This document shows positions 1-64,000 of a stretch of 64,000 bases of DNA, piece by piece (position 1 is the stretch's first letter; each line of letters begins with the position of its first letter). This stretch comes from Curtobacterium sp. MCBD17_035 (GTDB lineage: Bacteria; Actinomycetota; Actinomycetes; Actinomycetales; Microbacteriaceae), in contig NZ_CP126279.1 in NCBI RefSeq assembly GCF_003234815.2, positions 1,488,001-1,552,000 on the forward strand, in the 5' to 3' direction. The notes beneath the pieces are model-generated. The model saw only the letters and a list, made by a program, of their open reading frames with translations, made no database searches and was not told the origin of the DNA. The position numbers and the translations under genes are program-made.

Positions 1-359
1 GCGGGCGCTCCGCCGACGAGCTCGAACCGCGAGGTCACGACGAGCCCGTCGGGGTGCTCCTGGCGGATCTCGAGGCACTCGCGCCCGGGCCGTCCGTCCA
101 TCGCGGGCTCGGTCGTCGCGACGTGCGTGACGTACCGGAGGCCCGCGCCGAGTTCGGTGCCGTCGAACCGGTAGCTGTTGTTCCGCCGCCCGTACCGGGG
201 CGCGAGCACCTCGACGAGGGGCTGCGTGGGCAGCAGGTCGTCCTGGATCCGCGGCGCCGGAGCGGCCGGACCCGCCAGTGACACGAGCCGGACCGGCCCG
301 TCCTCGTCGGCGGCGAACGTCAGGGTGAGGGATGAGGGTTCCCAGGAGAAGTGCGTCAC
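1..359 (-). CDS. alpha-galactosidase (GH36), N-terminal part, cut by window edge
   Basis: Only the first 119 or so codons are present; the gene runs leftward out of the window. The translated start reads as the N-terminal beta-sandwich (supersandwich) domain of GH36 alpha-galactosidases, including the stretch APRYGRRNNSYRFDGTELG. The catalytic barrel is not in view. I chose the GTG at 359 because GAGGAAG sits 4-5 nt upstream; an in-frame ATG at 374 is the alternative. It is divergent from a sugar ABC importer with a LacI-type site between them, so hydrolysis of imported alpha-galactosides is the likely role. Family call is fairly secure, exact substrate is inference. Confidence 0.75.
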   Translation of the reverse strand, partial: MTHFSWEPSSLTLTFAADEDGPVRLVSLAGPAAPAPRIQDDLLPTQPLVEVLAPRYGRRNNSYRFDGTELGAGLRYVTHVATTEPAMDGRPGRECLEIRQEHPDGLVVTSRFELVGGAP

Positions 360-424
360 GGTGCTTCCTCGCATCGGTCGGACGGGTCGGTCAGCGGCGA
401 CCGTAGCACCGCGAGAGCGGTTTT

Positions 425-437
425 GGTAACGTTTACA
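425..437. promoter_or_regulatory. LacI-family operator-like palindrome
   Basis: The sequence GGTAACGTTTACA is one base short of the TGTAAACGTTTACA pattern recognised by many actinobacterial LacI/GalR repressors. It sits in the 279-bp divergent region between the alpha-galactosidase and the ABC importer. A second, weaker dyad (CGTTACCGAACG) lies at 451-462 and a TTGAC at 466-470 could be a -35 element for the importer. The likely ligand is the LacI-type protein encoded at 3940-4968. The rest of 360-638 shows nothing I can name. Confidence 0.55.
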
Positions 438-638
438 TTCGTTATCATCCCGTTACCGAACGCGCTTGACCGGCTTCCCGGCCGCCGGACATGATCGTCC
501 CCACGTTCCGGAGCCGAGCAGCCCGGGACCCACATCTGGCCCAGGCGGACACCCCGTCCGCGGGTCTCCATCGGCGATGGCGCCGGTGGTCCGTCGGCGT
601 GCCCGCCGGCGGTCTCGTCAGGACTCGAGGAGGCGTCC

Positions 639-1988
639 GTGAACGATCAGAAAGCCCAGCCCGGAGACGACGGACGGCTCTCACGCCGTGGGTTCGTCGG
701 CATGGGCGCGGCCATCGCGGGCGGGGCCCTGCTGTCCCCCCTCGCAGTCGCCGGCGTGCCGTCCGGCGCCGCCGAGGCCGCCGTCCCGAAGAACGTGAAG
801 GCCGACCTCGTCCTGTCGACGTGGGACATCGCCGCGGACCTCGTCACGTACGCGAAGTTCGCCGCGGCGTACAAGAAGACGCATCCCGGGGTGAACATCA
901 AGATCCAGAAGACGCCTGGCGGCGACTTCAACCAGTGGTTCACGACACAGCTCAGCGGTGGGAGCGCGCCCGACATCGTCCGCGTGACGTGGCAGTCGTT
1001 CGGCCGGTACGCCGAGAACGGCGGCCTCATCGACCTGTCGAAGTGGGTTCCCGCGCGGTACGGCAAGGGGTTCCAGAAGAGCTTCTGGCAGGCGTCGCTG
1101 CTCGACGGCAAGCCGCACGCGATCCCGCAACACACCGACACGTTCGCGACCTACTACCGCAAGGACGTCTTCGCGGCGATCGGCGAGCAGCCCCCGGCGA
1201 GCATCGGGCAGGCGTGGTCGCTGTCCGAGTTCCACGACCTGCTCGTCAAGGTCAAGAAGCAGACCGGCAAGTACGGCATGGTCTACGGCTTCGGCGGTCC
1301 GAACACGGCCTACCGCTGGCTCCCGTTCCTCTACATGATGGGCGGCCGGTTGCTCGACAACGACCTGAAGAAGCCGATGATCAACACCAAGAAGGGCATC
1401 GCCGCGCTCGACTGGTTCCAGGGCCTGTACAACGACGGCCTCATCCCGAAGTCGAACACGATCAAGGCCTCGAACGACGCCTCGACGCTCAACAGCTTCA
1501 CGACCGGTCAGGTCGGCGTCATGCTCTACGGCGACTGGCTCATGGGGGACGTCGGCAAGGGCCTCGATCAATCGAAGTGGGACGTCACGTACATGCCGAA
1601 GGGCAAGAAGGCCGCGTCCGACCTCGGCGGGAACCTGCTCGGCGTCTCGAAGTCGTCGAAGCACCCCGACGTCGCCGCCGACTTCATCAAGTTCGTCTGC
1701 AACCAGGCGAACATGGAGTACTTCTGCGAGAACGACCTGTTCCTGCCGATCCGCACCGCGCTCGACGCCGACTCGCTGCACTTCAGGTCCAACAACGACC
1801 AGATGAAGACGTTCGTGGAGCAGGTCGCCACGATCCCGACGAACATGGCGAAGATCGAGACGAGCCCGCAGTTCAACCAGATCAACGAGGTGCTCGCCGA
1901 CCAGCTCGACCTCTGCTTCATCGGGACGCAGACCCCGAAGGAGACGGCGAAGAACATCTCGGACGGGATCAGCCGTGTCGTCGGCTAG
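639..1988 (+). CDS. ABC sugar transporter, extracellular solute-binding protein
   Basis: A 449-residue family 1 solute-binding protein that would deliver a sugar or oligosaccharide to the permeases encoded next. It starts at GTG 639 with GAGGAGG at 628-634. The N-terminus has a twin-arginine motif (LSRRGFVGMG) followed by a hydrophobic stretch and an Ala-rich cleavage region, so Tat export is likely; I see no lipobox cysteine there. The body has typical family features such as PDIVRVTWQSFGRYAENG and a LYGDWLMGDVG segment. The first permease start overlaps its 3' end by 14 nt, showing an operon. The divergent alpha-galactosidase suggests alpha-galactosides as substrate, which is inference. Confidence 0.88.
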   Translation: MNDQKAQPGDDGRLSRRGFVGMGAAIAGGALLSPLAVAGVPSGAAEAAVPKNVKADLVLSTWDIAADLVTYAKFAAAYKKTHPGVNIKIQKTPGGDFNQWFTTQLSGGSAPDIVRVTWQSFGRYAENGGLIDLSKWVPARYGKGFQKSFWQASLLDGKPHAIPQHTDTFATYYRKDVFAAIGEQPPASIGQAWSLSEFHDLLVKVKKQTGKYGMVYGFGGPNTAYRWLPFLYMMGGRLLDNDLKKPMINTKKGIAALDWFQGLYNDGLIPKSNTIKASNDASTLNSFTTGQVGVMLYGDWLMGDVGKGLDQSKWDVTYMPKGKKAASDLGGNLLGVSKSSKHPDVAADFIKFVCNQANMEYFCENDLFLPIRTALDADSLHFRSNNDQMKTFVEQVATIPTNMAKIETSPQFNQINEVLADQLDLCFIGTQTPKETAKNISDGISRVVG

Positions 1989-2946
1989 CGAGGTCGCCGC
2001 GCGCGGGGTGGTCGGGTCGGTCGACGTGCGGCCGTCGTCCCGCACCGGCGGGCGGCCGCCGCGTCGGGGCGGGCGGCGTCGCGTCCCGGTCGCCGTGCCG
2101 TGGACCTTCGTCGCCCCGTCGCTGCTCCTCTTCGTCGTGTTCGCGTTCGGACCGATCATCGTGTCCGTCGTGCTGTCGTTCCAGGACGTGCAGACGTTCG
2201 GCGGCGGGAGCTGGATCGGTGGGAAGAACTACGCCGACATCCCGAGCGACCCGGTGTTCTGGACGAGCGTGTGGAACACCGTCGTGTTCACGCTCGGCAC
2301 GGTGCCGACGTCGGCAGCGATCGGGCTGCTGCTCGCCGTGCTCCTCAACCGCAGGCTCCCCGGCCGCGGCGTCATCCGCAGCCTGTACTTCCTGCCGATG
2401 GTCGTGTCCGGCGTGGCCGTGTCGCTCGTCATGGCGTGGATCTTCAACGCCGACAACGGGATCGCGAACGCCGCGCTCCAGGCGCTCGGGCTCCCGCGGA
2501 TCACCTGGTTGTCGTCGCCGCACTGGGCCATGGCCACGGTCATCCTCACGGTGGTCTGGGGACGGATCGGGTTCTGCATGGTGACCTACCTGGCGGCGTT
2601 GCAGAACATCAACCCGAGCGTGCTCGAGGCGGCGAGCGTCGACGGTGCCGGCAGCGGCAAGCGCTTCTCGAACATCGTCTGGCCGCTGCTGCGACCGACG
2701 ACCTACATCCTCGTCGTGCTCAACGTGGTCTTCTCGATCCAGGCGTTCGACGTCATCTACGTGCTCACCGGCGGTGGTCCCGGGTTCTCGACGACCGTGC
2801 TCGTGCAGTACATCTTCCGGGCCGCGTTCACGCAGGGGACGATGGGGTACGCGTCCGCCGTCGGCGTGCTCCTCGTGCTGACGCTGCTCCTGCTGACACT
2901 GGTGCGGAACGTCCTCGCGCGCCGCACCGAGGAGGACCAGGCATGA
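1975..2946 (+). CDS. ABC sugar transporter permease, MalF/UgpA type
   Basis: Inner-membrane subunit of the sugar importer, 323 residues with about six membrane helices. The binding-protein-dependent transport motif is visible as EAASVDGAGSGKRFSNIVWP, the loop that docks on the ATPase. The N-terminus has a basic, Gly/Arg-rich cytoplasmic tail before the first helix. The GTG start at 1975 overlaps the binding-protein gene, indicating translational coupling. No ATPase gene is encoded in the operon; many actinobacteria use a shared MsiK-type ATPase encoded elsewhere, which probably applies here. Confidence 0.9.
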   Translation: MSSASEVAARGVVGSVDVRPSSRTGGRPPRRGGRRRVPVAVPWTFVAPSLLLFVVFAFGPIIVSVVLSFQDVQTFGGGSWIGGKNYADIPSDPVFWTSVWNTVVFTLGTVPTSAAIGLLLAVLLNRRLPGRGVIRSLYFLPMVVSGVAVSLVMAWIFNADNGIANAALQALGLPRITWLSSPHWAMATVILTVVWGRIGFCMVTYLAALQNINPSVLEAASVDGAGSGKRFSNIVWPLLRPTTYILVVLNVVFSIQAFDVIYVLTGGGPGFSTTVLVQYIFRAAFTQGTMGYASAVGVLLVLTLLLLTLVRNVLARRTEEDQA

Positions 2947-3908
2947 GCACCTCGACATCGCGTCCCGTCGAGCGGGTCGGCAGCTCCACCGCCGTTCCCG
3001 CCCGTGCCGTCGGACGCTCCAGGGCCGGTCGTCCGGGAGGCACGGCACGCGTCGTGCGCACCCGTCCCGACCGGCGCGTACCGATCCAGGACCGGATGAC
3101 CCCCGCGCGGTGGGTCATCTGGGCGGCGATGGTCCTCGGGGGACTCGTCATGGTGTTCCCGGTCTACTGGGTGTTCGTCACCGCGATCAGCCCGGGCGGC
3201 CTCGCCCAGACGTCGGGGTTCTCGCTGTGGCCGCACCGGGTCGACCTCGGGGTGTTCGCCAAGGCGTTCGCGGACCAGCCGGTGCTGACGTGGCTGGTCA
3301 ACTCGGTGGTCATCGCGGTCGCCGGGGTCGTCATCTCGGTGTTCATCAGCGTGCTCGCCGGGTACGCGTTCGCGAAGTTCTCGTTCCGCGGACGGAACCT
3401 GCTGTTCGGCGCGATGCTCGTGACGATCATGGTGCCGATCCAGGTGGTCATGGTGCCCGAGTTCGTCATCATCTCGAAGCTCGGACTCGTCGGCACCCCG
3501 TGGGCCGTGATCCTGCCCTCGGCGGCACAGGCCGTCTCGATCTTCATGGCCCGGCAGTACATCCAGGCGATCCCGACCGAGCTCATCGAAGCGGCTCGGG
3601 TCGACGGCGCGGGGGAGTTCCGCACCTTCCGGACCGTCGTGCTGCCGGCGTGCGGCCCGCTCGTCGCGGTCCTGACGATCCTGACGTTCGTGTGGCGGTG
3701 GAACGACTTCGTCTGGCCGCTCGTCGCCCTGCAGAAGCCGGAGAGCTACACGATCTCCGTGGGCTTGTCCTCGCTGAACGGGTCCTACTCGCACCCGTGG
3801 GACGAGATCATGGCGATCACGCTCATCTCGATGATCCCCGTGATGATCGTGTTCTTCGTCTTCCAGCGGCAGTTCGTGCAGGGCATCGCGGAGTCCGGCA
3901 TCAAGTGA
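2943..3908 (+). CDS. ABC sugar transporter permease, MalG type
   Basis: Second membrane subunit of the importer, 321 residues. The ATG at 2943 overlaps the stop of the previous permease (ATGA type). A basic N-terminal tail of about 50 residues precedes the first helix. The ATPase-contacting EAA loop reads EAARVDGAGEFRTFRTVVLP, and the end KRQ-like FQRQFVQGIAESGIK is typical of MalG-type proteins. It closes the transport operon; the LacI-type regulator starts 31 nt downstream from its own leaderless promoter. Confidence 0.9.
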   Translation: MSTSTSRPVERVGSSTAVPARAVGRSRAGRPGGTARVVRTRPDRRVPIQDRMTPARWVIWAAMVLGGLVMVFPVYWVFVTAISPGGLAQTSGFSLWPHRVDLGVFAKAFADQPVLTWLVNSVVIAVAGVVISVFISVLAGYAFAKFSFRGRNLLFGAMLVTIMVPIQVVMVPEFVIISKLGLVGTPWAVILPSAAQAVSIFMARQYIQAIPTELIEAARVDGAGEFRTFRTVVLPACGPLVAVLTILTFVWRWNDFVWPLVALQKPESYTISVGLSSLNGSYSHPWDEIMAITLISMIPVMIVFFVFQRQFVQGIAESGIK

Positions 3909-3927
3909 CCGGCGCGTGGTGTCGGGA

Positions 3928-3933
3928 TAGCAT
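3928..3933 (+). promoter_or_regulatory. -10 hexamer of leaderless promoter for the LacI-type gene
   Basis: TAGCAT ends 6 nt before the ATG at 3940, with no ribosome binding site between. This matches the leaderless arrangement seen before many genes in this window. Confidence 0.55.
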
Positions 3934-3939
3934 CGTCCG

Positions 3940-4968
3940 ATGGTCGAGCGTCCGCCCCGCGCGCCGGGCATCGCGGACGTCGCCCGGATGGCCGGCGTCT
4001 CGGTCGCGACCGTCTCCCGTGTCCTCAACGACCCGGGGGTCGTGAGCGAGCGGCGTCGGACCGCCGTGCAGGACGCCATCGTCCGACTGGGCTACCGGCC
4101 GAACGAGGCGGCCCGCGCGCTCAAGTCGGGTCGCCAGAAGATGATCGGCGTCATCACCGGAAACACGACCCGGTACGGGTTCGCCTCGGTGCTCCGGGGC
4201 ATCGAGGAGGCCGCGCGTGAGGGCGACTTCCTCGTCACGATCACGGTCGTCGAGAACGGGGACCCCGACCACGTCCGGTCCGCGGTCGAGCTCGTGCTGT
4301 CCCAGCCGTTGTCCGGGATCATCGGCATCGAGTTCGACGAGTTCGTGACGGCGGCACTGGCGCGGATCCCCGCGACCATGCCGACCGCCACCGCGGCGAT
4401 GGTCGGCACGAACCGGTCGGGCCTGCCCTACGCATGGCTCGACGACGAACTCGGTGCGCGACTGGCGACCGAGCACCTGCTCGCGCTCGGTCACCGCACG
4501 GTCCACCATCTCGCCGTCGACTACCCGAACGACATCGGGCACGGCCGGACGTACGGGTACCTGGCCGAGCTCGCCGCCCGCGACGCGCCGGTGCCGCCCG
4601 TGGTCGCCACGGACTGGGCCCCGATGAGCGCCCGGGCCGCCGCGATCGAGCAGCTCCCGGACGACGCGACCGCCGTGTTCTGCTTCAACGACGAGGTCGC
4701 GATGGGCGTGCTCCGGGCGATGGCGGACCAGGGCCGCGCCGTCCCCGGCGACGTCAGCGTGGTCGGGTTCGACGACATGCCCCTCGCCGAGGTGTGGACG
4801 CCCGGGCTCACCACCGTCCGGATGGACTTCGCCGGACTGGGCCGCGCCGCGTTCGAGGTCCTGCGCGCGACGATGGCGGGTGCCCCGCCCCCGACCGCGC
4901 GGGCGATCCGGCCCTCCCTCGTGGTCCGCGGCTCGTCGGGCGCACCCCGCGCCGCCGCGCGACCGTGA
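3940..4968 (+). CDS. LacI-family transcriptional regulator
   Basis: A 342-residue repressor with the classic N-terminal helix-turn-helix (GIADVARMAGVSVATVSRVL, residues about 10-29) and the hinge-helix pattern AARALKSGRQKMIGV. The remainder is a periplasmic-binding-protein-like effector domain ending with SVVGFDDMPLAEVWTPGLTT. It lies directly after the transporter genes and most likely controls them through the palindrome at 425-437, with release by the imported sugar. Regulator family is certain, effector is inferred from context. Confidence 0.92.
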   Translation: MVERPPRAPGIADVARMAGVSVATVSRVLNDPGVVSERRRTAVQDAIVRLGYRPNEAARALKSGRQKMIGVITGNTTRYGFASVLRGIEEAAREGDFLVTITVVENGDPDHVRSAVELVLSQPLSGIIGIEFDEFVTAALARIPATMPTATAAMVGTNRSGLPYAWLDDELGARLATEHLLALGHRTVHHLAVDYPNDIGHGRTYGYLAELAARDAPVPPVVATDWAPMSARAAAIEQLPDDATAVFCFNDEVAMGVLRAMADQGRAVPGDVSVVGFDDMPLAEVWTPGLTTVRMDFAGLGRAAFEVLRATMAGAPPPTARAIRPSLVVRGSSGAPRAAARP

Positions 4969-5101
4969 CGCGTTCGACGGTCCCCGCTCGGACGCTCCCG
5001 CCGGGCCGAACCGGGCCTCCCGGCGTCACGCGAATCGCGCCCGGCGAGCACGATGTGGTACTCACGTGTGTGCACCCCGCCCATCCCTCGGAGGAACGAC
5101 G

Positions 5102-7759
<2,658 letters not shown>

Positions 7760-7778
7760 TCCCGTCGTCCCGACGGCG

Positions 7779-7818
7779 GACGGGAGGCACGGGGATCGCG
7801 GTCCCCGTGCCTCCCGTC
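7779..7818. terminator. bidirectional hairpin terminator between ppc and the convergent phosphatase gene
   Basis: A perfect 17-bp stem (arms 7779-7795 and 7802-7818, loop TCGCGG) lies 20 nt after the ppc stop and 32 nt from the stop of the convergent gene. There is no T-run, as is common in high-GC actinobacteria. Confidence 0.85.
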
Positions 7819-7849
7819 GTCTCCGTGGAGGCGTCCCTCCCGGGCGGGA

Positions 7850-9157
7850 TCAGACGCCGACGGTGATCGCACTGGTCGGCACGGCGGCCGCGGCGGTCGC
7901 GACGGGTTCACGCCGGAGCGCCACGACCGTGACGTCGTCGTCGTGCCCGGCGGTGCGGGCCATCGCGACGAGGGCCTCGACCACGGCGCCCGGCCGCGGA
8001 TCCCGGCGGGCGATCGCGGCGACCTGGTCGATCGTGTCGAGTCCACCGCCGAACAGGTCGAGCACGCCGTCGCTGAAGGTGACGAGGACGTCCCCGGGCG
8101 CGATGGCGATCTCCATCGTCTGCCAGGCGTCGTCGATCCCGAGACCGATCGGCAGGTGCGCGGTGGTCAGACGCTCGTGGGTCCCGTCCTCGCGGACGAC
8201 GATCGACAGGCCGTGTCCGGCGTCCGCCCAGCGGAGGACGTCCCCGCTGAACCGGGCGTGGAAGAGCGTGGTGAAGGCCGTCGACTCGCCTCGGTCCGCG
8301 ACGTCGGTCGAGAGCCCTTCCGAGGCACGCACGATCGCGGCCGCGGGGTCGGGATCACGCCGGGAGCTGCGGACCACGGCCCGCACGGCCGCGGCGATGA
8401 GCCCGGCGCCGACGCCCTTGCCCATGACGTCGCCGAGGGTGATCGCGATGCCCTCGTCGGTCCGGTACCAGTCGAAGAAGTCGCCGCCGACCGTGGCCGA
8501 GGGCAGACAGGTCCCCGCGACGGAGTAGCCGGGCAGCGAGCAGAGGGGCTGGGGGAGGAGCGAGCGTTGCACCGCGGCGGCGCGGTCGATCTCGTCCGTG
8601 ACGGCTGCCTCGCGCTCGGCGGCGAGGCGCAGCTGCGTCGCGTGCTGCCGGGCGAACTCGTTGACGACGAGCGCCACGGTCGTGTAGACGACGAGCACGA
8701 CGACGAGGCGGATGAGCTCGGTGACCCGGCCGCTGCCGCTGATCCCGAAGACGAACGGCGTGAGGATCACGACCGCGGTGCCGAGCATCGCGTAGAGGAC
8801 GTGCCGTCGGCCGTCGGTGGCGGCGAACCACACGACGGGCAGGACCACGAGGGCGGTGAAGATCGACGCCGACGAGCCCGTCGCCCATCGGAGGACGCCG
8901 AGCGCCACGAAGTCGACCGCGGGCACGAGGAGCGCGAGGGCACCGAGCCGCTCGCTGCGCGCGGTCACCACGCTCGCCCAGAGCGTGGCGATCGCGGTGA
9001 GCACCAGGCTCACCGCGAGTCCGGTGTGGTCCGACACGGCGAGCTGCGGGACGGCGACCGAGAGCACCGCCGCCAGGGCGACCAGCACCGCGATCGGTGC
9101 CTGCTTGAGGAACGGTGTCACCGAGTACCGGTGGATGAACCGACGCACGCTGGTCAT
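7850..9157 (-). CDS. membrane-anchored PP2C/SpoIIE-type serine phosphatase
   Basis: A 435-residue protein, probably dephosphorylating an anti-sigma-factor antagonist or similar protein in a partner-switching system. The first ~190 residues form about six membrane helices, followed by a short linker rich in charged residues and then the PP2C-SIG domain. Metal-binding motifs are visible as GGDFFDWYRTDEG, LGDVMGKGVGAG and VTFSDGVLDLFGG. Start is ATG 9157 with GGAGG upstream. No sensor domain such as PAS or GAF is seen, and no anti-sigma genes are adjacent, so the partner is unknown. Confidence 0.85.
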   Translation of the reverse strand: MTSVRRFIHRYSVTPFLKQAPIAVLVALAAVLSVAVPQLAVSDHTGLAVSLVLTAIATLWASVVTARSERLGALALLVPAVDFVALGVLRWATGSSASIFTALVVLPVVWFAATDGRRHVLYAMLGTAVVILTPFVFGISGSGRVTELIRLVVVLVVYTTVALVVNEFARQHATQLRLAAEREAAVTDEIDRAAAVQRSLLPQPLCSLPGYSVAGTCLPSATVGGDFFDWYRTDEGIAITLGDVMGKGVGAGLIAAAVRAVVRSSRRDPDPAAAIVRASEGLSTDVADRGESTAFTTLFHARFSGDVLRWADAGHGLSIVVREDGTHERLTTAHLPIGLGIDDAWQTMEIAIAPGDVLVTFSDGVLDLFGGGLDTIDQVAAIARRDPRPGAVVEALVAMARTAGHDDDVTVVALRREPVATAAAAVPTSAITVGV

Positions 9158-9340
9158 GGGGGGTGCCTCCGGTCCGCGTCCACGAGAGTGATCGTGACGA
9201 CGATAGGTGTCGCGGCTCCCGCTTCCCACCCCCAGAACGGGCACGGCGGCGGATGGGCGCCACGCCGGAGCGGGTCGCCGCTGCATGGTCGTCGGCGTGC
9301 ATGCGCCGTCCGGGACACGGGCGACGTCATGGGTGCGGAG

Positions 9341-9346
9341 TAGACC
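9341..9346 (+). promoter_or_regulatory. -10 hexamer of leaderless promoter for the S53 protease gene
   Basis: TAGACC ends 6 nt before the ATG at 9353; there is no Shine-Dalgarno sequence. Confidence 0.5.
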
Positions 9347-9352
9347 GGTGCC

Positions 9353-10924
9353 ATGACCGACAGCTCGAAGGACCCGCAGCTCGTTCCGCTCGCCGGCAGC
9401 GAGCGTCCGTCCGCCCCCGGCGTCCGCGCCGCGGCGGCCCTCCCGCCCGACTCCCCGGTCCAGGCGACCGTGGTGGTGCGGCGCGCGAACCCCGTCGCGC
9501 CGCTCGACGGCACCGCCGTCCCGATGGACCGCGCCGCGTTCGTCAGTGCGCACGGGGCGACCGAGGCCGACCTCGACCTCGTCCGCACCACGCTGGAGGC
9601 CCTCGACCTGACCGTCCTCAGCGCCGACCCCGCCACGCGTCACGTGCGCGTCGAGGGGACGACCGCGGCGATGGGCCGGGCGTTCGGCACGGACCTCGAG
9701 ACCGTCACGAGCGACGCGCCCGGCGGTGGCAGTGCCCAGCACCGGCACCGGTCGGGGAGCCTGAGCGTCCCCGCGGCACTCGACGGCGTCGTCGTGGCGG
9801 TGCTCGGCCTCGACGACCGCCCGCAGGCGCGGACGCAGTTCCGTTCCGTGCCCGCCGCCGCCCGCTCGACCAGCTACTCGCCCGTCGAGCTCGGCACCGC
9901 GTACGCGTTCCCGCCCGACATCGACGGCTCGGGCCAGACGGTGGCGATCATCGAACTCGGCGGCGGGTACGTGCAGTCCGACCTCGACACCTACTTCTCC
10001 GGTCTCGGCGTGGGCTCCCCGTCCGTGACCGCCGTGGGTGTCGACGGCGCCGAGAACGTCCCGGGTGGGGATCCGAACGGCGCGGACGGCGAGGTCATGC
10101 TCGACGTCGAGGTGGTGGGGGCGCTGGCTCCCGGAGCGGCCATCGTCGTGTACTTCGCCCCGAACACCGACGCCGGCTTCGTCGACGCCGTGGCCACCGC
10201 GGCGCACGCGACTCCGACCCCGACGGCCATGAGCATCAGCTGGGGACAGAGCGAGGACGCCTGGACCGCCCAGGCCCGCTCCGCGCTCGACGACGCCGTG
10301 GTCGACGCGGTGTCCCTCGGGGTCACCGTGACCGCGGCCGCGGGCGACAACGGCAGCACCGACGGGCAGTCGGACGGCGGGCAGCACGTGGACTTCCCGG
10401 CGTCGAGCCCGCACGTCCTCGCCTGTGGCGGGACGCGGCTCGAGGCCTCGGGCACGACGATCACCTCCGAGACCGTGTGGAACGACGGTGCGAGCGGTGG
10501 TGCCACGGGCGGTGGGGTCAGCGATGCGTTCCCGCTGCCGACCTGGCAGCAGGGCGTCGGCGTGCCGGGCACCGCCGAGTCGTCGGGCGGCCGAGGCGTC
10601 CCCGACGTCGCCGCGGTCGCCGATCCCGAGACCGGGTACGAGGTCCTCGTCGACGGCAACCGCACCGTCATCGGCGGCACGAGCGCGGTCGCTCCGCTGT
10701 GGGCCGCGCTGATCGCCCGGATCGTCCAGTCGACCGGGCGGCCGCTCGGGCTCGCGCAGCCGGTGCTGTACAGCGCGGCGTCGACCTTCCGCGACGTCAC
10801 GTCGGGGTCGAACGGCGCCTTCGCGGCGGCTCCCGGGTGGGACGCCTGCACCGGGCTCGGCTCGCCGGACGGCGCTGCACTGCTCGGAGCCGTGGCCGCG
10901 GGCAGCGGTAGCGCTGGCAGGTGA
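9353..10924 (+). CDS. S53 family peptidase (sedolisin/kumamolisin-like) with propeptide
   Basis: A 523-residue serine-carboxyl protease, a class active at acidic pH. Residues about 40-150 form the pro-kumamolisin activation domain. The catalytic domain follows the processing region, with the Glu/Asp pair in GEVMLDVEVVGA, the oxyanion Asp in the SISWGQSED region and the nucleophile Ser in GGTSAVAPLWAAL. A Ca-binding-like end (DVTSGSNG then GWDACTGLGSPDG) is present. I see no standard signal peptide at the N-terminus, which is common for bacterial sedolisins. Substrate is unknown. Confidence 0.88.
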   Translation: MTDSSKDPQLVPLAGSERPSAPGVRAAAALPPDSPVQATVVVRRANPVAPLDGTAVPMDRAAFVSAHGATEADLDLVRTTLEALDLTVLSADPATRHVRVEGTTAAMGRAFGTDLETVTSDAPGGGSAQHRHRSGSLSVPAALDGVVVAVLGLDDRPQARTQFRSVPAAARSTSYSPVELGTAYAFPPDIDGSGQTVAIIELGGGYVQSDLDTYFSGLGVGSPSVTAVGVDGAENVPGGDPNGADGEVMLDVEVVGALAPGAAIVVYFAPNTDAGFVDAVATAAHATPTPTAMSISWGQSEDAWTAQARSALDDAVVDAVSLGVTVTAAAGDNGSTDGQSDGGQHVDFPASSPHVLACGGTRLEASGTTITSETVWNDGASGGATGGGVSDAFPLPTWQQGVGVPGTAESSGGRGVPDVAAVADPETGYEVLVDGNRTVIGGTSAVAPLWAALIARIVQSTGRPLGLAQPVLYSAASTFRDVTSGSNGAFAAAPGWDACTGLGSPDGAALLGAVAAGSGSAGR

Positions 10925-11001
10925 CGTCTCCGGACGACACCGCGGCCCCGCTCGGAACGCGACACACCGCCGATCATCCGGGTTCCTCCGCTCCTCCTGC
11001 C

Positions 11002-11007
11002 TACGAT
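11002..11007 (+). promoter_or_regulatory. -10 hexamer of leaderless promoter for hypothetical gene
   Basis: TACGAT ends 6 nt before the ATG at 11014. It supports that start over an in-frame GTG at 10921 that overlaps the protease stop. Confidence 0.5.
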
Positions 11008-11013
11008 TCGGCC

Positions 11014-12108
11014 ATGGAGACCCAGTCCGGAGCACGTCCCGCCCTCGTCGACCCGTTCGGCCGCGAGGTCGAGGCGTGGCTCCGGGACGTGCCGGCGGTC
11101 CACGCCCCGTACGTCCCGGACCTCGTCGTGCCGCCGGTGACCGGGCCCGTCGCACTCCCGACGGAGACCGACACGGCGGCCGCTCCGGACGCGGGCGGCA
11201 CGGACGCGGGCGGTCCGGAGACGGCGGCCGAACCCGTCGCCGCTGCGGCCGTCGTCGCCGAGCCCGTGCGGGCACTCGACGTCGCTCCGCTGGACGACCC
11301 GGCACCCGCCACGCTCGTGGACCCCGCGCCCGCCGCCTTCCGCCGTGATCGCGGACGGCACGCCTCCGCCTGCGCCCCGACGTTCCCCGAGCCCCCGGCC
11401 CGGATCTCGCTCCGGATCGGGGACCTCGCCGTCGAGCTCGCGACCGCGACCGGCCGGAGCACCGTGGAGCGCATCTCCCTGCTCGAGGAAGAACTGCGCC
11501 GCCGCGACGAGGACCGCGCGCGCTTCGCCGCATGGGAGGCCCGGATCGCCCGGTCCTCCGACCCCGAGGTCGCCGCCGCCCGGGCCTGGGCCACCGAGGT
11601 CTTCGCGGACCTCCTCGCCGCCGCCGTGGTCACTCGACCAGCCCGCACCGCCGTCTCGACCCGGGCCACCACCACGCCGGCCCGGGGCGACGCGCTCCCC
11701 GCCCTGCAGTCCGTCCTCGCCGACGCCCTCGACCGCGAGGACGTCGACGTCGAGTCTGCCAGCGCGCTGGTCGCTCCGGTGGCCGCGGTGACGCGTCCGA
11801 CGCCGCTCGTGCCGCCCGCCACGGGCCCGAGCGCGATCGACCACGAGGCCTTCGTCGCCGCGTTGCGCGCCCACACGGGTGCCGACGCCGGTGCGGCGAC
11901 CGCGTTCCCGCTCGGTCCGGTCCGGTCCGGGTCCGACACCGCGGTCGAGGCATCTGCCGGGCCGCTCGCGGGCACCGACACCGACGAGCAGCACCGTGCC
12001 GACGCGGCGGCACCGGGGGAGCCGGTGCCGTCCGACGTCGCGGCGACCACGCCGAGCTGGTGGGCACGTATCGTCGCCCGCGTGCTGCGGGTCCTCCGCC
12101 GCGCCTGA
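11014..12108 (+). CDS. hypothetical Ala/Pro-rich protein
   Basis: No family recognised. The 364-residue product is dominated by Ala, Pro, Thr and Asp in low-complexity stretches. One ordered-looking segment spans about residues 125-200 (ISLRIGDLAVELATATGRS followed by a charged coiled-coil-like EEELRRRDEDRARFAAWEARI). The C-terminus is a short basic, Trp-containing amphipathic tail (SWWARIVARVLRVLRRA) that could associate with membrane. The start is set by the leaderless -10 at 11002. It sits between the protease and a NIF3 gene, neither of which suggests a role. Confidence 0.6.
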   Translation: METQSGARPALVDPFGREVEAWLRDVPAVHAPYVPDLVVPPVTGPVALPTETDTAAAPDAGGTDAGGPETAAEPVAAAAVVAEPVRALDVAPLDDPAPATLVDPAPAAFRRDRGRHASACAPTFPEPPARISLRIGDLAVELATATGRSTVERISLLEEELRRRDEDRARFAAWEARIARSSDPEVAAARAWATEVFADLLAAAVVTRPARTAVSTRATTTPARGDALPALQSVLADALDREDVDVESASALVAPVAAVTRPTPLVPPATGPSAIDHEAFVAALRAHTGADAGAATAFPLGPVRSGSDTAVEASAGPLAGTDTDEQHRADAAAPGEPVPSDVAATTPSWWARIVARVLRVLRRA

Positions 12109-12109
12109 C

Positions 12110-12163
12110 GTGCCGCTCGGGGCTGGCGTGCCGCTCGGCGCCGACGTGCCGCTCGGGGCCGAC
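12110..12163 (+). repeat. three tandem 18-bp repeats
   Basis: The unit gtgccgctcggggccgac (with small changes) begins at 12110, 12128 and 12146, filling most of the gap between the hypothetical gene and NIF3. The third copy ends 8 nt before the NIF3 -10 element. Confidence 0.85.
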
Positions 12164-12171
12164 GGCCCTCG

Positions 12172-12177
12172 GTAGAC
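12172..12177 (+). promoter_or_regulatory. -10 hexamer of leaderless promoter for NIF3 gene
   Basis: TAGACT ends 7 nt before the ATG at 12185, directly after the tandem repeats. Confidence 0.6.
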
Positions 12178-12184
12178 TGGGCCG

Positions 12185-13066
12185 ATGCCGACCCTCCGCG
12201 CCGTCCTCGCCGCCGCCGAGGCCCTCTGGCCCGCCGACGGCGCCGAGTCGTGGGACGCCGTCGGCCTCGTGTCGGGCGACCCCGATGCCGAGGTCCGTCA
12301 CGTGCACCTCACCGTCGACGCCGTCCCCGAGGTCGCGCGAGAGGCCGTCGCGCTCGGCGCCGATCTGCTCGTCGCGCACCACCCGTTGCTCCTGCGTGGT
12401 GTGACCACGATCGCCGAGACCACGTACAAGGGGTCGGTCCTCGCCACCCTCGTGCGCGGCGGCTGCGCGCTCCTCGCCGCGCACACGAACGCCGACGTCG
12501 TGACGACCGGGACCTCCGCGGTGCTCGCCGACCGCCTCGGCCTCGTCGAGCAGCGCCCGATCGAACCGGGCGCCCGACCGGGGACCGGGATCGGCCGGGT
12601 GGGCGTCCTCGCCGCCCCGATGACGCTCGGGGCGCTCGCGCGGCACCTCGTCGACGTCCTGCCCGCCACGGCGTCGGGTGTCCGCGTGTCGGGCGAGCAC
12701 GACCGCCCGGTCCGGACCGTCGCACTCTGCGCGGGTGCCGGCGACTCCCTGCTCGGTGCTCCCGAGGTGCTCGCCGCCGACGTCTACGTCACGAGCGACC
12801 TCCGGCACCATCCCGCGTCGGAGTTCCGGGAGCGCGCGATGCTGTCGGATGGTCCGGCACTCGTCGACACGTCGCACTGGGCCACGGAGTGGCTCTGGCT
12901 CGACGTCGCCGCCGCGCAGCTCGCCGACGCCACGGGCGTCCGGGTGACCGTGAGCGACATCCGAACCGACCCCTGGGACTTCGCCGTCCTCCCGTCGTCC
13001 GCCCCGCATGCCGACGGGACCGACGAGGGGCCCCAGCCGACCGACCCGGAAGGAGCCGCCGCGTGA
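12185..13066 (+). CDS. NIF3-like dinuclear metal-binding protein (GTP cyclohydrolase I type 2 homolog)
   Basis: A 293-residue member of the NIF3/YbgI family. Metal-ligand motifs are visible: LLVAHHPLLLRG (His-His), AHTNAD (His and Asp) and, near the C-terminus, DTSHWATEW. The middle contains the typical GIGRVGVLAAPMTLG segment. The biochemical role of the family remains unsettled. Its stop overlaps the start of the next gene, and the NIF3 plus coiled-coil/zinc-ribbon pair is widely conserved in actinobacteria, which implies shared function. Confidence 0.9.
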   Translation: MPTLRAVLAAAEALWPADGAESWDAVGLVSGDPDAEVRHVHLTVDAVPEVAREAVALGADLLVAHHPLLLRGVTTIAETTYKGSVLATLVRGGCALLAAHTNADVVTTGTSAVLADRLGLVEQRPIEPGARPGTGIGRVGVLAAPMTLGALARHLVDVLPATASGVRVSGEHDRPVRTVALCAGAGDSLLGAPEVLAADVYVTSDLRHHPASEFRERAMLSDGPALVDTSHWATEWLWLDVAAAQLADATGVRVTVSDIRTDPWDFAVLPSSAPHADGTDEGPQPTDPEGAAA

Positions 13067-13797
13067 AGGCAGCCCCGGAGGCACAACTCCTCCTCCTCGA
13101 TCTCCAGCGCATCGACAACGACGTGACCCGCATCGGCCACCGCATCACCGGACTCCGCAAGGGGGAGCACCTCGCGGAGCTCGGGCGGCGGGCGGCGGTG
13201 CTCCGCAGCGACCTCGCCGCGGCGACCGGCAGCGTGGAGGACGCCGAGCGCGAGCTCGCACGCCTCGAGTCCGACACCGCGACGGCACAGGCCCGGATCG
13301 ACCGCGACACCACATTGCTCCAGGCGGCGAAGAACGCGAAGGACGCCGCCGGGCTCGAGAGCGAACTCGCCAGCCTCACCCGCCGCATCAACGACCTCGA
13401 GACCACGGAGCTCGAGGTCATGGAACGGCTCGAGGTCGCGCAGGCCCGCCTCGGCGACGTCCAGGCGCAGCTCGCCGAGATCGACGGCGAGCACGACCGG
13501 CTGCTCCACGAGCGGGAGGCCCAGGTGGCCTCGCTCGAGCAGGACCTCGGTCACGTGCGGGCGAACCGCGAGACCGTCGCCGCGCGCGTCCCCGCGGACC
13601 TCCTCGCGCTGTACGAGCGGCAGCGGGCGCGGTACGGCTTCGGCGCGAGTCTGCTCCAGGGTGGGGTCTCGACCGCGTCCGGTGTGTCGCTCACGGCCTC
13701 GGACCTCCAGACCGTCCGCGCGGCCCCGCCGGACGAGGTCCTGCTCTGCCCGGACAGTGACGCGATCCTCGTACGGACGGCCGAGTCCGGGCTCTGA
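13063..13797 (+). CDS. coiled-coil hairpin protein with degenerate C-terminal zinc ribbon
   Basis: A 244-residue protein of the actinobacterial family usually called zinc-ribbon domain protein. Residues about 5-180 form a long antiparallel coiled coil of charged heptads. The family normally ends with two Cys-x-x-Cys knuckles; here the first knuckle region reads LLQGGVSTASGVSLTA and the second LLCPDSDAILVR, so only one cysteine remains and zinc binding seems lost. The fold context (ASDLQTVRAAPPDEV) is still clear. GTG start at 13063 overlaps the NIF3 stop, indicating coupling. Confidence 0.85.
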   Translation: MKAAPEAQLLLLDLQRIDNDVTRIGHRITGLRKGEHLAELGRRAAVLRSDLAAATGSVEDAERELARLESDTATAQARIDRDTTLLQAAKNAKDAAGLESELASLTRRINDLETTELEVMERLEVAQARLGDVQAQLAEIDGEHDRLLHEREAQVASLEQDLGHVRANRETVAARVPADLLALYERQRARYGFGASLLQGGVSTASGVSLTASDLQTVRAAPPDEVLLCPDSDAILVRTAESGL

Positions 13798-13888
13798 CCA
13801 CCCGGTGCGACCGCCGCGGTGGCCGTGCTGAGGGCCGTCCGAGCGGCAACGACTGCGATCTCGGCGATCGGGCCGGTAGGGTGGACGC

Positions 13889-14256
13889 GCGAATGGGTCG
13901 GTGAGACGGTCGCGTCACCCCTCGGGGTGCCGAGGAACGTCCGGGCTCCACAGAGCAGGGCGGTGGGCAACACCCACCCGGGGCAACCCGCGAGACAGTG
14001 CCACAGAGAACAGACCGCCGTCGGGGCGACCCGGCGGTGAGGGTGAAACGGTGGTGTAAGAGACCACCAGGGATCCGGGTGACCGGATCTGCTCGGTAAA
14101 CCTCGCCCGGAGCAAGGTCAGACAGAGGACGACGAAGCTGCTCGCTGAGTCCTCGGGTGGACCGCTGGAGGCCGACGGCGACGTCGGTCCGAGATAGATG
14201 GCCGTCACCGCCGCGCGAGCGGCGGGACAGAACCCGGCGTACGGCCGGCCCATTCG
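13889..14256 (+). ncRNA. rnpB: RNase P RNA, bacterial class A
   Basis: Ribozyme that trims the 5' ends of tRNA precursors. The universal 5' core gaggaacgtccgggctcc starts near 13931, the gacagtgccacagagaacag block follows, and the 3' part has ggtaaacctcgcc and agatagatggccgtc with the acagaacccggc end. Helix P1 pairs 13889-13901 with 14244-14256 (one G-U), which sets both ends. A possible -10, TAGGGT, lies at 13877-13882, 7 nt before the inferred first base. Confidence 0.95.
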
Positions 14257-14279
14257 CACCGACGTCGTCAACGGCCGAC

Positions 14280-14339
14280 GAACCGGTACCTTCCGGTTGA
14301 ACACCGGCATGCCGCGGTTCCACCGGAAGCAACCGGTTC
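14280..14339 (+). terminator. imperfect long hairpin after rnpB
   Basis: Arms 14280-14297 and 14322-14339 match at 16 of 18 positions with a 24-nt loop that is itself partly paired. It is placed 24 nt beyond rnpB and probably ends that transcript. Confidence 0.55.
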
Positions 14340-14370
14340 AACGGGGCGGGACGCGGCAGGACCGGCGGAC

Positions 14371-14404
14371 GGGAGGGGCGGTGCCAGGCGGCGCCGCCCC
14401 TCCC
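14371..14404. terminator. hairpin terminator downstream of ppgK
   Basis: An 11-bp perfect stem (14371-14381 with 14394-14404) lies 6 nt past the ppgK stop codon on the minus strand. It could also back up termination of rnpB from the other side. Confidence 0.75.
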
Positions 14405-14409
14405 GACCG

Positions 14410-15162
14410 TCACTCCTTGCTGTCCGCCGCCAGCTTCGCGGCCCCGATGATCCCCGCGTTGTTGCGGAGCGTCGCGGGGATGATCTTCGCCTGGAGGTCG
14501 AGCAGGGGCAGGAACTCCTCGTGCTGCTTCGAGATGCCGCCGCCGACGACGAACAGCTCGGGGGACAAGTACGCCTCGAGGTGGGAGTAGTACTTCTGCA
14601 GGCGCTTGGCCCAGTGTTTCCAGGAGAGGTCGTCGCGCTCCTTCGCCGCGTACGACGCCTTCGTCTCGTAGTCGACCCCGTCGATCTCGATGTGGCCGAG
14701 CTCGGCGTTGACGATGAGCACCCCGTCGTTGATGAGGGCCGTGCCGATGCCGGTGCCGAGCGTCGTCATGATGACGAGGCCGTCGACGCCCTTCGCCGCA
14801 CCGAACTGCTGCTCGGCGAACCCCGCCGCGTCGGCGTCGTTGACGAAGTGGATCTGGCGCCCGAGCCGCTTCTCGAACAGCTCCTCGGCCGGGAAGCCGA
14901 TCCACTTCTTCGACACGTTGGCCGCGGACATGGTCCGGCCGTCCTTCACCACGGCGGGGAAGCAGATGCCGATCGGCTCGTCGTTCGTCATGCCGAGCTC
15001 GTTGATGATCTCGACGACGACCTCGGCGATGTCGTCCGGCTTGCCGCCCTCGGGCGTGGCCTTCTTGATCCGGTCGCTCGTGAGCGCGCCGGACTCGACG
15101 TCGACGATCGCGCCCTTGATGCCGGTTCCGCCGATGTCGACGCCGACCGCGAGTTGTGCCAT
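14410..15162 (-). CDS. ppgK: polyphosphate glucokinase
   Basis: Phosphorylates glucose using polyphosphate or ATP, feeding glycolysis. The 250-residue ROK-fold protein has the phosphate-binding motif GVDIGGTGIKGAIVD at the N-terminus, the catalytic Asp in HFVNDADAAG, the second phosphate loop TTLGTGIGTALINDG and the GHIEIDG motif. Start is ATG 15162, preceded by a GGAAGGC-like site on the minus strand. It lies 28 nt downstream of map in the same direction, so the two are probably cotranscribed. Confidence 0.92.
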   Translation of the reverse strand: MAQLAVGVDIGGTGIKGAIVDVESGALTSDRIKKATPEGGKPDDIAEVVVEIINELGMTNDEPIGICFPAVVKDGRTMSAANVSKKWIGFPAEELFEKRLGRQIHFVNDADAAGFAEQQFGAAKGVDGLVIMTTLGTGIGTALINDGVLIVNAELGHIEIDGVDYETKASYAAKERDDLSWKHWAKRLQKYYSHLEAYLSPELFVVGGGISKQHEEFLPLLDLQAKIIPATLRNNAGIIGAAKLAADSKE

Positions 15163-15190
15163 GGGGGAGTGCCTTCCGGTGCTGGTGGGT

Positions 15191-16054
15191 TCAGGAAACG
15201 GTGAGGAGCTCGGCGCCGCGTTCGGTGACGACGAGGGTCTGTTCGAACTGTGCCGTCCAGGACTTGTCGCGGGTCGAGACCGTCCAGTCGTCGGGCCAGA
15301 TGTCCGCGTCGATGCCACCGAGGGTGAGCATCGGTTCGATCGTGAACACCATGCCGGGCTCGATGACGGTGTCGTACTGCGGGGCGTCGTAGTGGGGGAT
15401 GATGAGCCCGGAGTGGAACGCCCGCCCGACGCCGTGGCCGGTGTAGTCACGGACGACGCCGTACCCGAACCGCTTGGCGTAGGACTCGATCGCCCGCCCG
15501 ATGACGTTCACCTGGCGTCCGGGAGCGACGGCGCGGATGCCACGGCGCATGGCTTCCTCGGTCCGCGTGACGAGGTCCTGGACCTCCTGGCTCGCGGTGC
15601 CGACGACGAAGGTCCGGTTCGTGTCCCCGTGGACGCCGTCCTTGTACGCCGTGATGTCGATGTTCACGATGTCGCCGTCCTGCAGCACCGTGTCGTCCGG
15701 GATGCCGTGGCAGATGACCTCGTTGACGCTGGAGCAGAGCGACTTCGGGAACCCGCGGTAGCCGAGCGTCGACGGGTAGGCGCCGCGCGCGACGATGAAC
15801 TCGTGGCCGACCCGGTCGAGCTCGTCGGTGGTCACCCCCGGGCGGATGGCGGCGGCGACCGCGTCGATGGCCTGCGACGCGATACGGCCCGCGGTCCGGA
15901 TCCGCTCGACCTCGTCGGGCGTGTACGTGTCGCCCAGGCCGTGCTCGTGCGGTTCGACGTGGCCCACGTACTCCGGTCGGGCGATGTCCGCGGGGACGGG
16001 GCGGGTGGGACTGATGCGGCCGGCAGTGAGGTGTCCGTGTTCGTCCCGGGGCAT
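15191..16054 (-). CDS. map: type I methionine aminopeptidase
   Basis: Removes the initiator Met from nascent proteins. The 287-residue protein has all five metal ligands in usual context: [20 protein letters not shown] (two Asp), GHGVGRAFH (His), [11 protein letters not shown] (Glu) and the final Glu in [16 protein letters not shown]. The N-terminal ~35-residue extension is typical of the actinobacterial MapB form. Its start sits 7 nt from a TAGACT box, so it is leaderless. It is divergent from the small gene used as prophage attachment site. Confidence 0.95.
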
Positions 16055-16061
16055 GCTGCCG

Positions 16062-16067
16062 AGTCTA
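16062..16067 (-). promoter_or_regulatory. -10 hexamer of leaderless promoter for map
   Basis: On the minus strand TAGACT ends 7 nt before the map ATG at 16054. Confidence 0.6.
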
Positions 16068-16097
16068 TCCGGCGGTCACGGGCCCGATCCTCGCGCG

Positions 16098-16103
16098 TAC
16101 GCT
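16098..16103 (+). promoter_or_regulatory. orphaned -10 hexamer of the attB host gene
   Basis: TACGCT ends 7 nt before the ATG at 16111. It is the original host leaderless promoter of the SPOR-like gene, now cut off from the gene body by the prophage and driving only a 15-codon remnant. Confidence 0.6.
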
Positions 16104-16110
16104 CGCGGTC

Positions 16111-16158
16111 ATGAGCGACGAACGGATCGAGTCCCAGTTCTGGTTCAACTGTCCCTGA
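16111..16158 (+). pseudogene. stranded 5' end of the SPOR-like host gene
   Basis: Reads MSDERIESQFWFNCP then stop. The first 13 codons are the host gene start; after the att core the frame runs into phage DNA and stops at once. Joined to 34050-34196 it would rebuild a 61-residue SPOR-like protein. The living copy at attR begins instead with phage-encoded codons (MARIEEQFWFN). Confidence 0.8.
16135..16149. other. attL core
   Basis: The 15-bp sequence cagttctggttcaac recurs exactly at 34035-34049 and marks the left prophage end. Flanking bases also resemble each other upstream (cggatcga here, cgcatcga at attR), but identity is limited to 15 bp. Confidence 0.88.
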
Positions 16159-16186
16159 CGCCACCTACCCCAGTGTTTCCGGGGGT

Positions 16187-17275
16187 TCAGCCCTCCGCGG
16201 TCCCCAACTGGTCCCCACGAGCGTCAAGCGCGGTGCTCATCAGGTCCGCGGCAGCGACCCGCGTGCGGTCCTCAGCGGTCGGCCACAGGTGCCCGTACGT
16301 GTTCAGGGTGGTTGTTGCCTTGGCGTGTCCCAGCGCCCGCTGCACCGTCACCACGTCGCAGCCCGCAGCGATCAAGCCGGACGCGTAGAAGTGCCGAAGG
16401 TCGTGGGGAATCAGGTCCAACCCGACACGCTCGCACGTGCGGTCGAACGCGCGGCGCATGTTCCTGGGGCTGGTGGGCACGCCGGGGAACAACCATCCGT
16501 CGTCGCCATGCACGCCGACCCGTTCGATGTGCTGGGCCAGGAGCGTCACCAACGCGTCGGGCAGGTACACCTTCCGCTCGGACCCGTACTTCGGCGCTGA
16601 CACCTCGACACCCGTCGGTCCGTTCTGCACCTGCCGTTGGACATGGAGGGTGCGGCGGAGGAAGTCGATGTCCCGGACCTGCACGGCGGATGCTTCACCG
16701 ATCCGCAGGCCCGCGAACGCTGCGAGGGCGACGAACGGCGCGAACCAGTCTTCTGCGGCGGTGAGCACCTGCCCGACCTGCTCGGGGGTGGGGATGCGCA
16801 TGGCGTGCTCGGTGCGGCGCTGACGGGGGAGTGTGACGGCTTCGGATGGGTCGGTGGCGATGATGCGGTCGCGGATGGCTGCGCGGAGGACGGAGCGGAC
16901 GTTGTTGACGCGGGTCCGGATGGTAGATGCGGCGAGGGTGGCGGTCATCGTCTTCACCCACTGCTCGACGTGGCTGCGGCGCAGTTTGGCGAGGTCGGTG
17001 TCTGCGAAGGTGCAGCAGCGGATGGCGGTGTCCATCGCTCGGAGGGTGGTGGGTGCCCACACTTGCCGGGTCTTCCATTCAAGGTAGAAGTCGCGGAGGG
17101 TGAGCCGTCCGGCGTTGGGGTCCACGTAGGTGCCGGTGACAACGGCGGCGGTGACTTCGTTGAGCCACTTCTGGGCGTCGCCCTTGCGGTCGAAGTGCTT
17201 CGCGTGTTGCTTGCCGTCGTCGTCGCGGTAGCGGGCGCGCCACTTGCCGTCGGGTCGTCTCGCGATGCTTGCCAT
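16187..17275 (-). CDS. int: tyrosine-recombinase integrase
   Basis: Catalyses site-specific integration and excision. The 362-residue protein has an N-terminal AP2-like/arm-binding domain (SIARRPDGKWRARYRDDDGK), a SAM-like core-binding domain and a catalytic domain with the Arg of AGLRIGEA, HDLRHFYASGL (His-x-x-Arg), LGHAKATTTLNTYGHL (His and the nucleophile Tyr). Start ATG 17275 follows GAGGAGC. It points toward attL and ends 38 nt from the core, the usual position. The core lies in a protein gene, not a tRNA. Confidence 0.96.
   Translation of the reverse strand: MASIARRPDGKWRARYRDDDGKQHAKHFDRKGDAQKWLNEVTAAVVTGTYVDPNAGRLTLRDFYLEWKTRQVWAPTTLRAMDTAIRCCTFADTDLAKLRRSHVEQWVKTMTATLAASTIRTRVNNVRSVLRAAIRDRIIATDPSEAVTLPRQRRTEHAMRIPTPEQVGQVLTAAEDWFAPFVALAAFAGLRIGEASAVQVRDIDFLRRTLHVQRQVQNGPTGVEVSAPKYGSERKVYLPDALVTLLAQHIERVGVHGDDGWLFPGVPTSPRNMRRAFDRTCERVGLDLIPHDLRHFYASGLIAAGCDVVTVQRALGHAKATTTLNTYGHLWPTAEDRTRVAAADLMSTALDARGDQLGTAEG
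16199..16217. repeat. paired arm-type site, left prophage end
   Basis: Two direct copies of GGTCCCCA, at 16199-16206 and 16210-16217, spaced 11 bp, lie 50 bp inside attL within the last codons of the integrase gene. The same motif pair with the same spacing occurs at the other prophage end (33913-33931), as expected for integrase arm-binding sites. Confidence 0.6.
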
Positions 17276-17573
17276 GAATGCTCCTCGGGTCCAGCGTGCT
17301 GGACAGGTTAACGCGGCTGCTGTACCCGGATGAGGTTGCCTGCCCTCGGTACCTGGGAATCCGCTTAAGATCAGCGGCCTGGCGGTACCCCGCGAAACGC
17401 ATTCGCTCACGCAGGATTGCCTGTCCCCGTGCCTTTCTAGCGGTACTTTCCGTCCGACACAATGCACTCACGCTGGCGTATTACTAACGCCAACGTTGCC
17501 ATTGCGGGCTTCTCCGAACTCATCTTTACTCGCTCTTGTCAGCACGACAAACAAACGGCGAGGACACATCATC
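17276..17573. promoter_or_regulatory. divergent early/lysogeny control region of the prophage
   Basis: Non-coding 298 bp between int and the HTH gene. It has three CGGTAC motifs (17337-17411), an inverted repeat TGGCGT/ACGCCA (17474-17479 with 17487-17492) and a TTGTC/GACAA dyad (17536-17540 with 17546-17550) next to the likely early promoter. These are candidate operators, although no repressor gene was recognised in the prophage. Confidence 0.5.
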
Positions 17574-17759
17574 ATGGCAACGAAACTGCTCACTGTGGAC
17601 GAGGTAGCGGAACGGCTCCGGCGAACCCCCGCAACCATCCGTTGGATGCGAGCCAACAACAAGGGACCGAAGTCGGCAAAGGTCGCGGGCCGCGTCATGT
17701 TCCGCGAAGAGGACGTTGAGAACTACATCAACCTTCAGTTCGATGGCGGCGACGAATGA
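17574..17759 (+). CDS. helix-turn-helix protein, excisionase-like
   Basis: A 61-residue MerR-like HTH of the excisionase/HTH_17 family: LTVDEVAERLRRTPATIRWM forms the DNA-reading part and GRVMFREEDVENYI the wing. Proteins of this shape next to an integrase usually bend att DNA and steer excision. It could also act as a small repressor; it is the only DNA-binding regulator I recognise in the prophage. The ATG at 17574 follows GGCGAGGACAC; the stop overlaps the next start. Confidence 0.8.
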   Translation: MATKLLTVDEVAERLRRTPATIRWMRANNKGPKSAKVAGRVMFREEDVENYINLQFDGGDE

Positions 17760-17971
17760 GCATGACGCGAGGGGAAGCGCTCGTCATGCTCGCCATCATC
17801 GAGATACGCCAGGACGCAATCGATGAGGCCCTGTCGAAAGCGATCCGCTTCCTCAACGAAGAAGGCCCCCACAAGAGCAGCAACTCTGTGGAGGCCACCG
17901 AAACGAGTCCTTCCGGGAACGAAACGGTCAACAACATGATTGCACGCAACGGCGGTGAACACCATGAGTGA
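17756..17971 (+). CDS. small phage protein, unknown
   Basis: A 71-residue protein with no family recognised. It is probably mostly helical (VMLAIIEIRQDAIDEALSKAIRFL). Its ATG overlaps the stop of the HTH gene and its stop overlaps the next ATG at 17964, so it belongs to the early operon. An in-frame ATG at 17762 is an alternative start. Confidence 0.65.
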   Translation: MSMTRGEALVMLAIIEIRQDAIDEALSKAIRFLNEEGPHKSSNSVEATETSPSGNETVNNMIARNGGEHHE

Positions 17972-18263
17972 CCTCGCCTCTTGGATCGCTTGGGACTACC
18001 CCAAGGACGACCTGTCGTCCGGGCAGGGCCTGGCCCTGCTCGCGCTCGCGCAGGAGTCGGTGGAAACGGACGGGCGGTTCATCGCCACCACGACGTACGC
18101 CCGCCTGAGCCGCCTCACGGGCCTGTCCACGGGCGCGCTGCGCAAGTCCCTCCGGGTTCTGGAACAGCGCCGCCTGATCCGCCGCGGACCGATCCGGGTC
18201 GCCAACAGCCGCAACGCGTTGGGCCTGGTGTACCTCGACTTCGCGGAGGTGGACGATGCCTGA
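17964..18263 (+). CDS. winged-helix DNA-binding phage protein
   Basis: A 99-residue protein with a winged-helix look: TYARLSRLTGLSTGALRKSLRVLEQRRLIRR can be read as recognition helices plus wing (quoted here only by pattern: residues about 48-78). The N-terminal LASWIAWDYPKDDLSSGQGL resembles replication-initiation helper proteins that act with the neighbouring ATPase. Such a protein may load the ATPase at a phage origin or act as regulator. The overlap with the next gene suggests coupling. Confidence 0.6.
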   Translation: MSDLASWIAWDYPKDDLSSGQGLALLALAQESVETDGRFIATTTYARLSRLTGLSTGALRKSLRVLEQRRLIRRGPIRVANSRNALGLVYLDFAEVDDA

Positions 18264-18528
18264 CGCTGTTGAGGAGTACCTGCTGCACCTGCTCGCTGAC
18301 CTGATGACGGGCACGGTCGGGTTGGACCAGATGCCCGCTGCTGTCGCTGCGCTTCTGATGTGGGGGAACCAGCCGCTGCGGGACCGCATCGACCAGTTGC
18401 AGCACGAATGCGACCGGTTGTACGGGGAGGTGGCTCGGAGGACGCCGCCTGTGCAGGCGCTGCCTGAGCCGTTCGCTGAGGTGCAGGAGCGGCGACGGCA
18501 GATGTACGCCGTGGGAGGTGCCGCATGA
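18256..18528 (+). CDS. small phage protein, unknown
   Basis: A 90-residue acidic/hydrophobic N-terminus (EEYLLHLLADLMTG) is followed by a coiled-coil-like stretch (RDRIDQLQHECDRLYGEVARR). No family recognised. It overlaps both neighbours (8 nt and 4 nt), so it is translated with the ATPase and may be an accessory subunit; that is inference from position only. Confidence 0.6.
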   Translation: MPDAVEEYLLHLLADLMTGTVGLDQMPAAVAALLMWGNQPLRDRIDQLQHECDRLYGEVARRTPPVQALPEPFAEVQERRRQMYAVGGAA

Positions 18529-19619
18529 ACGAGAACTTGCAGCAGCCCAACGAGTCGGACGAGCAGTACCAGGCTCGCGTGGACGACGCGGTTCGGAACC
18601 GGAAGATGGGTTTGCTCATCGACCGGCAGGCGCGCGCCGAACTCGACATCGTCGCGGAACCGGAACTGCGGTTCCTGACCCTCGACGACATCCGTGCCCG
18701 ACCGCAGATCACCTGGCTGGCGGACCGGTTCATCGCTCGCGACACCGTCGCCGCGTTGTCCGGCCCGAGCGGGGCGGGGAAGTCGTTCGTGGCCGTTGAA
18801 TTGGCGTGCTGCATCGCGACGGGACGTGCGTTCCTCGGGGAACGGCCGGTGCGGCAGGGTCGGGTGCTGTACATCGCTGGTGAGGGCATCGCGGGGCTGG
18901 GGCAGCGAGTCGTGGCGTGGGAAGCAGCGCACGGCACGACGGTGCCGTCCGACGGTCTGCACTTCCTCGACGCGGGCGTGAACCTGTCCAACGAGGGCAG
19001 CGTGAACCGTCTCATCGACGGCAACGCGGAACACCGCTTCGACCTCATCATCGTGGACACGTTCTCCACCCTCGGCGGGGTGCGCGACGAGAACGCCGCA
19101 CCGGAAGTCGCGACGGTCATCGCGGCGCTGGTGCGGGTTAGGCAGGCGAACCCGGGCAGCGCGGTGCTGATCCTGCATCACACGGGGAAGGACGCGGACC
19201 GGGGTTCCCGTGGGTCGTCGGCGTTCCAGGCGAACGTGGACACGGTGTGGATTCTCCGCGGCGAATCCGCAGCGTTCAGCCTCAGCAGCAAGGCGCAGCA
19301 CGGCGGGAAGATGAAGGACGCGCCGACGGACGAGATCGTGGGCCTCAGGTTGGACACGCAGGACCGGTCCGCTGTTGTCGTCGGCGGTGCAGCCACGCTC
19401 GACGCGGATTCGAAGGATCGGCTGCTGACCGCGATCCGCACCGCCTTCGGGGACGACGAGTTCCGCACCGGGCAGATCACCGACGACGCGATGCTCGCTG
19501 ACCTTCGGATCAGTGAACGGACCGCGAAGAACGCGCTGCGGAACCTGACCAGCAGCGGGGCCCTGACGCAGGTTCGTCATGGCGCGTACCGCCTCGCGGA
19601 AAGTGCAACGACCGGATAG
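18525..19619 (+). CDS. RecA-fold AAA ATPase, RepA/DnaB-like (phage replication)
   Basis: A 364-residue ATPase with Walker A GPSGAGKS (residues about 84-91), Walker B FDLIIVDTFS and a RecA-like core similar to AAA_25/RepA replicative helicases (VLILHHTGKDADRGSRGSS). The C-terminal ~70 residues look like a winged helix (LADLRISERTAKNALRNL). It probably unwinds or primes phage DNA replication. A structured, repeat-rich segment directly downstream (19600-19748) is a candidate origin. Confidence 0.82.
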   Translation: MNENLQQPNESDEQYQARVDDAVRNRKMGLLIDRQARAELDIVAEPELRFLTLDDIRARPQITWLADRFIARDTVAALSGPSGAGKSFVAVELACCIATGRAFLGERPVRQGRVLYIAGEGIAGLGQRVVAWEAAHGTTVPSDGLHFLDAGVNLSNEGSVNRLIDGNAEHRFDLIIVDTFSTLGGVRDENAAPEVATVIAALVRVRQANPGSAVLILHHTGKDADRGSRGSSAFQANVDTVWILRGESAAFSLSSKAQHGGKMKDAPTDEIVGLRLDTQDRSAVVVGGAATLDADSKDRLLTAIRTAFGDDEFRTGQITDDAMLADLRISERTAKNALRNLTSSGALTQVRHGAYRLAESATTG

Positions 19620-19748
19620 TGCAGCCAGTTCCGGGAACCTGCACAACCCCGCCGATCCGCACAAACAAGCGGATCGGGAAGTGCAACTCCGAAAGTGCAA
19701 TCGACCCCCACTTACAGGGGTAGGGACTTGCACTTCGTGCCAAGTCCC
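19600..19748. repeat. GTGCA motif cluster and hairpins, candidate phage origin
   Basis: Six GTGCA/TGCAC motifs lie within about 135 bp, some with the longer form AAGTGCAA. They surround a perfect 9-bp stem (19652-19660 with 19669-19677, loop ACAAACAA) and an 11-bp bulged stem (19723-19733 with 19737-19748). It overlaps the end of the ATPase gene and precedes the HNH gene. Iteron-like repeats by a replicative ATPase suggest an origin; a regulatory role is the alternative. Confidence 0.45.
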
Positions 19749-19770
19749 TGACTACCAGGACGGTGAACAG

Positions 19771-20070
19771 ATGAGTCAGCACCACCGCAACGGCGGATGG
19801 ACCGCCAAACACCTCCGCGTGTGGAAGCCCCGCATAGCAGCCACCCTGCCCGCACCCTGCGTCGACTGCGGCAACCCCGTGTTCCCCGACCAGCAGTGGG
19901 ACATCGGCCACATCATCCCCGTCAGCGCAGGCGGTACACCCACAGCCGACAACCTCGGCCCCTCACACCGGCACTGCAACCGCTCCGCAGGCGGACGCCT
20001 CGGAGCAGCACACACCAACAGCGGCCACCGCACCACCAGCCACCACGACCCCCGCTACCCGCAACCGTAA
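19771..20070 (+). CDS. HNH endonuclease
   Basis: A 99-residue HNH nuclease with one Cys pair (APCVDCGNPVF), the central DIGHIIPVSAGGTPTADNLG, and the HRHCNRSAGG knuckle. HNH proteins beside terminases in cos-type siphophages assist DNA cleavage during packaging, so that role fits here although the large terminase is 770 bp away. A longer reading frame is open back to 19579, but that part overlaps the ATPase gene and the structured segment; I prefer ATG 19771. Confidence 0.82.
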   Translation: MSQHHRNGGWTAKHLRVWKPRIAATLPAPCVDCGNPVFPDQQWDIGHIIPVSAGGTPTADNLGPSHRHCNRSAGGRLGAAHTNSGHRTTSHHDPRYPQP

Positions 20071-20080
20071 GGACCACACC

Positions 20081-20245
20081 ATGCGCACCTACGAAACCGT
20101 CGCCTGCCACACCTGCAACCGGCTCCTCGGCATCGCCGAAGCAGGCACCGAAGCCCTCGACCTCGAAGTGCAGCACCTGCTCTGGGACTGCCCCGAAGGC
20201 ACCTTCCGACCCGACCACCCGAACTACCACCGGAACACCAAATGA
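20081..20245 (+). CDS. 54-residue phage protein with Cys-x-x-Cys
   Basis: Begins MRTYETVACHTCNRLLG with AAGGA upstream, and has a further Cys-Pro near the end (LLWDCPEGTF). Likely a small zinc-binding protein. The TGA overlaps the ATG of the next tiny gene (ATGA), supporting that both are real. Confidence 0.6.
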   Translation: MRTYETVACHTCNRLLGIAEAGTEALDLEVQHLLWDCPEGTFRPDHPNYHRNTK

Positions 20246-20373
20246 CCGTCACCTGCCGCTACTGTGCAGCCGTCCTCGGCACCACCACCAAACAGCGCAC
20301 CGCCACCACCATGCGCGCCGTCCACATCGGACGCTGCCCTACCCTCATCGCACAACGAAAGGAACACCGATGA
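20242..20373 (+). CDS. 43-residue phage zinc-knuckle-like protein
   Basis: Reads MTVTCRYCAAVLGTTTKQRT and ends with a single CP dipeptide segment (IGRCPTLIAQRKEHR), giving three or four possible zinc ligands. It overlaps both neighbours by four bases. No family recognised. Confidence 0.55.
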   Translation: MTVTCRYCAAVLGTTTKQRTATTMRAVHIGRCPTLIAQRKEHR

Positions 20374-20717
20374 ACAACCGACAAGCAGCCCTCATCGCCG
20401 CCGCCTCCTCCGTCACCGACAGCGCCTGGGGGAAGTCCATCACCAAAGACAACGTCGCCAAACGAATCACCGACAACGCTCGCCTCTTCGAACTGTGGCT
20501 CATCGAACGTGACTGGGCCGAACGGGAACACCGCGCACCCATGCCCTTCGAACTCGTGCAATGGGCAGCACGCGCAGTAGCCGACGTGGAAGCCAAACGC
20601 AACAGCACCGTCACCGCCCTCACCCTGCGAGACAACATGCCCACCTTCCTGCTCACCGACGACACCGCAGTAACGATCACCGACGCCGCAGGGCACTGGA
20701 AACCCCGCCACTCCTGA
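20370..20717 (+). CDS. phage protein, unknown
   Basis: A 115-residue protein; GAAAGGA precedes the ATG at 20370, which overlaps the previous stop. The N-terminus is helical (NNRQAALIAAASSVTDSAWG) and a central FELWLIERDWAEREHRAPMP suggests a soluble helical fold with a beta C-terminus. It occupies the place where a small terminase often sits, but I see no HTH and do not call it one. Confidence 0.6.
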   Translation: MNNRQAALIAAASSVTDSAWGKSITKDNVAKRITDNARLFELWLIERDWAEREHRAPMPFELVQWAARAVADVEAKRNSTVTALTLRDNMPTFLLTDDTAVTITDAAGHWKPRHS

Positions 20718-20812
20718 CCGTCCACCATCCAAAACATCACACACGCGCGGTTTTTCACACACACGTATGAACCCCCGCCTGTGGGCAGCACAAACCCCCT
20801 CCCCATTGAGCC

Positions 20813-20824
20813 CAACTCGAGTTG
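20813..20824. promoter_or_regulatory. 12-bp perfect palindrome before the terminase gene
   Basis: caactcgagttg lies 12 nt upstream of the terminase start, in the 119-bp gap between the early and structural blocks. It is placed like an operator for the late genes and overlaps the start of the ribosome-binding site. Confidence 0.45.
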
Positions 20825-20836
20825 AAGGATTTGATG

Positions 20837-22294
20837 ATGACCGAGAACACGCCGGTTGCTGAGCCGTTGCATGTGTCCGTTTTGGACGGGTTCGAGGTGC
20901 GCCGTGACGAGTTCGTGCGGGGTGCTGAGGAACTGGGGTTGAACACTCCCCGGAAGCGGTTGCATCCGCAGCAGTTCGTTGTCGCGGATGTGTTGCAGGC
21001 GGAGCGGGCGGAGGAGACTCCCGCGTTCGGGATGGTGGGGGTGTGCATTGAGCGGCGGGCGTCGAAGACGACGACGATTCTGGCGGTGCTGCTGGGCCGC
21101 TGCATTGAGCGCGAGGACTACCACGTGGTGATGACGGCGCAGACGGGTCAGAAGGCCCGTGACCGGTTTCTGAAGGACATTGTCGCGCCGATGGAGCGGC
21201 GGTACGGGGAGGACAACATTCCGTGGCGCATCAACCGGGGTCGTGGGTCTGAGTCGATCCGGTTCCCGAACGGGTCGTCGTTCAGCATTCAGCCTCCGAA
21301 GCCGGACAACTTCCGCGGTGACGCGTTCGACGCGGCGTTCATTGATGAGGGGCAGGAGTTCGATCCGGAGTTGGCGGAGGACCTGCTGGGCGCGATCCTG
21401 CCGACGTTCGACACGCGTCCTGGCGGCGGTCAGTTGGTTGTCGCGGGAACGGCGGGGGAGCACCGTTCTGGGTTGCTGTGGGACACGTTGCAGTCTGGCC
21501 GTGCCGGTGAGGCGGGCATTGTGGAGTACGCCGCCCCGGACGGCACTGACCCGGAAACGTACGGGGACCCGGAGTTGTGGGCGCGGGTGCATCCGGGTGT
21601 GGGGACGTTGACGACGGTGGAGGCGGTGCGACGGAACTTCAACGCGATGTCGCCGCTGATGTTCGCCCGCGAGTACCTGGGTATCTGGCCGACGGTGGGG
21701 ATGAACGCGTTCATGGATCAGGTGAAGTGGGCGGCTGGGACGGTGGAGGAGCCGTGGCCGTCGGCGGATCAGTTGCCGCGTGGGTTCGCGTTGGCGATGG
21801 CGGTGCATCCGGATCAGTCGTGCGCGTCGATCGTCGCGGCGTGGCGTGAGGGTGGGGATGCGTACATCTACGTGCTGGACTGGCGGACGGGCACCGATTG
21901 GCTGCCGGAAGCGGTCGCGAAGTGGGCGCAGCGGTTCCGGACTCCGGTGGTGCATGACGGGAAGGGGACGGTGTTGGTGACGGTGGAGCAGTTGAACCGG
22001 ATGCCGCGTCGTCCGTCGTTGGAGCCGCAGTTGTGGGGGCAGGTGACGACTGCTGCGGCGCTGCTGATGAAGGAGTTGGACGGCGGCAGGTTGCGGCATT
22101 TCGCGGGTCAGGAGCGGCTTGATGAGGCTGCTCGGGTGGTGGTGAAGCGGGGAACGAAGGACTCGAAGGCGTGGGCGTTCGGGCGTCGGGACGTGGGTGA
22201 CGACATCACCCCGTTGGAGGCTGCGTCGATGGCGTTGCGGTACTTCGATGAGCGTGGGGAGCGCCGTCCGGCGCGGTCGATCATGGCTGCTTGA
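20837..22294 (+). CDS. terL: terminase large subunit
   Basis: ATP-driven packaging motor and nuclease. The 485-residue protein has an unusual Walker A (CIERRASKTTTILAVLLG; no Gly-Lys core, Lys present in RASKTTT), Walker B FDAAFIDEGQEF, the coupling motif around VVAGTAGE, and a nuclease domain whose acidic residues include the Asp of VLDWRTGTDWLP. The start could be ATG 20834 or 20837; spacing from GAAGGA favours 20837. No partner small terminase is recognised. GC skew reverses sharply at this gene. Confidence 0.88.
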   Translation: MTENTPVAEPLHVSVLDGFEVRRDEFVRGAEELGLNTPRKRLHPQQFVVADVLQAERAEETPAFGMVGVCIERRASKTTTILAVLLGRCIEREDYHVVMTAQTGQKARDRFLKDIVAPMERRYGEDNIPWRINRGRGSESIRFPNGSSFSIQPPKPDNFRGDAFDAAFIDEGQEFDPELAEDLLGAILPTFDTRPGGGQLVVAGTAGEHRSGLLWDTLQSGRAGEAGIVEYAAPDGTDPETYGDPELWARVHPGVGTLTTVEAVRRNFNAMSPLMFAREYLGIWPTVGMNAFMDQVKWAAGTVEEPWPSADQLPRGFALAMAVHPDQSCASIVAAWREGGDAYIYVLDWRTGTDWLPEAVAKWAQRFRTPVVHDGKGTVLVTVEQLNRMPRRPSLEPQLWGQVTTAAALLMKELDGGRLRHFAGQERLDEAARVVVKRGTKDSKAWAFGRRDVGDDITPLEAASMALRYFDERGERRPARSIMAA

Positions 22295-22341
22295 CCGGCA
22301 TCCGCGACACCTGTAGCGGACCCTGCCGGTAGACGGTCCGT

Positions 22342-22364
22342 GTACACCCCCATTGGGGGTGTAC
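22342..22364. terminator. perfect 10-bp hairpin between terL and portal
   Basis: Arms gtacaccccc (22342-22351) and gggggtgtac (22355-22364) with the 3-nt loop att, in the 89-bp gap before the portal gene. It could reduce read-through or act as an operator; there is no T-run. Confidence 0.6.
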
Positions 22365-22383
22365 GAAACCTACAGTCGGAGTT

Positions 22384-23472
22384 GTGGGATTCCTCTCCGC
22401 TTTGGGACTCGACCGGAAGCGCTTCGACGCGCTGTCAACACCGGTCGATCTTGGCGTTGTGTCCCCGTGGTCTGACGGGAACTTGCAGCAGATCGTCGTA
22501 GCCGACGTGTTCGGCGCGGACATCGCTGACCGCCTGCCGATGGACCGCACCCGGGCGATGACCATTCCCGTGGTCGCGCGCGCCCGGAACCTGCTGGTGT
22601 CCACCATCGCGAAGTACCCGCTGCTGGCGATGAACGCCGCGGGACCGCTGGACCCGAAGGCGCAGCCAACGTTCCTGTACCGCACCAACGGACTCGTGCC
22701 GCCGCAGGACCGCATGGCGTGGACCATCGATGACCTCATCTTCTACGGAGTGTCGTTGTGGCTGGTGGAGCGCGGCGCGGACGGGCAGATCACCGACGCG
22801 GCGTGGGTTCGTCGGGAGCAGTGGCACATCGAAGCGGGCGTGTTCGAGGTTGAAGACGACGACGGGCAGTGGCGTCCCCTGACCCGGGAGCAGTACATCC
22901 TGTTCAACCCGCCGTTCGAGGGGCTGCTGACCATCGCGCAGCGCAGCCTCCGCGGCGCTATCGCCACTGAAGAGGCGTGGGTCGGCCGGATGCTGAACCC
23001 CCTGCCGCTCCTGGACCTGCACATCACCGACGACACCCGCCTGGAACCCGAAGAGGTGCAGGCGATGGTGCAGCAGTGGGCGAAAGCACGGATGAGTCCG
23101 AACGGCGCTGTCGGTTCCACCCCGCAGAACGTGGACCTCCGCGTCCTCGGCAACGTGCCCACCGACCTGTTCGTGGAGGGCCGCAACGCGATCCGCACCG
23201 ACATCGGATCGTTCCTGAACATCCCGGTGCAGATGCTCGACGGCACCGTGCAGGACTCCACCGTCACGTACTCGTCCACGTCGTCCACGTCGTCGTCGAA
23301 CCCGAACTGGACCCGTTACTACACGGAGTCCGTGCCGTTCTGGACCGCGTTCATCGAAGCGGCGCTGTCGCAGGACAACGTCGTGCCCCGCGGTACCCGC
23401 ATCCGCTTCGACCGAAGCGAAGACCTCGAACCGAACGTTCCGCAGCCGACCGGGCTGCCTGAGGAGGACTGA
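22384..23472 (+). CDS. portal protein
   Basis: Forms the dodecameric ring at the head vertex through which DNA enters. The 362-residue protein, shorter than the common 400-500, has the HK97-type start (LSALGLDRKRF), the RARNLLVSTIAKYPL segment and a C-terminal Ser/Thr-rich DSTVTYSSTSSTSSSNPNW followed by PFWTAFIEAALSQ. GTG start at 22384 lies just after GGAG. The stop overlaps the start of the protease-capsid gene. Confidence 0.85.
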   Translation: MGFLSALGLDRKRFDALSTPVDLGVVSPWSDGNLQQIVVADVFGADIADRLPMDRTRAMTIPVVARARNLLVSTIAKYPLLAMNAAGPLDPKAQPTFLYRTNGLVPPQDRMAWTIDDLIFYGVSLWLVERGADGQITDAAWVRREQWHIEAGVFEVEDDDGQWRPLTREQYILFNPPFEGLLTIAQRSLRGAIATEEAWVGRMLNPLPLLDLHITDDTRLEPEEVQAMVQQWAKARMSPNGAVGSTPQNVDLRVLGNVPTDLFVEGRNAIRTDIGSFLNIPVQMLDGTVQDSTVTYSSTSSTSSSNPNWTRYYTESVPFWTAFIEAALSQDNVVPRGTRIRFDRSEDLEPNVPQPTGLPEED

Positions 23473-25037
23473 TGACCGAGTTGGTGCAATCCGGCGACTT
23501 CGCCGTTGACGTTGAGAACCGCAGCGTCCGCGGGCTGCTCCTGCCGTGGGGTGAAACCAGCCGCCTGTCCGCGTCCGGTGAGAAGCCGATCGCTTTTCCC
23601 CGCGGCTCCGTGCCCGCACCCACCGACCCGTCGTACATCTCCGTCAACATCGGCCACGACCGGTACCAGCCCGTTGGCCGGGTCACCGCGATCGAGGACA
23701 CCGACAAGGGCCTCGTCGCGGACTTCGCCATCGCGAACACCCCCGAAGGCGACGAGTTCCTCGACCAGCACAAGGCCGGAACGATCCGGAAGTTGTCCGC
23801 CGAACTCACCGACATCGTCCGCAGCGGCGTCAACGGCGTGAAGGCCCGACTCACGGGCGCCGCGTTCGTCAGCGAAGGCGCGTTCGCGTCCGCCGCTCTC
23901 TTCGCCGTCGGTGATGTGCGCGACGACCAGACCACCGACCCGGCACCCGCCGCGCCGGACACCATCCCGGCTGAGGAGCCGGGCGACACCCAGGAGGACA
24001 CCGTGGGCGACACCCAGGTTCCCAACACGCTCGACGCGTCCCGCACGGGAGCGCCGAAGCCCCTCAACAAGCACGCCATGTTCGCGCTGCTCAACGCCGC
24101 GAAGGCGGGTCAGGCGACCGGCGACCAGATGGAACTGCTCCGCAAGCAGGTCGGTCACACCCCGGAGGGTGCCCTGTTCGCCCTCAGTGACGTGATCTTC
24201 GACGGCACCACCGCGCAGCACACCGGCCCCGCCTCCACGATGACGGTTCCGCAGTGGCTCGGTGAGGTGTACTCGTCCGCGACGAAGCCGTACCGGCCCA
24301 CCTACTCGGACCTGTTCACCAGTCAGAACCTCACCGGCCTCGTCGTCAACGGCTGGCGGTACACGCAGGCCCTGACCGGTGGCGACTGGGCTGGCAACAA
24401 GACGGCGATCCCGTCGGGGAACATCGCCGTCGCGCCCGTGCAGGTGCGTGCCTCCCGGTTCGCTGGCGGCGCGGACGTTGCCCGCGAGTACCAGGACTTC
24501 GCTCTTCCGGGGTTCTTCGACGACCTGTTCAACCAGTTGGCGTTGTCGTACGCGAAGTGGAAGGACCAGAGCATCGTCGGCCCCGCCGTCGTTGCCGCTG
24601 CGACCGCTGTCGCCGCCGACAACCCGGCAGGGCTCAGCATCGGTTCGGCTCTGTCCAAGGTGCTGGACGGCGCTGTCGCGGTCGCGAAGTCGGGGTCGCT
24701 GCCCGGGTTCGCGATCGTCGGGTTCGACGACTACAAGCAGATGCTGAAGACCCCGCAGCAGGACATCCTCGGCTACCTGAACGCGGCTCTCGGCATCGAC
24801 CGGGGTGACCTCGCCGGGTTCGCGATCCGCCCGTCCGCGCTCATCACCGACGGCTCCGTGCTCGTCGGCACCCGCACCGCGGCGACGATCTTCGAACTCG
24901 GTGGTGCCGCTCCGATCCGGGTGCAGGCCCCGAACATCGCCAACGGTGGCATCGACATCGCCGTGTTCGGCTACGCCGCCGCGCTGGTGACCAACACCGA
25001 CGAACTGGTGAAGGTCACGCCGTACTCCGCGTCCTGA
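23472..25037 (+). CDS. fused prohead protease and major capsid protein
   Basis: A 521-residue fusion. Residues 1-~150 look like an HK97-family U35 prohead protease (YISVNIGHDRYQPVGRVT with the catalytic His, then the RKLSAELTDIV segment with Ser). A Pro/Glu/Thr-rich linker follows, and residues ~185-521 are an HK97-fold capsid (TMTVPQWLGEVYSSATKPY, VGFDDYKQMLKTPQQDI, PYSAS end). Normally these are two genes. The arrangement is known in a few very small actinophages. No scaffold gene is seen; the linker may serve that role. Confidence 0.85.
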   Translation: MTELVQSGDFAVDVENRSVRGLLLPWGETSRLSASGEKPIAFPRGSVPAPTDPSYISVNIGHDRYQPVGRVTAIEDTDKGLVADFAIANTPEGDEFLDQHKAGTIRKLSAELTDIVRSGVNGVKARLTGAAFVSEGAFASAALFAVGDVRDDQTTDPAPAAPDTIPAEEPGDTQEDTVGDTQVPNTLDASRTGAPKPLNKHAMFALLNAAKAGQATGDQMELLRKQVGHTPEGALFALSDVIFDGTTAQHTGPASTMTVPQWLGEVYSSATKPYRPTYSDLFTSQNLTGLVVNGWRYTQALTGGDWAGNKTAIPSGNIAVAPVQVRASRFAGGADVAREYQDFALPGFFDDLFNQLALSYAKWKDQSIVGPAVVAAATAVAADNPAGLSIGSALSKVLDGAVAVAKSGSLPGFAIVGFDDYKQMLKTPQQDILGYLNAALGIDRGDLAGFAIRPSALITDGSVLVGTRTAATIFELGGAAPIRVQAPNIANGGIDIAVFGYAAALVTNTDELVKVTPYSAS

Positions 25038-25092
25038 CGCATCCGCGGGGGTCGGGCATCCGCTCGGCCCCCTGACGACCGGGAGGTTCCTG

Positions 25093-25428
25093 ATGGCTCT
25101 CGCCACTGCTACCGCCAAGAACAATCTGGCGAACGCGTACGCCGCTGCTGCGCAGTACGCGGCGTTGTACACGACGGTGCCTTCCGACACTGCGGGTACG
25201 GAGGTCACGGGCGGCGCGTACTCCCGGAAGCCGGTGGCCTGGTCCAACGCGGTGCAGGGCAGTGTCAACGCGACGGTGACGTTCGACGTGCCTGCCGGTG
25301 TGACGGTGCAGGGCGCGGGCGTGCACAACGCTGCCTCGGCTGGGTACTTGGACGGCTGGTCGGTGCTGCCGCAGACGTTCGCGACCGCGGGCAAGTACAC
25401 CCTCTCGCTCACCTTCTCGGAGGCGTGA
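25093..25428 (+). CDS. phage structural protein, head decoration/fibre-like
   Basis: A 111-residue protein rich in Ala, Thr and Val, of a beta-sandwich type common in actinophage structural operons (YAALYTTVPSDTAGTEVTGG then AYSRKPVAWSNAVQGSVN). GGGAGG lies 6-7 nt before the ATG. Its position right after the capsid suggests head decoration, but similar sequences are also labelled tail-fibre-like; assignment is by context. Confidence 0.6.
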   Translation: MALATATAKNNLANAYAAAAQYAALYTTVPSDTAGTEVTGGAYSRKPVAWSNAVQGSVNATVTFDVPAGVTVQGAGVHNAASAGYLDGWSVLPQTFATAGKYTLSLTFSEA

Positions 25429-25430
25429 CC

Positions 25431-26813
25431 GTGGCTGATGTCGTTGAGTACGCATGGACCGGAACGGCGAACCTCTCGCCGTCGGTTCAGCGCGTCAACG
25501 GCGTCGTCACTCGTACCAACCTCGTGACGAACCCCGGCTTCGAGGTCGGGACGGCGGACTGGGGTGCAGAGGCCAACGTCACGGTCACTCGTGTCACCAC
25601 CGGGCAGGCATCGGGAGTCGGCGCTGCTCAGGTCGTCAAGAACGTCGCCACGGCCAGCAGCACGGGCTTCCGTTACACCAAGTCCGGTCTGACGGTCGGG
25701 GCCACCTACACGATGTCTGCCTCTGTGAAGAGCGTGCAGGGACACCCGATCGTGTCCTGGACCAACCAGTCCGTGCAGGGACCGGCGTTCACCACGACCG
25801 ACTCGTGGCAGCGCGTCACGTACACGTTCGTTGCCACCACGGCCACGGGCCAGAACTTGTTCCTCATCATGAACAGCGGGGCCGGTTCGAGCGGTGACGG
25901 CTACCTCATCGATGAAGTGCTACTGGAAGCGGGCAGCACCGCGGGGATGTACTTCGACGGATCGGCCGTGTCGGGCACCACCTACGCCTGGAAGGGAACC
26001 GCGAACGCATCGCCCTCGGTGCAGCGCGTTGGGACTCTCACGCGGACCAACTTGATCACCAACCCCGGACCGGGCGGCAGCGGTGGCACCACCACCGGAT
26101 GGATGCAAAGCGCGGGCACTGGCGGCACGACCACCCTCTCGGTTGTCCACGATGGAAGCGAACCGGCGAGCGCGCGTGGGTTCGTTCGTGTCAAGTGGAC
26201 CACCGCTCAGACCGCTGTCGGTGGGTCTACCTACTGGACTGGCCTGCCGGTGACCGTTGGCACGACGTACACGTTCAGCGGCTATGTCCGGTACTCACAG
26301 GCGCAACGTCTCCGTGCACGGATCGCGTGGCAGGACACGACCGGGACGATCATCACGACGGCGGACAGCGCCGTGTTTGACCAGCCGCCGAACTACTCGT
26401 GGAACCGGCTGTCCGTCACCGCGACCGCTCCGGCGAACGCTGTTACAGCGACGGTGTACATCTACATCACCACGGGCGGCAACGGCAGTCTCATGGCCTC
26501 GGGCGCGTTCGGGGACCTGACCGCATGGTTGTTCGAGGCATCGTCCACGCTCGGTGACTACTTCGACGGTTCGTTCCCGTGGAGCCTCAACGGCTGGACC
26601 GCGAACACCGGCACCACCACCAGCACTCAGGCCGGCCTCCCCGAACTACTCGCCGCCACCAACGGAACCACCGACGGACACTCCACCGCCGACACCGCCC
26701 TCGAACTCATCGCCGCCGCCACCAGCAGCAGCGACGCCCAAGTGTCCGCGTGGGGCGTCAAGCCCCGCGTGTTCACGATTCAACTTCCCAACTTGGAGGT
26801 GACCGTCGCATGA
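25431..26813 (+). CDS. virion protein with repeated carbohydrate-binding-like modules
   Basis: A 460-residue protein with two tandem modules, each opening with YAW(T/K)GTAN-SPSVQRV and TRTNLVTNPGFEVG-type sequence (CBM_4_9-like jelly rolls) and each ending with a YFDG motif. A C-terminal helix-rich tail ends at the next gene. The GTG at 25431 has CGGAGG with good spacing; the GTG at 25425 is too close. The modules likely bind surface sugars of the host. It sits among head genes, so it may decorate the capsid. Confidence 0.65.
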   Translation: MADVVEYAWTGTANLSPSVQRVNGVVTRTNLVTNPGFEVGTADWGAEANVTVTRVTTGQASGVGAAQVVKNVATASSTGFRYTKSGLTVGATYTMSASVKSVQGHPIVSWTNQSVQGPAFTTTDSWQRVTYTFVATTATGQNLFLIMNSGAGSSGDGYLIDEVLLEAGSTAGMYFDGSAVSGTTYAWKGTANASPSVQRVGTLTRTNLITNPGPGGSGGTTTGWMQSAGTGGTTTLSVVHDGSEPASARGFVRVKWTTAQTAVGGSTYWTGLPVTVGTTYTFSGYVRYSQAQRLRARIAWQDTTGTIITTADSAVFDQPPNYSWNRLSVTATAPANAVTATVYIYITTGGNGSLMASGAFGDLTAWLFEASSTLGDYFDGSFPWSLNGWTANTGTTTSTQAGLPELLAATNGTTDGHSTADTALELIAAATSSSDAQVSAWGVKPRVFTIQLPNLEVTVA

Positions 26814-27376
26814 CCGAATCCATCGGCCCCTTCCACATCGGAGACAGCCCCACCACGCCCGTCGAACTCGCCCTCAGCGGCGACGAAGCGTTCGACCTGT
26901 ACACGTCCGCCGACGTGACCCTCACCAACGCCACCGGCACCACCGTCGCGTCGTGGACGGACCTGCCCATCGACGAGGAAGCCATCACCATCCTCGTGTC
27001 GATCCCCGTCGGATCGTTCCAGACCGCAGGCATCTACCACCTCACCCCGCGGCTCATCGGCCACGGCACCGTCACCCTGCCCGGAGTGCCCGTCATCGTC
27101 GAAGCCAACGACGGCTGGCACACCGTCGAATCCGCGCGCGGCGAATGGGCCGGAGCACCTGACGACGCCGCACTCTTCACCCTCCTGAACATCGCGAAGG
27201 GACAGGTGCTCGCCTACGCACCGCGACTCACCAGCAACGTGCCCGACGCGTACCGGAAAGCGCAGGTGATGCAGGCCCGGAACCTGTACAACGCGTCCAG
27301 CACCGACCCCAACGGGTCCTGGAACGGCGGCGACATGGTGATCCGCACCGCACCTACCCGATGGACTGGACCGTGA
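26810..27376 (+). pseudogene. head-tail adaptor-like gene, frameshifted near 3' end
   Basis: ATG 26810 with GGAGGT upstream. The open frame ends prematurely at 27376 (IRTAPTRWTGP). The -1 frame instead reads TYPMDWTVKNLLRPQRAVP to a TGA at 27418-27420, which overlaps the next ATG exactly as other gene junctions do here, and PMDWTVK-LLRP is a common end of this family. The cause is a tandem duplication of CGCAC at 27344-27348/27349-27353; removing one copy restores the frame. The product loses about 20 residues, or the frameshift is programmed or a sequencing error. Confidence 0.7.
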
Positions 27377-27419
27377 AGAACCTGCTCCGCCCGCAGCGGG
27401 CCGTTCCGGTGGTGTTCTG

Positions 27420-27824
27420 ATGGCCCTCGAAACCGACAACAACGTCCCCGCGTTCCGGCAGTTCATCGTCGATCAGGTCAACGAGTTTCTGCCCACCGGC
27501 TGGCGGTTCGAACCGTACCTGACCGACGTGCAGACGATCAGCGCGCCGACCCTCACGTTGACGTTGAAGACCATCGACCGGCACCCGAACCTGCCGAAGT
27601 CGCACCTTCAGGTCACGTACACGCTGTCCCTGTTCACGCCCGTTCAGTTCGCCGCGGGCGACCAAGCCCTGGACGGGAACATCGCCGCGCTCCTGCTGCA
27701 CCTGAACACGCTGCGGGACATCACGTGGGCCAACGCCCGCCACGTCACCACCGGCAACGACCAGTACCTCGGCTTCGACATCGACCTCACCTTCACCGTC
27801 CAGCAAACCAAGGAGAACAACTGA
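27420..27824 (+). CDS. tail terminator-like protein
   Basis: A 134-residue protein of the size and place of siphophage tail terminators/head-tail stoppers; the N-terminal FRQFIVDQVNEFLPTGWRFEP and alternating strands fit. Its ATG overlaps the intact-frame stop of the previous gene and its stop overlaps the start of the next. Function rests on order and size. Confidence 0.55.
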   Translation: MALETDNNVPAFRQFIVDQVNEFLPTGWRFEPYLTDVQTISAPTLTLTLKTIDRHPNLPKSHLQVTYTLSLFTPVQFAAGDQALDGNIAALLLHLNTLRDITWANARHVTTGNDQYLGFDIDLTFTVQQTKENN

Positions 27825-28252
27825 TGGCTACCACGCCCGTGACGCCGGTCCCCGTCGTCCTCAACAACATCGTCTTCACCCTCACCATCGGGTCGAACAC
27901 GTACGACTACTCCGCAGCCATCTCGTCCGCGGAGTTCACCCCGTCCAGCAGCCAGGTCAACTGGAAGGGCATGACGCCGACCTCCGCGTTCTCGTTCGCC
28001 ACGTCCGCCACGTGGACCCTCGCGCTCGCCCTCGCGGACGACATCGCCACCGCGAACAGCCTCACGAACACGCTGCTCGCCAACGCGGGGAAGACGGCCA
28101 CCGTCGTCTACCGGCCTGTCGCTGGCGGTCCCGGGTGGACGGCGACGGTCAACTGCACCCCGTCCGGGCTTGGCGGCGCTGTGGACACCGTGTCCGCGTC
28201 CACCGTCACCCTCGGCGTGCAGGGCACTCCGTCGGCTGTCGCCGCCGCCTGA
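27824..28252 (+). CDS. major tail (tube) protein
   Basis: A 142-residue, all-beta looking protein (VLNNIVFTLTIGSNTYDYSA, then a GMTPTSAFSFATSATWTLAL core) with the usual low-charge, Thr/Val/Ala-rich composition and DTVSASTVTLGVQG end. It lies directly before the tail genes and after the terminator-like protein. Stacks of it would form the tail tube. Confidence 0.7.
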   Translation: MATTPVTPVPVVLNNIVFTLTIGSNTYDYSAAISSAEFTPSSSQVNWKGMTPTSAFSFATSATWTLALALADDIATANSLTNTLLANAGKTATVVYRPVAGGPGWTATVNCTPSGLGGAVDTVSASTVTLGVQGTPSAVAAA

Positions 28253-28281
28253 CCGGTCACTAGCAGGGGTTGAGGTTCCGC

Positions 28282-28809
28282 ATGGTTGCTACGCCGCTTC
28301 GCATCTCCGTCTACGAGTCGGAGGAGTTGCAGGCTGTGCTGACCGCCATGCGGAACCTCGACAAGACCACCAAGAAGTGGATTCGTCAGGAGACGCGGAC
28401 GCAGTCGCTGCCGATCTGGCAGGACGAAGTACGCGGGCACGTGACGACAGCACTTGAGACTCGGGTGCTGTCCGACACCGCTCGCGTGCAGCCGTCGGAC
28501 CAGAACGTGCAGTTGCGGTCCGCGTCGTCGGTGGCTCGGATGCGGGGCGGTGGCACGCCCGCGGCTCTCGCCCACGCAACGGAGTTCGGTGCGAACCGGG
28601 CTGAGGAACGCACCTACGAGCGGCGCACCCGCTCCGGTCGGATGGCGACGGTTCGCAGGCACACCCAGCGGCAGTTTAAGCCGGTGAACCGCGGCGGCTA
28701 TGTCGTGTACCCGGCTGCTGCGCAAGCGATCCCGCGGCTGGCGTCCCTGTGGGCACAGACGGTCGCGCGGGCCGCGCACGACGCGATGGAAGGGCATGAG
28801 GATGGCTAG
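28282..28809 (+). CDS. HK97 gp10-like head-tail protein
   Basis: A 175-residue protein resembling HK97 gp10 family members: a basic N-terminus with SEELQAVLTAMRNL, a conserved ALAHATEFGANR and a YVVYPAAAQAIPRLASLW end. In HK97-like phages it precedes the tail tube gene; here it follows it. It overlaps the tape measure start. No tail-assembly chaperone gene pair or slippery site is seen in this region. Confidence 0.65.
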   Translation: MVATPLRISVYESEELQAVLTAMRNLDKTTKKWIRQETRTQSLPIWQDEVRGHVTTALETRVLSDTARVQPSDQNVQLRSASSVARMRGGGTPAALAHATEFGANRAEERTYERRTRSGRMATVRRHTQRQFKPVNRGGYVVYPAAAQAIPRLASLWAQTVARAAHDAMEGHEDG

Positions 28810-30577
28810 CGGTATCAGCATCAGCATCGGTGCGAACACCCGCGACTTCGTCTCCGGGGTGCAGCAGGGCTCCGACGCGTTGGAGAAGTTGCAGCAGTTG
28901 TTGCAGCGCATCGGTGAGGGCGGCGGCAACGTCTCCGACGATGACCTCACCGCGATCATGCGGCAGGCGCAGGAAGCCACCGCTGCGGTGGAGAAGTTGA
29001 AGGCCACGTCGGACACGGTGCGCAGCAGCGGCTCCGGTCCGGCGATGGTGTTCGACGAGATGGGTTCGAAGGCGAAGGAGTCCGGCGAACGCGTTGAGGA
29101 GGGCAGCAAGGTCGGTGAGGCCGCGCTGATGAACCTCGGGTTCTCCGCAATGACCGCGGGGGAGGCGTTCAAGGGTCCGTCGGGGCTGCTGAACAGTGTC
29201 GGGTCGTTCGCCGCGTTCATGGGTCCCGCGTTGGGTCCTGAACTGGCGTTGCCGATCACGGTCCTCGGTGTTGCGATGGCTGCGGTCGGTCAGACGATGG
29301 GCGATGACACGGAGGCTGCGAAGGAACTGCAAGCGGCGGTGTCGAACCTCGTGTCGTCGTGGGTGGGGTCTGGTGACGGCATCTCGGCGTTGGACGCGAA
29401 CCTGCGGGACTGGACGAAGAACTCCGCCGATTACGGCGGTTCCCTCGGCAACCTGCGGAAGGAACTGGGCCTGACGGACCAGTCGTACCGGGATGTCGCT
29501 GACGCCATCGCGTCGGGCAGTGTGCCCGCGATGCAGCGAGCGGTCACGTCGATTCAGCGGGAGATCGACGCACGGAAGGCACTGTCGCAGGCTGCGGAGT
29601 CTGAGTCGCACACGGCGTACAACAGCCGCGCCGCGGTCGATGACGAGACGGGGGCGCGGAACCGGAACTACTCCGCCGCGTTGAAGCAGATCGACGCGCA
29701 GGACGCGTCCACGGCGGCGCTGAAGAAGGCGAAGGCGGAGATTCAGGACAACATCACCAAAGAGCAGCAGGCGCGCGTTGAGGAGGCGGCGCTCGCCGCT
29801 GCGATGGGTGAGACGGTCAAGCAGTACAAGGCGCAGGAGGCGGCGTCGGCGCAGGCGAAGTCCGCGAACGAGGACTTCAAGAACTCGGTGCGTGACACGG
29901 CGAAGGCGTCTGCTGACTCCGCGAACGGCATCATCGCGAACTCGAAGTTGAGCGCGAAGGCGTACATCCAGAATCAGGACGCTCAGGTCAAGGCGATCCA
30001 GAACTTCGAGTCGAACGCGTCGAAGGTGTACCAGACGGTGGACGCGAACACTCGCGACTACTTGAAGAGTCAGGGCACGTCGATGTCGCAGGAGTACGCG
30101 ACGTATCTCGCTGCGACTCCTGCGCAGCAGGCGCAGTTGCGGAAGGACTGGGCGATTGAGGCTCAGATCAGCGGTGACACGAAGGACGTGGACGCGAAGA
30201 CCGCTGCTGAGGGCAAGAAGACCGTGGACGGTCCGACGGTGCGCGCGAAGGGCGACACGAAGGATGTGGACTCGAAGGTTCAGCGGATGGGCCGGGAGTC
30301 GCAGGCGGGGCCGACTTCGAAGATTCGCGGCAACACGGACGACGTGGACAGGAAGGTTGCGAAGAAGAAGGCGGAGCGTGACGACGGGCCGACGGTGAAG
30401 TTGCGGGCCGACGACGACGCGGTGCAGCGCCGCATCGCGGACCTGCGTGGGAAGACGTACAGCGGTCCGACGGTGCGGATCGGCGCTGACTTGTCGGCTT
30501 TCAACGCAGCGGTGCAGCGGGCGCGGGGCACGTCGATCACGGTGACGGCCACCATCAACGGGAAGCGGAACTTCTGA
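28802..30577 (+). CDS. tail tape measure protein
   Basis: A 591-residue protein, short for the class. It is helical with hydrophobic segments near residues 115-200 (SGLLNSVGSFAAFMGPALGP). The C-terminal part (about 457-585) contains five degenerate repeats around DTKDVD-K...GPTVKxR. By the tape-measure rule of about 0.15 nm per residue, the tail would be near 90 nm. GAAGGG lies before ATG 28802. It is followed at once by the tail-tip genes. Confidence 0.85.
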   Translation: MASGISISIGANTRDFVSGVQQGSDALEKLQQLLQRIGEGGGNVSDDDLTAIMRQAQEATAAVEKLKATSDTVRSSGSGPAMVFDEMGSKAKESGERVEEGSKVGEAALMNLGFSAMTAGEAFKGPSGLLNSVGSFAAFMGPALGPELALPITVLGVAMAAVGQTMGDDTEAAKELQAAVSNLVSSWVGSGDGISALDANLRDWTKNSADYGGSLGNLRKELGLTDQSYRDVADAIASGSVPAMQRAVTSIQREIDARKALSQAAESESHTAYNSRAAVDDETGARNRNYSAALKQIDAQDASTAALKKAKAEIQDNITKEQQARVEEAALAAAMGETVKQYKAQEAASAQAKSANEDFKNSVRDTAKASADSANGIIANSKLSAKAYIQNQDAQVKAIQNFESNASKVYQTVDANTRDYLKSQGTSMSQEYATYLAATPAQQAQLRKDWAIEAQISGDTKDVDAKTAAEGKKTVDGPTVRAKGDTKDVDSKVQRMGRESQAGPTSKIRGNTDDVDRKVAKKKAERDDGPTVKLRADDDAVQRRIADLRGKTYSGPTVRIGADLSAFNAAVQRARGTSITVTATINGKRNF

Positions 30578-30942
30578 TGACGACAAGCCTGTCTATGACT
30601 GTGGGTGGCGTGCAGACGGTGGTGCAGCCGCTGCTGATGTTGGGATACGCCGATACCCGGAACACGAACACGGTGGTGCACACCGTGTTGGGCGCAGCGG
30701 AACCGGATGTGATGTGGCGTCCGCCGTCGCTGCGGACGGGGACGTTCCAGTTCCTGTTCGACAACAGCGATGACGCGCAGACCGCGCTGACGATCGTGCA
30801 GAACGGTGCACCCGCGTTGATGGATGACACGGACCGGCCGGAACTGGCGATGTCGTTCGTGGCGTCAGGTTCGGTGTCGTTGGAGTTGGACGACCAGACG
30901 CAGACGCTGTGGGTGCTGTCCGTCGGATTTCAGGAGGTGTAG
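30577..30942 (+). CDS. distal tail-like protein
   Basis: A 121-residue protein (LMLGYADTRNTNTVVHTVLG, LRTGTFQFLFDNSDDAQ). Short beta-rich proteins in this place usually sit at the tail tip. ATG overlaps the tape-measure stop, and AGGAGG for the next gene lies in its end. No clear family. Confidence 0.55.
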   Translation: MTTSLSMTVGGVQTVVQPLLMLGYADTRNTNTVVHTVLGAAEPDVMWRPPSLRTGTFQFLFDNSDDAQTALTIVQNGAPALMDDTDRPELAMSFVASGSVSLELDDQTQTLWVLSVGFQEV

Positions 30943-30944
30943 TC

Positions 30945-32672
30945 GTGATCCTCCGACAGACGTACCAGGCTTATGTGCAGGCATCCCCTGACTCGCAGCC
31001 CCTCGACGTGGTGGATGCCACCGTGACGTTGGACGAGCAACAGGTTCCGTTCGGTAGCGCGTCGCTCACGATCAACACGCCAACGCCCGCCGTGCTCGCG
31101 TTGCTCGACCCGCGAACCAACCCGAAGTTGGTTCTTGAGATGACGGCTGAGAACGGCGCGAACAATTTGCGCACCATGTTCCTGCTGGTCACGGGCCGGA
31201 CTGTTGACCACGACGAAGGCACGACATCGGTGACGGCGGTGACGTTCGATCAGCAGGTCGTGAATTACCGGCTGGTGGCAGCGGAGGCTGACAACTCGTT
31301 CCGCGCGGTGCAGTCCTCGGTTCGGGCGATCACTGAGAAGGTGCTTGCCGATATCGGACTCGGGTTCGTGCCCTCGGTGAACGGGACCGCCGACGCCGAC
31401 TTCACGACGCTGACGAACCTGACGAACTACATCACGAACGGTGCGTTCGAGGACTCGACGGTGACGGGTTGGACTGGCAGCAATGCGACGTTGACGCAGG
31501 TGACGGCGTGGGCGCAGTCGGGCACGCACAGCATGCAGATCGGTCCGTCCAGCACGTCCTCCGCTGACTCGTACGCGCTGATGACGCTGACGAACCTGAC
31601 CCCCGGAAGCACGTACACCTGCTTCGGGTACGAGCACCTTCCGGCGACGCAGAACAGCACCGCGGCGACGAGCACTCGGTCCCGCGCCATCGTGATCGTG
31701 ACGACGCCGACGGGCGGGTCGGCTTCGGTCCTGGCGCAGTCGGCGCAGCCCGCGAACGCTGTCGGGATGTACCGGGTGTCGGTGACGTTCACGGTGCCCG
31801 CGAACACGGCGTCGGTTCAGGTGCGGTTGTACAACGGCGGGCAGTCGGGTTCGACGGTGACGCAGTGGGACAACGTGATGTTGGTCGATGGTGACGGTAC
31901 GGAGACTGACGGCACGGCGCTGGCGTACTTCGATGGAGACACGCCTGACACTGCCCTGTATGGGTACGCGTGGACGGGCACGAACGGCGCGTCCACCTCG
32001 ACGCGGGTTCCGGTGTTCAGCCGTCCTCCCGAGTCGTTGGCGTGGTCCCCGGGCCAGTCGGCGTGGGACTTCCTGTCCCCGATCCTCACCGCGGTGGGGT
32101 TGCGGTTGTTCTGCACGGACGGTGCCGACTTTTTCCTGGTGGACAACACCTACTCGGAGGACGGGTTGGTGACGCTTGCTGTTGGTCGCAACCTGTACTC
32201 CGCGTCCAGCACGCTGGACAGGACGCAGACGGCGGTCGATGGTTCGTTGATGTTCTTCGAAGCGGCCGTGGTCACGTACACGTGGACGGATCAGGCGGGC
32301 AACACGGAGACCGCGTACGACTCGTACTCCGCCGTGGACAACCCGTCGAACGTGCTCACCGTGTCGTACGACAAGGCGTACCCGGGGCCGGGAGCGGCGA
32401 AGTACATGGTCACCCGGAACATGAACCGTGGGTACGGGCTGGACCTGACGGCACGGCCGGACTTCAGGGTCACGCCGTCGCAGCAGGTGTCCGCGACGGT
32501 TCCCGGGTTGGACCCGCAGGTGGGGTGGGTGTCGTCGGTGACGTGGTCGCTGGCGGCGGCGGAGATGACGGTCACCACCCGGGGACTCATCAGCACTCCG
32601 ACGACGAGTTGGTTCTTCGTCGCCGGTCAGACTTGGGCGTCGTCTGCTGGCACGTCCTGGGCGAACGACTAG
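30945..32672 (+). CDS. tail-tip protein with carbohydrate-binding-like module
   Basis: A 575-residue protein starting at GTG 30945 with AGGAGG 7 nt before. Residues 1-~150 look like a baseplate hub/tip domain. A central jelly-roll module (YITNGAFEDSTVTGWTGSN) ending in YFDGDTPDTALYGYAWTG mirrors the modules of the 25431-26813 protein, and the rest is a beta-rich tail domain. It likely contacts the host surface. The shared YFDG motif shows module exchange within the phage. Confidence 0.6.
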   Translation: MILRQTYQAYVQASPDSQPLDVVDATVTLDEQQVPFGSASLTINTPTPAVLALLDPRTNPKLVLEMTAENGANNLRTMFLLVTGRTVDHDEGTTSVTAVTFDQQVVNYRLVAAEADNSFRAVQSSVRAITEKVLADIGLGFVPSVNGTADADFTTLTNLTNYITNGAFEDSTVTGWTGSNATLTQVTAWAQSGTHSMQIGPSSTSSADSYALMTLTNLTPGSTYTCFGYEHLPATQNSTAATSTRSRAIVIVTTPTGGSASVLAQSAQPANAVGMYRVSVTFTVPANTASVQVRLYNGGQSGSTVTQWDNVMLVDGDGTETDGTALAYFDGDTPDTALYGYAWTGTNGASTSTRVPVFSRPPESLAWSPGQSAWDFLSPILTAVGLRLFCTDGADFFLVDNTYSEDGLVTLAVGRNLYSASSTLDRTQTAVDGSLMFFEAAVVTYTWTDQAGNTETAYDSYSAVDNPSNVLTVSYDKAYPGPGAAKYMVTRNMNRGYGLDLTARPDFRVTPSQQVSATVPGLDPQVGWVSSVTWSLAAAEMTVTTRGLISTPTTSWFFVAGQTWASSAGTSWAND

Positions 32673-32681
32673 GGAGACATC

Positions 32682-33278
32682 ATGGCTATCGGGGATGCGG
32701 CTGCGGCAGCGGGACTCGTCGTGTACGGGTCGGACCAGGACCGGTCGTTGGGGTACCAGAACGACAACCAGCGCGGCGATGATGTTGCTGCTGTGATGGC
32801 GCGGACGGATGCGTTGGAGGCGGCAGCGTTGAACCCGCCGCTGTTCTCCGCGTACCGGGGTGCGGCGCAGAACGTGGGGTCGAACACGTGGAGTGTGATC
32901 GCGTCGGATCGGTTCACGGTGGAGGTGAACAGGGGCTTCGCGTCGTGGGCGAACGGCGGTCTGGTCGTGTCCCGCGCGGGCGTGTACGAGGTGTCGTGCC
33001 ATGTGGAGTTCCTGGGCGATGACTACAACCAGGTTGGCTGCCAGTTGACGGTGAACACGTCGTCGCCGGACACGGATAACACGTTGTGCAAGGGCGAGGT
33101 GATGGGTTCGGGTTCGGGTTCGCACAACGGCGGGCCTACGGGCTTCGGGATGCGGCGGCTGGCTGTTGGGGACGTGGTGCGGATGTTGGTGCTTCAGACG
33201 AACACGAACGACAACGTGTGGTCGTATGGGCCGTCGAAGCCTGACCTGGGGTGGACGATGCGTTGGGTTACCGCGTGA
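32682..33278 (+). CDS. tail fibre-like protein with C1q/TNF-like head
   Basis: A 198-residue protein. The first ~55 residues are a short shaft (GSDQDRSLGYQNDNQRGDDV), then a C1q-like jelly roll (FSAYRGAAQNVGSNTWSVIA, VVSRAGVYEVSCHVEFLGDD). Such domains trimerise at the tips of phage fibres and bind receptors. It lies after the tail-tip gene. AGGGAGA precedes the ATG. Confidence 0.6.
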   Translation: MAIGDAAAAAGLVVYGSDQDRSLGYQNDNQRGDDVAAVMARTDALEAAALNPPLFSAYRGAAQNVGSNTWSVIASDRFTVEVNRGFASWANGGLVVSRAGVYEVSCHVEFLGDDYNQVGCQLTVNTSSPDTDNTLCKGEVMGSGSGSHNGGPTGFGMRRLAVGDVVRMLVLQTNTNDNVWSYGPSKPDLGWTMRWVTA

Positions 33279-33293
33279 CCGTAGGTTGAGCGG

Positions 33294-33596
33294 ATGACGA
33301 GTATCGAGAAGCAGACAGCGCAGATCGTTCTGGACCTGCTCAGCGGAACCGAGGGCGCAACCAGCGAGGAGCGCCGTCAGGCGTTCCTTACCAGCGGGAA
33401 GCAGTTGCAGGAGGCCGGTGCGTTGCCGGTGGTTCTCGACGATGACGGGACGGCGCTGGTTGACCCCACGAAGTTCCTGATCGGGATCACGCTGGTTGAC
33501 CTCTACCTCGTGCAGCGCCTCACAGGATTCACGGGACTGAGCCGTGAGGAAGTGATGTTCGACGCGCGCCAGTTCGTTGACTCGCTCGATATTTAG
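33294..33596 (+). CDS. small phage protein, unknown
   Basis: A 100-residue helical protein (MTSIEKQTAQIVLDLLSGTE...). It is the last rightward phage gene, where lysis or tail-tip genes usually lie. It has no signal peptide, membrane helix or hydrolase motif, so it is not an endolysin or holin by sequence. Confidence 0.6.
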   Translation: MTSIEKQTAQIVLDLLSGTEGATSEERRQAFLTSGKQLQEAGALPVVLDDDGTALVDPTKFLIGITLVDLYLVQRLTGFTGLSREEVMFDARQFVDSLDI

Positions 33597-33601
33597 GAGT
33601 C

Positions 33602-33895
33602 CTAGGCGGTGAGGAAGTTGCCTACGGTTCCGGTGACGATGCCGATGACGAGCAGGGCGATCGTGAACCACTGCTTCCGTGTCGTGTAGTTGTCGAACAA
33701 GAAGCGTTCCCGGTCCGAGAGTTGGTCCGCCTCGGTCGTGCCTGCCGGGGGAGAGTTGCCGTCGATGCTGCGCTGCTGCACCGGACGCCGTAGCAGCCGC
33801 TGTCCGGCTCGGATGTCCTTGATGACCAGGAAGACACCGCCCGTCTCGGCTACGCACGAGATGGCGAACAGGACGCGGGCAAGGTTGTCCAACAT
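33602..33895 (-). CDS. two-helix membrane protein, possible lysogenic (moron) gene
   Basis: A 97-residue protein with two predicted membrane helices: LARVLFAISCVAETGGVFLV near the N-terminus and WFTIALLVIGIVTGTVGNFL near the C-terminus, joined by a ~45-residue basic/Pro loop. It is the only minus-strand gene besides int, next to attR, a common position for genes expressed in the lysogen. It could equally be a holin-like protein read from a minus-strand promoter; there is no partner lysin. Confidence 0.55.
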   Translation of the reverse strand: MLDNLARVLFAISCVAETGGVFLVIKDIRAGQRLLRRPVQQRSIDGNSPPAGTTEADQLSDRERFLFDNYTTRKQWFTIALLVIGIVTGTVGNFLTA

Positions 33896-33912
33896 GGGGC
33901 TGAGGGTAGGGC

Positions 33913-33931
33913 AGTCCCCACCTAGTCCCCA
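33913..33931. repeat. paired arm-type site, right prophage end
   Basis: Two direct copies of AGTCCCCA, at 33913-33920 and 33924-33931, 11 bp apart, about 104 bp left of the attR core. Same strand and spacing as the left pair at 16199-16217. Confidence 0.6.
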
Positions 33932-34003
33932 AAAACGTCTCTACGCCACTCGAACCCACTCGCGCCCACAGCACTCAGACCCGCGAGAATCCAACGCTCT
34001 GAG

Positions 34004-34009
34004 TATTCT
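34004..34009 (+). promoter_or_regulatory. phage-encoded -10 hexamer driving the host SPOR-like gene
   Basis: TATTCT ends 7 nt before the ATG at 34017, the same spacing as the orphaned host promoter at 16098. It is phage DNA (left of the att core), so the lysogen expresses the host gene from a phage promoter. Confidence 0.6.
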
Positions 34010-34016
34010 GCAACAC

Positions 34017-34196
34017 ATGGCACGCATCGAAGAGCAGTTCTGGTTCAACACCACCACGCACCAGGTCGAACAGGGCATGCAGTCCCCGAACCGCGACCGC
34101 ATCGGGCCCTTCGACACGCGCGAGGAGGCGCAGGCGGCACTCGACCGTGTCCGTGCGAACAACGCACGGTGGGACCAGGAGGACGCGCAGGGCTGA
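34017..34196 (+). CDS. SPOR-like small protein, hybrid phage-host gene at attR
   Basis: A 59-residue conserved actinobacterial protein usually found divergent from map. The SPOR-like part reads GPFDTREEAQAALDRVRANN. The first codons (MARIEE) come from the phage and replace the host's MSDERIES; the frame continues through the core QFWFN into host sequence. So integration keeps the gene intact while swapping promoter and N-terminus. Function of the protein is unknown. Confidence 0.85.
   Translation: MARIEEQFWFNTTTHQVEQGMQSPNRDRIGPFDTREEAQAALDRVRANNARWDQEDAQG
34035..34049. other. attR core
   Basis: Second copy of cagttctggttcaac, inside codons 7-11 of the small gene at 34017-34196. Confidence 0.88.
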
Positions 34197-34397
34197 CCGT
34201 CCCGCCGCTGCCCCGCCGATGTCCGGTTCGCGCGAGCGGAGGTCCGATGTGCGCAGGACCTCGTCCGGCTTGCGCAGTCCGATCGCGTCGCGACCCCGTC
34301 GGACGTACCGTCGGAGCGGGCGGGGAGGCTGACCACGGCGACCCACCGATGCCAGCATCCGGTCCGGTGTCCTCGCTCCGTCGAGAGGAGGCACCAG

Positions 34398-34556
34398 ATG
34401 AGCCTGTACGAGTCCCAGTCCGGCGTGGAGCCGGCCCGCATCGCCACCTACCGCCGGCTCCGGCAGCAATGGCGCCGCGGCACGCTGACGAGCAGCGGTG
34501 GCCCACGGTACGAGGACTTCTTCAGCGACGACGCGTCGTCGCTGGTCGATCGCTAG
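34398..34556 (+). CDS. small protein, unknown
   Basis: A 52-residue basic protein (MSLYESQSGVEPARIATYRR...) with AGGAGG 7 nt before the ATG. Codon use fits the host. It is followed by a strong terminator. The 201 bp between it and the SPOR-like gene hold no feature I can name. No family recognised. Confidence 0.6.
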   Translation: MSLYESQSGVEPARIATYRRLRQQWRRGTLTSSGGPRYEDFFSDDASSLVDR

Positions 34557-34567
34557 CCGACACGAGG

Positions 34568-34600
34568 AACGGCCCGGCACCCATGGGGTGCCGGGCCGTT
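34568..34600. terminator. bidirectional hairpin terminator
   Basis: Perfect 15-bp stem (34568-34582 with 34586-34600, loop ATG) between the small gene and the convergent nadE, ending 26 nt from the nadE stop. Confidence 0.9.
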
Positions 34601-34625
34601 CGTCATCCGGCCGGGAGGCCCGGCC

Positions 34626-36389
34626 TCAGCGGTACTGCTGCGGCCGGTACGTGATCGGCAGACGACGGTCGCGTCCGAACGCCATGCCCGAGATCTTCGG
34701 GCCGATGGCACCCTGCCGGCGCTTCCACTCGGAGCGGTCGACCAGCCGGGTCACCTCGGCCACCGTGTCGGGGTCGTGACCCTCCGCCACGATGTCGGCG
34801 GCACCCAGGGCCCGGGTGATGTACCCGTCCAGGATGCTGTCGAGCACCTCGTACGGCGGGAGCGAGTCCTCGTCCTTCTGGTCGGGACGGAGCTCGGCCG
34901 ATGGCGGTTTGGTGATCGAGTTCTCGGGGATCGGCTCGGTCTCGCCCCGTCCCGCGGCGAACCGGTTGCGCCACGTGGCGAGTTCCCACACGAGGGTCTT
35001 GGGGACGTCCTTGATCGGTGCGAAGCCGCCGACCGAGTCACCGTAGATGGTGGAGTACCCGACCGACAGTTCGGTCTTGTTCCCGGTCGTGAGCACCAGG
35101 TGACCGTCGAGGTTCGACAGCCCCATGAGCACGAGCGCCCGGGCGCGGGCCTGGATGTTCTCGGCGGCGAGCCCGGTCAGGTGGAGCTGGTCCTCGAAGG
35201 GGCGTACGAGGTCGGCGATCGCCTCGGTCCGGTAGTGCAGGCCGAGGCGTTCGGCGACGTCGTCGGCGTCCGAGCGGGAGTGCTCCGACGACCACTGCGA
35301 CGGCATCGAGACGCCGTACACGCGGTCGGGGCCGAGGGCGTCGACCGCGATCGCCGCGCACACCGCCGAGTCGATCCCACCGGACAGGCCGAGGACGACC
35401 GAACGGAAGCCGTTCTTCTCGACGTAGTCGCGTGTGCCGAGGACGAGCGCGTTCCAGATCTCCTCGAGGTCGTCACGGGGTTCGGCGACGTCGCGGGGGA
35501 GTGCCGGGCGTTGGCCGTCCAGCGCGATGCTCCCGGGGGTGGTGTCCGGGGTGTCGAGGAGGACCCGGTGGACGTCCTCGGTCACGACCGGGTCGGTCGC
35601 CGGCGCGGGGTCGAGGTCGACGAGGAGCAGGTGCTCCCGGAACTGCGGGGCGCGGGCGAGGACCGTCCCCGCTTCGTCGACGACGAGGCTGTCCCCGTCG
35701 AAGACCAGGTCGTCCTGGCCGCCCACGATGTTGACGTAGGCGACGATCGTGTCGGACTCCGTGGCCCGCCGGGTGACGAGCGGGAGGCGGACCTCGTCCT
35801 TGTCCGCGATCCACGGCGAGGCGTTGACGACGAGGAGCAAGCCTGCGTCGGCGGCGAGCACCCGGGCGACCGGACCGCCCTCGCGCCACAGGTCCTCGCA
35901 GATGATGATCGCGACGTCGACGTCGGCGATGCGCGCGACGAGCAGGTCGTCGCCCGGGATGAACACCCGGTACTCGTCGAACACCGAGTAGTTCGGCAGG
36001 TGGTACTTGGCGGTCGTGGCGATGACCCGCCCGTGCTGGAGCACGCTCGCGCAGTTCTGGGCGATGGCGCTCGGCGCGGTGGTGACGTCCACCGAGCGGG
36101 GCTCGAACGGGCCGTCCGGGTGGCCGACGACGACGGCGACGTCCCCGAGGCCCTGGTCGGCGAGCCGGCGTGCGAGGGTCTCCACGGCCTCCCGTGCGGC
36201 GCGGAGGAACGACGGGCGCGAGGCGAGGTCCTCGATGGGGTACCCGGAGATCGCCATCTCGCCGAAGGCGACGAGGTCCGCGCCCTGCTCGGCGGCCGAT
36301 CGCGTGGCCGTGATGATGCCTGCCGCGTTGTGCTCGAACGCCCCGACGACCGGGTTGGTCTGTGCGAGCGCCAAGCGGAGTCGGGGCAT
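34626..36389 (-). CDS. nadE: glutamine-dependent NAD+ synthetase
   Basis: Makes NAD from nicotinate adenine dinucleotide with ammonia drawn from glutamine. The 587-residue protein has an N-terminal nitrilase-type glutaminase (FGEMAISGYP with Glu, YHLPNYSVFDEYRVF with Lys, IIICEDLWREGG with Cys) and a C-terminal synthetase with the PP-loop LGLSGGIDSAVC. I use the ATG at 36389, 7 nt from a TAGGGT box, rather than the in-frame start 24 nt upstream. It stands alone, convergent with the small gene. Confidence 0.95.
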   Translation of the reverse strand: MPRLRLALAQTNPVVGAFEHNAAGIITATRSAAEQGADLVAFGEMAISGYPIEDLASRPSFLRAAREAVETLARRLADQGLGDVAVVVGHPDGPFEPRSVDVTTAPSAIAQNCASVLQHGRVIATTAKYHLPNYSVFDEYRVFIPGDDLLVARIADVDVAIIICEDLWREGGPVARVLAADAGLLLVVNASPWIADKDEVRLPLVTRRATESDTIVAYVNIVGGQDDLVFDGDSLVVDEAGTVLARAPQFREHLLLVDLDPAPATDPVVTEDVHRVLLDTPDTTPGSIALDGQRPALPRDVAEPRDDLEEIWNALVLGTRDYVEKNGFRSVVLGLSGGIDSAVCAAIAVDALGPDRVYGVSMPSQWSSEHSRSDADDVAERLGLHYRTEAIADLVRPFEDQLHLTGLAAENIQARARALVLMGLSNLDGHLVLTTGNKTELSVGYSTIYGDSVGGFAPIKDVPKTLVWELATWRNRFAAGRGETEPIPENSITKPPSAELRPDQKDEDSLPPYEVLDSILDGYITRALGAADIVAEGHDPDTVAEVTRLVDRSEWKRRQGAIGPKISGMAFGRDRRLPITYRPQQYR

Positions 36390-36396
36390 GGCCACT

Positions 36397-36402
36397 ACCC
36401 TA
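36397..36402 (-). promoter_or_regulatory. -10 hexamer of leaderless promoter for nadE
   Basis: On the minus strand TAGGGT ends 7 nt before the nadE ATG at 36389. Confidence 0.55.
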
Positions 36403-36427
36403 GTGACGACCATCAGAAAGGGCGTGC

Positions 36428-37765
36428 ATGGACAAGCAGACGGACTTCGTGCTCCGCACCATCGAGGAGCGCGGCATCAAGTTCATCCGACTCTGGTTCA
36501 CCGACGTCATCGGCACGCTCAAGTCCGTCGCGATCGCCCCCGCCGAGGTCGAGGGCGCGTTCGCCGAGGGGATCGGGTTCGACGGCTCCGCGATCGAGGG
36601 CCTCACCCGCTCGTACGAGGCCGACGTGCTCGCGCACCCGGACCCCTCGACGTTCCAGATCCTGCCCTGGCGCGGCGAGGTCGACCCGACCGCCCGCATG
36701 TTCTGTGACATCACGACCCCGGACGGGCAGCCCGCGGTGGCCGATCCGCGCAACGTCCTCAAGCGCACGCTCGCACGTGCCGGCGAGCGCGGCTTCACCT
36801 TCTACACGCACCCCGAGGTCGAGTTCTACCTGCTCAAGAGCCTGGCGCTCACCGACGGCCGTCCGGAGCCCGTCGACCAGGCCGGGTACTTCGACAACGT
36901 GCCCGGCGGCAGTGCCCACGACTTCCGGCGTCGTTCGGTGCGCATGCTCGAGGACCTCGGCATCTCGGTGGAGTTCTCCCACCACGAGGCCGGCCCGGGC
37001 CAGAACGAGATCGACCTCCGCTACGCGGACGCCCTGACGACCGCCGACAACATCATGACCTTCCGCACCGTCGTGAAAGAGGTCGCGATCGAGCAGGGCG
37101 TCTACGCCACGTTCATGCCGAAGCCGCTGTCGGGTCGGCCGGGTTCCGGCATGCACACGCACGTGTCGTTGTTCGAGGGCGACCAGAACGCCTTCTACGA
37201 GCCCGGTGGCGAGTACCAGCTGTCGACGATGGGCCGTCAGTTCATCGCGGGGCTGCTCCGACACGCGCCCGAGATCACCGCCGTCACGAACCAGTTCGTC
37301 AACTCGTACAAGCGCCTCTGGGGCGGTGACGAGGCTCCGTCCTTCGTGACGTGGGGGCACAACAACCGCTCGGCCCTCGTCCGCGTGCCCCTGTACAAGC
37401 CGAACAAGGGGCAGTCGAGCCGGGTCGAGTACCGGGCGATGGACTCCGCCGCCAACCCCTACCTCGCGTTCTCGCTGCTCCTCGCCGCGGGGCTCAAGGG
37501 CATCGAGGAGGGCTACGAGCTCCCCGCGGAGGCCGAGGACAACGTGTGGAGCCTCACCGACGCGGAGCGCCGTGCACTCGGCTACAACCAGTTGCCGGCG
37601 AGCCTGGACCACGCGCTGAGCCTCATGGAGGACTCGGAGCTCGTCGCCGAGACACTCGGCGAGCAGGTGTTCAACTTCGTGCTGCTCAACAAGCGGCAGG
37701 AGTGGAAGGCCTACCGCGACCAGGTGACGCCGTTCGAGCTCGAGACGAACCTCGAGCGGCTCTAG
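36428..37765 (+). CDS. glnA2: glutamine synthetase, GlnA2 type
   Basis: A 445-residue class I glutamine synthetase. It has LWFTDVIGTLKSV at the start, the ATP and metal motifs MPKPLSGRPGSGMHTHVSL and the VEYRAMDSAANPYLAFS end. The classical adenylylation loop is not clearly present (YELPAEAEDNV instead of [12 protein letters not shown] found in the paralog at 46122). It is directly upstream of glnE, the usual order in actinobacteria. GAAAGGG precedes the ATG. Confidence 0.92.
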   Translation: MDKQTDFVLRTIEERGIKFIRLWFTDVIGTLKSVAIAPAEVEGAFAEGIGFDGSAIEGLTRSYEADVLAHPDPSTFQILPWRGEVDPTARMFCDITTPDGQPAVADPRNVLKRTLARAGERGFTFYTHPEVEFYLLKSLALTDGRPEPVDQAGYFDNVPGGSAHDFRRRSVRMLEDLGISVEFSHHEAGPGQNEIDLRYADALTTADNIMTFRTVVKEVAIEQGVYATFMPKPLSGRPGSGMHTHVSLFEGDQNAFYEPGGEYQLSTMGRQFIAGLLRHAPEITAVTNQFVNSYKRLWGGDEAPSFVTWGHNNRSALVRVPLYKPNKGQSSRVEYRAMDSAANPYLAFSLLLAAGLKGIEEGYELPAEAEDNVWSLTDAERRALGYNQLPASLDHALSLMEDSELVAETLGEQVFNFVLLNKRQEWKAYRDQVTPFELETNLERL

Positions 37766-37842
37766 CCGGACCGGACCACGAGCGGGTCCGAGCGCACGGT
37801 GCTCCGGGCCCGGAACCACCGCCGAGCAGGACCAGGAACCGC

Positions 37843-40806
37843 ATGAGCGACACGACGACGATGACGTCGCGGAGCGTGTTGGCGCGCCTCGGGTTCGCGG
37901 ACCTCGGGACGGCACAGGAGCGGATCGCGGCCCTCGGCCGTCGGGTTCCCGTCGCCGAGGCCGCGTCGACCTGGGGGGCCACGGCCGACCCCGACGGCGC
38001 ACTGCTCGCGGTCGAGCGGCTGCTCGACGCCGCGCCGGAGGCCGTCGCCCCCGTGCTCGCCGACCGAGCAGCCACCGAGCGCCTCATCCGCCTCATCGGG
38101 GCGTCGGCGGGGCTGGCGGAGTTCCTCGTCCGTCGGCCCGGGGAGCTCGCCCTGCTGCTCGACCCCGTCGCACCGCCGGACGACGCCGACACCTACCGGC
38201 AGGCGCTCGAGCGGGCGGTCGACGGCGCGGTCGGCGAGGACGCCCGGGTCCGGCTCCGGGTGCGCTACCGCAGCCTCCTGGCCCGCATCGCGCTCCACGA
38301 CGTCATGCACCCGGACGCGACCGAGGCGTTCCCGGCCGTCGCCGCGGGACTCGCCGACCTCGCTGGCGCCGCCCTCGACGTCGCCGTCGCGATCGCCCGG
38401 CGCGAGGTCCCGTTCCCGGAGGGCGACGTCGCCGCGACTCCGCTCGCCGTGATCGGCATGGGCAAGGCCGGCGCCCGCGAGCTCAACTACGTCAGCGACG
38501 TCGACGTCATCTTCGTCACCGAGCCCACCGAGGGCGTCGGCACCGACCGCGCGGTCCTCATCGCGACGCGCATCGCGATCGCCGCGACGCACGTCATCAC
38601 GGATCTCGCAGCGGAACCGCCCCTCTGGGAGGTCGACGCGAACCTCCGCCCCGAGGGCAAGGACGGCGCGCTCGTGCGGACGCTCGACTCGCACGTGGCG
38701 TACTACGCCCGGTGGGCCCGCGAGTGGGAGTTCCAGGCACTGCTCAAGGCGCGGCCGATCGCCGGTTCGCGCGACCTCGGCGAGCGGTACGTCGCGGCGG
38801 TCGCGCCGTTCGTGTGGGAGTCATCCGACCGGCCCGGCTTCGTGGAGTCCGTGCAGCGGATGCGCGAACGCGTCACGGCGGCGATCCCGGGCGACCAGGT
38901 GGACCGGCAGATCAAGCTCGGACCGGGTGGGCTGCGCGACGTCGAGTTCACGGTGCAGCTCCTCCAGCTCGTGCACGGTCGCACGGACCCGACCGTCCGG
39001 CAGCGTGCGACGCTCGATGCGATGGCGGCCCTCACCGATGCCGGGTACGTCGGGCGTCCCGAGGCGGCGCGGTTCGGGCCGGACTACGCGTTCCTCCGGG
39101 TCCTCGAGCACCGCATCCAGCTCCGGGGGCTGCGTCGCACGCACCTCATGCCCGCCGACGAGTCCGACCTGCGCGTGTTGGCGCGGTCGACCGGGCTCGC
39201 GACGAGCGCCGAGCAGCTGCTCGCCCGGTGGCGCTCGGTCAAGCGCGAGGTCCGCGGCCTGCACGAGCGGCTGTTCTACCGACCGCTGCTGTCGGCGGTC
39301 GCCGCGACGTCGGCGGACGGCATCGTGCTCACGAGCGACCAGGTGCGGCAGCGCCTCGCGGCGATCGGGTTCGTGGACCCGGACGGCGCGTTCGAGCACA
39401 TCCGCGCGCTCACGCAGGGGGTGTCGCGACGGGCGACGATCCAGCGCACGCTCCTCCCGGTCCTCCTGCGGTGGATGGCCGAGGGTCCGGCACCGGACCG
39501 CGCCCTGCTCGCGTTCCGACGGCTCAGCGACGCGCTGGGGGAGTCGAACTGGTTCCTCCGCATGCTCCGCGACTCGGACGGCGCCGCCTACAGCCTCACC
39601 GTCGTGCTGTCGGAGTCCGCGTTCCTGGCCGGTCTGCTCGAGCGGACGCCCGAGGCCGCACGGTGGCTCGACGACCCCGACGAGCTCCTGCGACCGCGTC
39701 CACGTGCCGCGCTCGTCGCCGAGGCCGAGGCGACCGTCGCGCGCCACGCGACGGACGACGTGGGCGCCGCCGCGGTCCTCCGCGCTGCCCGTCGGCGCGA
39801 GACGCTCCGGCTCGGCATGGCCGCGGTCATCGGGCGGATCCGGGTCGAGGAACTCGGTGAGGCGCTGACGGACGTGTCCGAGGCCATGCTCACGGGCGCG
39901 CTCGAGCTCGCGCGCCGGGGGACCGCGCCGGGGCTCGAGTTCGGCATCGTGGCGATGGGCCGGTTCGGCGGCCGCGAACTCGGCTTCGGCTCCGACGCCG
40001 ACGTCCTGTACGTGTACCGCGCGGACGGCTGGGACCGCGAGGCCGCCGCACGTGCCGCCCGCCGCATCGTGACGCGCCTCGGGACCTGCACCGAGGACGC
40101 CCTGTTCCCCTTCGACCTCGACATCGGACTGCGGCCCGAGGGTGTGAACGGCCCGGTCGTCCGGACGCTCGAGTCGTACGCCGCGTACTACGCCCGCTGG
40201 TCCCTGACCTGGGAGGCGCAGGCGCTCCTCCGCGCCCGCGGTGCGGTCGGCGACGACGCACTGCTCCGGAACTTCGAGCACCTGGCCGACCTGACGCGGT
40301 ACCCGGAACACCTCGACGACCGCGAGGTCCGCGAGGTCAAGCGCATCAAGGCGCGCGTGGAGTCGGAGCGGCTGCCTCGCGGCGCGGACCCCGCTAGGCA
40401 CCTCAAGCTCGGGCGGGGATCACTCAGCGACGTCGAGTGGTTCGTACAGCTCCTCCAGCTCCGGCACGCACTCGCGATCCCCGGGCTCCGGACGACGTCG
40501 ACCCTGCGGGCACTGCGCGCCGCCGAGCGCGCCGGGCTGGTCACGACGGACGACGCCGAGCGCCTGGCCGACGCGTGGCTCCTGGCATCGCGGGCCCGCA
40601 GCGCGCTGGTGCTCTGGACGGGCCGCACGACCGACGTGCTCCCCGTCGAGCGAGCCCAGCTCGAGGGCGTCGCACGGTTGCTCGGGTACCCGCACGGGTC
40701 GGCGTCGCAGCTCGAGGAGGACTACCTCGCGACGACGCGCCGCGCTCGGCAGGTGTTCGAGCGCGAGTTCTACGGAGGACCGGACCGGAGCCCCGTCGAG
40801 GGCTGA
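37843..40806 (+). CDS. glnE: glutamine synthetase adenylyltransferase/deadenylase
   Basis: Bifunctional control enzyme of glutamine synthetase: adds AMP to the regulatory Tyr and removes it. The 987-residue protein has two nucleotidyltransferase domains with the motifs NYVSDVDVIFV (N-terminal) and GFGSDADVLYVY (C-terminal), each followed by a helical GlnD-PII-uridylyl-like segment. Starts 77 nt after glnA2 and is probably cotranscribed. Its probable target is GlnA at 46122-47546, which has the adenylylation motif. Confidence 0.95.
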   Translation: MSDTTTMTSRSVLARLGFADLGTAQERIAALGRRVPVAEAASTWGATADPDGALLAVERLLDAAPEAVAPVLADRAATERLIRLIGASAGLAEFLVRRPGELALLLDPVAPPDDADTYRQALERAVDGAVGEDARVRLRVRYRSLLARIALHDVMHPDATEAFPAVAAGLADLAGAALDVAVAIARREVPFPEGDVAATPLAVIGMGKAGARELNYVSDVDVIFVTEPTEGVGTDRAVLIATRIAIAATHVITDLAAEPPLWEVDANLRPEGKDGALVRTLDSHVAYYARWAREWEFQALLKARPIAGSRDLGERYVAAVAPFVWESSDRPGFVESVQRMRERVTAAIPGDQVDRQIKLGPGGLRDVEFTVQLLQLVHGRTDPTVRQRATLDAMAALTDAGYVGRPEAARFGPDYAFLRVLEHRIQLRGLRRTHLMPADESDLRVLARSTGLATSAEQLLARWRSVKREVRGLHERLFYRPLLSAVAATSADGIVLTSDQVRQRLAAIGFVDPDGAFEHIRALTQGVSRRATIQRTLLPVLLRWMAEGPAPDRALLAFRRLSDALGESNWFLRMLRDSDGAAYSLTVVLSESAFLAGLLERTPEAARWLDDPDELLRPRPRAALVAEAEATVARHATDDVGAAAVLRAARRRETLRLGMAAVIGRIRVEELGEALTDVSEAMLTGALELARRGTAPGLEFGIVAMGRFGGRELGFGSDADVLYVYRADGWDREAAARAARRIVTRLGTCTEDALFPFDLDIGLRPEGVNGPVVRTLESYAAYYARWSLTWEAQALLRARGAVGDDALLRNFEHLADLTRYPEHLDDREVREVKRIKARVESERLPRGADPARHLKLGRGSLSDVEWFVQLLQLRHALAIPGLRTTSTLRALRAAERAGLVTTDDAERLADAWLLASRARSALVLWTGRTTDVLPVERAQLEGVARLLGYPHGSASQLEEDYLATTRRARQVFEREFYGGPDRSPVEG

Positions 40807-41370
40807 CATTCCTGCGGACGAGAGCCGCCGGGCGAGGGTCGGTGCTCCCGGGCCGGCAGACCACTCGGATCTGCGCCCGACACGCCCGAGATGCAGATCT
40901 CGCGGGTGATGCGCCCGACGATCACGGGTGATTTCGTGTTGGCGCGGATCGTCCCCCGACCTGGGAACGGTGTACCCCGGCGCTCAGGGACCGCGCGGCT
41001 CGGGCCCGGCGTCGCGCGCGGTTCGACGCAGTGCTCCCGGTCCGGCCCCCGGACGACACCTGTCAAGCACGAAAACATGCTGTGACCAGGTGATCATGCG
41101 AGACCGACCGAAGCGGCGAACGGCCGTTCCAGCGCCGGAACACCGGCTCGATGCGGAACCGTCGGTCCCCCTTCCTGCTGTCGGGCGGACGGCGGACATG
41201 TCGGGTAGGGCGAACGACCGACCCTGATGTACCCCGTAACGCACGTGTAACACCCCCGGACGGGGGCCGCGTTGCGGACTCCGGCAGGCTCTGTCACAAA
41301 TGAAGCACCCGAACTGACCCTGGTTCCCCGATGGCGCGGAATCCCACCTCGAACGCCGAAGCAGGGATCG
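40807..41370 (+). promoter_or_regulatory. 564-bp non-coding region before the polysaccharide operon
   Basis: Long untranslated stretch. It contains a 6-bp dyad near 40889-40905, a TGTACCCCG direct repeat (near 40970 and 41228), an imperfect palindrome TGACCAGGTGATCA at 41083-41096 and a CCCCC-GGAC-GGGGG hairpin at 41253-41266. These suggest complex control or a long leader of the glycosyltransferase mRNA. I cannot assign a riboswitch class or a promoter with confidence. Confidence 0.4.
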
Positions 41371-42942
41371 ATGTTCACTTTCATCCTCCAAATCCGCCAG
41401 ATGGTCGATGGACACCCGGAGTTCTACTTGTTCACCGTGTACTCGGCGATCATCTGGCTCCTCTGGATCGCCAAGGTGGTGATCTCCGCCCGGTACCGGC
41501 CGTACACGGGCACGTTCACGGGGACGACGAGCGTCGTCGTCCCCGTCGTCGACGAGCCACTCGACCTCTTCCGTGACGTCATCGGCCGCATGGTCGAGCA
41601 GCGTCCGGGCGAGATCATCGTCGTCATCAACGGCGCGCCCAACGCGGGGCTCGTGCAGGTCTGCGAGGAATTCGCACCCCTCGTGACCTGGACGCACACC
41701 CCGATCCCGGGCAAGCGCAACGCCGTCAAGATCGGAACCGAGCTCTCGCGCGGTGACATCACGATCCTCGTCGACTCGGACACCGTCTGGACCCCCGGCA
41801 CGCTCGACGAACTCGTCAAGCCGTTCGCCGACGAGTCCGTGGGCGGCGTCACGACGCGCCAGCGCATCCTCGAACCCGAGCGCAGCTGGATCACCCGCTG
41901 GGCCGACTGGCTCGAGAACTCCCGAGCCCTCTACTCGATGCCGGCGCAGAGCGTGCTCGGGCAGATCGGGTGCCTGCCGGGCCGGACGATCGCGTTCCGC
42001 CGCAGCATCCTCATGCGCGTCATGGAGAAGTTCATGACCGAGAAGTTCATGGGCGTGTTCCTCGAGGTGTCCGACGACCGGACGCTCACGAACCTCACGC
42101 TCAAGGAGGGCTACCGGACCGTCTACCAGTACACGTCACTCGTGTACACGGACGCGCCGCTCAAGGTGAAGAAGCTGTTCAAGCAGCAGCTCCGCTGGGC
42201 GCGTGGTTCGCAGTACAACACGCTGCGGATGCTCCCGTGGATGATCGGCCACGCCCCGATCCTCGCGCTGTTCTTCGTGACCGACATCATCCTGCCGTTC
42301 ATGCTCTTCGGTGTCATCGCCGGCTGGGTGTACCGCGCGTTCACCGGTCAGGGCCAGAACCTCTACCAGGGCATCCTGCACCAGTACGGGTTCTCGACCG
42401 GCTTCGTCTACGTCGCCGCGCTCATGGTCGTCTCGAGCGTGCTCAGCATGGCGATCCGGCAGATGCGGCACCTCGCCGAGAAGCCGTCCGACTTCGTCCG
42501 CCTGCCGATGTTCATCATCGTCTCGACGTTCTTCCTCATGCCGATCCGGCTGCTCGGGTTCTTCCGCCTCGCGCACGCCTCGGGCTGGGGCACCCGCGCC
42601 GGTGCGTACGCGGGCGGACCGATGGAGACCGAGCCCGCCGTGCCCGTCCCCGGCCACGACAGCACCCCGCCCGTCAGCCCCATCGACCGGATCGACGAGG
42701 TCCGCTCCGAGGACGTCGACCGCGAGTTCGAGCAGATGTTCCAACTCGGCTCCTCGACCGGCGCCGACGCCACCAGCACCTCCACCACCACCGTCCTCGC
42801 GACGCGTCGGGACACCGTCCGGGACGCCCGCATCTCGCGCAAGGCGGCGGCGACGCCCGCCAAGCGCGTCAACCCCTACGCGGTGATCCCGTACCTCATC
42901 GGTGTCGCGATCTTCGCCCTGGAGGCACTCACCATTGTCTGA
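41371..42942 (+). CDS. membrane GT2 glycosyltransferase, hyaluronan/curdlan synthase-like
   Basis: Builds and probably exports a polysaccharide. The 523-residue protein has one N-terminal helix, a GT-A domain with VVVPVVDEPLDLF, the acidic DSDT, GCLPGRTIAFRR, DDRTLTNLTL and the QxxRW motif in KQQLRWARGSQYN, then about four C-terminal helices. A disordered Ser/Thr-rich tail follows. The order and motifs match processive hyaluronan-synthase-like enzymes. With a UDP-glucose dehydrogenase in the operon, a glucuronate-containing polymer is plausible. AGGGATCG precedes the ATG. Confidence 0.8.
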   Translation: MFTFILQIRQMVDGHPEFYLFTVYSAIIWLLWIAKVVISARYRPYTGTFTGTTSVVVPVVDEPLDLFRDVIGRMVEQRPGEIIVVINGAPNAGLVQVCEEFAPLVTWTHTPIPGKRNAVKIGTELSRGDITILVDSDTVWTPGTLDELVKPFADESVGGVTTRQRILEPERSWITRWADWLENSRALYSMPAQSVLGQIGCLPGRTIAFRRSILMRVMEKFMTEKFMGVFLEVSDDRTLTNLTLKEGYRTVYQYTSLVYTDAPLKVKKLFKQQLRWARGSQYNTLRMLPWMIGHAPILALFFVTDIILPFMLFGVIAGWVYRAFTGQGQNLYQGILHQYGFSTGFVYVAALMVVSSVLSMAIRQMRHLAEKPSDFVRLPMFIIVSTFFLMPIRLLGFFRLAHASGWGTRAGAYAGGPMETEPAVPVPGHDSTPPVSPIDRIDEVRSEDVDREFEQMFQLGSSTGADATSTSTTTVLATRRDTVRDARISRKAAATPAKRVNPYAVIPYLIGVAIFALEALTIV

Positions 42943-44473
42943 ATCCATCCGCCACTCCGGAAGCTGGTGGGCCCCGTCGAGCAAGCACGCCAAGCGCACC
43001 GCCGTCGGGACCACCGCCATCGTCGTCGCCCTCGCACTCATCACGTGGGCCGTCTGGATCTTGCCCGGCAACGTGGTCAGCACCGCCGTGCACCACGCGC
43101 TGGGCGTGAAGACCCAGGCCCAGAAGACCGCGGACGCCACGGCCGACGCGGCGAAGCTGCAGGTGAAGCTCACCGCCGCGCAGCACCGCATCTGGAAGCT
43201 CGAGGGGCAGCTCCAGTCCGCGAACGCCTCCGGCGCCTCTCGCGCCGAACGTCTCGCCTCCTTGCAGGCGCAGCTCAAGACCGCGTACGCCAAGCTCGGC
43301 ACGGCCGAGTCGGCGGCGTCCGGTGGGACCACGACCGCGTCCGGATCGACGTCGGGCGGGTCCGGTTCCGCCAGCGCCTCCAACGGGTCCGGCGGGTCCG
43401 GTGCCGCCCCCGCGGCCGCCGGGAACCCGGCCAAGGCGTCGTCGACCTCGACGGCGGCCGTCGCGGCCCCGACGAAGGCCGAGGTCCTCGCGCAGACGTC
43501 CCGCTGGTTCGGCCTGTACACGGACCAGTCGCCCTTCAACTGGGCGACGTACGACGACACCGCCACCAAGATCGGGACCGCGCCGAACATGGCGGGGTAC
43601 TTCCAGGGCTTCGACCAGGACTTCCGAGCCGACGCGGTGCAGCGCTCGTGGGCGAACGGCCGGCTCCCGATGCTCACGTGGGAGTCGCAGCCGAACGCCG
43701 CTGGCAACAACGCGCCGGACCAGTCCGCGTACAGCCTCTCGCACATCATCAAGGGTGACTTCGACGCGTACATCACGAAGTACGCCGAAGCGGTCAAGGC
43801 CAACGGTCAGCCGGTCGCGATCCGGTTCGACCACGAGATGAACGGCAACTGGTACCCCTGGTCCGAGGGCGTGAACGGGAACACCCGGGGTCAGTACGTC
43901 GCGGCGTGGCAGCACGTGTGGAAGATCTTCCAGACCACGGGAGCGAACGCCGACGCCATCTGGGTCTGGGCTCCGTCCCGGGTTGACGTGCTCCCGACCG
44001 AGAGCACCACGGCGTGGAACCACCGCACGATCGACTACACCAGGTCGCTGTACCCGGGCACGCAGTACGTCGACTGGGTCGGCATGAGTGGGTACTACCG
44101 CTCCGCGAGCTCTGACCCGACGTTCGACACCACGTTCGGTGCGACGCTCCAGCAGCTCCGGCAGATCGCGCCGGACAAGAAGATCCTGCTCGCCGAGATC
44201 GGCGCGACCGAGACCGGCGGCAGCATCGGCTCGGCCAACGCACCGAGCCAGAAGGCCGCGTGGATCACGTCGCTCTTCGACGCCCTGGCCGAACCGCAGA
44301 ACAAGGACATCATCGGGTTCTCGTACTTCGACGAGACCGCGACGACGATCGCGGACGGCGTCCGCAGCACCAACGACTGGCGCATCGACTCGCGCTCCGA
44401 CAGCCTCGCCGCGTTCACGGCGGGCATCGCACGCACCGACATCGACTACGACCTGCAGGAGGTCAGCAAGTGA
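42935..44473 (+). CDS. membrane-anchored GH26-like (beta-mannanase family) protein
   Basis: A 512-residue protein beginning at TTG 42935 (GGAGG 9 nt upstream) inside the synthase stop. It has a cytoplasmic tail, one helix (TAIVVALALITWAVWILPG), a coiled coil (residues ~65-115), a Ser/Gly linker, then a GH26-like barrel with the acid/base in RFDHEMNGNWYPWS and the nucleophile in LLAEIGATETGG. It may trim, cleave or release the polymer at the membrane outer face, as GH26-like partners do in some exopolysaccharide systems. Substrate is not known. Confidence 0.8.
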   Translation: MSESIRHSGSWWAPSSKHAKRTAVGTTAIVVALALITWAVWILPGNVVSTAVHHALGVKTQAQKTADATADAAKLQVKLTAAQHRIWKLEGQLQSANASGASRAERLASLQAQLKTAYAKLGTAESAASGGTTTASGSTSGGSGSASASNGSGGSGAAPAAAGNPAKASSTSTAAVAAPTKAEVLAQTSRWFGLYTDQSPFNWATYDDTATKIGTAPNMAGYFQGFDQDFRADAVQRSWANGRLPMLTWESQPNAAGNNAPDQSAYSLSHIIKGDFDAYITKYAEAVKANGQPVAIRFDHEMNGNWYPWSEGVNGNTRGQYVAAWQHVWKIFQTTGANADAIWVWAPSRVDVLPTESTTAWNHRTIDYTRSLYPGTQYVDWVGMSGYYRSASSDPTFDTTFGATLQQLRQIAPDKKILLAEIGATETGGSIGSANAPSQKAAWITSLFDALAEPQNKDIIGFSYFDETATTIADGVRSTNDWRIDSRSDSLAAFTAGIARTDIDYDLQEVSK

Positions 44474-45903
44474 CGAACAGCAACAGCGAGCACGCCGCCA
44501 CCGGGCTCGACACCCGCCCGGCGCCCCGGATCAGCGTCATCGGGACCGGGTACCTCGGTGCGACGCACGCCGCGGCCATGGCCGAGATGGGGTTCGACAC
44601 CATCGGCGTGGACGTCGACCCGTCGAAGCTCGCGGCCCTCGCCGCGGGCGAGGTCCCGTTCTACGAGCCCGGGCTCCCCGAACTCATCACCAAGCACGTC
44701 GCGAGCGGCAAGCTCCGCTTCACGGCGGACCTCGCCGAGGCGGTCGCGTCGAGCGATGTGCACTTCATCTGCGTCGGCACGCCCCAGCGAGCGGGTAGCC
44801 ATGCGGCGAACCTCAGCTACGTCGAGAGCGCCACCCGGTCCGTCGCGGAGCACCTGACGCACCCGGGTCTCATCGTGGGCAAGTCGACGGTCCCGGTCGG
44901 TACGGCGGCACGGCTGCGCTCCCTCGTCGCCGAGTTCTCGCCCGCCGGCATCGACGTCGAGCTCATCTGGAACCCCGAGTTCCTCCGCGAGGGCAAGGCG
45001 GTCGAGGACACGCTGCACCCGGACCGCCTGGTCTGGGGCGGTGCCTCCGCGGCGGCGGACGCCGTCATCCGCGAGGTCTACGCCGCACCGATCGCCGAGG
45101 GCACGCCCGTCATCGCGACGGACCTGCCGACCGCCGAGCTCGTCAAGGTGAGCGCGAACGCGTTCCTCGCCACGAAGATCTCGTTCATCAACGCGATCTC
45201 GGAGCTGTGCGACATCGCCGGCGCGGACGTCACGACGCTCGCCGACGCCCTCGGGCACGACGTGCGCATCGGTCGCAAGTTCCTGAACGCGGGCCTCGGC
45301 TTCGGCGGTGGCTGCCTGCCGAAGGACATCCGTGCGCTCATGCACCGCTCGTCCGAGCTCGGCGCGAACCGGGTCGTCGGCCTCATGCAGCAGGTCGACG
45401 AGATCAACATGGGCCAGCGCCAGCGCGTCATCGACATGGCGATCGAGGCGGCCCAGGGCTCGGTGCTCAACCGGCGCATCGCCGTCATCGGCGCCGCGTT
45501 CAAGCCGCTCACCGACGACGTGCGCGACTCCCCGGCGCTCAACGTCGCCGCGGCCCTGCACCTCCGCGGCGCGCAGGTCTCGCTCTGGGACCCGGAGGCC
45601 GTGGAGACCGCCAAGCGCAGCTTCCCGACGCTCACCTACGCGGAGAGCATGGAGGCCGCGGTCGAGGGTGCCGACATGGTGCTCGTCCTCACCGAGTGGG
45701 ACGACATCGTGCAGGCCGACCCGTCGAGCCTCCGTGCGCTCGTCGGTCGCGCGATCGTGATCGACGCGCGCAACTGCATCCCTGTCATCGACTGGGTCAA
45801 GGCGGGGTGGTCCGTCCGATCCCTGGGCCGGACCGCCTCGGTCGCGGGTGCACCCGTGAGCATCGCCGCCGGGACGAACGACTTGATGGCCACGAGTCGC
45901 TAG
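44470..45903 (+). CDS. UDP-glucose/nucleotide-sugar 6-dehydrogenase
   Basis: Oxidises UDP-glucose to UDP-glucuronate. The 477-residue protein has the NAD fold motif ISVIGTGYLGATHAAAMAEMG, catalytic Lys region ELVKVSANAFLATKISF, and the active Cys in GFGGGCLPKDIRAL. GTG 44470 overlaps the stop of the hydrolase gene. It would supply the donor sugar for the synthase two genes upstream, as HasB does for HasA. The operon ends in strong terminators. Confidence 0.9.
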   Translation: MTNSNSEHAATGLDTRPAPRISVIGTGYLGATHAAAMAEMGFDTIGVDVDPSKLAALAAGEVPFYEPGLPELITKHVASGKLRFTADLAEAVASSDVHFICVGTPQRAGSHAANLSYVESATRSVAEHLTHPGLIVGKSTVPVGTAARLRSLVAEFSPAGIDVELIWNPEFLREGKAVEDTLHPDRLVWGGASAAADAVIREVYAAPIAEGTPVIATDLPTAELVKVSANAFLATKISFINAISELCDIAGADVTTLADALGHDVRIGRKFLNAGLGFGGGCLPKDIRALMHRSSELGANRVVGLMQQVDEINMGQRQRVIDMAIEAAQGSVLNRRIAVIGAAFKPLTDDVRDSPALNVAAALHLRGAQVSLWDPEAVETAKRSFPTLTYAESMEAAVEGADMVLVLTEWDDIVQADPSSLRALVGRAIVIDARNCIPVIDWVKAGWSVRSLGRTASVAGAPVSIAAGTNDLMATSR

Positions 45904-45920
45904 CCCCGCGGGGAACCGGA

Positions 45921-45946
45921 GGGCCCGTGTCGGCGGACACGGGCCC
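45921..45946. terminator. hairpin terminator after the polysaccharide operon
   Basis: Perfect 11-bp stem (45921-45931 with 45936-45946, loop GGCG), 18 nt after the dehydrogenase stop. Confidence 0.85.
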
Positions 45947-46071
45947 TTCGCCGTTCCCGCACACGGCCGGGAGGTCCGTCCCGCGTCGCGCGCTGCGGTG
46001 ACGCTCGCGGGCGGCCCGGCCCGTGCCTCCCAATCCGTGCCTCCCGGCCGTCCTCCGCGGTGACGAGACGA

Positions 46072-46107
46072 CGAGAGGCCCGCACCCTGCCGGGTGCGGG
46101 CCTCTCG
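46072..46107. terminator. hairpin terminator after glnA
   Basis: Perfect 16-bp stem (46072-46087 with 46092-46107, loop TGCC), 15 nt beyond the glnA stop on the minus strand. The bases between the two terminators hold no gene. Confidence 0.9.
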
Positions 46108-46121
46108 CGAGCGGCTGCGAC

Positions 46122-47546
46122 TCAGACGCCGAAGTACATCTCGTACTCGAACGGGTGCGGGCGCTGCGCGTACGGGAGGATCTCCTTCTCGTACTTGTAG
46201 TCGATCCAGGTGCGGATGAGGTCCTCGGTGAAGACGTTGCCCTTCGTGAGGAACTCGTGGTCGGCCTCGAGCGCGGCGAGGGCCTCCTGGAGCGACGACG
46301 GCACCTGCGGGATGTCCTTGGCTTCCTCGGGCGGGAGCTCGTAGAGGTCCTTGTCGACCGGCTCGTGCGGCTCGATGCGGTTCTGGATGCCGTCGAGCCC
46401 GGCCATCATCTGCGCGGCGAACGCGAGGTAGGGGTTCCCCGAGGCATCCGGTGCACGGAACTCGATGCGCTTCGCCTTCGGGTTCGTGCCCGTGATCGGG
46501 ATGCGGATGGACGCCGACCGGTTGCCCGCCGAGTACACGAGGTTGACGGGGGCCTCGAAGCCCGGGATGAGCCGGTGGTACGAGTTGATCGTCGGGTTCG
46601 TGAAGGCCAGGACCGCCGGGGCGTGCTTGAGCAGGCCGCCGATGTACCAGCGGGCGATGTCCGACAGACCCCCGTAGCCGTTCTCGTCGTAGAACAGCGG
46701 CGAGCCGTCGCTCCACAGCGACTGGTGTGTGTGCATGCCCGAGCCGTTGTCGCCGAACAGCGGCTTCGGCATGAAGGTCGCGACCTTGTTCCACTGCTCC
46801 GCGGTGTTCTTGACGATGTACTTGAACTTCAGGATGTCGTCGGCCGCGTGCACCATCGTGTCGAAGCGGTAGTTGATCTCCTGCTGCCCGCCCGTGCCGA
46901 CCTCGTGGTGGGCGCGCTCGAGCACGAGGCCCGAGTCGATGAGCTTGAGCGAGATGTCGTCACGCAGGTCGGCGGTCTTGTCGACCGGCGACACCGGGAA
47001 GTACCCGCCCTTGTACGCGGTCTTGTTCGCGAGGTTCCCGCCCTCTTCGCGACGACCGCTGTTCCAGGCGCCCTCTTCGCTGTCCACCTCGTAGAAGCTG
47101 CTGTTCTGCTTCACCTCGTAGCGGACGTCGTCGAAGATGTAGAACTCGGCCTCGGGGGCGAAGAACGCGGTGTCCGCGATGCCCGTGGACGCGAGGTACT
47201 TCTCCGCCTTCTTGGCGACCTGACGCGGGTCACGGGCGTAGATCTCGCCGTTCCGCGGGTTGTAGATGTCGAAGACCATGATCAGCGTCCGCTCGGCCCG
47301 GAACGGGTCGATGTAGGCCGTCGTCACGTCGGGGATGAGCTGCATGTCCGACTCGTGGATCGAGGCGAACCCGCGGATCGACGAACCGTCGAAGAGCTGC
47401 CCGACGGCGAAGAAGTCCTCGTCGACCGTGGAGGCGGGGATGTTGAAGTGCTGCTGGACACCGGGCAGATCCGTGAAGCGGATGTCGAGGAACTTGACAT
47501 CCGTGTCCTTGATGAACGCGAGCACCTCGGAGGAATCACTGAACAT
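46122..47546 (-). CDS. glnA: type I glutamine synthetase, main enzyme
   Basis: Condenses glutamate and ammonia to glutamine. The 474-residue protein has the FDGSSIRGF start motif, the [17 protein letters not shown] site and, near residue 400, the adenylylation loop [13 protein letters not shown] with its Tyr, so GlnE control is expected. The start at 47546 has GGAGAACGACTCAC upstream. A GlnR-type operator at 47618-47655 lies before it. This is the second glutamine synthetase of the window, beside the GlnA2 at 36428. Confidence 0.95.
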
Positions 47547-47617
47547 GTGAGTCGTTCTCCAATGGTTGGTGATGGCGGGGGCCAGGAGGCTACCTCCGTC
47601 GAGGCTATTGACCCGGC

Positions 47618-47655
47618 ATTTCCCCGACGTGACTGCATTGTTTCCGGCATGTTAC
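47618..47655 (-). promoter_or_regulatory. GlnR box upstream of glnA
   Basis: Read on the minus strand: GTAAC-n6-GAAAC-n6-GTCAC-n6-GAAAT. This matches the two-part GlnR site (GTnAC-n6-GAAAC, twice) of Streptomyces and related genera in spacing and in nearly every base. It lies about 72-109 bp before the glnA start, a place suited to nitrogen-responsive control. Confidence 0.85.
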
Positions 47656-47671
47656 GTGGCGGTCGGCCCAG

Positions 47672-47677
47672 TACCCT
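47672..47677 (+). promoter_or_regulatory. -10 hexamer of leaderless promoter for the RDD gene
   Basis: TACCCT ends 7 nt before ATG 47685. It is divergent from glnA; the GlnR site is just upstream of it. Confidence 0.55.
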
Positions 47678-47684
47678 GGGTGGT

Positions 47685-48125
47685 ATGCCCGGTCCGACCT
47701 ACTCAGCCCCCGCCGCCTCGTCGGACACCTGGCCCGGGAAGGACCTCGGGCTCCCGGCTGAAGGGTCCCGGAGCGTCGCTCGGCTCGGTCGTCGGATCGC
47801 TGCCCTCGCGATCGACGGTGTCCTGGCGGACCTGGTCGCCGTGGCGCTCCACGTCTACCCGTCCGGCCGCGACGTCGCCGAGGGCTGGTGGGTCCTCGGG
47901 ATCTTCGCCGTGCTGCAGATCGTCTTCATCGCCGTGCTCAGCGGCAGCTTCGGTCACCTGTGCGTGGGGCTGCGGGTCGTACCTGTTCGACCCGGGTACA
48001 TCGGCGTGGTTCGGCCGGTGGTCCGCACGGTCCTGCTGTGCATCGTGATCCCCGCGTTCATCTTCGACCGGGATCAGCGTGGGTTGCACGACCGGATCCC
48101 GGGCACCGTGCTCGTCCGCCGATAG
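47685..48125 (+). CDS. RDD family membrane protein
   Basis: A 146-residue protein with the RDD core: LGRRIAALAIDGVLADLV (Arg and Asp in the first helix), a second helix GWWVLGIFAVLQIVFIAVL and a third ending IPAFIFDRDQRGLHDRIPGTVLV. Role of the family is not settled; membrane location is certain. An upstream ATG (47649) exists, but the leaderless -10 favours 47685. It is conserved beside glnA in actinobacteria. Confidence 0.85.
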   Translation: MPGPTYSAPAASSDTWPGKDLGLPAEGSRSVARLGRRIAALAIDGVLADLVAVALHVYPSGRDVAEGWWVLGIFAVLQIVFIAVLSGSFGHLCVGLRVVPVRPGYIGVVRPVVRTVLLCIVIPAFIFDRDQRGLHDRIPGTVLVRR

Positions 48126-48162
48126 CCGAGCGCGCCGTCAGGGGACGAGGCGGACACGCGAG

Positions 48163-48252
48163 TTCCGCCCCCGCGAGCGGAGTGGGCCGACGTTTCGCCC
48201 CGGGAGCGGAGGGCGCCGACGATTCGCCCCGCGAGCGGAGGGCGCAGACGAC
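48163..48252 (+). repeat. three tandem ~30-bp repeats
   Basis: Degenerate copies of the unit ttcgccccgcgagcggaggg start at about 48163, 48193 and 48223, between the RDD and DUF4191 genes. The last copy ends in the following terminator hairpin. Confidence 0.75.
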
Positions 48253-48284
48253 GAAGGCCCCGCAGTCGAGCGGGGCCTTCGTCG
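48249..48284. terminator. bidirectional hairpin terminator
   Basis: 15-bp perfect stem (48249-48263 with 48270-48284, loop AGTCGA) between the convergent RDD and DUF4191 genes, 14 nt from the latter's stop. Confidence 0.88.
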
Positions 48285-48297
48285 TGATCCGGGGTGC

Positions 48298-49011
48298 TCA
48301 GCGAGGTCGCCCGGCACGCATGCGCGTCGGGTCCATGCCCTTCGGGATCGCGGACGCGGGGTTCTGGGTCAGCGAGTCGAGCCGGTTCGCGACGGCGACG
48401 ACCTCGTTGCGGTTGAGCGAACGCTTCAGACGGTTCATCCGCCGTGGCAGCCGGTGCAGCGTGACAGCGTCCTCGCCGTCGCCCACGGCGATCACGTGGA
48501 GCGCGACGTTCGGCACGATGCGGTGCACCTTGCGTCGCTCCTCCTCGACCAGGCGGGAGAGCGTCGCCGTCCGTCCCTCGGTGATGAGGACCACGCCGGG
48601 AGTCCCGACGGCGCGGTAGACCGCGGCCTGCGACCGGGCATGCACGGCGACGGGCATCTCGCTCGACCGCCAGTTGCGGCGGAGGGAGTTCGACAGGACG
48701 GCGCCGACCGCGCCGGGCTGGCCGTCGATCTGCGAGTACGCCGCCCGCTCGGCGAGACGCCCGAGCACGATGAGGAACAACAGGACGCCGAGCAGCACGC
48801 CCGCGACGATCCAGAGGATCTGGGCGAAGACGGTCTGGTTCGGCAGCAGGAACGCCAGCAGGACGCCCGCGAGCACGGGAACGCCGAACGCGAGGATGAA
48901 CCACCCGAGCGACGTCGGGTCGGCGCGCCGCGTCATCTGGAAGACCTGGAACATCTGCTTGAGACGTCCGGGCTCCTTCGCCGTCGGCTCCGGGGTCGTG
49001 GTGCGTGCCAT
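48298..49011 (-). CDS. DUF4191 family membrane protein
   Basis: A 237-residue actinobacterial protein of unknown role. Two adjacent helices (LGWFILAFGVPVLAGVLLAF and ILWIVAGVLLGVLLFLIVLG) lie near the N-terminus, followed by a conserved cytoplasmic domain (GQPGAVGAVLSNSLRRNW, RAVGTPGVVLITEG). Start ATG 49011 is 6 nt from TATCCT on the minus strand. Its companion in many genomes is RDD/glnA, as here. Confidence 0.85.
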   Translation of the reverse strand: MARTTTPEPTAKEPGRLKQMFQVFQMTRRADPTSLGWFILAFGVPVLAGVLLAFLLPNQTVFAQILWIVAGVLLGVLLFLIVLGRLAERAAYSQIDGQPGAVGAVLSNSLRRNWRSSEMPVAVHARSQAAVYRAVGTPGVVLITEGRTATLSRLVEEERRKVHRIVPNVALHVIAVGDGEDAVTLHRLPRRMNRLKRSLNRNEVVAVANRLDSLTQNPASAIPKGMDPTRMRAGRPR

Positions 49012-49017
49012 GCGTCC

Positions 49018-49023
49018 AGGATA
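49018..49023 (-). promoter_or_regulatory. -10 hexamer of leaderless promoter for the DUF4191 gene
   Basis: On the minus strand TATCCT ends 6 nt before the ATG at 49011. Confidence 0.5.
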
Positions 49024-49195
49024 CGGCCTGCCCGGACACCGGTGATCCCGAGGTCGGCGCTGTGGGCGAACGAACCGTCCTGGTCCGTGTGGAGGGCGCG
49101 GGAGCCGTCGTCCACATGTGCCCGGCCGCCCGATCGTTCCCCTGGTGGATTCCGTGGCGGGCCGTGGCGGCGTGGGGACCGCGATGCTACCGGGC

Positions 49196-50383
49196 ATGGA
49201 CGGATGGTTGCGAGGAAGGGACGGGCGACGGAACGGGCGGATCGCGCCACCGCAGGTCCGGATCACCCGGAGACCCGACCGGCGTACCCCGCGCGTCGAC
49301 CGTGGACGGGGCCACGGTACCGAAGCGGACGGGGGTACCGACGTCGCCGAGGCGGTCGTGGTGGACGACCAGGGGTGGCCCGGCTCCTGGATCCCGTGCG
49401 TCGACGTGGACGCGGCTGCTGGCTTCCTCGGATGGGTGGCAGCGAGAGGTGTTGACGAGGACCGCCACCTCGTCTGCGTCTCCGCGCTGGCTGCCGGTCC
49501 GGACGGCCTCCCGATGGCGTTCGTCCGTCAGGTGGAGGGTCTCCCGCTGCCCATCGCGCTCGACGTGCTCGGCGGACTCACGGTCGGTGTCGCGGTGACG
49601 CTCGGGCTGCCGCTCGTCCGCCTCGCCGTGCGCGCCGCCGTGTCGGGCAGCACCCCGGGCCTCCTGCCGTTCGGCCCGGTGCGTCCGTCCGACGTGCTCG
49701 TGGACCGCTCGGGGGCGGTCGTCGTCGCCGAGCCGCCCCCCGGCGCATCCGGGGGTCCGCCACACCCGCCCGGTTCCGGCACGGAGAGCGCCATGATGCG
49801 TTCCTCGGCGGCGGGACGTCGCCACCGCGCGCCTGCCGGTGTGGACGGCCTGCTCGTGGCGTGCCGCGTCGTGTGGGAGCGGGCGGACCCGCGTCTGCCC
49901 GAAGTCGACCGCGTGTTGCGCGCACTCGACGAGGCGCGCGCCGACGTCGACGGCTGGACCGATCGCGTGCCCGCGGCGATGGTCGCCGCGGCGGTGCCTC
50001 GCCCGGTCCGATGGCCTCACGACGCGACGTTCCCGGGCACGGTCGCCACCGACAGGGCCTCGCCGGCTGCGGTGCATGGGGGAGCGACGCGGTGGGGCGC
50101 AGGGGGAGCGGTGCGTGCCGGCGCGGGCCACGGCGACGGCGCGTCCGCGCCGCTCCCGAGCCGCGTGGGCACGATCGTCGGCGCGTTGTCGGCCGGTCTG
50201 CCGGTACCCGGGGGTCGGCGGCTCCCGCTCCGGGTGGTGATCGGCGGCCTCTTGGGCGTGGTCGGGCTCGTCACCGGGCTCGTGCTCACGGGCGGGCCGC
50301 GCGCGGCGACCGCGATGCCGGTGTCGCCCGGTGCGGGCACGACAGCGGCCCCGGTCCTCGTGCGAGGACCGGGGCCGCCGTGA
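49196..50383 (+). CDS. hypothetical membrane protein, possible degenerate kinase
   Basis: A 395-residue protein. The part GPVRPSDVLVDRSGAVVVAE resembles the catalytic loop region of bacterial Ser/Thr kinases (HGD-x-x-P-x-N) but lacks the HRD/DFG residues, and DGLLVACRVVWERAD looks like a kinase-type end; so a pseudokinase is possible but unproven. A single C-terminal helix (LRVVIGGLLGVVGLVTGLVL) anchors it. Start is ATG 49196 with a weak GATGCT box 7 nt before. The final codons form a terminator hairpin for the convergent gene. Confidence 0.5.
   Translation: MDGWLRGRDGRRNGRIAPPQVRITRRPDRRTPRVDRGRGHGTEADGGTDVAEAVVVDDQGWPGSWIPCVDVDAAAGFLGWVAARGVDEDRHLVCVSALAAGPDGLPMAFVRQVEGLPLPIALDVLGGLTVGVAVTLGLPLVRLAVRAAVSGSTPGLLPFGPVRPSDVLVDRSGAVVVAEPPPGASGGPPHPPGSGTESAMMRSSAAGRRHRAPAGVDGLLVACRVVWERADPRLPEVDRVLRALDEARADVDGWTDRVPAAMVAAAVPRPVRWPHDATFPGTVATDRASPAAVHGGATRWGAGGAVRAGAGHGDGASAPLPSRVGTIVGALSAGLPVPGGRRLPLRVVIGGLLGVVGLVTGLVLTGGPRAATAMPVSPGAGTTAAPVLVRGPGPP
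50346..50377. terminator. hairpin terminator within the 3' end of the upstream gene
   Basis: 14-bp stem (50346-50359 with 50364-50377) codes for the last residues PVLVRGPGPP of the hypothetical protein and lies 11 nt beyond the sucB stop. It likely ends transcription of both genes. Confidence 0.75.
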
Positions 50384-50388
50384 TCGCG

Positions 50389-51918
50389 TCAGTACCCGAG
50401 GTGCGCCGTGAAGTCGCCCGCCTCGAGCCGGTTCTTCACCGCGACGAGGTACCGCGCGGCGTCGGCACCGTCGATGATCCGGTGGTCGTACGACAGCGCG
50501 AGGAACACGGTCGATCGGATGGCGATCGCGTCCTGACCGTCGACGGTGATCACCGCCGGCTTCTTGACGACGATGCCCGTGCCGAGGATCGCCGACTGGG
50601 GCAGGAACACGACCGGGGTGTCGAACAGCGCACCACGCGAACCGGTGTTCGTGAGCGTGAACGTGCCTCCGGAGAGCTCGTCGGGCTTGAGCTGGTTGTT
50701 GCGCGTCCGCGCGGCCAGGTCCGCGATGCTGCCGGCCAGTTCCGCGAGGCTCAGCTCCGCCGCGTCCCGGATGACCGGGGTCAGCAGCCCGCGCTCGGTG
50801 TCCACCGCGATCGAGAGGTTCTCGGTCTCCGGGTACACGATCTCGTCGCCCTCCACCGTGGCGTTGAGCTTCGGGTGGGCCTTGAGGGCTTCGGCGGCGG
50901 CCAGGGCGAAGAACGGCATGAAGCTGAGCTTCGAGCCGGTCTTCTGCTGGAACTCGGCCTTGTGCGCGTCACGGAAGCGGGCGACGTTCGTCACGTCGAC
51001 CTCCACCACGCTCGTGAGCTGGGCGGTGGACTGCATCGACTGCACGGCCCGCTCGGCGACGACCTTGCGCAGGCGCGTCATCTTCTCGCGGGTGCCGCGG
51101 AGCGGCGACACCTCGGCGACGAACGGTGTCCCGCTCGCAGCCGGAGCCGTGGTCGACGCGGTAGAGGCCGCCGCTGCGGCAGCGGCCTCGGCGGCCGCGA
51201 GGACGTCCTCCTTGCGGACACGCCCGCCGACACCGGAGCCGGTCACGGTGGCGAGGTCGACGCCCTTCTCGTTCGCGAGCTTGCGGACGAGCGGGGTGAC
51301 GTATCCGGAGGTGCCTGACGTGGTCGGGTTCGGGACCGTGGCCGACGTCGCCGGGGACTGCGGCGCCGCAGCGGGGGCTGACGGCACGGCGGCCGGAGGA
51401 GCGGGGACCGGCGCCGGCGGCGCGGGCACGGCGGCGGGCGGCGCGGGCACGGCGGCCGGCGGAGCGGCGGGAGCGGCCTGCGCGGCCGGCATCGGCTGGA
51501 CGGCGGGCGGCGCCGGCGGTGCCGGGACGGGTGCGGGAACCTCGTGGTCCTGCTCGTCCGTCGGGGCGGCGAACGGGGCCTCCTGGTCGGCGGCCTGCTC
51601 GTTCTCGGGCGCGACCGGCTCGTTCGACTCGACGGGCGCGGCATCCTGCGCGGGGGCATCGCCGGACGCGCCCTGGTCGGAACCGTCACCGATGCGGACC
51701 AGCGGCGTCCCCACCTCGACGGTCTCGTCCTCGCCGACGAGGATCTCCTCGACCACACCCGCGACCGGTGACGGGATCTCCGTGTCGACCTTGTCGGTCG
51801 AGACCTCGAGCAGCGGCTCGTCGACCTCGACGCGGTCGCCCACGTTCTTCAGCCATCGGGTCACCGTGCCCTCGGTGACGCTCTCCCCGAGCGCCGGGAG
51901 GTTGACGGATTCGCTCAT
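50389..51918 (-). CDS. sucB: dihydrolipoamide acyltransferase, 2-oxoglutarate dehydrogenase E2
   Basis: E2 core of a 2-oxoacid dehydrogenase complex. The 509-residue protein has one N-terminal lipoyl domain (lipoylated Lys in [13 protein letters not shown]), a long Ala/Pro linker (residues ~110-190), a small E3-binding domain ([20 protein letters not shown]) and a catalytic domain with the HxxxDG-type [17 protein letters not shown]. Lies directly downstream of lpd. The single lipoyl domain and succinyltransferase-like composition favour 2-oxoglutarate, but branched-chain or pyruvate E2 cannot be excluded. Confidence 0.85.
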
Positions 51919-51988
51919 CAGGTGGACTCCTCTTCGAAGGCGTGGTGGTGTGGTGGTGCGGTGGTGCTCGACCGGGTCCGGCGGAGCG

Positions 51989-53362
51989 TCACAGTGCGTG
52001 GAGGGGCTTGCCCGCGAGGTGCAGGAACGCCTCGCCGAGCGCCTCGTTCTGGGTCGGGTGTGCGTGGACCAGCGGGGCGACGTCCTCGGGGTGGGCTTCC
52101 CAGTTCACCGCGAGCTGGGCCTCACCGATGAGTTCGCCGACGCGCGCACCGATCATGTGCACGCCGACGACCGGACCGTCGACCACGCGCACGACCTTGA
52201 TCGAGCCGGACGTGCCGATGATGTGGCTGCGGCCGTTCCCTGCGAGGTTGTAGTCGTACGCGTCGATCTTGTCGGCGCCGTACTCCTGCTCCGCCTTCGC
52301 CTGGGACAGCCCGACCGAGGCGACCTCGGGGTCGCAGTAGGTGACCTTCGGGATGTTCTTGTCCTCGATGATGACGGGACTCAACCCCGCGATCTCCTCG
52401 GCGACGAAGATGCCCTGCTGGAACCCGCGGTGCGCGAGCTGCAGGCCGGGGACGATGTCGCCGACGGCGAACACGCCGGGGACGCTCGTGCGGAGCCGGT
52501 CGTCCGTGAGCACGTACCCACGGTCCATCCGGATGCCGGTTTCCTCGTAGCCGAGCCCGGCCGTGACGGGACCGCGGCCGACGGCGACGAGCAGCAGGTC
52601 GGCCTCGACGGTGGAGCCGTTCTCGAGCGTCACGACGACGCCGTTCTCGTGCTGCTCGACGCCCTGGAACCGGACGCCGAGCGAGAACCCGATGCCGCGC
52701 TTGCGGAACGCCCGCTCGAGCTGCTTCGACATCGCCTCGTCCTCGTTCGGGACCAGGTGCGGCAGCGCCTCGATGATGGTGACGTCGGCGCCGAAGGACT
52801 TCCAGACGCTGGCGAACTCGACTCCGATGACACCGCCGCCGAGGATGGCCACCTTGTTCGGCACGTAGTCCATCTGCAGGGCGGTCTCGGAGGTGATGAC
52901 CCGCCCGCCGATCTCGAGACCGGGCAGGCTGCGCGAGTAGGAACCGGTCGCGAGCACGACGTTCTTGCCGGTCACGGTGCGTTCACCGACCTGCACGGTG
53001 GTGGGGGAGGTGAGTCGACCGGAGCCCTCGACCACGGTGATGCCGCGCGCCTTGATCAGCCCCTGCAGGCCCTTGTACTTCGAGGTGATGACACCTTCGC
53101 GGTACTCGATCACCTTCGGGACGTCGATGCCGTGCAGCTGGGCCCTGACGCCGAAACGCTCGGCGTCACGGGCGCCGTCGGCGATCTCGGCCGCGTGGAG
53201 CAGTGCCTTGGTCGGGATGCATCCGCGGTGCAGGCAGGTCCCGCCGAGCTTGTCCTTCTCGACGAGCGCGACGCTCATCCCGAGCTCCGCGGCCCGGAGC
53301 GCCGCGGCGTACCCGCCGCTGCCGCCACCGAGGACCACGACGTCGTAAGTCTCTTCCGTCAC
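51989..53362 (-). CDS. lpd: dihydrolipoamide dehydrogenase
   Basis: E3 flavoprotein that reoxidises dihydrolipoamide. The 457-residue protein has the FAD motif [21 protein letters not shown], the redox-active disulfide [17 protein letters not shown], an NAD motif [16 protein letters not shown], and the C-terminal His-Glu in [17 protein letters not shown] start at 53362 is preceded by AGGGAG. It sits between pepA and sucB on the minus strand, so it probably serves the sucB complex. Confidence 0.95.
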
Positions 53363-53508
53363 CTGGTGCAACTCCCTCGTGCGAGAGGGCCGATCGGGCC
53401 CTCGTGGAACGCCGCGCCGCGGCGGCGCCCGGCGGTCGGTGCCCTGGTTCGGGTCCCGTGCCGTGTGTGAGCAGTCGGCGGATGACAAGCACATCCGCCG
53501 GAACGACC

Positions 53509-54999
53509 CTACTCCTCGGACTGCAGCTGTTCTGCGAGGGCGACGAGTGTCCGGACCATGACGCCGGTCGGACCCTTGCCGAGCCAGCCGTACCCGCCAC
53601 CCTTGTTCTCGGCGGGCCCGGCGATGTCGAGGTGGGCCCACGGGATCGTGCTGCCGTCCGGGCGGGTGCCGACGAACCGCTCGAGGAACCGGCCCGCGAG
53701 CAGCATCCCGGCGGCCGGCTGCCCCGGCGTGGCGTTCACCATGTCGGCGACCTCGCTCGCGAGCCGCGCGTCCAGCTCGTCGGGCAGGGGCATCGGCCAG
53801 ACGAGCTCGGAGACGGATTCGGCCACCGCACGGACGCGGTCGACGAGGTCGTCCGATCCCATCAGCCCGGACGTGCGGTCACCGAGGGCGACGACCTGCG
53901 CACCCGTGAGTGTCGCGACGTCGACGATCGCGTCCGGGACCTCGAGCGACGCCGCGGCGAGGCCGTCCCCGAGGACGAGGCGCCCCTCGGCGTCGGTGTT
54001 CGTCACCTCGACGGTCTTGCCGTTCTTGAGCGTCAGGACGTCGCCGGGGCGCGTGGCGGACCCCGACGGCATGTTCTCGGCCAGGCACAGCCACGCCGTG
54101 ACGCGGACGTGGAGCCCCAGGCGGGCGGCGGCGACCGTGGCGGCGAGCACGGTGGCGGCGCCGGTCATGTCGTCCTTCATGCCGTTCATGCTCGCGGCGG
54201 GCTTCAGCGAGAGACCCCCGGAGTCGAAGGTGATGCCCTTGCCCACGAGCGCGAGGTGCTTCGACGCTCCGTCGGGCGCGTACCGCACGACCACGAGCCG
54301 GGGCGGCCGGACGGAGCCGCGGCCGACCCCGAGGATCCCGCCGTAGCCCTGCTCCTCGAGCGCGGCGACGTCGAGCACCTCGACGTCGAGGGGGAGACCG
54401 CGCGCTGCGTCCAGGGCGGCCTCGGCGACGTCCTCGGGCGCCATGTCGGCGGCAGCGGTGTTGACGAGGTCACGGACGAGCGCCACCGCGTCGGCGACGA
54501 TCGCCGGTCGGACCGTGGCCTCGGCCGGGGCGGCCGCGAGCACCGTGATCCGTTGGTCGCCGCGGACCGGTCCGGTGGTGCCGGTGCCGCGGTGCCGGGT
54601 GAACGTGTAGGTCCCGAGGGCCGCGCCCTCGAGCGCTGCGTCCACCAGGTCCTCGTGATCGGTCGGGAGGCCCAGCGCGATCGAGACGACGTCGTGCAGC
54701 TGTCGGACGGCGCTGCCGGCAGCCGCACGGATCGACGCCGCGTCGACCCGGCTCCCCAGGCCGATGAGCGCCACGCTGCGCGCGGCGAGGCCGGGCGCCG
54801 GCAGCCGGACCAGCTGGTCCTTCGTGCCGCGGACGCCGAGCGCCGCGAGGTCGATCCCGAGGTCGACGACGGTGCCGTCGGCGGTGGGGGCGACGACGGC
54901 GGGCGAGCCGTCGGAGCCCGGGCGGACCCCGAGCACGAGGACGTCGGCGTCGACGCTGTCGGGGCGGTCGGAGGTGGTGTCGAGCGTGGGGCGGACCAT
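53509..54999 (-). CDS. pepA: leucyl aminopeptidase
   Basis: M17 zinc exopeptidase. The 496-residue protein has the catalytic signatures LVGKGITFDSGGLSLKP, MKDDMTGAATV and NTDAEGRLVLGDGL, with the C-terminal metal-site region LFVDLD replaced by variants typical for actinobacteria. ATG 54999 is 7 nt from TAGGGT on the minus strand, so it is leaderless. Divergent from the PAC2 gene. Confidence 0.93.
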   Translation of the reverse strand: MVRPTLDTTSDRPDSVDADVLVLGVRPGSDGSPAVVAPTADGTVVDLGIDLAALGVRGTKDQLVRLPAPGLAARSVALIGLGSRVDAASIRAAAGSAVRQLHDVVSIALGLPTDHEDLVDAALEGAALGTYTFTRHRGTGTTGPVRGDQRITVLAAAPAEATVRPAIVADAVALVRDLVNTAAADMAPEDVAEAALDAARGLPLDVEVLDVAALEEQGYGGILGVGRGSVRPPRLVVVRYAPDGASKHLALVGKGITFDSGGLSLKPAASMNGMKDDMTGAATVLAATVAAARLGLHVRVTAWLCLAENMPSGSATRPGDVLTLKNGKTVEVTNTDAEGRLVLGDGLAAASLEVPDAIVDVATLTGAQVVALGDRTSGLMGSDDLVDRVRAVAESVSELVWPMPLPDELDARLASEVADMVNATPGQPAAGMLLAGRFLERFVGTRPDGSTIPWAHLDIAGPAENKGGGYGWLGKGPTGVMVRTLVALAEQLQSEE

Positions 55000-55006
55000 A
55001 GCGCCA

Positions 55007-55012
55007 ACCCTA
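55007..55012 (-). promoter_or_regulatory. -10 hexamer of leaderless promoter for pepA
   Basis: On the minus strand TAGGGT ends 7 nt before the pepA ATG at 54999. Confidence 0.55.
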
Positions 55013-55091
55013 CTGACGCGCTCGTGCCGGACCGTCGGAGCTGTTCGCTCTGGGCGTGCAGCGGCGGTCGGGGGTGTCCGACGGCCCCGCC

Positions 55092-55097
55092 TAGCAT
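55092..55097 (+). promoter_or_regulatory. -10 hexamer of leaderless promoter for the PAC2 gene
   Basis: TAGCAT ends 7 nt before ATG 55105. Confidence 0.55.
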
Positions 55098-55104
55098 GGT
55101 CGGG

Positions 55105-56043
55105 ATGAACCCCGAAGACCTGTACACGCTGACCGCGGCAGCGGCGGACGTCCCGCCCGGTCTGCACCTGGTCGCGGGCCTGACGGGGTTCGCCGACGCC
55201 GGCACGGCGGTCGGTCAGGTGACCGAGACGCTGCTCGCCGGTCCGGGGGCGGTGCTCGTCGCGGAGTTCGATCCGGACATCCTGCTCGACTACCGGGCGC
55301 GCCGCCCGGTGATCACGTTCGACCGCGACCACATCGCCGAGGTCACGCCGTCCCGTCTGACGCTGCACCTCGTGCACGACGAACTCGGTCGCCCGTTCCT
55401 CTTCCTCTCCGGGTACGAGCCGGACTTCCAGTGGAACCGGTTCGTCCGCGCGGTGGTCGACCTCGCCGAGGACCTGGCCGTCACCGACACGACGTGGATC
55501 CAGTCCATCCCCATGCCCGTCCCGCACACCCGTCCGATCGGGATCACGGTGAGCGGGACACGCGCGGACCTCGTCGAGTCGATGAGCATCTGGAAGCCGC
55601 AGACCCAGGCACCGGCGAACGTGCTGCACCTCGTCGAGCACCGCATGAGCGAACTCGACCGCCAGGTCACCGGTCTCGTGCTGCTCGTCCCGCACTACCT
55701 GTCCGACACCGAGTACCCCGACGCCGCCGTCGCCGCGCTCTCCGGCATCGCGGCGGCGACCGGCCTGATCTTCCCGACGGACCGCCTCCGCGAACTCGGG
55801 CGCGACTTCCACAACCGCGTCGACGAGCAGGTCGCGGGCAACGGCGAGCTCGAGCACCTCGTGCAGGCACTCGAGGAGCGGCACGACACGTACGTCGAGG
55901 GCAACCCGGTGTCGTCGCCGCTCACCGGTGCCGACGGTGAGGTCCCGACGGCGGACGCGATCGCGGCCGAGCTCGAGCGCTTCCTGGCGGACCGCCGCCC
56001 GGACGGCCCCGACGGGGTCGCGGGCGACGCCACGCTCGACTGA
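55105..56043 (+). CDS. PAC2 family protein
   Basis: A 312-residue member of the proteasome-assembly-chaperone-2-like family widespread in actinobacteria, of unknown role. Typical parts are GLTGFADAGTAVGQVTETLL, VLVAEFDPDILLDYRARRP and VHDELGRPFLFLSGYEPDF. The C-terminus has helices and a charged tail (ERFLADRRPDGPD). The leaderless start at 55105 is divergent from pepA. Confidence 0.85.
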   Translation: MNPEDLYTLTAAAADVPPGLHLVAGLTGFADAGTAVGQVTETLLAGPGAVLVAEFDPDILLDYRARRPVITFDRDHIAEVTPSRLTLHLVHDELGRPFLFLSGYEPDFQWNRFVRAVVDLAEDLAVTDTTWIQSIPMPVPHTRPIGITVSGTRADLVESMSIWKPQTQAPANVLHLVEHRMSELDRQVTGLVLLVPHYLSDTEYPDAAVAALSGIAAATGLIFPTDRLRELGRDFHNRVDEQVAGNGELEHLVQALEERHDTYVEGNPVSSPLTGADGEVPTADAIAAELERFLADRRPDGPDGVAGDATLD

Positions 56044-56095
56044 GCCGCACGACGTCGGCAGCCGGAGCCGCACGGTCCAGAGGGCGGCCGCTGGA

Positions 56096-56101
56096 TACGC
56101 T
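56096..56101 (+). promoter_or_regulatory. -10 hexamer of leaderless promoter for the MFS gene
   Basis: TACGCT ends 7 nt before the ATG at 56109. Confidence 0.55.
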
Positions 56102-56108
56102 GGCGAGG

Positions 56109-57449
56109 ATGAACTCCCGCCGCTCGTGGACCGTCTGGTCCGTCGCCGTGCTCGCCTACGTGCTGGCCGTGCTGCAGCGGTCGTCGCTCGGTGTGTCGGG
56201 CGTCCAGGCGCAGGAGCGGTTCGCCGTGTCCGCGGCCGTGCTCTCGACGCTGGCGGTCGTGCAGATCGCGGTGTACGCGGGCCTCCAGATCCCGGTCGGG
56301 ATCCTGCTCGACCGGGTCGGGCCACGTCGGCTCGTCGCCGCCGGCGCGGCGTTGCTCGCGGTCGGTCAGGCGGTGGTCGCGATGTCACCGACGATCGGTC
56401 CCGCGATCGGCGGTCGGGTGCTCGTCGGCGCCGGCGACGCCATGACCTTCATCTCGGTGATCCGGCTGTTGCCGATGTGGTTCACCGGGCCGATCCTCCC
56501 GCAGATCTCGCAGTGGACCGGCAACCTGGGGCAGCTCGGGCAGATCGCTTCGGCGTTCCCGTTCGCGGTCCTGCTCCACGCCTCCGGGTGGAGCGCCGCG
56601 TACGGCGTCGCGGCCGCGGTGAGCCTCGCCGGGTTCGTGCTGGTCGCCGCGTTCGTCCGCAACGGTCCGATCGCGGTGCGGACGGACGCCATCCCGTTGC
56701 CCGGCTCGCGGCGCGGCGCGTTCTCGACGTTCGGGCAGGCGCTGCGGCGTCCCGGGACCCAGCTCGGCTTCTGGTCGCACTACGTCACGCAGTCGTCTGG
56801 GACCGTGTTCAGCCTGTTGTGGGGCGTGCCGATGCTCGAGCGCGGGCTCGGGTACTCCGCGACCGTGGCGGCGGCGTTCCTCACGGTAATCGTGCTCGTC
56901 GGGTTCGTGGTCGGCCCGGTCCTCGGGGTGCTCTGCGCACGCTTCCCGTTCCGGCGGTCGAACCTGGTGCTGACGATCGTGGGCGTCATCTTCGCCGCGT
57001 GGACGGCCGTGCTGCTCTGGCCCGGCGCTCCGCCGACGTGGCTCGTCGTCGTGCTCGTGGTGGTCCTCGGCGTGGGCGGCCCCGGGTCCCTCATCGGCTT
57101 CGACTTCGCGCGGACCTTCAACCCCGTCGGGTCGCTCGGTTCGGCGAACGGCGTCGTCAACGTCGGCGGGTTCCTGGCTGCCTTCGTCATGATGTACTGC
57201 ATCGGCGTCGTGCTCGACGCGGTCCACGACCACACGGGCGCGGCGGTCTTCGCGTGGTCGTCCTTCCGGGTCGCCCTGCTCGTGCAGTACGTCGTGGTGG
57301 GGTTCGGCGTGGTGATGCTCCTCGTCGCGCGGCACCGCACGCGAGCACGGATCCACGCCGAGGACGGAATACGCGTCGGCCCCCTCTGGGTTGCTCTGGT
57401 GCGGCGTATGCGCGCCGGCCGTACGACGGACGGGCCGACCAGACCCTGA
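56109..57449 (+). CDS. MFS transporter
   Basis: A 446-residue transporter with 12 predicted helices. The start (WSVAVLAYVLAVLQRSSLG) and the motif A-like loop LLDRVGPRRLVAAGAALLA are typical of MFS uptake carriers related to nitrate/sugar-phosphate type. Substrate is unknown. ATG 56109, leaderless. The 284-bp region after it leads to rpoD. Confidence 0.85.
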   Translation: MNSRRSWTVWSVAVLAYVLAVLQRSSLGVSGVQAQERFAVSAAVLSTLAVVQIAVYAGLQIPVGILLDRVGPRRLVAAGAALLAVGQAVVAMSPTIGPAIGGRVLVGAGDAMTFISVIRLLPMWFTGPILPQISQWTGNLGQLGQIASAFPFAVLLHASGWSAAYGVAAAVSLAGFVLVAAFVRNGPIAVRTDAIPLPGSRRGAFSTFGQALRRPGTQLGFWSHYVTQSSGTVFSLLWGVPMLERGLGYSATVAAAFLTVIVLVGFVVGPVLGVLCARFPFRRSNLVLTIVGVIFAAWTAVLLWPGAPPTWLVVVLVVVLGVGGPGSLIGFDFARTFNPVGSLGSANGVVNVGGFLAAFVMMYCIGVVLDAVHDHTGAAVFAWSSFRVALLVQYVVVGFGVVMLLVARHRTRARIHAEDGIRVGPLWVALVRRMRAGRTTDGPTRP

Positions 57450-57733
57450 CATCGCATCCCACCCGACCACGCATCGTGCGTTCGATCGACCTCGAGCGGA
57501 CGACACGCGTCGGGCGGCGGCGGGACGTGCAATAATGGCGTACGGACCCGTTCGGGTCCTGGTACGCCGATCAGCGGCGAGCTCCGGCTCGTGGTGATCG
57601 GGGCACGAGGACTTGACATGGGTCCTCATGCTGCCCGGAACGCAGGGTCCTGACGTCGGTCCGCCGACGGCGGGGGCAGGACAGCGAGGGGCCGTCACGA
57701 CCCAGGACGTGACACGACGAGAGAGGTGATCGC
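57450..57733 (+). promoter_or_regulatory. rpoD upstream region with hairpin
   Basis: A 6+5-bp stem (57539-57566: CGTAC-GGACCC and GGGTCC-TG-GTACG around GTTC) lies 5' of the sigma gene. A perfect TTGACA at 57613-57618 may be a -35 element, but I see no good -10 at the right distance. GAGAGGTGAT precedes the rpoD ATG. Confidence 0.45.
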
Positions 57734-59053
57734 ATGGCTGCCCGGAGCACGACGATCGATGCGACGAAGGCCACGGCCGACGCCGAGACGGTGGAGACCG
57801 CGACCGATGAGAACGCGGCACCCGCCGCGCCGAAGAAGCGCGCCCCCGCCAAGAAGGCCGCGCCGAAGAAGACGACCGCCAAGACCGCGCGCGGCAAGGC
57901 GGCCGCCCCCGCCGACGACGAGCCGGACACCGTCGAGGACGCGCCGGAGGACGCCGTCGACGTCGAGGCCGACGACACCGAGGTCGCGGCCGACTCCGAG
58001 GACAGCGACACCGAGGACGGCGAGGAGACCGAGTCCGAGGACACGGCGACCCCCGCGCCCGAGGCGGCCCCTCCGGCGGGCGCGCTCGTCATCTCGCAGG
58101 CCGACGACGACGAGGTCCCGGTCTACTCGACCACGATCACGGGCGCCACGGCGGACCCGGTCAAGGACTACCTGAAGCAGATCGGCAAGGTCCCGCTCCT
58201 GAACGCGGCCGAGGAGGTCGAGCTCGCGATGCGGATCGAGGCCGGCCTGTTCGCCGAGGACAAGCTCCAGCACGCGACGGGGCTGTCCAAGCAAGAGGAG
58301 CGTGAGCTCAAGTGGGTCGCCCGCGACGGTCAGCGCGCGAAGTCCCACCTGCTCGGTGCGAACCTCCGCCTCGTGGTGAGCCTCGCCAAGCGCTACACGG
58401 GTCGCGGCATGCAGTTCCTCGACCTCATCCAAGAGGGCAACCTCGGCCTCATCCGTGCCGTCGAGAAGTTCGACTACACGAAGGGCTTCAAGTTCTCGAC
58501 CTACGCGACCTGGTGGATCCGGCAGGCGATCACCCGCGCCATGGCGGACCAGGCGCGGACCATCCGCATCCCGGTCCACATGGTCGAGGTCATCAACAAG
58601 CTCGCCCGCGTCCAGCGGCAGATGTTGCAGGACCTCGGACGTGAGCCCACGCCCGAGGAGCTCGCGCGTGAACTCGACATGACGCCCGAGAAGGTCGTCG
58701 AGGTCCAGAAGTACGGCCGCGAGCCGATCTCGCTGCACACCCCGCTCGGCGAGGACGGCGACAGCGAGTTCGGTGACCTCATCGAGGACACCGAGGCCGT
58801 CGTCCCGGCGGACGCAGTGGGCTTCACGATGCTGCAGAAGCAGCTCGAGAGCCTGCTCGACTCGCTGTCCGAGCGCGAGGCGGGCGTCATCCGCATGCGC
58901 TTCGGGCTCGGCGACGGCATGCCGAAGACCCTCGACCAGATCGGCGACACGTTCGGCGTCACCCGCGAGCGCATCCGCCAGATCGAGTCGAAGACGATGG
59001 CGAAGCTGCGCCACCCGTCGCGGTCGCAGTCCCTGCGCGACTACCTCGAGTAG
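57734..59053 (+). CDS. rpoD: RNA polymerase primary sigma factor (SigA/RpoD)
   Basis: Housekeeping sigma factor, 439 residues. An Ala/Lys/Glu-rich N-terminal ~120 residues is typical of high-GC actinobacteria. Conserved regions follow: 1.2 ([16 protein letters not shown]), 2 ([38 protein letters not shown]), 3 and 4 ([20 protein letters not shown]). It is first in a run of genes murT-gatD-parE conserved in Microbacteriaceae. Confidence 0.97.
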
Positions 59054-59060
59054 GCCCCGC

Positions 59061-60320
59061 GTGCGTTTCGTCGTCCCGATCCTCATCGGGCGGATCCTCC
59101 GCGCCCTCGCTCGTGCGCGCGGCGGGGGGTCCGCCTACCCCGGCTACATCCTCCTCAAGCTCGTTCCCGACTTCCTCCGGCACGTGTCGCGGCAGTTCCC
59201 GAACGGGATCGTGTTCGTCCTGGGTTCGAACGGCAAGTCGACGACGACCCACATGATCTCCGAGATCATGCGGGCGCACGGGCTCCGCGTGTTCACGAAC
59301 CCGTCCGGGGCGAACCTGCCGCAGGGCATCGCGTCGGCGCTCCTCTCGGAGGTCGGGCTGACGGGACGCCTCAAGGCGGACATCGGCATCCTCGAGGTCG
59401 ACGAGGCCTTCGCCGTGGAGCTGTCCGGCATCCTCTCGCCGTCGACGGTCACGATGCTCAACGTGCAGGTGGACCAGCTGTACCGGTTCTTCGAGACGGA
59501 GCGCGTCGCGACGATGATGCTCGACACCGCGGCGACGTCGTCGCGGAACGTCATCACGAACCACGACGACCAGTTCCTCGACGCCTACGAGGGCCGGGCC
59601 GGCCAGCGGGTCCTGCGCTTCGGCGCCGCGCCCGAGGTCGTCGCTGCGGCCCCGAACGGATTGCAGAACGCGGACGACTTCGCCCGGGACGCGTCGGGCA
59701 CGACCGCCGCGGACGCCGAGGTCGTCGAGTCCACCGGGGACGCAGCGGTGGTCCGCTTCGGTGGGGCCGACATCCCGGTGCGGCTGCCGGCCCGGGGGCT
59801 GCACTACGCGGTGGACGCCGCTGCTGCCACCGCGACCGCTTCGGCCGCCCTCGGCGAGCAGTTCCGCGCGGAAGCGGTGACCCGGGCCTTCACCGCGATG
59901 AAGCCGGCCTACGGGCGTGGTGAGCGCATCCCGATCGCGGGAGAGCACGCCGAGTTCACCATGTTCAAGAACGCCGCGAGCCTGCAGCTCAACCTCGACG
60001 CCCTGTCGACGCCGCCCGAGCAGGTGCTCATGGCGATCGACGAGGGCACGCCGGACATCTCCTGGATCTACGACATCGACTTCTCGCATCTCGACCACGT
60101 GGACGTCGTGTCGGGTGACAAAGCGTGGCAGATCGCCCTCGCCCTCGAGTTCGCCGGGGTGCGGATCGGCCGTGTGGAGCCTGATGTCGAGGCCGCGATC
60201 CGACTGATGTCCGGACTCGGAGCGACGACGTCCGGTACGAAGCACTTCATCGTCAACTACGAGATCATGATGCTGGCCCGCAAGGCCCTCGGTCATCCCG
60301 ACCTGGAGAGGACGGCATGA
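59061..60320 (+). CDS. murT: MurT-like Mur ligase (lipid II isoglutaminyl synthase subunit family), no cysteines
   Basis: A 419-residue ATP-dependent ligase. The Mur-ligase core has the P-loop VLGSNGKSTTTHMISEI and the C-terminal DUF1727 has AIDEGTPDISWIYDIDFSHL, typical of MurT. The four-Cys zinc ribbon of true MurT is gone; the protein has no cysteine at all. In the known enzyme it activates the D-Glu alpha-carboxyl of lipid II for amidation. With a partner GatD lacking catalytic residues, another nitrogen donor is suspected. GTG 59061, 7 nt after the rpoD stop; stop overlaps gatD. Confidence 0.85.
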   Translation: MRFVVPILIGRILRALARARGGGSAYPGYILLKLVPDFLRHVSRQFPNGIVFVLGSNGKSTTTHMISEIMRAHGLRVFTNPSGANLPQGIASALLSEVGLTGRLKADIGILEVDEAFAVELSGILSPSTVTMLNVQVDQLYRFFETERVATMMLDTAATSSRNVITNHDDQFLDAYEGRAGQRVLRFGAAPEVVAAAPNGLQNADDFARDASGTTAADAEVVESTGDAAVVRFGGADIPVRLPARGLHYAVDAAAATATASAALGEQFRAEAVTRAFTAMKPAYGRGERIPIAGEHAEFTMFKNAASLQLNLDALSTPPEQVLMAIDEGTPDISWIYDIDFSHLDHVDVVSGDKAWQIALALEFAGVRIGRVEPDVEAAIRLMSGLGATTSGTKHFIVNYEIMMLARKALGHPDLERTA

Positions 60321-61087
60321 CGGCCGATTGCCTCACGATCCTGCACCTCTACCCGCGGCAGATGGGCGTCTCGGGCGACCGGGGGAACGTGACCGCCCTC
60401 GTCGCCCGCGCGGACGCCGCCGGGATCCCGACCGAGGTCGTGCGCCACGACGTCGGGGACAGCCTCCCGACGGACGCCGACGTCGTCGTGGTCGGCAACG
60501 GCCCGCTCAGCGCGATGCGCTCGCTCGGCGGGGACCCCGCCCGGCTCGCACCGTTCCTCCAGGACGCCGTCGCCGCCGGCGTGCCGCTCGTGGCGGTCGG
60601 TGGCGGCTACGACCTGGCGACCCGCGAGGTCGTCCCCACCGAGGGGACGCCGGTGACCGGCCTCGGGGTGTTCGACGCCCGCGCCGTGCGGGGCGCCGAG
60701 CGCCGGGTCAACTACTTCCTGCTCGACGTGCGTGCGACCCTGCCCGGCGGAGACCAACGCGTGGCGGGGTTCGAGGACCACGCGACCCGCATCGAGAACA
60801 TCGATCCCACGGCGGTGTTCGCGGACGTCGTGTCGGGCGGCGGCAACCAGGACGGCACCGGCACCGAGGGCTCGGCGACCGCCGCGGCGTTCGGCACCCA
60901 CACCCAGGGGCCGCTCCTGCCACTGAACCCGCACCTGACCGATGCGGTGTTGGCCGCCGCCACCGGTCGTCTGGGTCGCGAATACGCGCCGGATCCGGCC
61001 CGCACCGCCGCCGTGGACCGCTACGCTCGCGAGGCCCGCGCGGTGATCACGCGCTACGTCGACAAGGCGTTCAAGCGCATCGCCTGA
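60317..61087 (+). CDS. gatD: GatD-like glutamine amidotransferase, catalytic residues missing
   Basis: A 256-residue class I amidotransferase-fold protein. The family frame is intact: LHLYPRQMGVSGDRGNVTAL, RVAGFEDHATRIEN, GPLLPLNPHLTD. But the nucleophile elbow, normally AVCGGYQLLG, is AVGGGYDLATRE (Cys to Gly at residue 95), and the catalytic His of LHGPLLP is Gln (residue 197). It should not hydrolyse glutamine. It may still be a structural partner of MurT. ATG 60317 overlaps the murT stop. Confidence 0.85.
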   Translation: MTADCLTILHLYPRQMGVSGDRGNVTALVARADAAGIPTEVVRHDVGDSLPTDADVVVVGNGPLSAMRSLGGDPARLAPFLQDAVAAGVPLVAVGGGYDLATREVVPTEGTPVTGLGVFDARAVRGAERRVNYFLLDVRATLPGGDQRVAGFEDHATRIENIDPTAVFADVVSGGGNQDGTGTEGSATAAAFGTHTQGPLLPLNPHLTDAVLAAATGRLGREYAPDPARTAAVDRYAREARAVITRYVDKAFKRIA

Positions 61088-61121
61088 CGCGGTCGCGAGC
61101 GGCACACAGGCCGGGTACGCG

Positions 61122-61154
61122 AGAGGCCGGATCCCCGATGGGGATCCGGCCTCT
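61122..61154. terminator. bidirectional hairpin terminator
   Basis: 15-bp perfect stem (61122-61136 with 61140-61154, loop GAT) between gatD and the convergent small gene. Confidence 0.9.
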
Positions 61155-61198
61155 GTTCGTCGGACCGACCGCGGCGATCGCCGTGGCGGGGCCGGGCG

Positions 61199-61423
61199 CT
61201 ACTTGCTCTCGTAGAGACGGCTGGTCTCGTCGTGCCACTCGAGGGCGGTCGCGGCGAGCTTGTCCTTGAACTCGGCACCGTGGTGGGCGCAGAAGAGGAG
61301 CTCGCCGCTCGCCATCGTGGCTCGGATGTAGGCCTGCGCGCCGCAGCTGTCGCAGCGGTCGGCCGCCGTGAGCTGGTTGCTGCCGAGGTCGTCGATGGAG
61401 AGGTCCTGCACGGTCTGGGACAT
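61199..61423 (-). CDS. small zinc-binding actinobacterial protein (DUF7455-like)
   Basis: A 74-residue protein (LTAADRCDSCGAQAYIRATM, then LLFCAHHGAEFKDKL). CDSCG and CAHH form a likely zinc site. Members are found near parE/rpoD in many actinobacteria, role unknown. ATG 61423 follows GAGGAG. Longer upstream frames lack a ribosome site. Confidence 0.75.
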   Translation of the reverse strand: MSQTVQDLSIDDLGSNQLTAADRCDSCGAQAYIRATMASGELLFCAHHGAEFKDKLAATALEWHDETSRLYESK

Positions 61424-61640
61424 GGTGTGCTCCTCGTTGATCGGAGGCGGTGCCGGGGTTGGTGCGTCCATTTCAGCACGCGCTCCCTGGGATCCCCGCA
61501 TTGTGGTCGCGCTGTTTCGCTGACCGCGGATTCCGTCGACGGTCACCTGCGCGTCGCGGACACCGCCGGGAGGCGCGGGTCGGCCGAGCGTCGTGCGCTC
61601 ACGTCCGGGGTGGTGCGCCAGGAGCGTCACCGGTCGCGGG

Positions 61641-61646
61641 TAGCCT
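61641..61646 (+). promoter_or_regulatory. -10 hexamer of leaderless promoter for parE
   Basis: TAGCCT ends 6 nt before the GTG at 61653, in the 229-bp gap after the divergent small gene. Confidence 0.5.
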
Positions 61647-61652
61647 CGGCAG

Positions 61653-63779
61653 GTGAGTTCCGACTACAACGCCCGCCATCTCTCCGTGCTCGAAGGGCTC
61701 GAGGCGGTCCGCAAGCGTCCCGGGATGTACATCGGTTCGACGGACTCACGAGGGCTCATGCACTGCCTGTGGGAGATCATCGACAACTCCGTCGACGAGG
61801 CCCTCGCGGGCCACGGCGACGAGATCACGGTGCGGCTGCACGCGGACGGCAGCGTCGAGGTCGGGGACGTCGCGCGTGGCGTGCCCGTCGACGTCGAGCC
61901 GAAGACGGGGCTGACGGGCGTCGAGGTCGTGTTCACCAAGCTCCACGCGGGCGGCAAGTTCGGGTCCGGCTCGTACGCCGCGTCCGGCGGTCTGCACGGG
62001 GTCGGCGCATCCGTCGTGAACGCACTGTCGGAACGCCTCGACGTCGAGGTCGACCGCGGCGGCAAGACGTACGCGATGTCGTTCCACCGCGGTGAGCCCG
62101 GCGTGTTCGACGACGCTGCGGGCATCGGCCCGGACGCACCGTTCACCCCGTTCACCTCGGGCAGCGAGCTCCGATTGATCGGCAAGGTGAAGCGCGGCGT
62201 CACCGGCACGCGCGTCCGGTACTGGGCCGACCGGCAGATCTTCACCGCCGACGCGGTGTTCCAGCTCGGCGACCTGACGAACCGGGCGCGGCAGACGGCG
62301 TTCCTCGTGCCGGGTCTCGGCATCACCATCACCGACGAACGCCCGCACGCGATCGCCGCGGCGTCCCGGCTCGCCGAGGGGCAGGGCGCCGAGCGGCTCG
62401 AGGGACCGGTCGTCGAGCGGTTCCGGTTCGACGGTGGCATCAGCGAGTTCGCCGAACACCTCGCTCCGGACACGGCCGTGACCGACACGTGGCGCGTCAC
62501 GGGGACCGGTACCTTCACCGAGACCGTGCCGGTGCTCAACGACGCCGGGGCGATGGTCGCGACCGAGGTCGAGCGCACCTGCGAGGTCGACGTCGCGCTG
62601 CGCTGGGGGAGCGGCTACGAGACCGTGACCCGGAGCTTCGTCAACATCATCGCGACGCCGAAGGGCGGGACGCACCAGACGGGCTTCGAGAACGGTCTGA
62701 TGAAGGCGATCCGCGCGCAGGTGGACGCGAACGCCCGCAGGCTCAAGGTGGGGCAGGACAAGCTCGACAAGGACGACGTGCTCGCCGGACTCACCGCGGT
62801 GCTGACGGTGCGGCTGCCCGAGCCACAGTTCGAGGGGCAGACGAAGGAGATCCTCGGCACGCCGGCGGTCCGGCAGATCGTCGCGAACGTCGTGGCCGCC
62901 CGGATGACCGAGATCCTGACGTCGACGCAGCGGACCGAGAAGGCACAGTCGCAGGCGCTGCTCGAGAAGGTCGTCTCGGAGATGAAGTCCCGGATCTCCG
63001 CTCGCGCGCACAAGGAGACCCAGCGCCGCAAGAACGCGCTCGAGAGCTCGTCCCTGCCCACGAAGCTCGCTGACTGCCGGTCGAACGACGTCGCCGCGAG
63101 CGAACTCTTCATCGTCGAGGGCGACTCCGCGCTCGGCACCGCCAAGCTCGCCCGGAACAGCGAGTACCAGGCGCTGCTTCCGATCCGCGGCAAGATCCTC
63201 AACGTGCAGAAGGCCTCGGTGAGCGACATGCTCTCGAACGCCGAGTGCGCGTCGATCATCCAGGTGGTCGGAGCCGGATCCGGACGCTCGTTCGAGCTCG
63301 ACCAGGCCCGTTACGGCAAGGTCATCGTCATGAGCGACGCCGATGTCGATGGTGCGCACATCCGCACGCTGCTGCTGACGCTGTTCTTCCGGTACATGCG
63401 CCCGATGATCGAGGCCGGCCGGGTGTTCGCCGCCGTCCCGCCGTTGCACCGCGTCGTGGTGGTGAACCGGGGCAAGCCGAACGACACGCTGTACACGTAC
63501 TCGGAGCAGGAGCTGCAGGGCGTGCTCCGGAAGCTCGAGAAGTCGGGCAAGAAGTACCAGGAGCCGATCCAGCGCTACAAGGGCCTCGGCGAGATGGACG
63601 CCGACCAGCTCGCCGAGACCACGATGGACCGGGCGCACCGGACCCTCCGGCGCGTCAACGTCTCGGACGCCGAGAACGCCGCTCGGGTGTTCGAGCTGCT
63701 CATGGGCAACGACGTGGCGCCACGCAAGGAGTTCATCCTGGCCGGCCAGGGGCTCGACCGGGACCGCATCGACGCCTGA
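61653..63779 (+). CDS. parE: DNA topoisomerase IV subunit B / GyrB-type
   Basis: ATPase subunit of a type IIA topoisomerase, 708 residues. The GHKL ATP site has the N-box EIIDNSVDEALAG but an odd G1 box, GDVARGVPVDV, where DNGRG is usual. The transducer domain, TOPRIM (IVEGDSALGTAKLAR, DADVDGAHIRTLLL) and the C-terminal YKGLGEMDADQL are normal. Lies beside rpoD-murT-gatD, the ordinary place of parE in this family; gyrB-like identity cannot be fully excluded. Confidence 0.9.
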   Translation: MSSDYNARHLSVLEGLEAVRKRPGMYIGSTDSRGLMHCLWEIIDNSVDEALAGHGDEITVRLHADGSVEVGDVARGVPVDVEPKTGLTGVEVVFTKLHAGGKFGSGSYAASGGLHGVGASVVNALSERLDVEVDRGGKTYAMSFHRGEPGVFDDAAGIGPDAPFTPFTSGSELRLIGKVKRGVTGTRVRYWADRQIFTADAVFQLGDLTNRARQTAFLVPGLGITITDERPHAIAAASRLAEGQGAERLEGPVVERFRFDGGISEFAEHLAPDTAVTDTWRVTGTGTFTETVPVLNDAGAMVATEVERTCEVDVALRWGSGYETVTRSFVNIIATPKGGTHQTGFENGLMKAIRAQVDANARRLKVGQDKLDKDDVLAGLTAVLTVRLPEPQFEGQTKEILGTPAVRQIVANVVAARMTEILTSTQRTEKAQSQALLEKVVSEMKSRISARAHKETQRRKNALESSSLPTKLADCRSNDVAASELFIVEGDSALGTAKLARNSEYQALLPIRGKILNVQKASVSDMLSNAECASIIQVVGAGSGRSFELDQARYGKVIVMSDADVDGAHIRTLLLTLFFRYMRPMIEAGRVFAAVPPLHRVVVVNRGKPNDTLYTYSEQELQGVLRKLEKSGKKYQEPIQRYKGLGEMDADQLAETTMDRAHRTLRRVNVSDAENAARVFELLMGNDVAPRKEFILAGQGLDRDRIDA

Positions 63780-63793
63780 CCGGCCCAGGCCCC

Positions 63794-63841
63794 GGCCGCC
63801 CCGCGGGGTCGCCTTCCGGCCGCTCCGCGGGGTCGCCTTCC
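63794..63841 (+). repeat. tandem 24-bp repeat after parE
   Basis: Two copies of ggccgccccgcggggtcgcc-ttcc (63794-63817, 63818-63841; one base differs) and a partial third that runs into the stop codon of the last gene. Confidence 0.75.
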
Positions 63842-63848
63842 GGGCCCG

Positions 63849-64000
63849 CTACGCGGGGTCGGACTCCGCCCCGATGGGGACGGCGGGGCTCGCACCGATC
63901 GTGGTCACGACGGCCTCGAGCGGTGACCCGGACCCGTCGCGCTTGGACAACCAGTCGGGCAGTGTCCGGGCCGCGCCGTCCGGACCGAGCGCGTGCGGGG
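63849..64000 (-). CDS. C-terminal end of an unidentified gene, cut by window edge
   Basis: The minus strand reads an open frame ending PAVPIGAESDPA, with LGPDGAARTLPDWLSKRDGS upstream, and has host-like codon use. About 50 codons are visible. In related genomes a phosphatase-type gene may follow parE, but nothing here identifies it. Confidence 0.5.
   Translation of the reverse strand, partial: PHALGPDGAARTLPDWLSKRDGSGSPLEAVVTTIGASPAVPIGAESDPA

Follow-up and report, generated by a model that had tools for sequence, protein, structure and literature searches.

The locus described here raises the question of what a wall-amidating enzyme does once the half that makes its ammonia has lost its catalytic residues, as has happened in many Microbacteriaceae. 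B-type peptidoglycan has reportedly been classified since 1972, by Schleifer and Kandler. A bridge that runs through the D-Glu carboxyl requires activation of that carboxyl. Aminoacyl-tRNA-dependent Fem enzymes act on amines; MurT is a known activator of the D-Glu alpha-carboxyl, and an alpha-carboxyl that has been amidated cannot carry a B-type bridge. In a full-text literature search of limited coverage, no enzyme was named that joins the B-type bridge to D-Glu.

The window, a stretch of 64,000 nucleotides from Curtobacterium sp. MCBD17_035, encodes a MurT-like/GatD-like pair of a group that we call class C, and its family is described with group B walls (PMC10978784). We propose, at roughly two chances in three, that this pair is the ligase coupling the D-Glu alpha-carboxyl to the amino acid of the B-type bridge, which is probably a D-diamino acid. 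The former amidating enzyme may thus now attach the cross-linking amino acid.

Gene pair and predicted folds

The gene for the MurT-like ligase (59061..60320, plus strand; GTG start; 419 aa) begins 7 nt behind the stop codon of the gene for the principal, RpoD-type sigma factor (57734..59053, plus strand), which forms the left border of the slot. Its last four nucleotides form an ATGA overlap (60317..60320, plus strand) with the gene for the GatD-like partner (60317..61087, plus strand; ATG start; 256 aa), an arrangement that suggests translational coupling. The right border is formed by a DUF7455 gene (61199..61426, minus strand) and the gene for the type IIA topoisomerase subunit B (GyrB/ParE; 61653..63779, plus strand). 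The sigma-factor, DUF7455, and topoisomerase stretches are 100% identical between the window and Curtobacterium sp. MCBD17_013 (G439). Assignment of the surveyed family to Microbacteriaceae agrees with G035, G011, and G068, whose match positions equal those of Frigoribacterium sp. PhB160, Herbiconiux gentiana, and Naasia.

Both proteins belong to their expected Pfam families, with the ligase matching Mur_ligase_M at 41.9 bits (cut-off 24) and MurT_C at 36.1 bits (cut-off 25), and the partner matching GATase_3 at 40.8 bits (cut-off 27). The NCBIfam equivalog cut-offs are missed by far (MurT, 82.9 vs 800; GatD, 60.2 vs 400). The P-loop of the 419-residue ligase starts at residue 55, which leaves too little sequence before it for a UDP-MurNAc-binding N-terminal domain; this domain is missing. 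Known MurT/GatD structures come from S. aureus (6gs2/6h5e/7q8e), S. pneumoniae (6fqb), and S. pyogenes (9sq9/9sqj). The predicted structures of MurT (pLDDT 91.1) and GatD (pLDDT 93.9) match their S. pyogenes counterparts with Z scores of 29.0 and 29.2, and both folds are predicted to be intact in the class-C pair.

To compare individual residues, we tabulated 71 class-C, 35 class-B, 16 class-A, 7 class-D, and 2 odd sequences, drawn from loci of the family, nine other families of the order, and named genomes. Classes A and B are defined by having the GatD Cys, class B being the zinc-less canonical form; together they number 51 pairs, of which the window's family contributes 14. When the final 300 residues of MurT are compared, 67 of the 71 class-C sequences are distinct. 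The P-loop Lys, Glu108, Asn85, and Arg304, which make up the ATP and acceptor residues, are present in 71/71 class-C sequences, as is Asp349 of MurT, which faces GatD. In a tree built by a quick method with a midpoint root, class C forms a single clade beside the zinc-less canonical clade.

The fold gives no inference on the donor, since the Z scores of the predicted MurT structure against CphA (29.6), MurC (29.1), and MurT (29.0) are tied. The tie with CphA and MurC, along with the Mur ligase fold itself, is compatible with a wall or cytoplasmic ligase that adds an amino acid to another carboxyl, whether at position 3, on a bridge residue, or in a small peptide metabolite; the ATP-grasp and racemase-like genes in relatives' slots point the same way. 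However, the sequence kin of the pair are MurT/GatD amidators, beside which class C is nested, and Asn85 is invariant. The Mur-ligase counterpart of this residue is described as contacting the acceptor carboxylate, and its loss as killing the pneumococcal enzyme (PMC6085368). We therefore regard action on another carboxyl as unlikely and favor the D-Glu alpha-carboxyl as the acceptor.

Loss of the donor machinery

In the window's GatD-like protein, Gly95 aligns to the nucleophile Cys94 of S. aureus GatD, Gln197 aligns to its catalytic His189, and Ser19 replaces the Tyr plug. The GatD-like protein has one Cys (Cys5), and the MurT-like protein has none. The nucleophile is absent across class C (0/71), where Gly (55), Ala (11), Ser (2), Asn (2), or Thr (1) takes its place. 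The ammonia gate has gone as well, with MurT Arg135 and GatD Tyr30 each found in 0/71 class-C sequences versus 51/51 of classes A and B. The ND..ADG (DNAAD) motif of MurT is gapped in 71/71, and its letters are retained in 34 or 35 of the 35 class-B MurTs. Published work links the 135–143 loop and Tyr30 with the route taken by ammonia, reports that Asp349 and Cys94 are required in S. aureus MurT/GatD, proposes that DNAAD contacts lipid II, and notes that a MurE motif resembling DNAAD recognizes the amino acid of MurE (PMC6113224, PMC6085368).

Two candidate markers of class C were rejected. His189 is retained in 34/71 class-C sequences (51/51 in classes A and B), and a new His lies two residues before its position in 42/71. 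The Cys4 zinc ribbon (CxxC..CxxC) is found in 0/35 class-B MurTs, and its loss is not diagnostic because these canonical relatives also lack it. The ribbon is described as occurring in some bacteria only (PMC6113224, PMC6085368).

One alternative holds that the pair still amidates D-Glu from free ammonia and that the glutaminase is dispensable. The amidated alpha-carboxyl could not then bear the B-type bridge, and the loss of Arg135, Tyr30, and ND..ADG in every class-C sequence goes beyond what loss of the glutaminase needs. The predicted retention of the GatD fold would suit this alternative, as does the S. aureus GatD C94G variant, which loses Gln-dependent activity and, with MurT, still amidates with ammonia at pH 8.5 (PMC3266927). 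At pH 7.5, however, both C94G and the wild type were inactive with ammonia (PMC3266927). Taken together, use of free ammonia appears quite improbable, and ligation of an amino acid remains our preferred reading.

Purifying selection acts on the Curtobacterium pair, with a median dN/dS among ten sequences of 0.171 for MurT and 0.157 for GatD (45 pairs each). A non-catalytic scaffold or a decaying pair would be consistent with the lost Cys and variable His, but dN/dS values of about 0.16, the invariant ATP-site residues, and a locus retained in 69/71 make this hardly credible. Equally remote is the docking of a different glutaminase that supplies ammonia or another amine, for which nothing direct speaks beyond the need of the family's amidators for a donor, given that the window has no additional gene between the pair and the genes flanking it and that the GatD segment meeting MurT (GT..xGPxL) is still conserved in class C.

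The observations in the original prediction for this locus were borne out. Alignment to S. aureus GatD confirmed the assigned replacements of Cys and His, the MurT-like protein indeed lacks Cys and with it the Cys4 ribbon, the two genes are as tightly packed as described, and the ATP site persists. Its view that decay is unlikely agrees with the dN/dS values and with the absence of the Cys from all 71 class-C sequences. The suggestion that loss of the zinc site signals a new function fails on the ribbon-less class-B MurTs.

Distribution of class C

A class-C profile was searched over 120 genomes of Microbacteriaceae and found class C in 74 (72 at ≥468 bits, plus G015 and G068); 48 of these loci were read in sequence and the others were assigned by score. 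Two genomes (G054 and G066) have a canonical pair together with class C. A canonical pair alone occurs in 12 genomes (10 zinc-less, 2 zinc-type), class D in 7, and odd pairs in 2, while 3 partial or unfetched cases were left unclassified. The remaining 22 have no MurT homolog, two of them showing weak general Mur ligase matches only. No second MurT homolog was found in the window's own genome by genome search and by profile search at E≤1e-12.

Beyond the family, MurT matches were obtained in 107/297 genomes of the order, 94 of them outside Microbacteriaceae. We sampled 36 of the 94, covering nine families; one (L095) was cut, and all 35 readable pairs are canonical, with Cys and His retained. 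Across 396 genomes of the phylum, class-C scores of ≥566 bits were confined to the window's family (4 genomes), and the next score below, 416 bits, belongs to a canonical pair. A class-D profile retrieved 9 genomes in two other families of the phylum with a related pair lacking Cys and His; no canonical pair was seen beside it in these genomes. Among the genomes surveyed, class C has been seen only in Microbacteriaceae.

We also searched 49 named genomes taken from among the matches listed in a 16S pattern scan. Class-C matches were present in Curtobacterium (8/8), Leifsonia (2/2), Frigoribacterium (2/2), Herbiconiux (2/2), Agreia (1/1), Naasia (1/1), and three of three further strains. Within this set, a Homoserinimonas MAG, Luteimicrobium, and the MAG of L149 gave no class-C match, and one Streptomyces and one Kitasatospora genome carry canonical pairs. 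Only one of the 25 named Microbacterium genomes (M. esteraromaticum) has a match, and class C occurs in 21/119 genomes of the genus of G106, which we take as Microbacterium since its MurT and the M. esteraromaticum MurT are close neighbours in the tree.

The original prediction, which proposed asking whether these losses track B-type walls, is thus supported in part. The Cys is missing from every class-C sequence, these are confined to the family, and the 35 non-family pairs of the order are canonical; His, on the other hand, is kept in about half of class C, and most Microbacterium have no pair. A second, complete MurT/GatD, named as a possible refutation, was not found in the window's genome and accompanies class C in just the two family genomes above.

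Contents of the sigma factor–topoisomerase slot

What is new here is the position of class C behind the sigma-factor gene, and the presence of a CofE-like protein plus ATP-grasp, or of class D, in the same slot. In 69/71 class-C loci and 7/7 class-D loci the pair comes immediately after the sigma-factor gene, compared with 0/51 for classes A and B. In longer stretches the order is sigma factor, ligase(s), DUF7455, topoisomerase. The pair stands alone in the slots of Frigoribacterium, Leifsonia Root4, Rhodoluna, and the window. The topoisomerase and DUF7455 genes are inverted in Agreia. In Luteimicrobium, the one control genome from outside the family, the slot holds a fatty acid desaturase.

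Slots without the pair contain a CofE-like and an ATP-grasp gene in 15/15 examined Microbacterium, a subset of the 24 named Microbacterium lacking the pair, and in one Homoserinimonas MAG; most slot genes in such genomes were assigned by tblastn to scanned relatives. Two scanned CofE-like proteins match PF01996 at 47.0 and 48.6 bits (cut-off 25), and that of M. lacticum falls far below the CofE equivalog cut-off (29 vs 180.65). One or two PF14397 ATP-grasp proteins follow the CofE-like protein. None of 14 long slots holding a dead pair has a CofE-like gene. In 7 genomes the slot is taken by the dead class D, with ATP-grasp alongside in 4/7, and in G018 class C itself is accompanied by ATP-grasp. 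In G053 and G566, too, a CofE-like protein is a neighbour of the pair, that of G053 being one of the odd pairs.

A divergent alanine-racemase-like gene is present in 10/15 pair-less Microbacterium slots and in 3/5 named pair-type slots. It accompanies the pair in Leifsonia Root227 and Agreia; M. esteraromaticum has the order sigma factor, MurT, GatD, racemase-like gene, without a CofE-like gene. Replacement of the pair in Microbacterium by a Mur-ligase paralog was considered and not seen by Mur_ligase_M counts, which are 5 (11 genomes), 6 (3), or 7 (1) in the 15 pair-less Microbacterium and 6 to 8 in 14 family genomes with the pair. We read the slot contents as an exchange of ligases at one place, the ligases being putatively equivalent.

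Relation to wall chemistry

The wall diamino acid of Curtobacterium is D-Orn. The Microbacterium bridge has a Gly spacer, M. lacticum and M. flavum use L-Lys, and the former genus of M. esteraromaticum has Gly before D-Orn. The racemase-like gene is present in the slots of M. oxydans and M. testaceum and absent from those of M. lacticum and M. flavum. The slots of M. oleivorans, M. dauci, and M. sp. 11MF lack it and have two ATP-grasp genes each. As a strict marker of D-ornithine, this gene holds only partly across slots.

Published descriptions of Microbacterium walls give L-Lys, D-Orn, or Dab, place M. lacticum and M. flavum in one clade, and attribute D-ornithine to M. oxydans and M. testaceum as neighbours of the study strain and its clade (PMC10757982). 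For Rhodoluna lacicola MWH-Ta8, the wall was measured on the strain itself as B2beta, D-Ala-D-Dab (PMC4156110). Clavibacter nebraskensis is stated at species level to have B2gamma with diaminobutyrate (NCPPB 2581 genome: PMC5358740). Both Rhodoluna lacicola MWH-Ta8 (G010) and Clavibacter nebraskensis NCPPB 2581 (G034) have class C directly behind the sigma factor, which places it in two organisms with diaminobutyrate B2 walls; the other assignments are at genus level. These comprise Herbiconiux (B2gamma, D- and L-Dab; PMC10011130), Frigoribacterium (B2beta with D-Lys; PMC7033078), Homoserinimonas (B2beta with D-Orn; PMC7033078), and Agreia (B2gamma, L-Dab and D-Orn; PMC5945732).

Class C does not occur in all B-type organisms, as the Microbacterium counts above demonstrate. 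Motif subtype was rejected as an amino-acid code, with Rhodoluna (GT-DVHD) and Clavibacter (DD-GTPD) both using diaminobutyrate. Homoserinimonas does not fit a one-to-one rule linking D-Orn to the pair, since D-Orn is listed for the genus and the slot of the MAG carries the CofE-like module without a racemase-like gene.

Proposed function

In the proposed reaction, MurT would use ATP to phosphorylate the D-Glu alpha-carboxyl of a peptidoglycan precursor, as its retained residues suggest. In place of ammonia, the attacking group would be the amine of an amino acid, probably a D-diamino acid, for example D-Orn in Curtobacterium. The bond made would be the first of the B-type interpeptide bridge. 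GatD, stripped of its catalytic residues, would no longer hydrolyze glutamine and may be kept as an obligatory structural half of the pair. S. aureus MurT without GatD is reported to be inactive (PMC3266927); by analogy, this and the partial activity of C94G would explain the retention of a dead GatD.

The pair may further belong to an exchangeable unit, bounded by the sigma-factor and topoisomerase genes, that determines the B-type bridge, with class C, class D, and CofE-like plus ATP-grasp as equivalents. Under this extension, one ligase would suffice for direct addition of a D-diamino acid, two would be needed where glycine goes in first, and the racemase-like gene would often accompany a diamino acid of D configuration. 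Homoserinimonas agrees poorly with these ligase-number and racemase rules, and the cassette reading is weakened because of it; we advance it tentatively, as slightly more doubtful than not.

Several observations count against the bridge-ligase reading itself. Some B-type organisms have no pair, including most Microbacterium, and 22/120 family genomes have no MurT homolog; 12/120 have a canonical pair only, and in two a canonical pair accompanies class C. Two other families of the phylum contain a different dead pair. Class C is present in M. esteraromaticum, although its former genus places Gly before D-Orn, and Homoserinimonas has D-Orn like pair holders, yet carries the CofE-like module. If the reading is correct, a glutamine amidotransferase has turned into an apparent amino acid ligase, testable bridge genes lie at one locus, and Microbacterium with and without the pair provide natural swaps that can serve as controls.

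Comparison with known systems

The closest known system is the MurT/GatD lipid II isoglutaminyl synthase, with which the window pair shares a two-gene operon, the Mur_ligase_M, MurT_C, and GATase_3 domains, a short MurT N-terminus, the ATP site, Asn85, Asp349, and the GatD fold. Unlike that enzyme, the window pair lacks the nucleophile Cys, the catalytic His, the Tyr plug, and Arg135, and its ND..ADG motif is deleted. The amino-acid-adding Mur ligases (MurC–MurF, CphA, and the pseudomurein ligases) have an ATP-dependent ligase fold in common with the window ligase. The latter differs in having no UDP-binding N-terminal domain and in pairing with a GatD subunit, and by sequence it falls with MurT. 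CofE (F420-0:gamma-glutamyl ligase, PF01996) is an amide ligase that adds an amino acid to a carboxylate; it belongs to a Pfam family other than the pair's, and CofE-like proteins hold the same slot in Microbacterium.

Canonical MurT/GatD pairs, which keep the GatD Cys and His, were found 14 times within the window's family (L002–L015), and none of these 14 adjoins the sigma-factor gene. Two genomes (G054 and G066) encode both a canonical pair and one of the glutaminase-dead class C. Among the individual class C loci, the pair of genome G015 (L066, on a contig of 927,303 bp) has Ser in place of the GatD Cys. In Naasia (G454; L249, L280), approximately 31 kb separates the sigma-factor and pair genes from the topoisomerase gene. 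Because the Naasia MurT was matched in two pieces in the family profile search but as a single open frame in the named-genome search, it probably carries an insertion.

Pairs with both GatD residues substituted also occur in two other families of the phylum, f35 and f56 (L271–L279, L323–L326), where the MurT is Cys-rich. A search of the nine f35 and f56 genomes with such dead pairs found no canonical pair. At one of these loci (L324), a CofE-like gene follows the pair. Within the window's family, genome G053 encodes an odd dead pair immediately adjoining a CofE-like gene (L321:6717–9497), with no sigma-factor match in the surrounding 15-kb stretch.

CofE-like (PF01996) and ATP-grasp (PF14397) genes also occupy the interval from the sigma-factor gene to DUF7455 in Microbacterium and one Homoserinimonas MAG (L304–L307, L311–L313, L332–L339, L343), and their products are candidate ligases for a two-residue bridge. 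Three Microbacterium intervals (L333, L334, L338) contain two ATP-grasp genes in plus orientation and lack a racemase-like gene, which sets them apart from most others.

Finally, 42 of the 71 class C GatDs have a His two positions ahead of the lost catalytic His (residues 195–197 in the window's GatD), where canonical GatDs have Tyr. This new His may form part of a new pocket.
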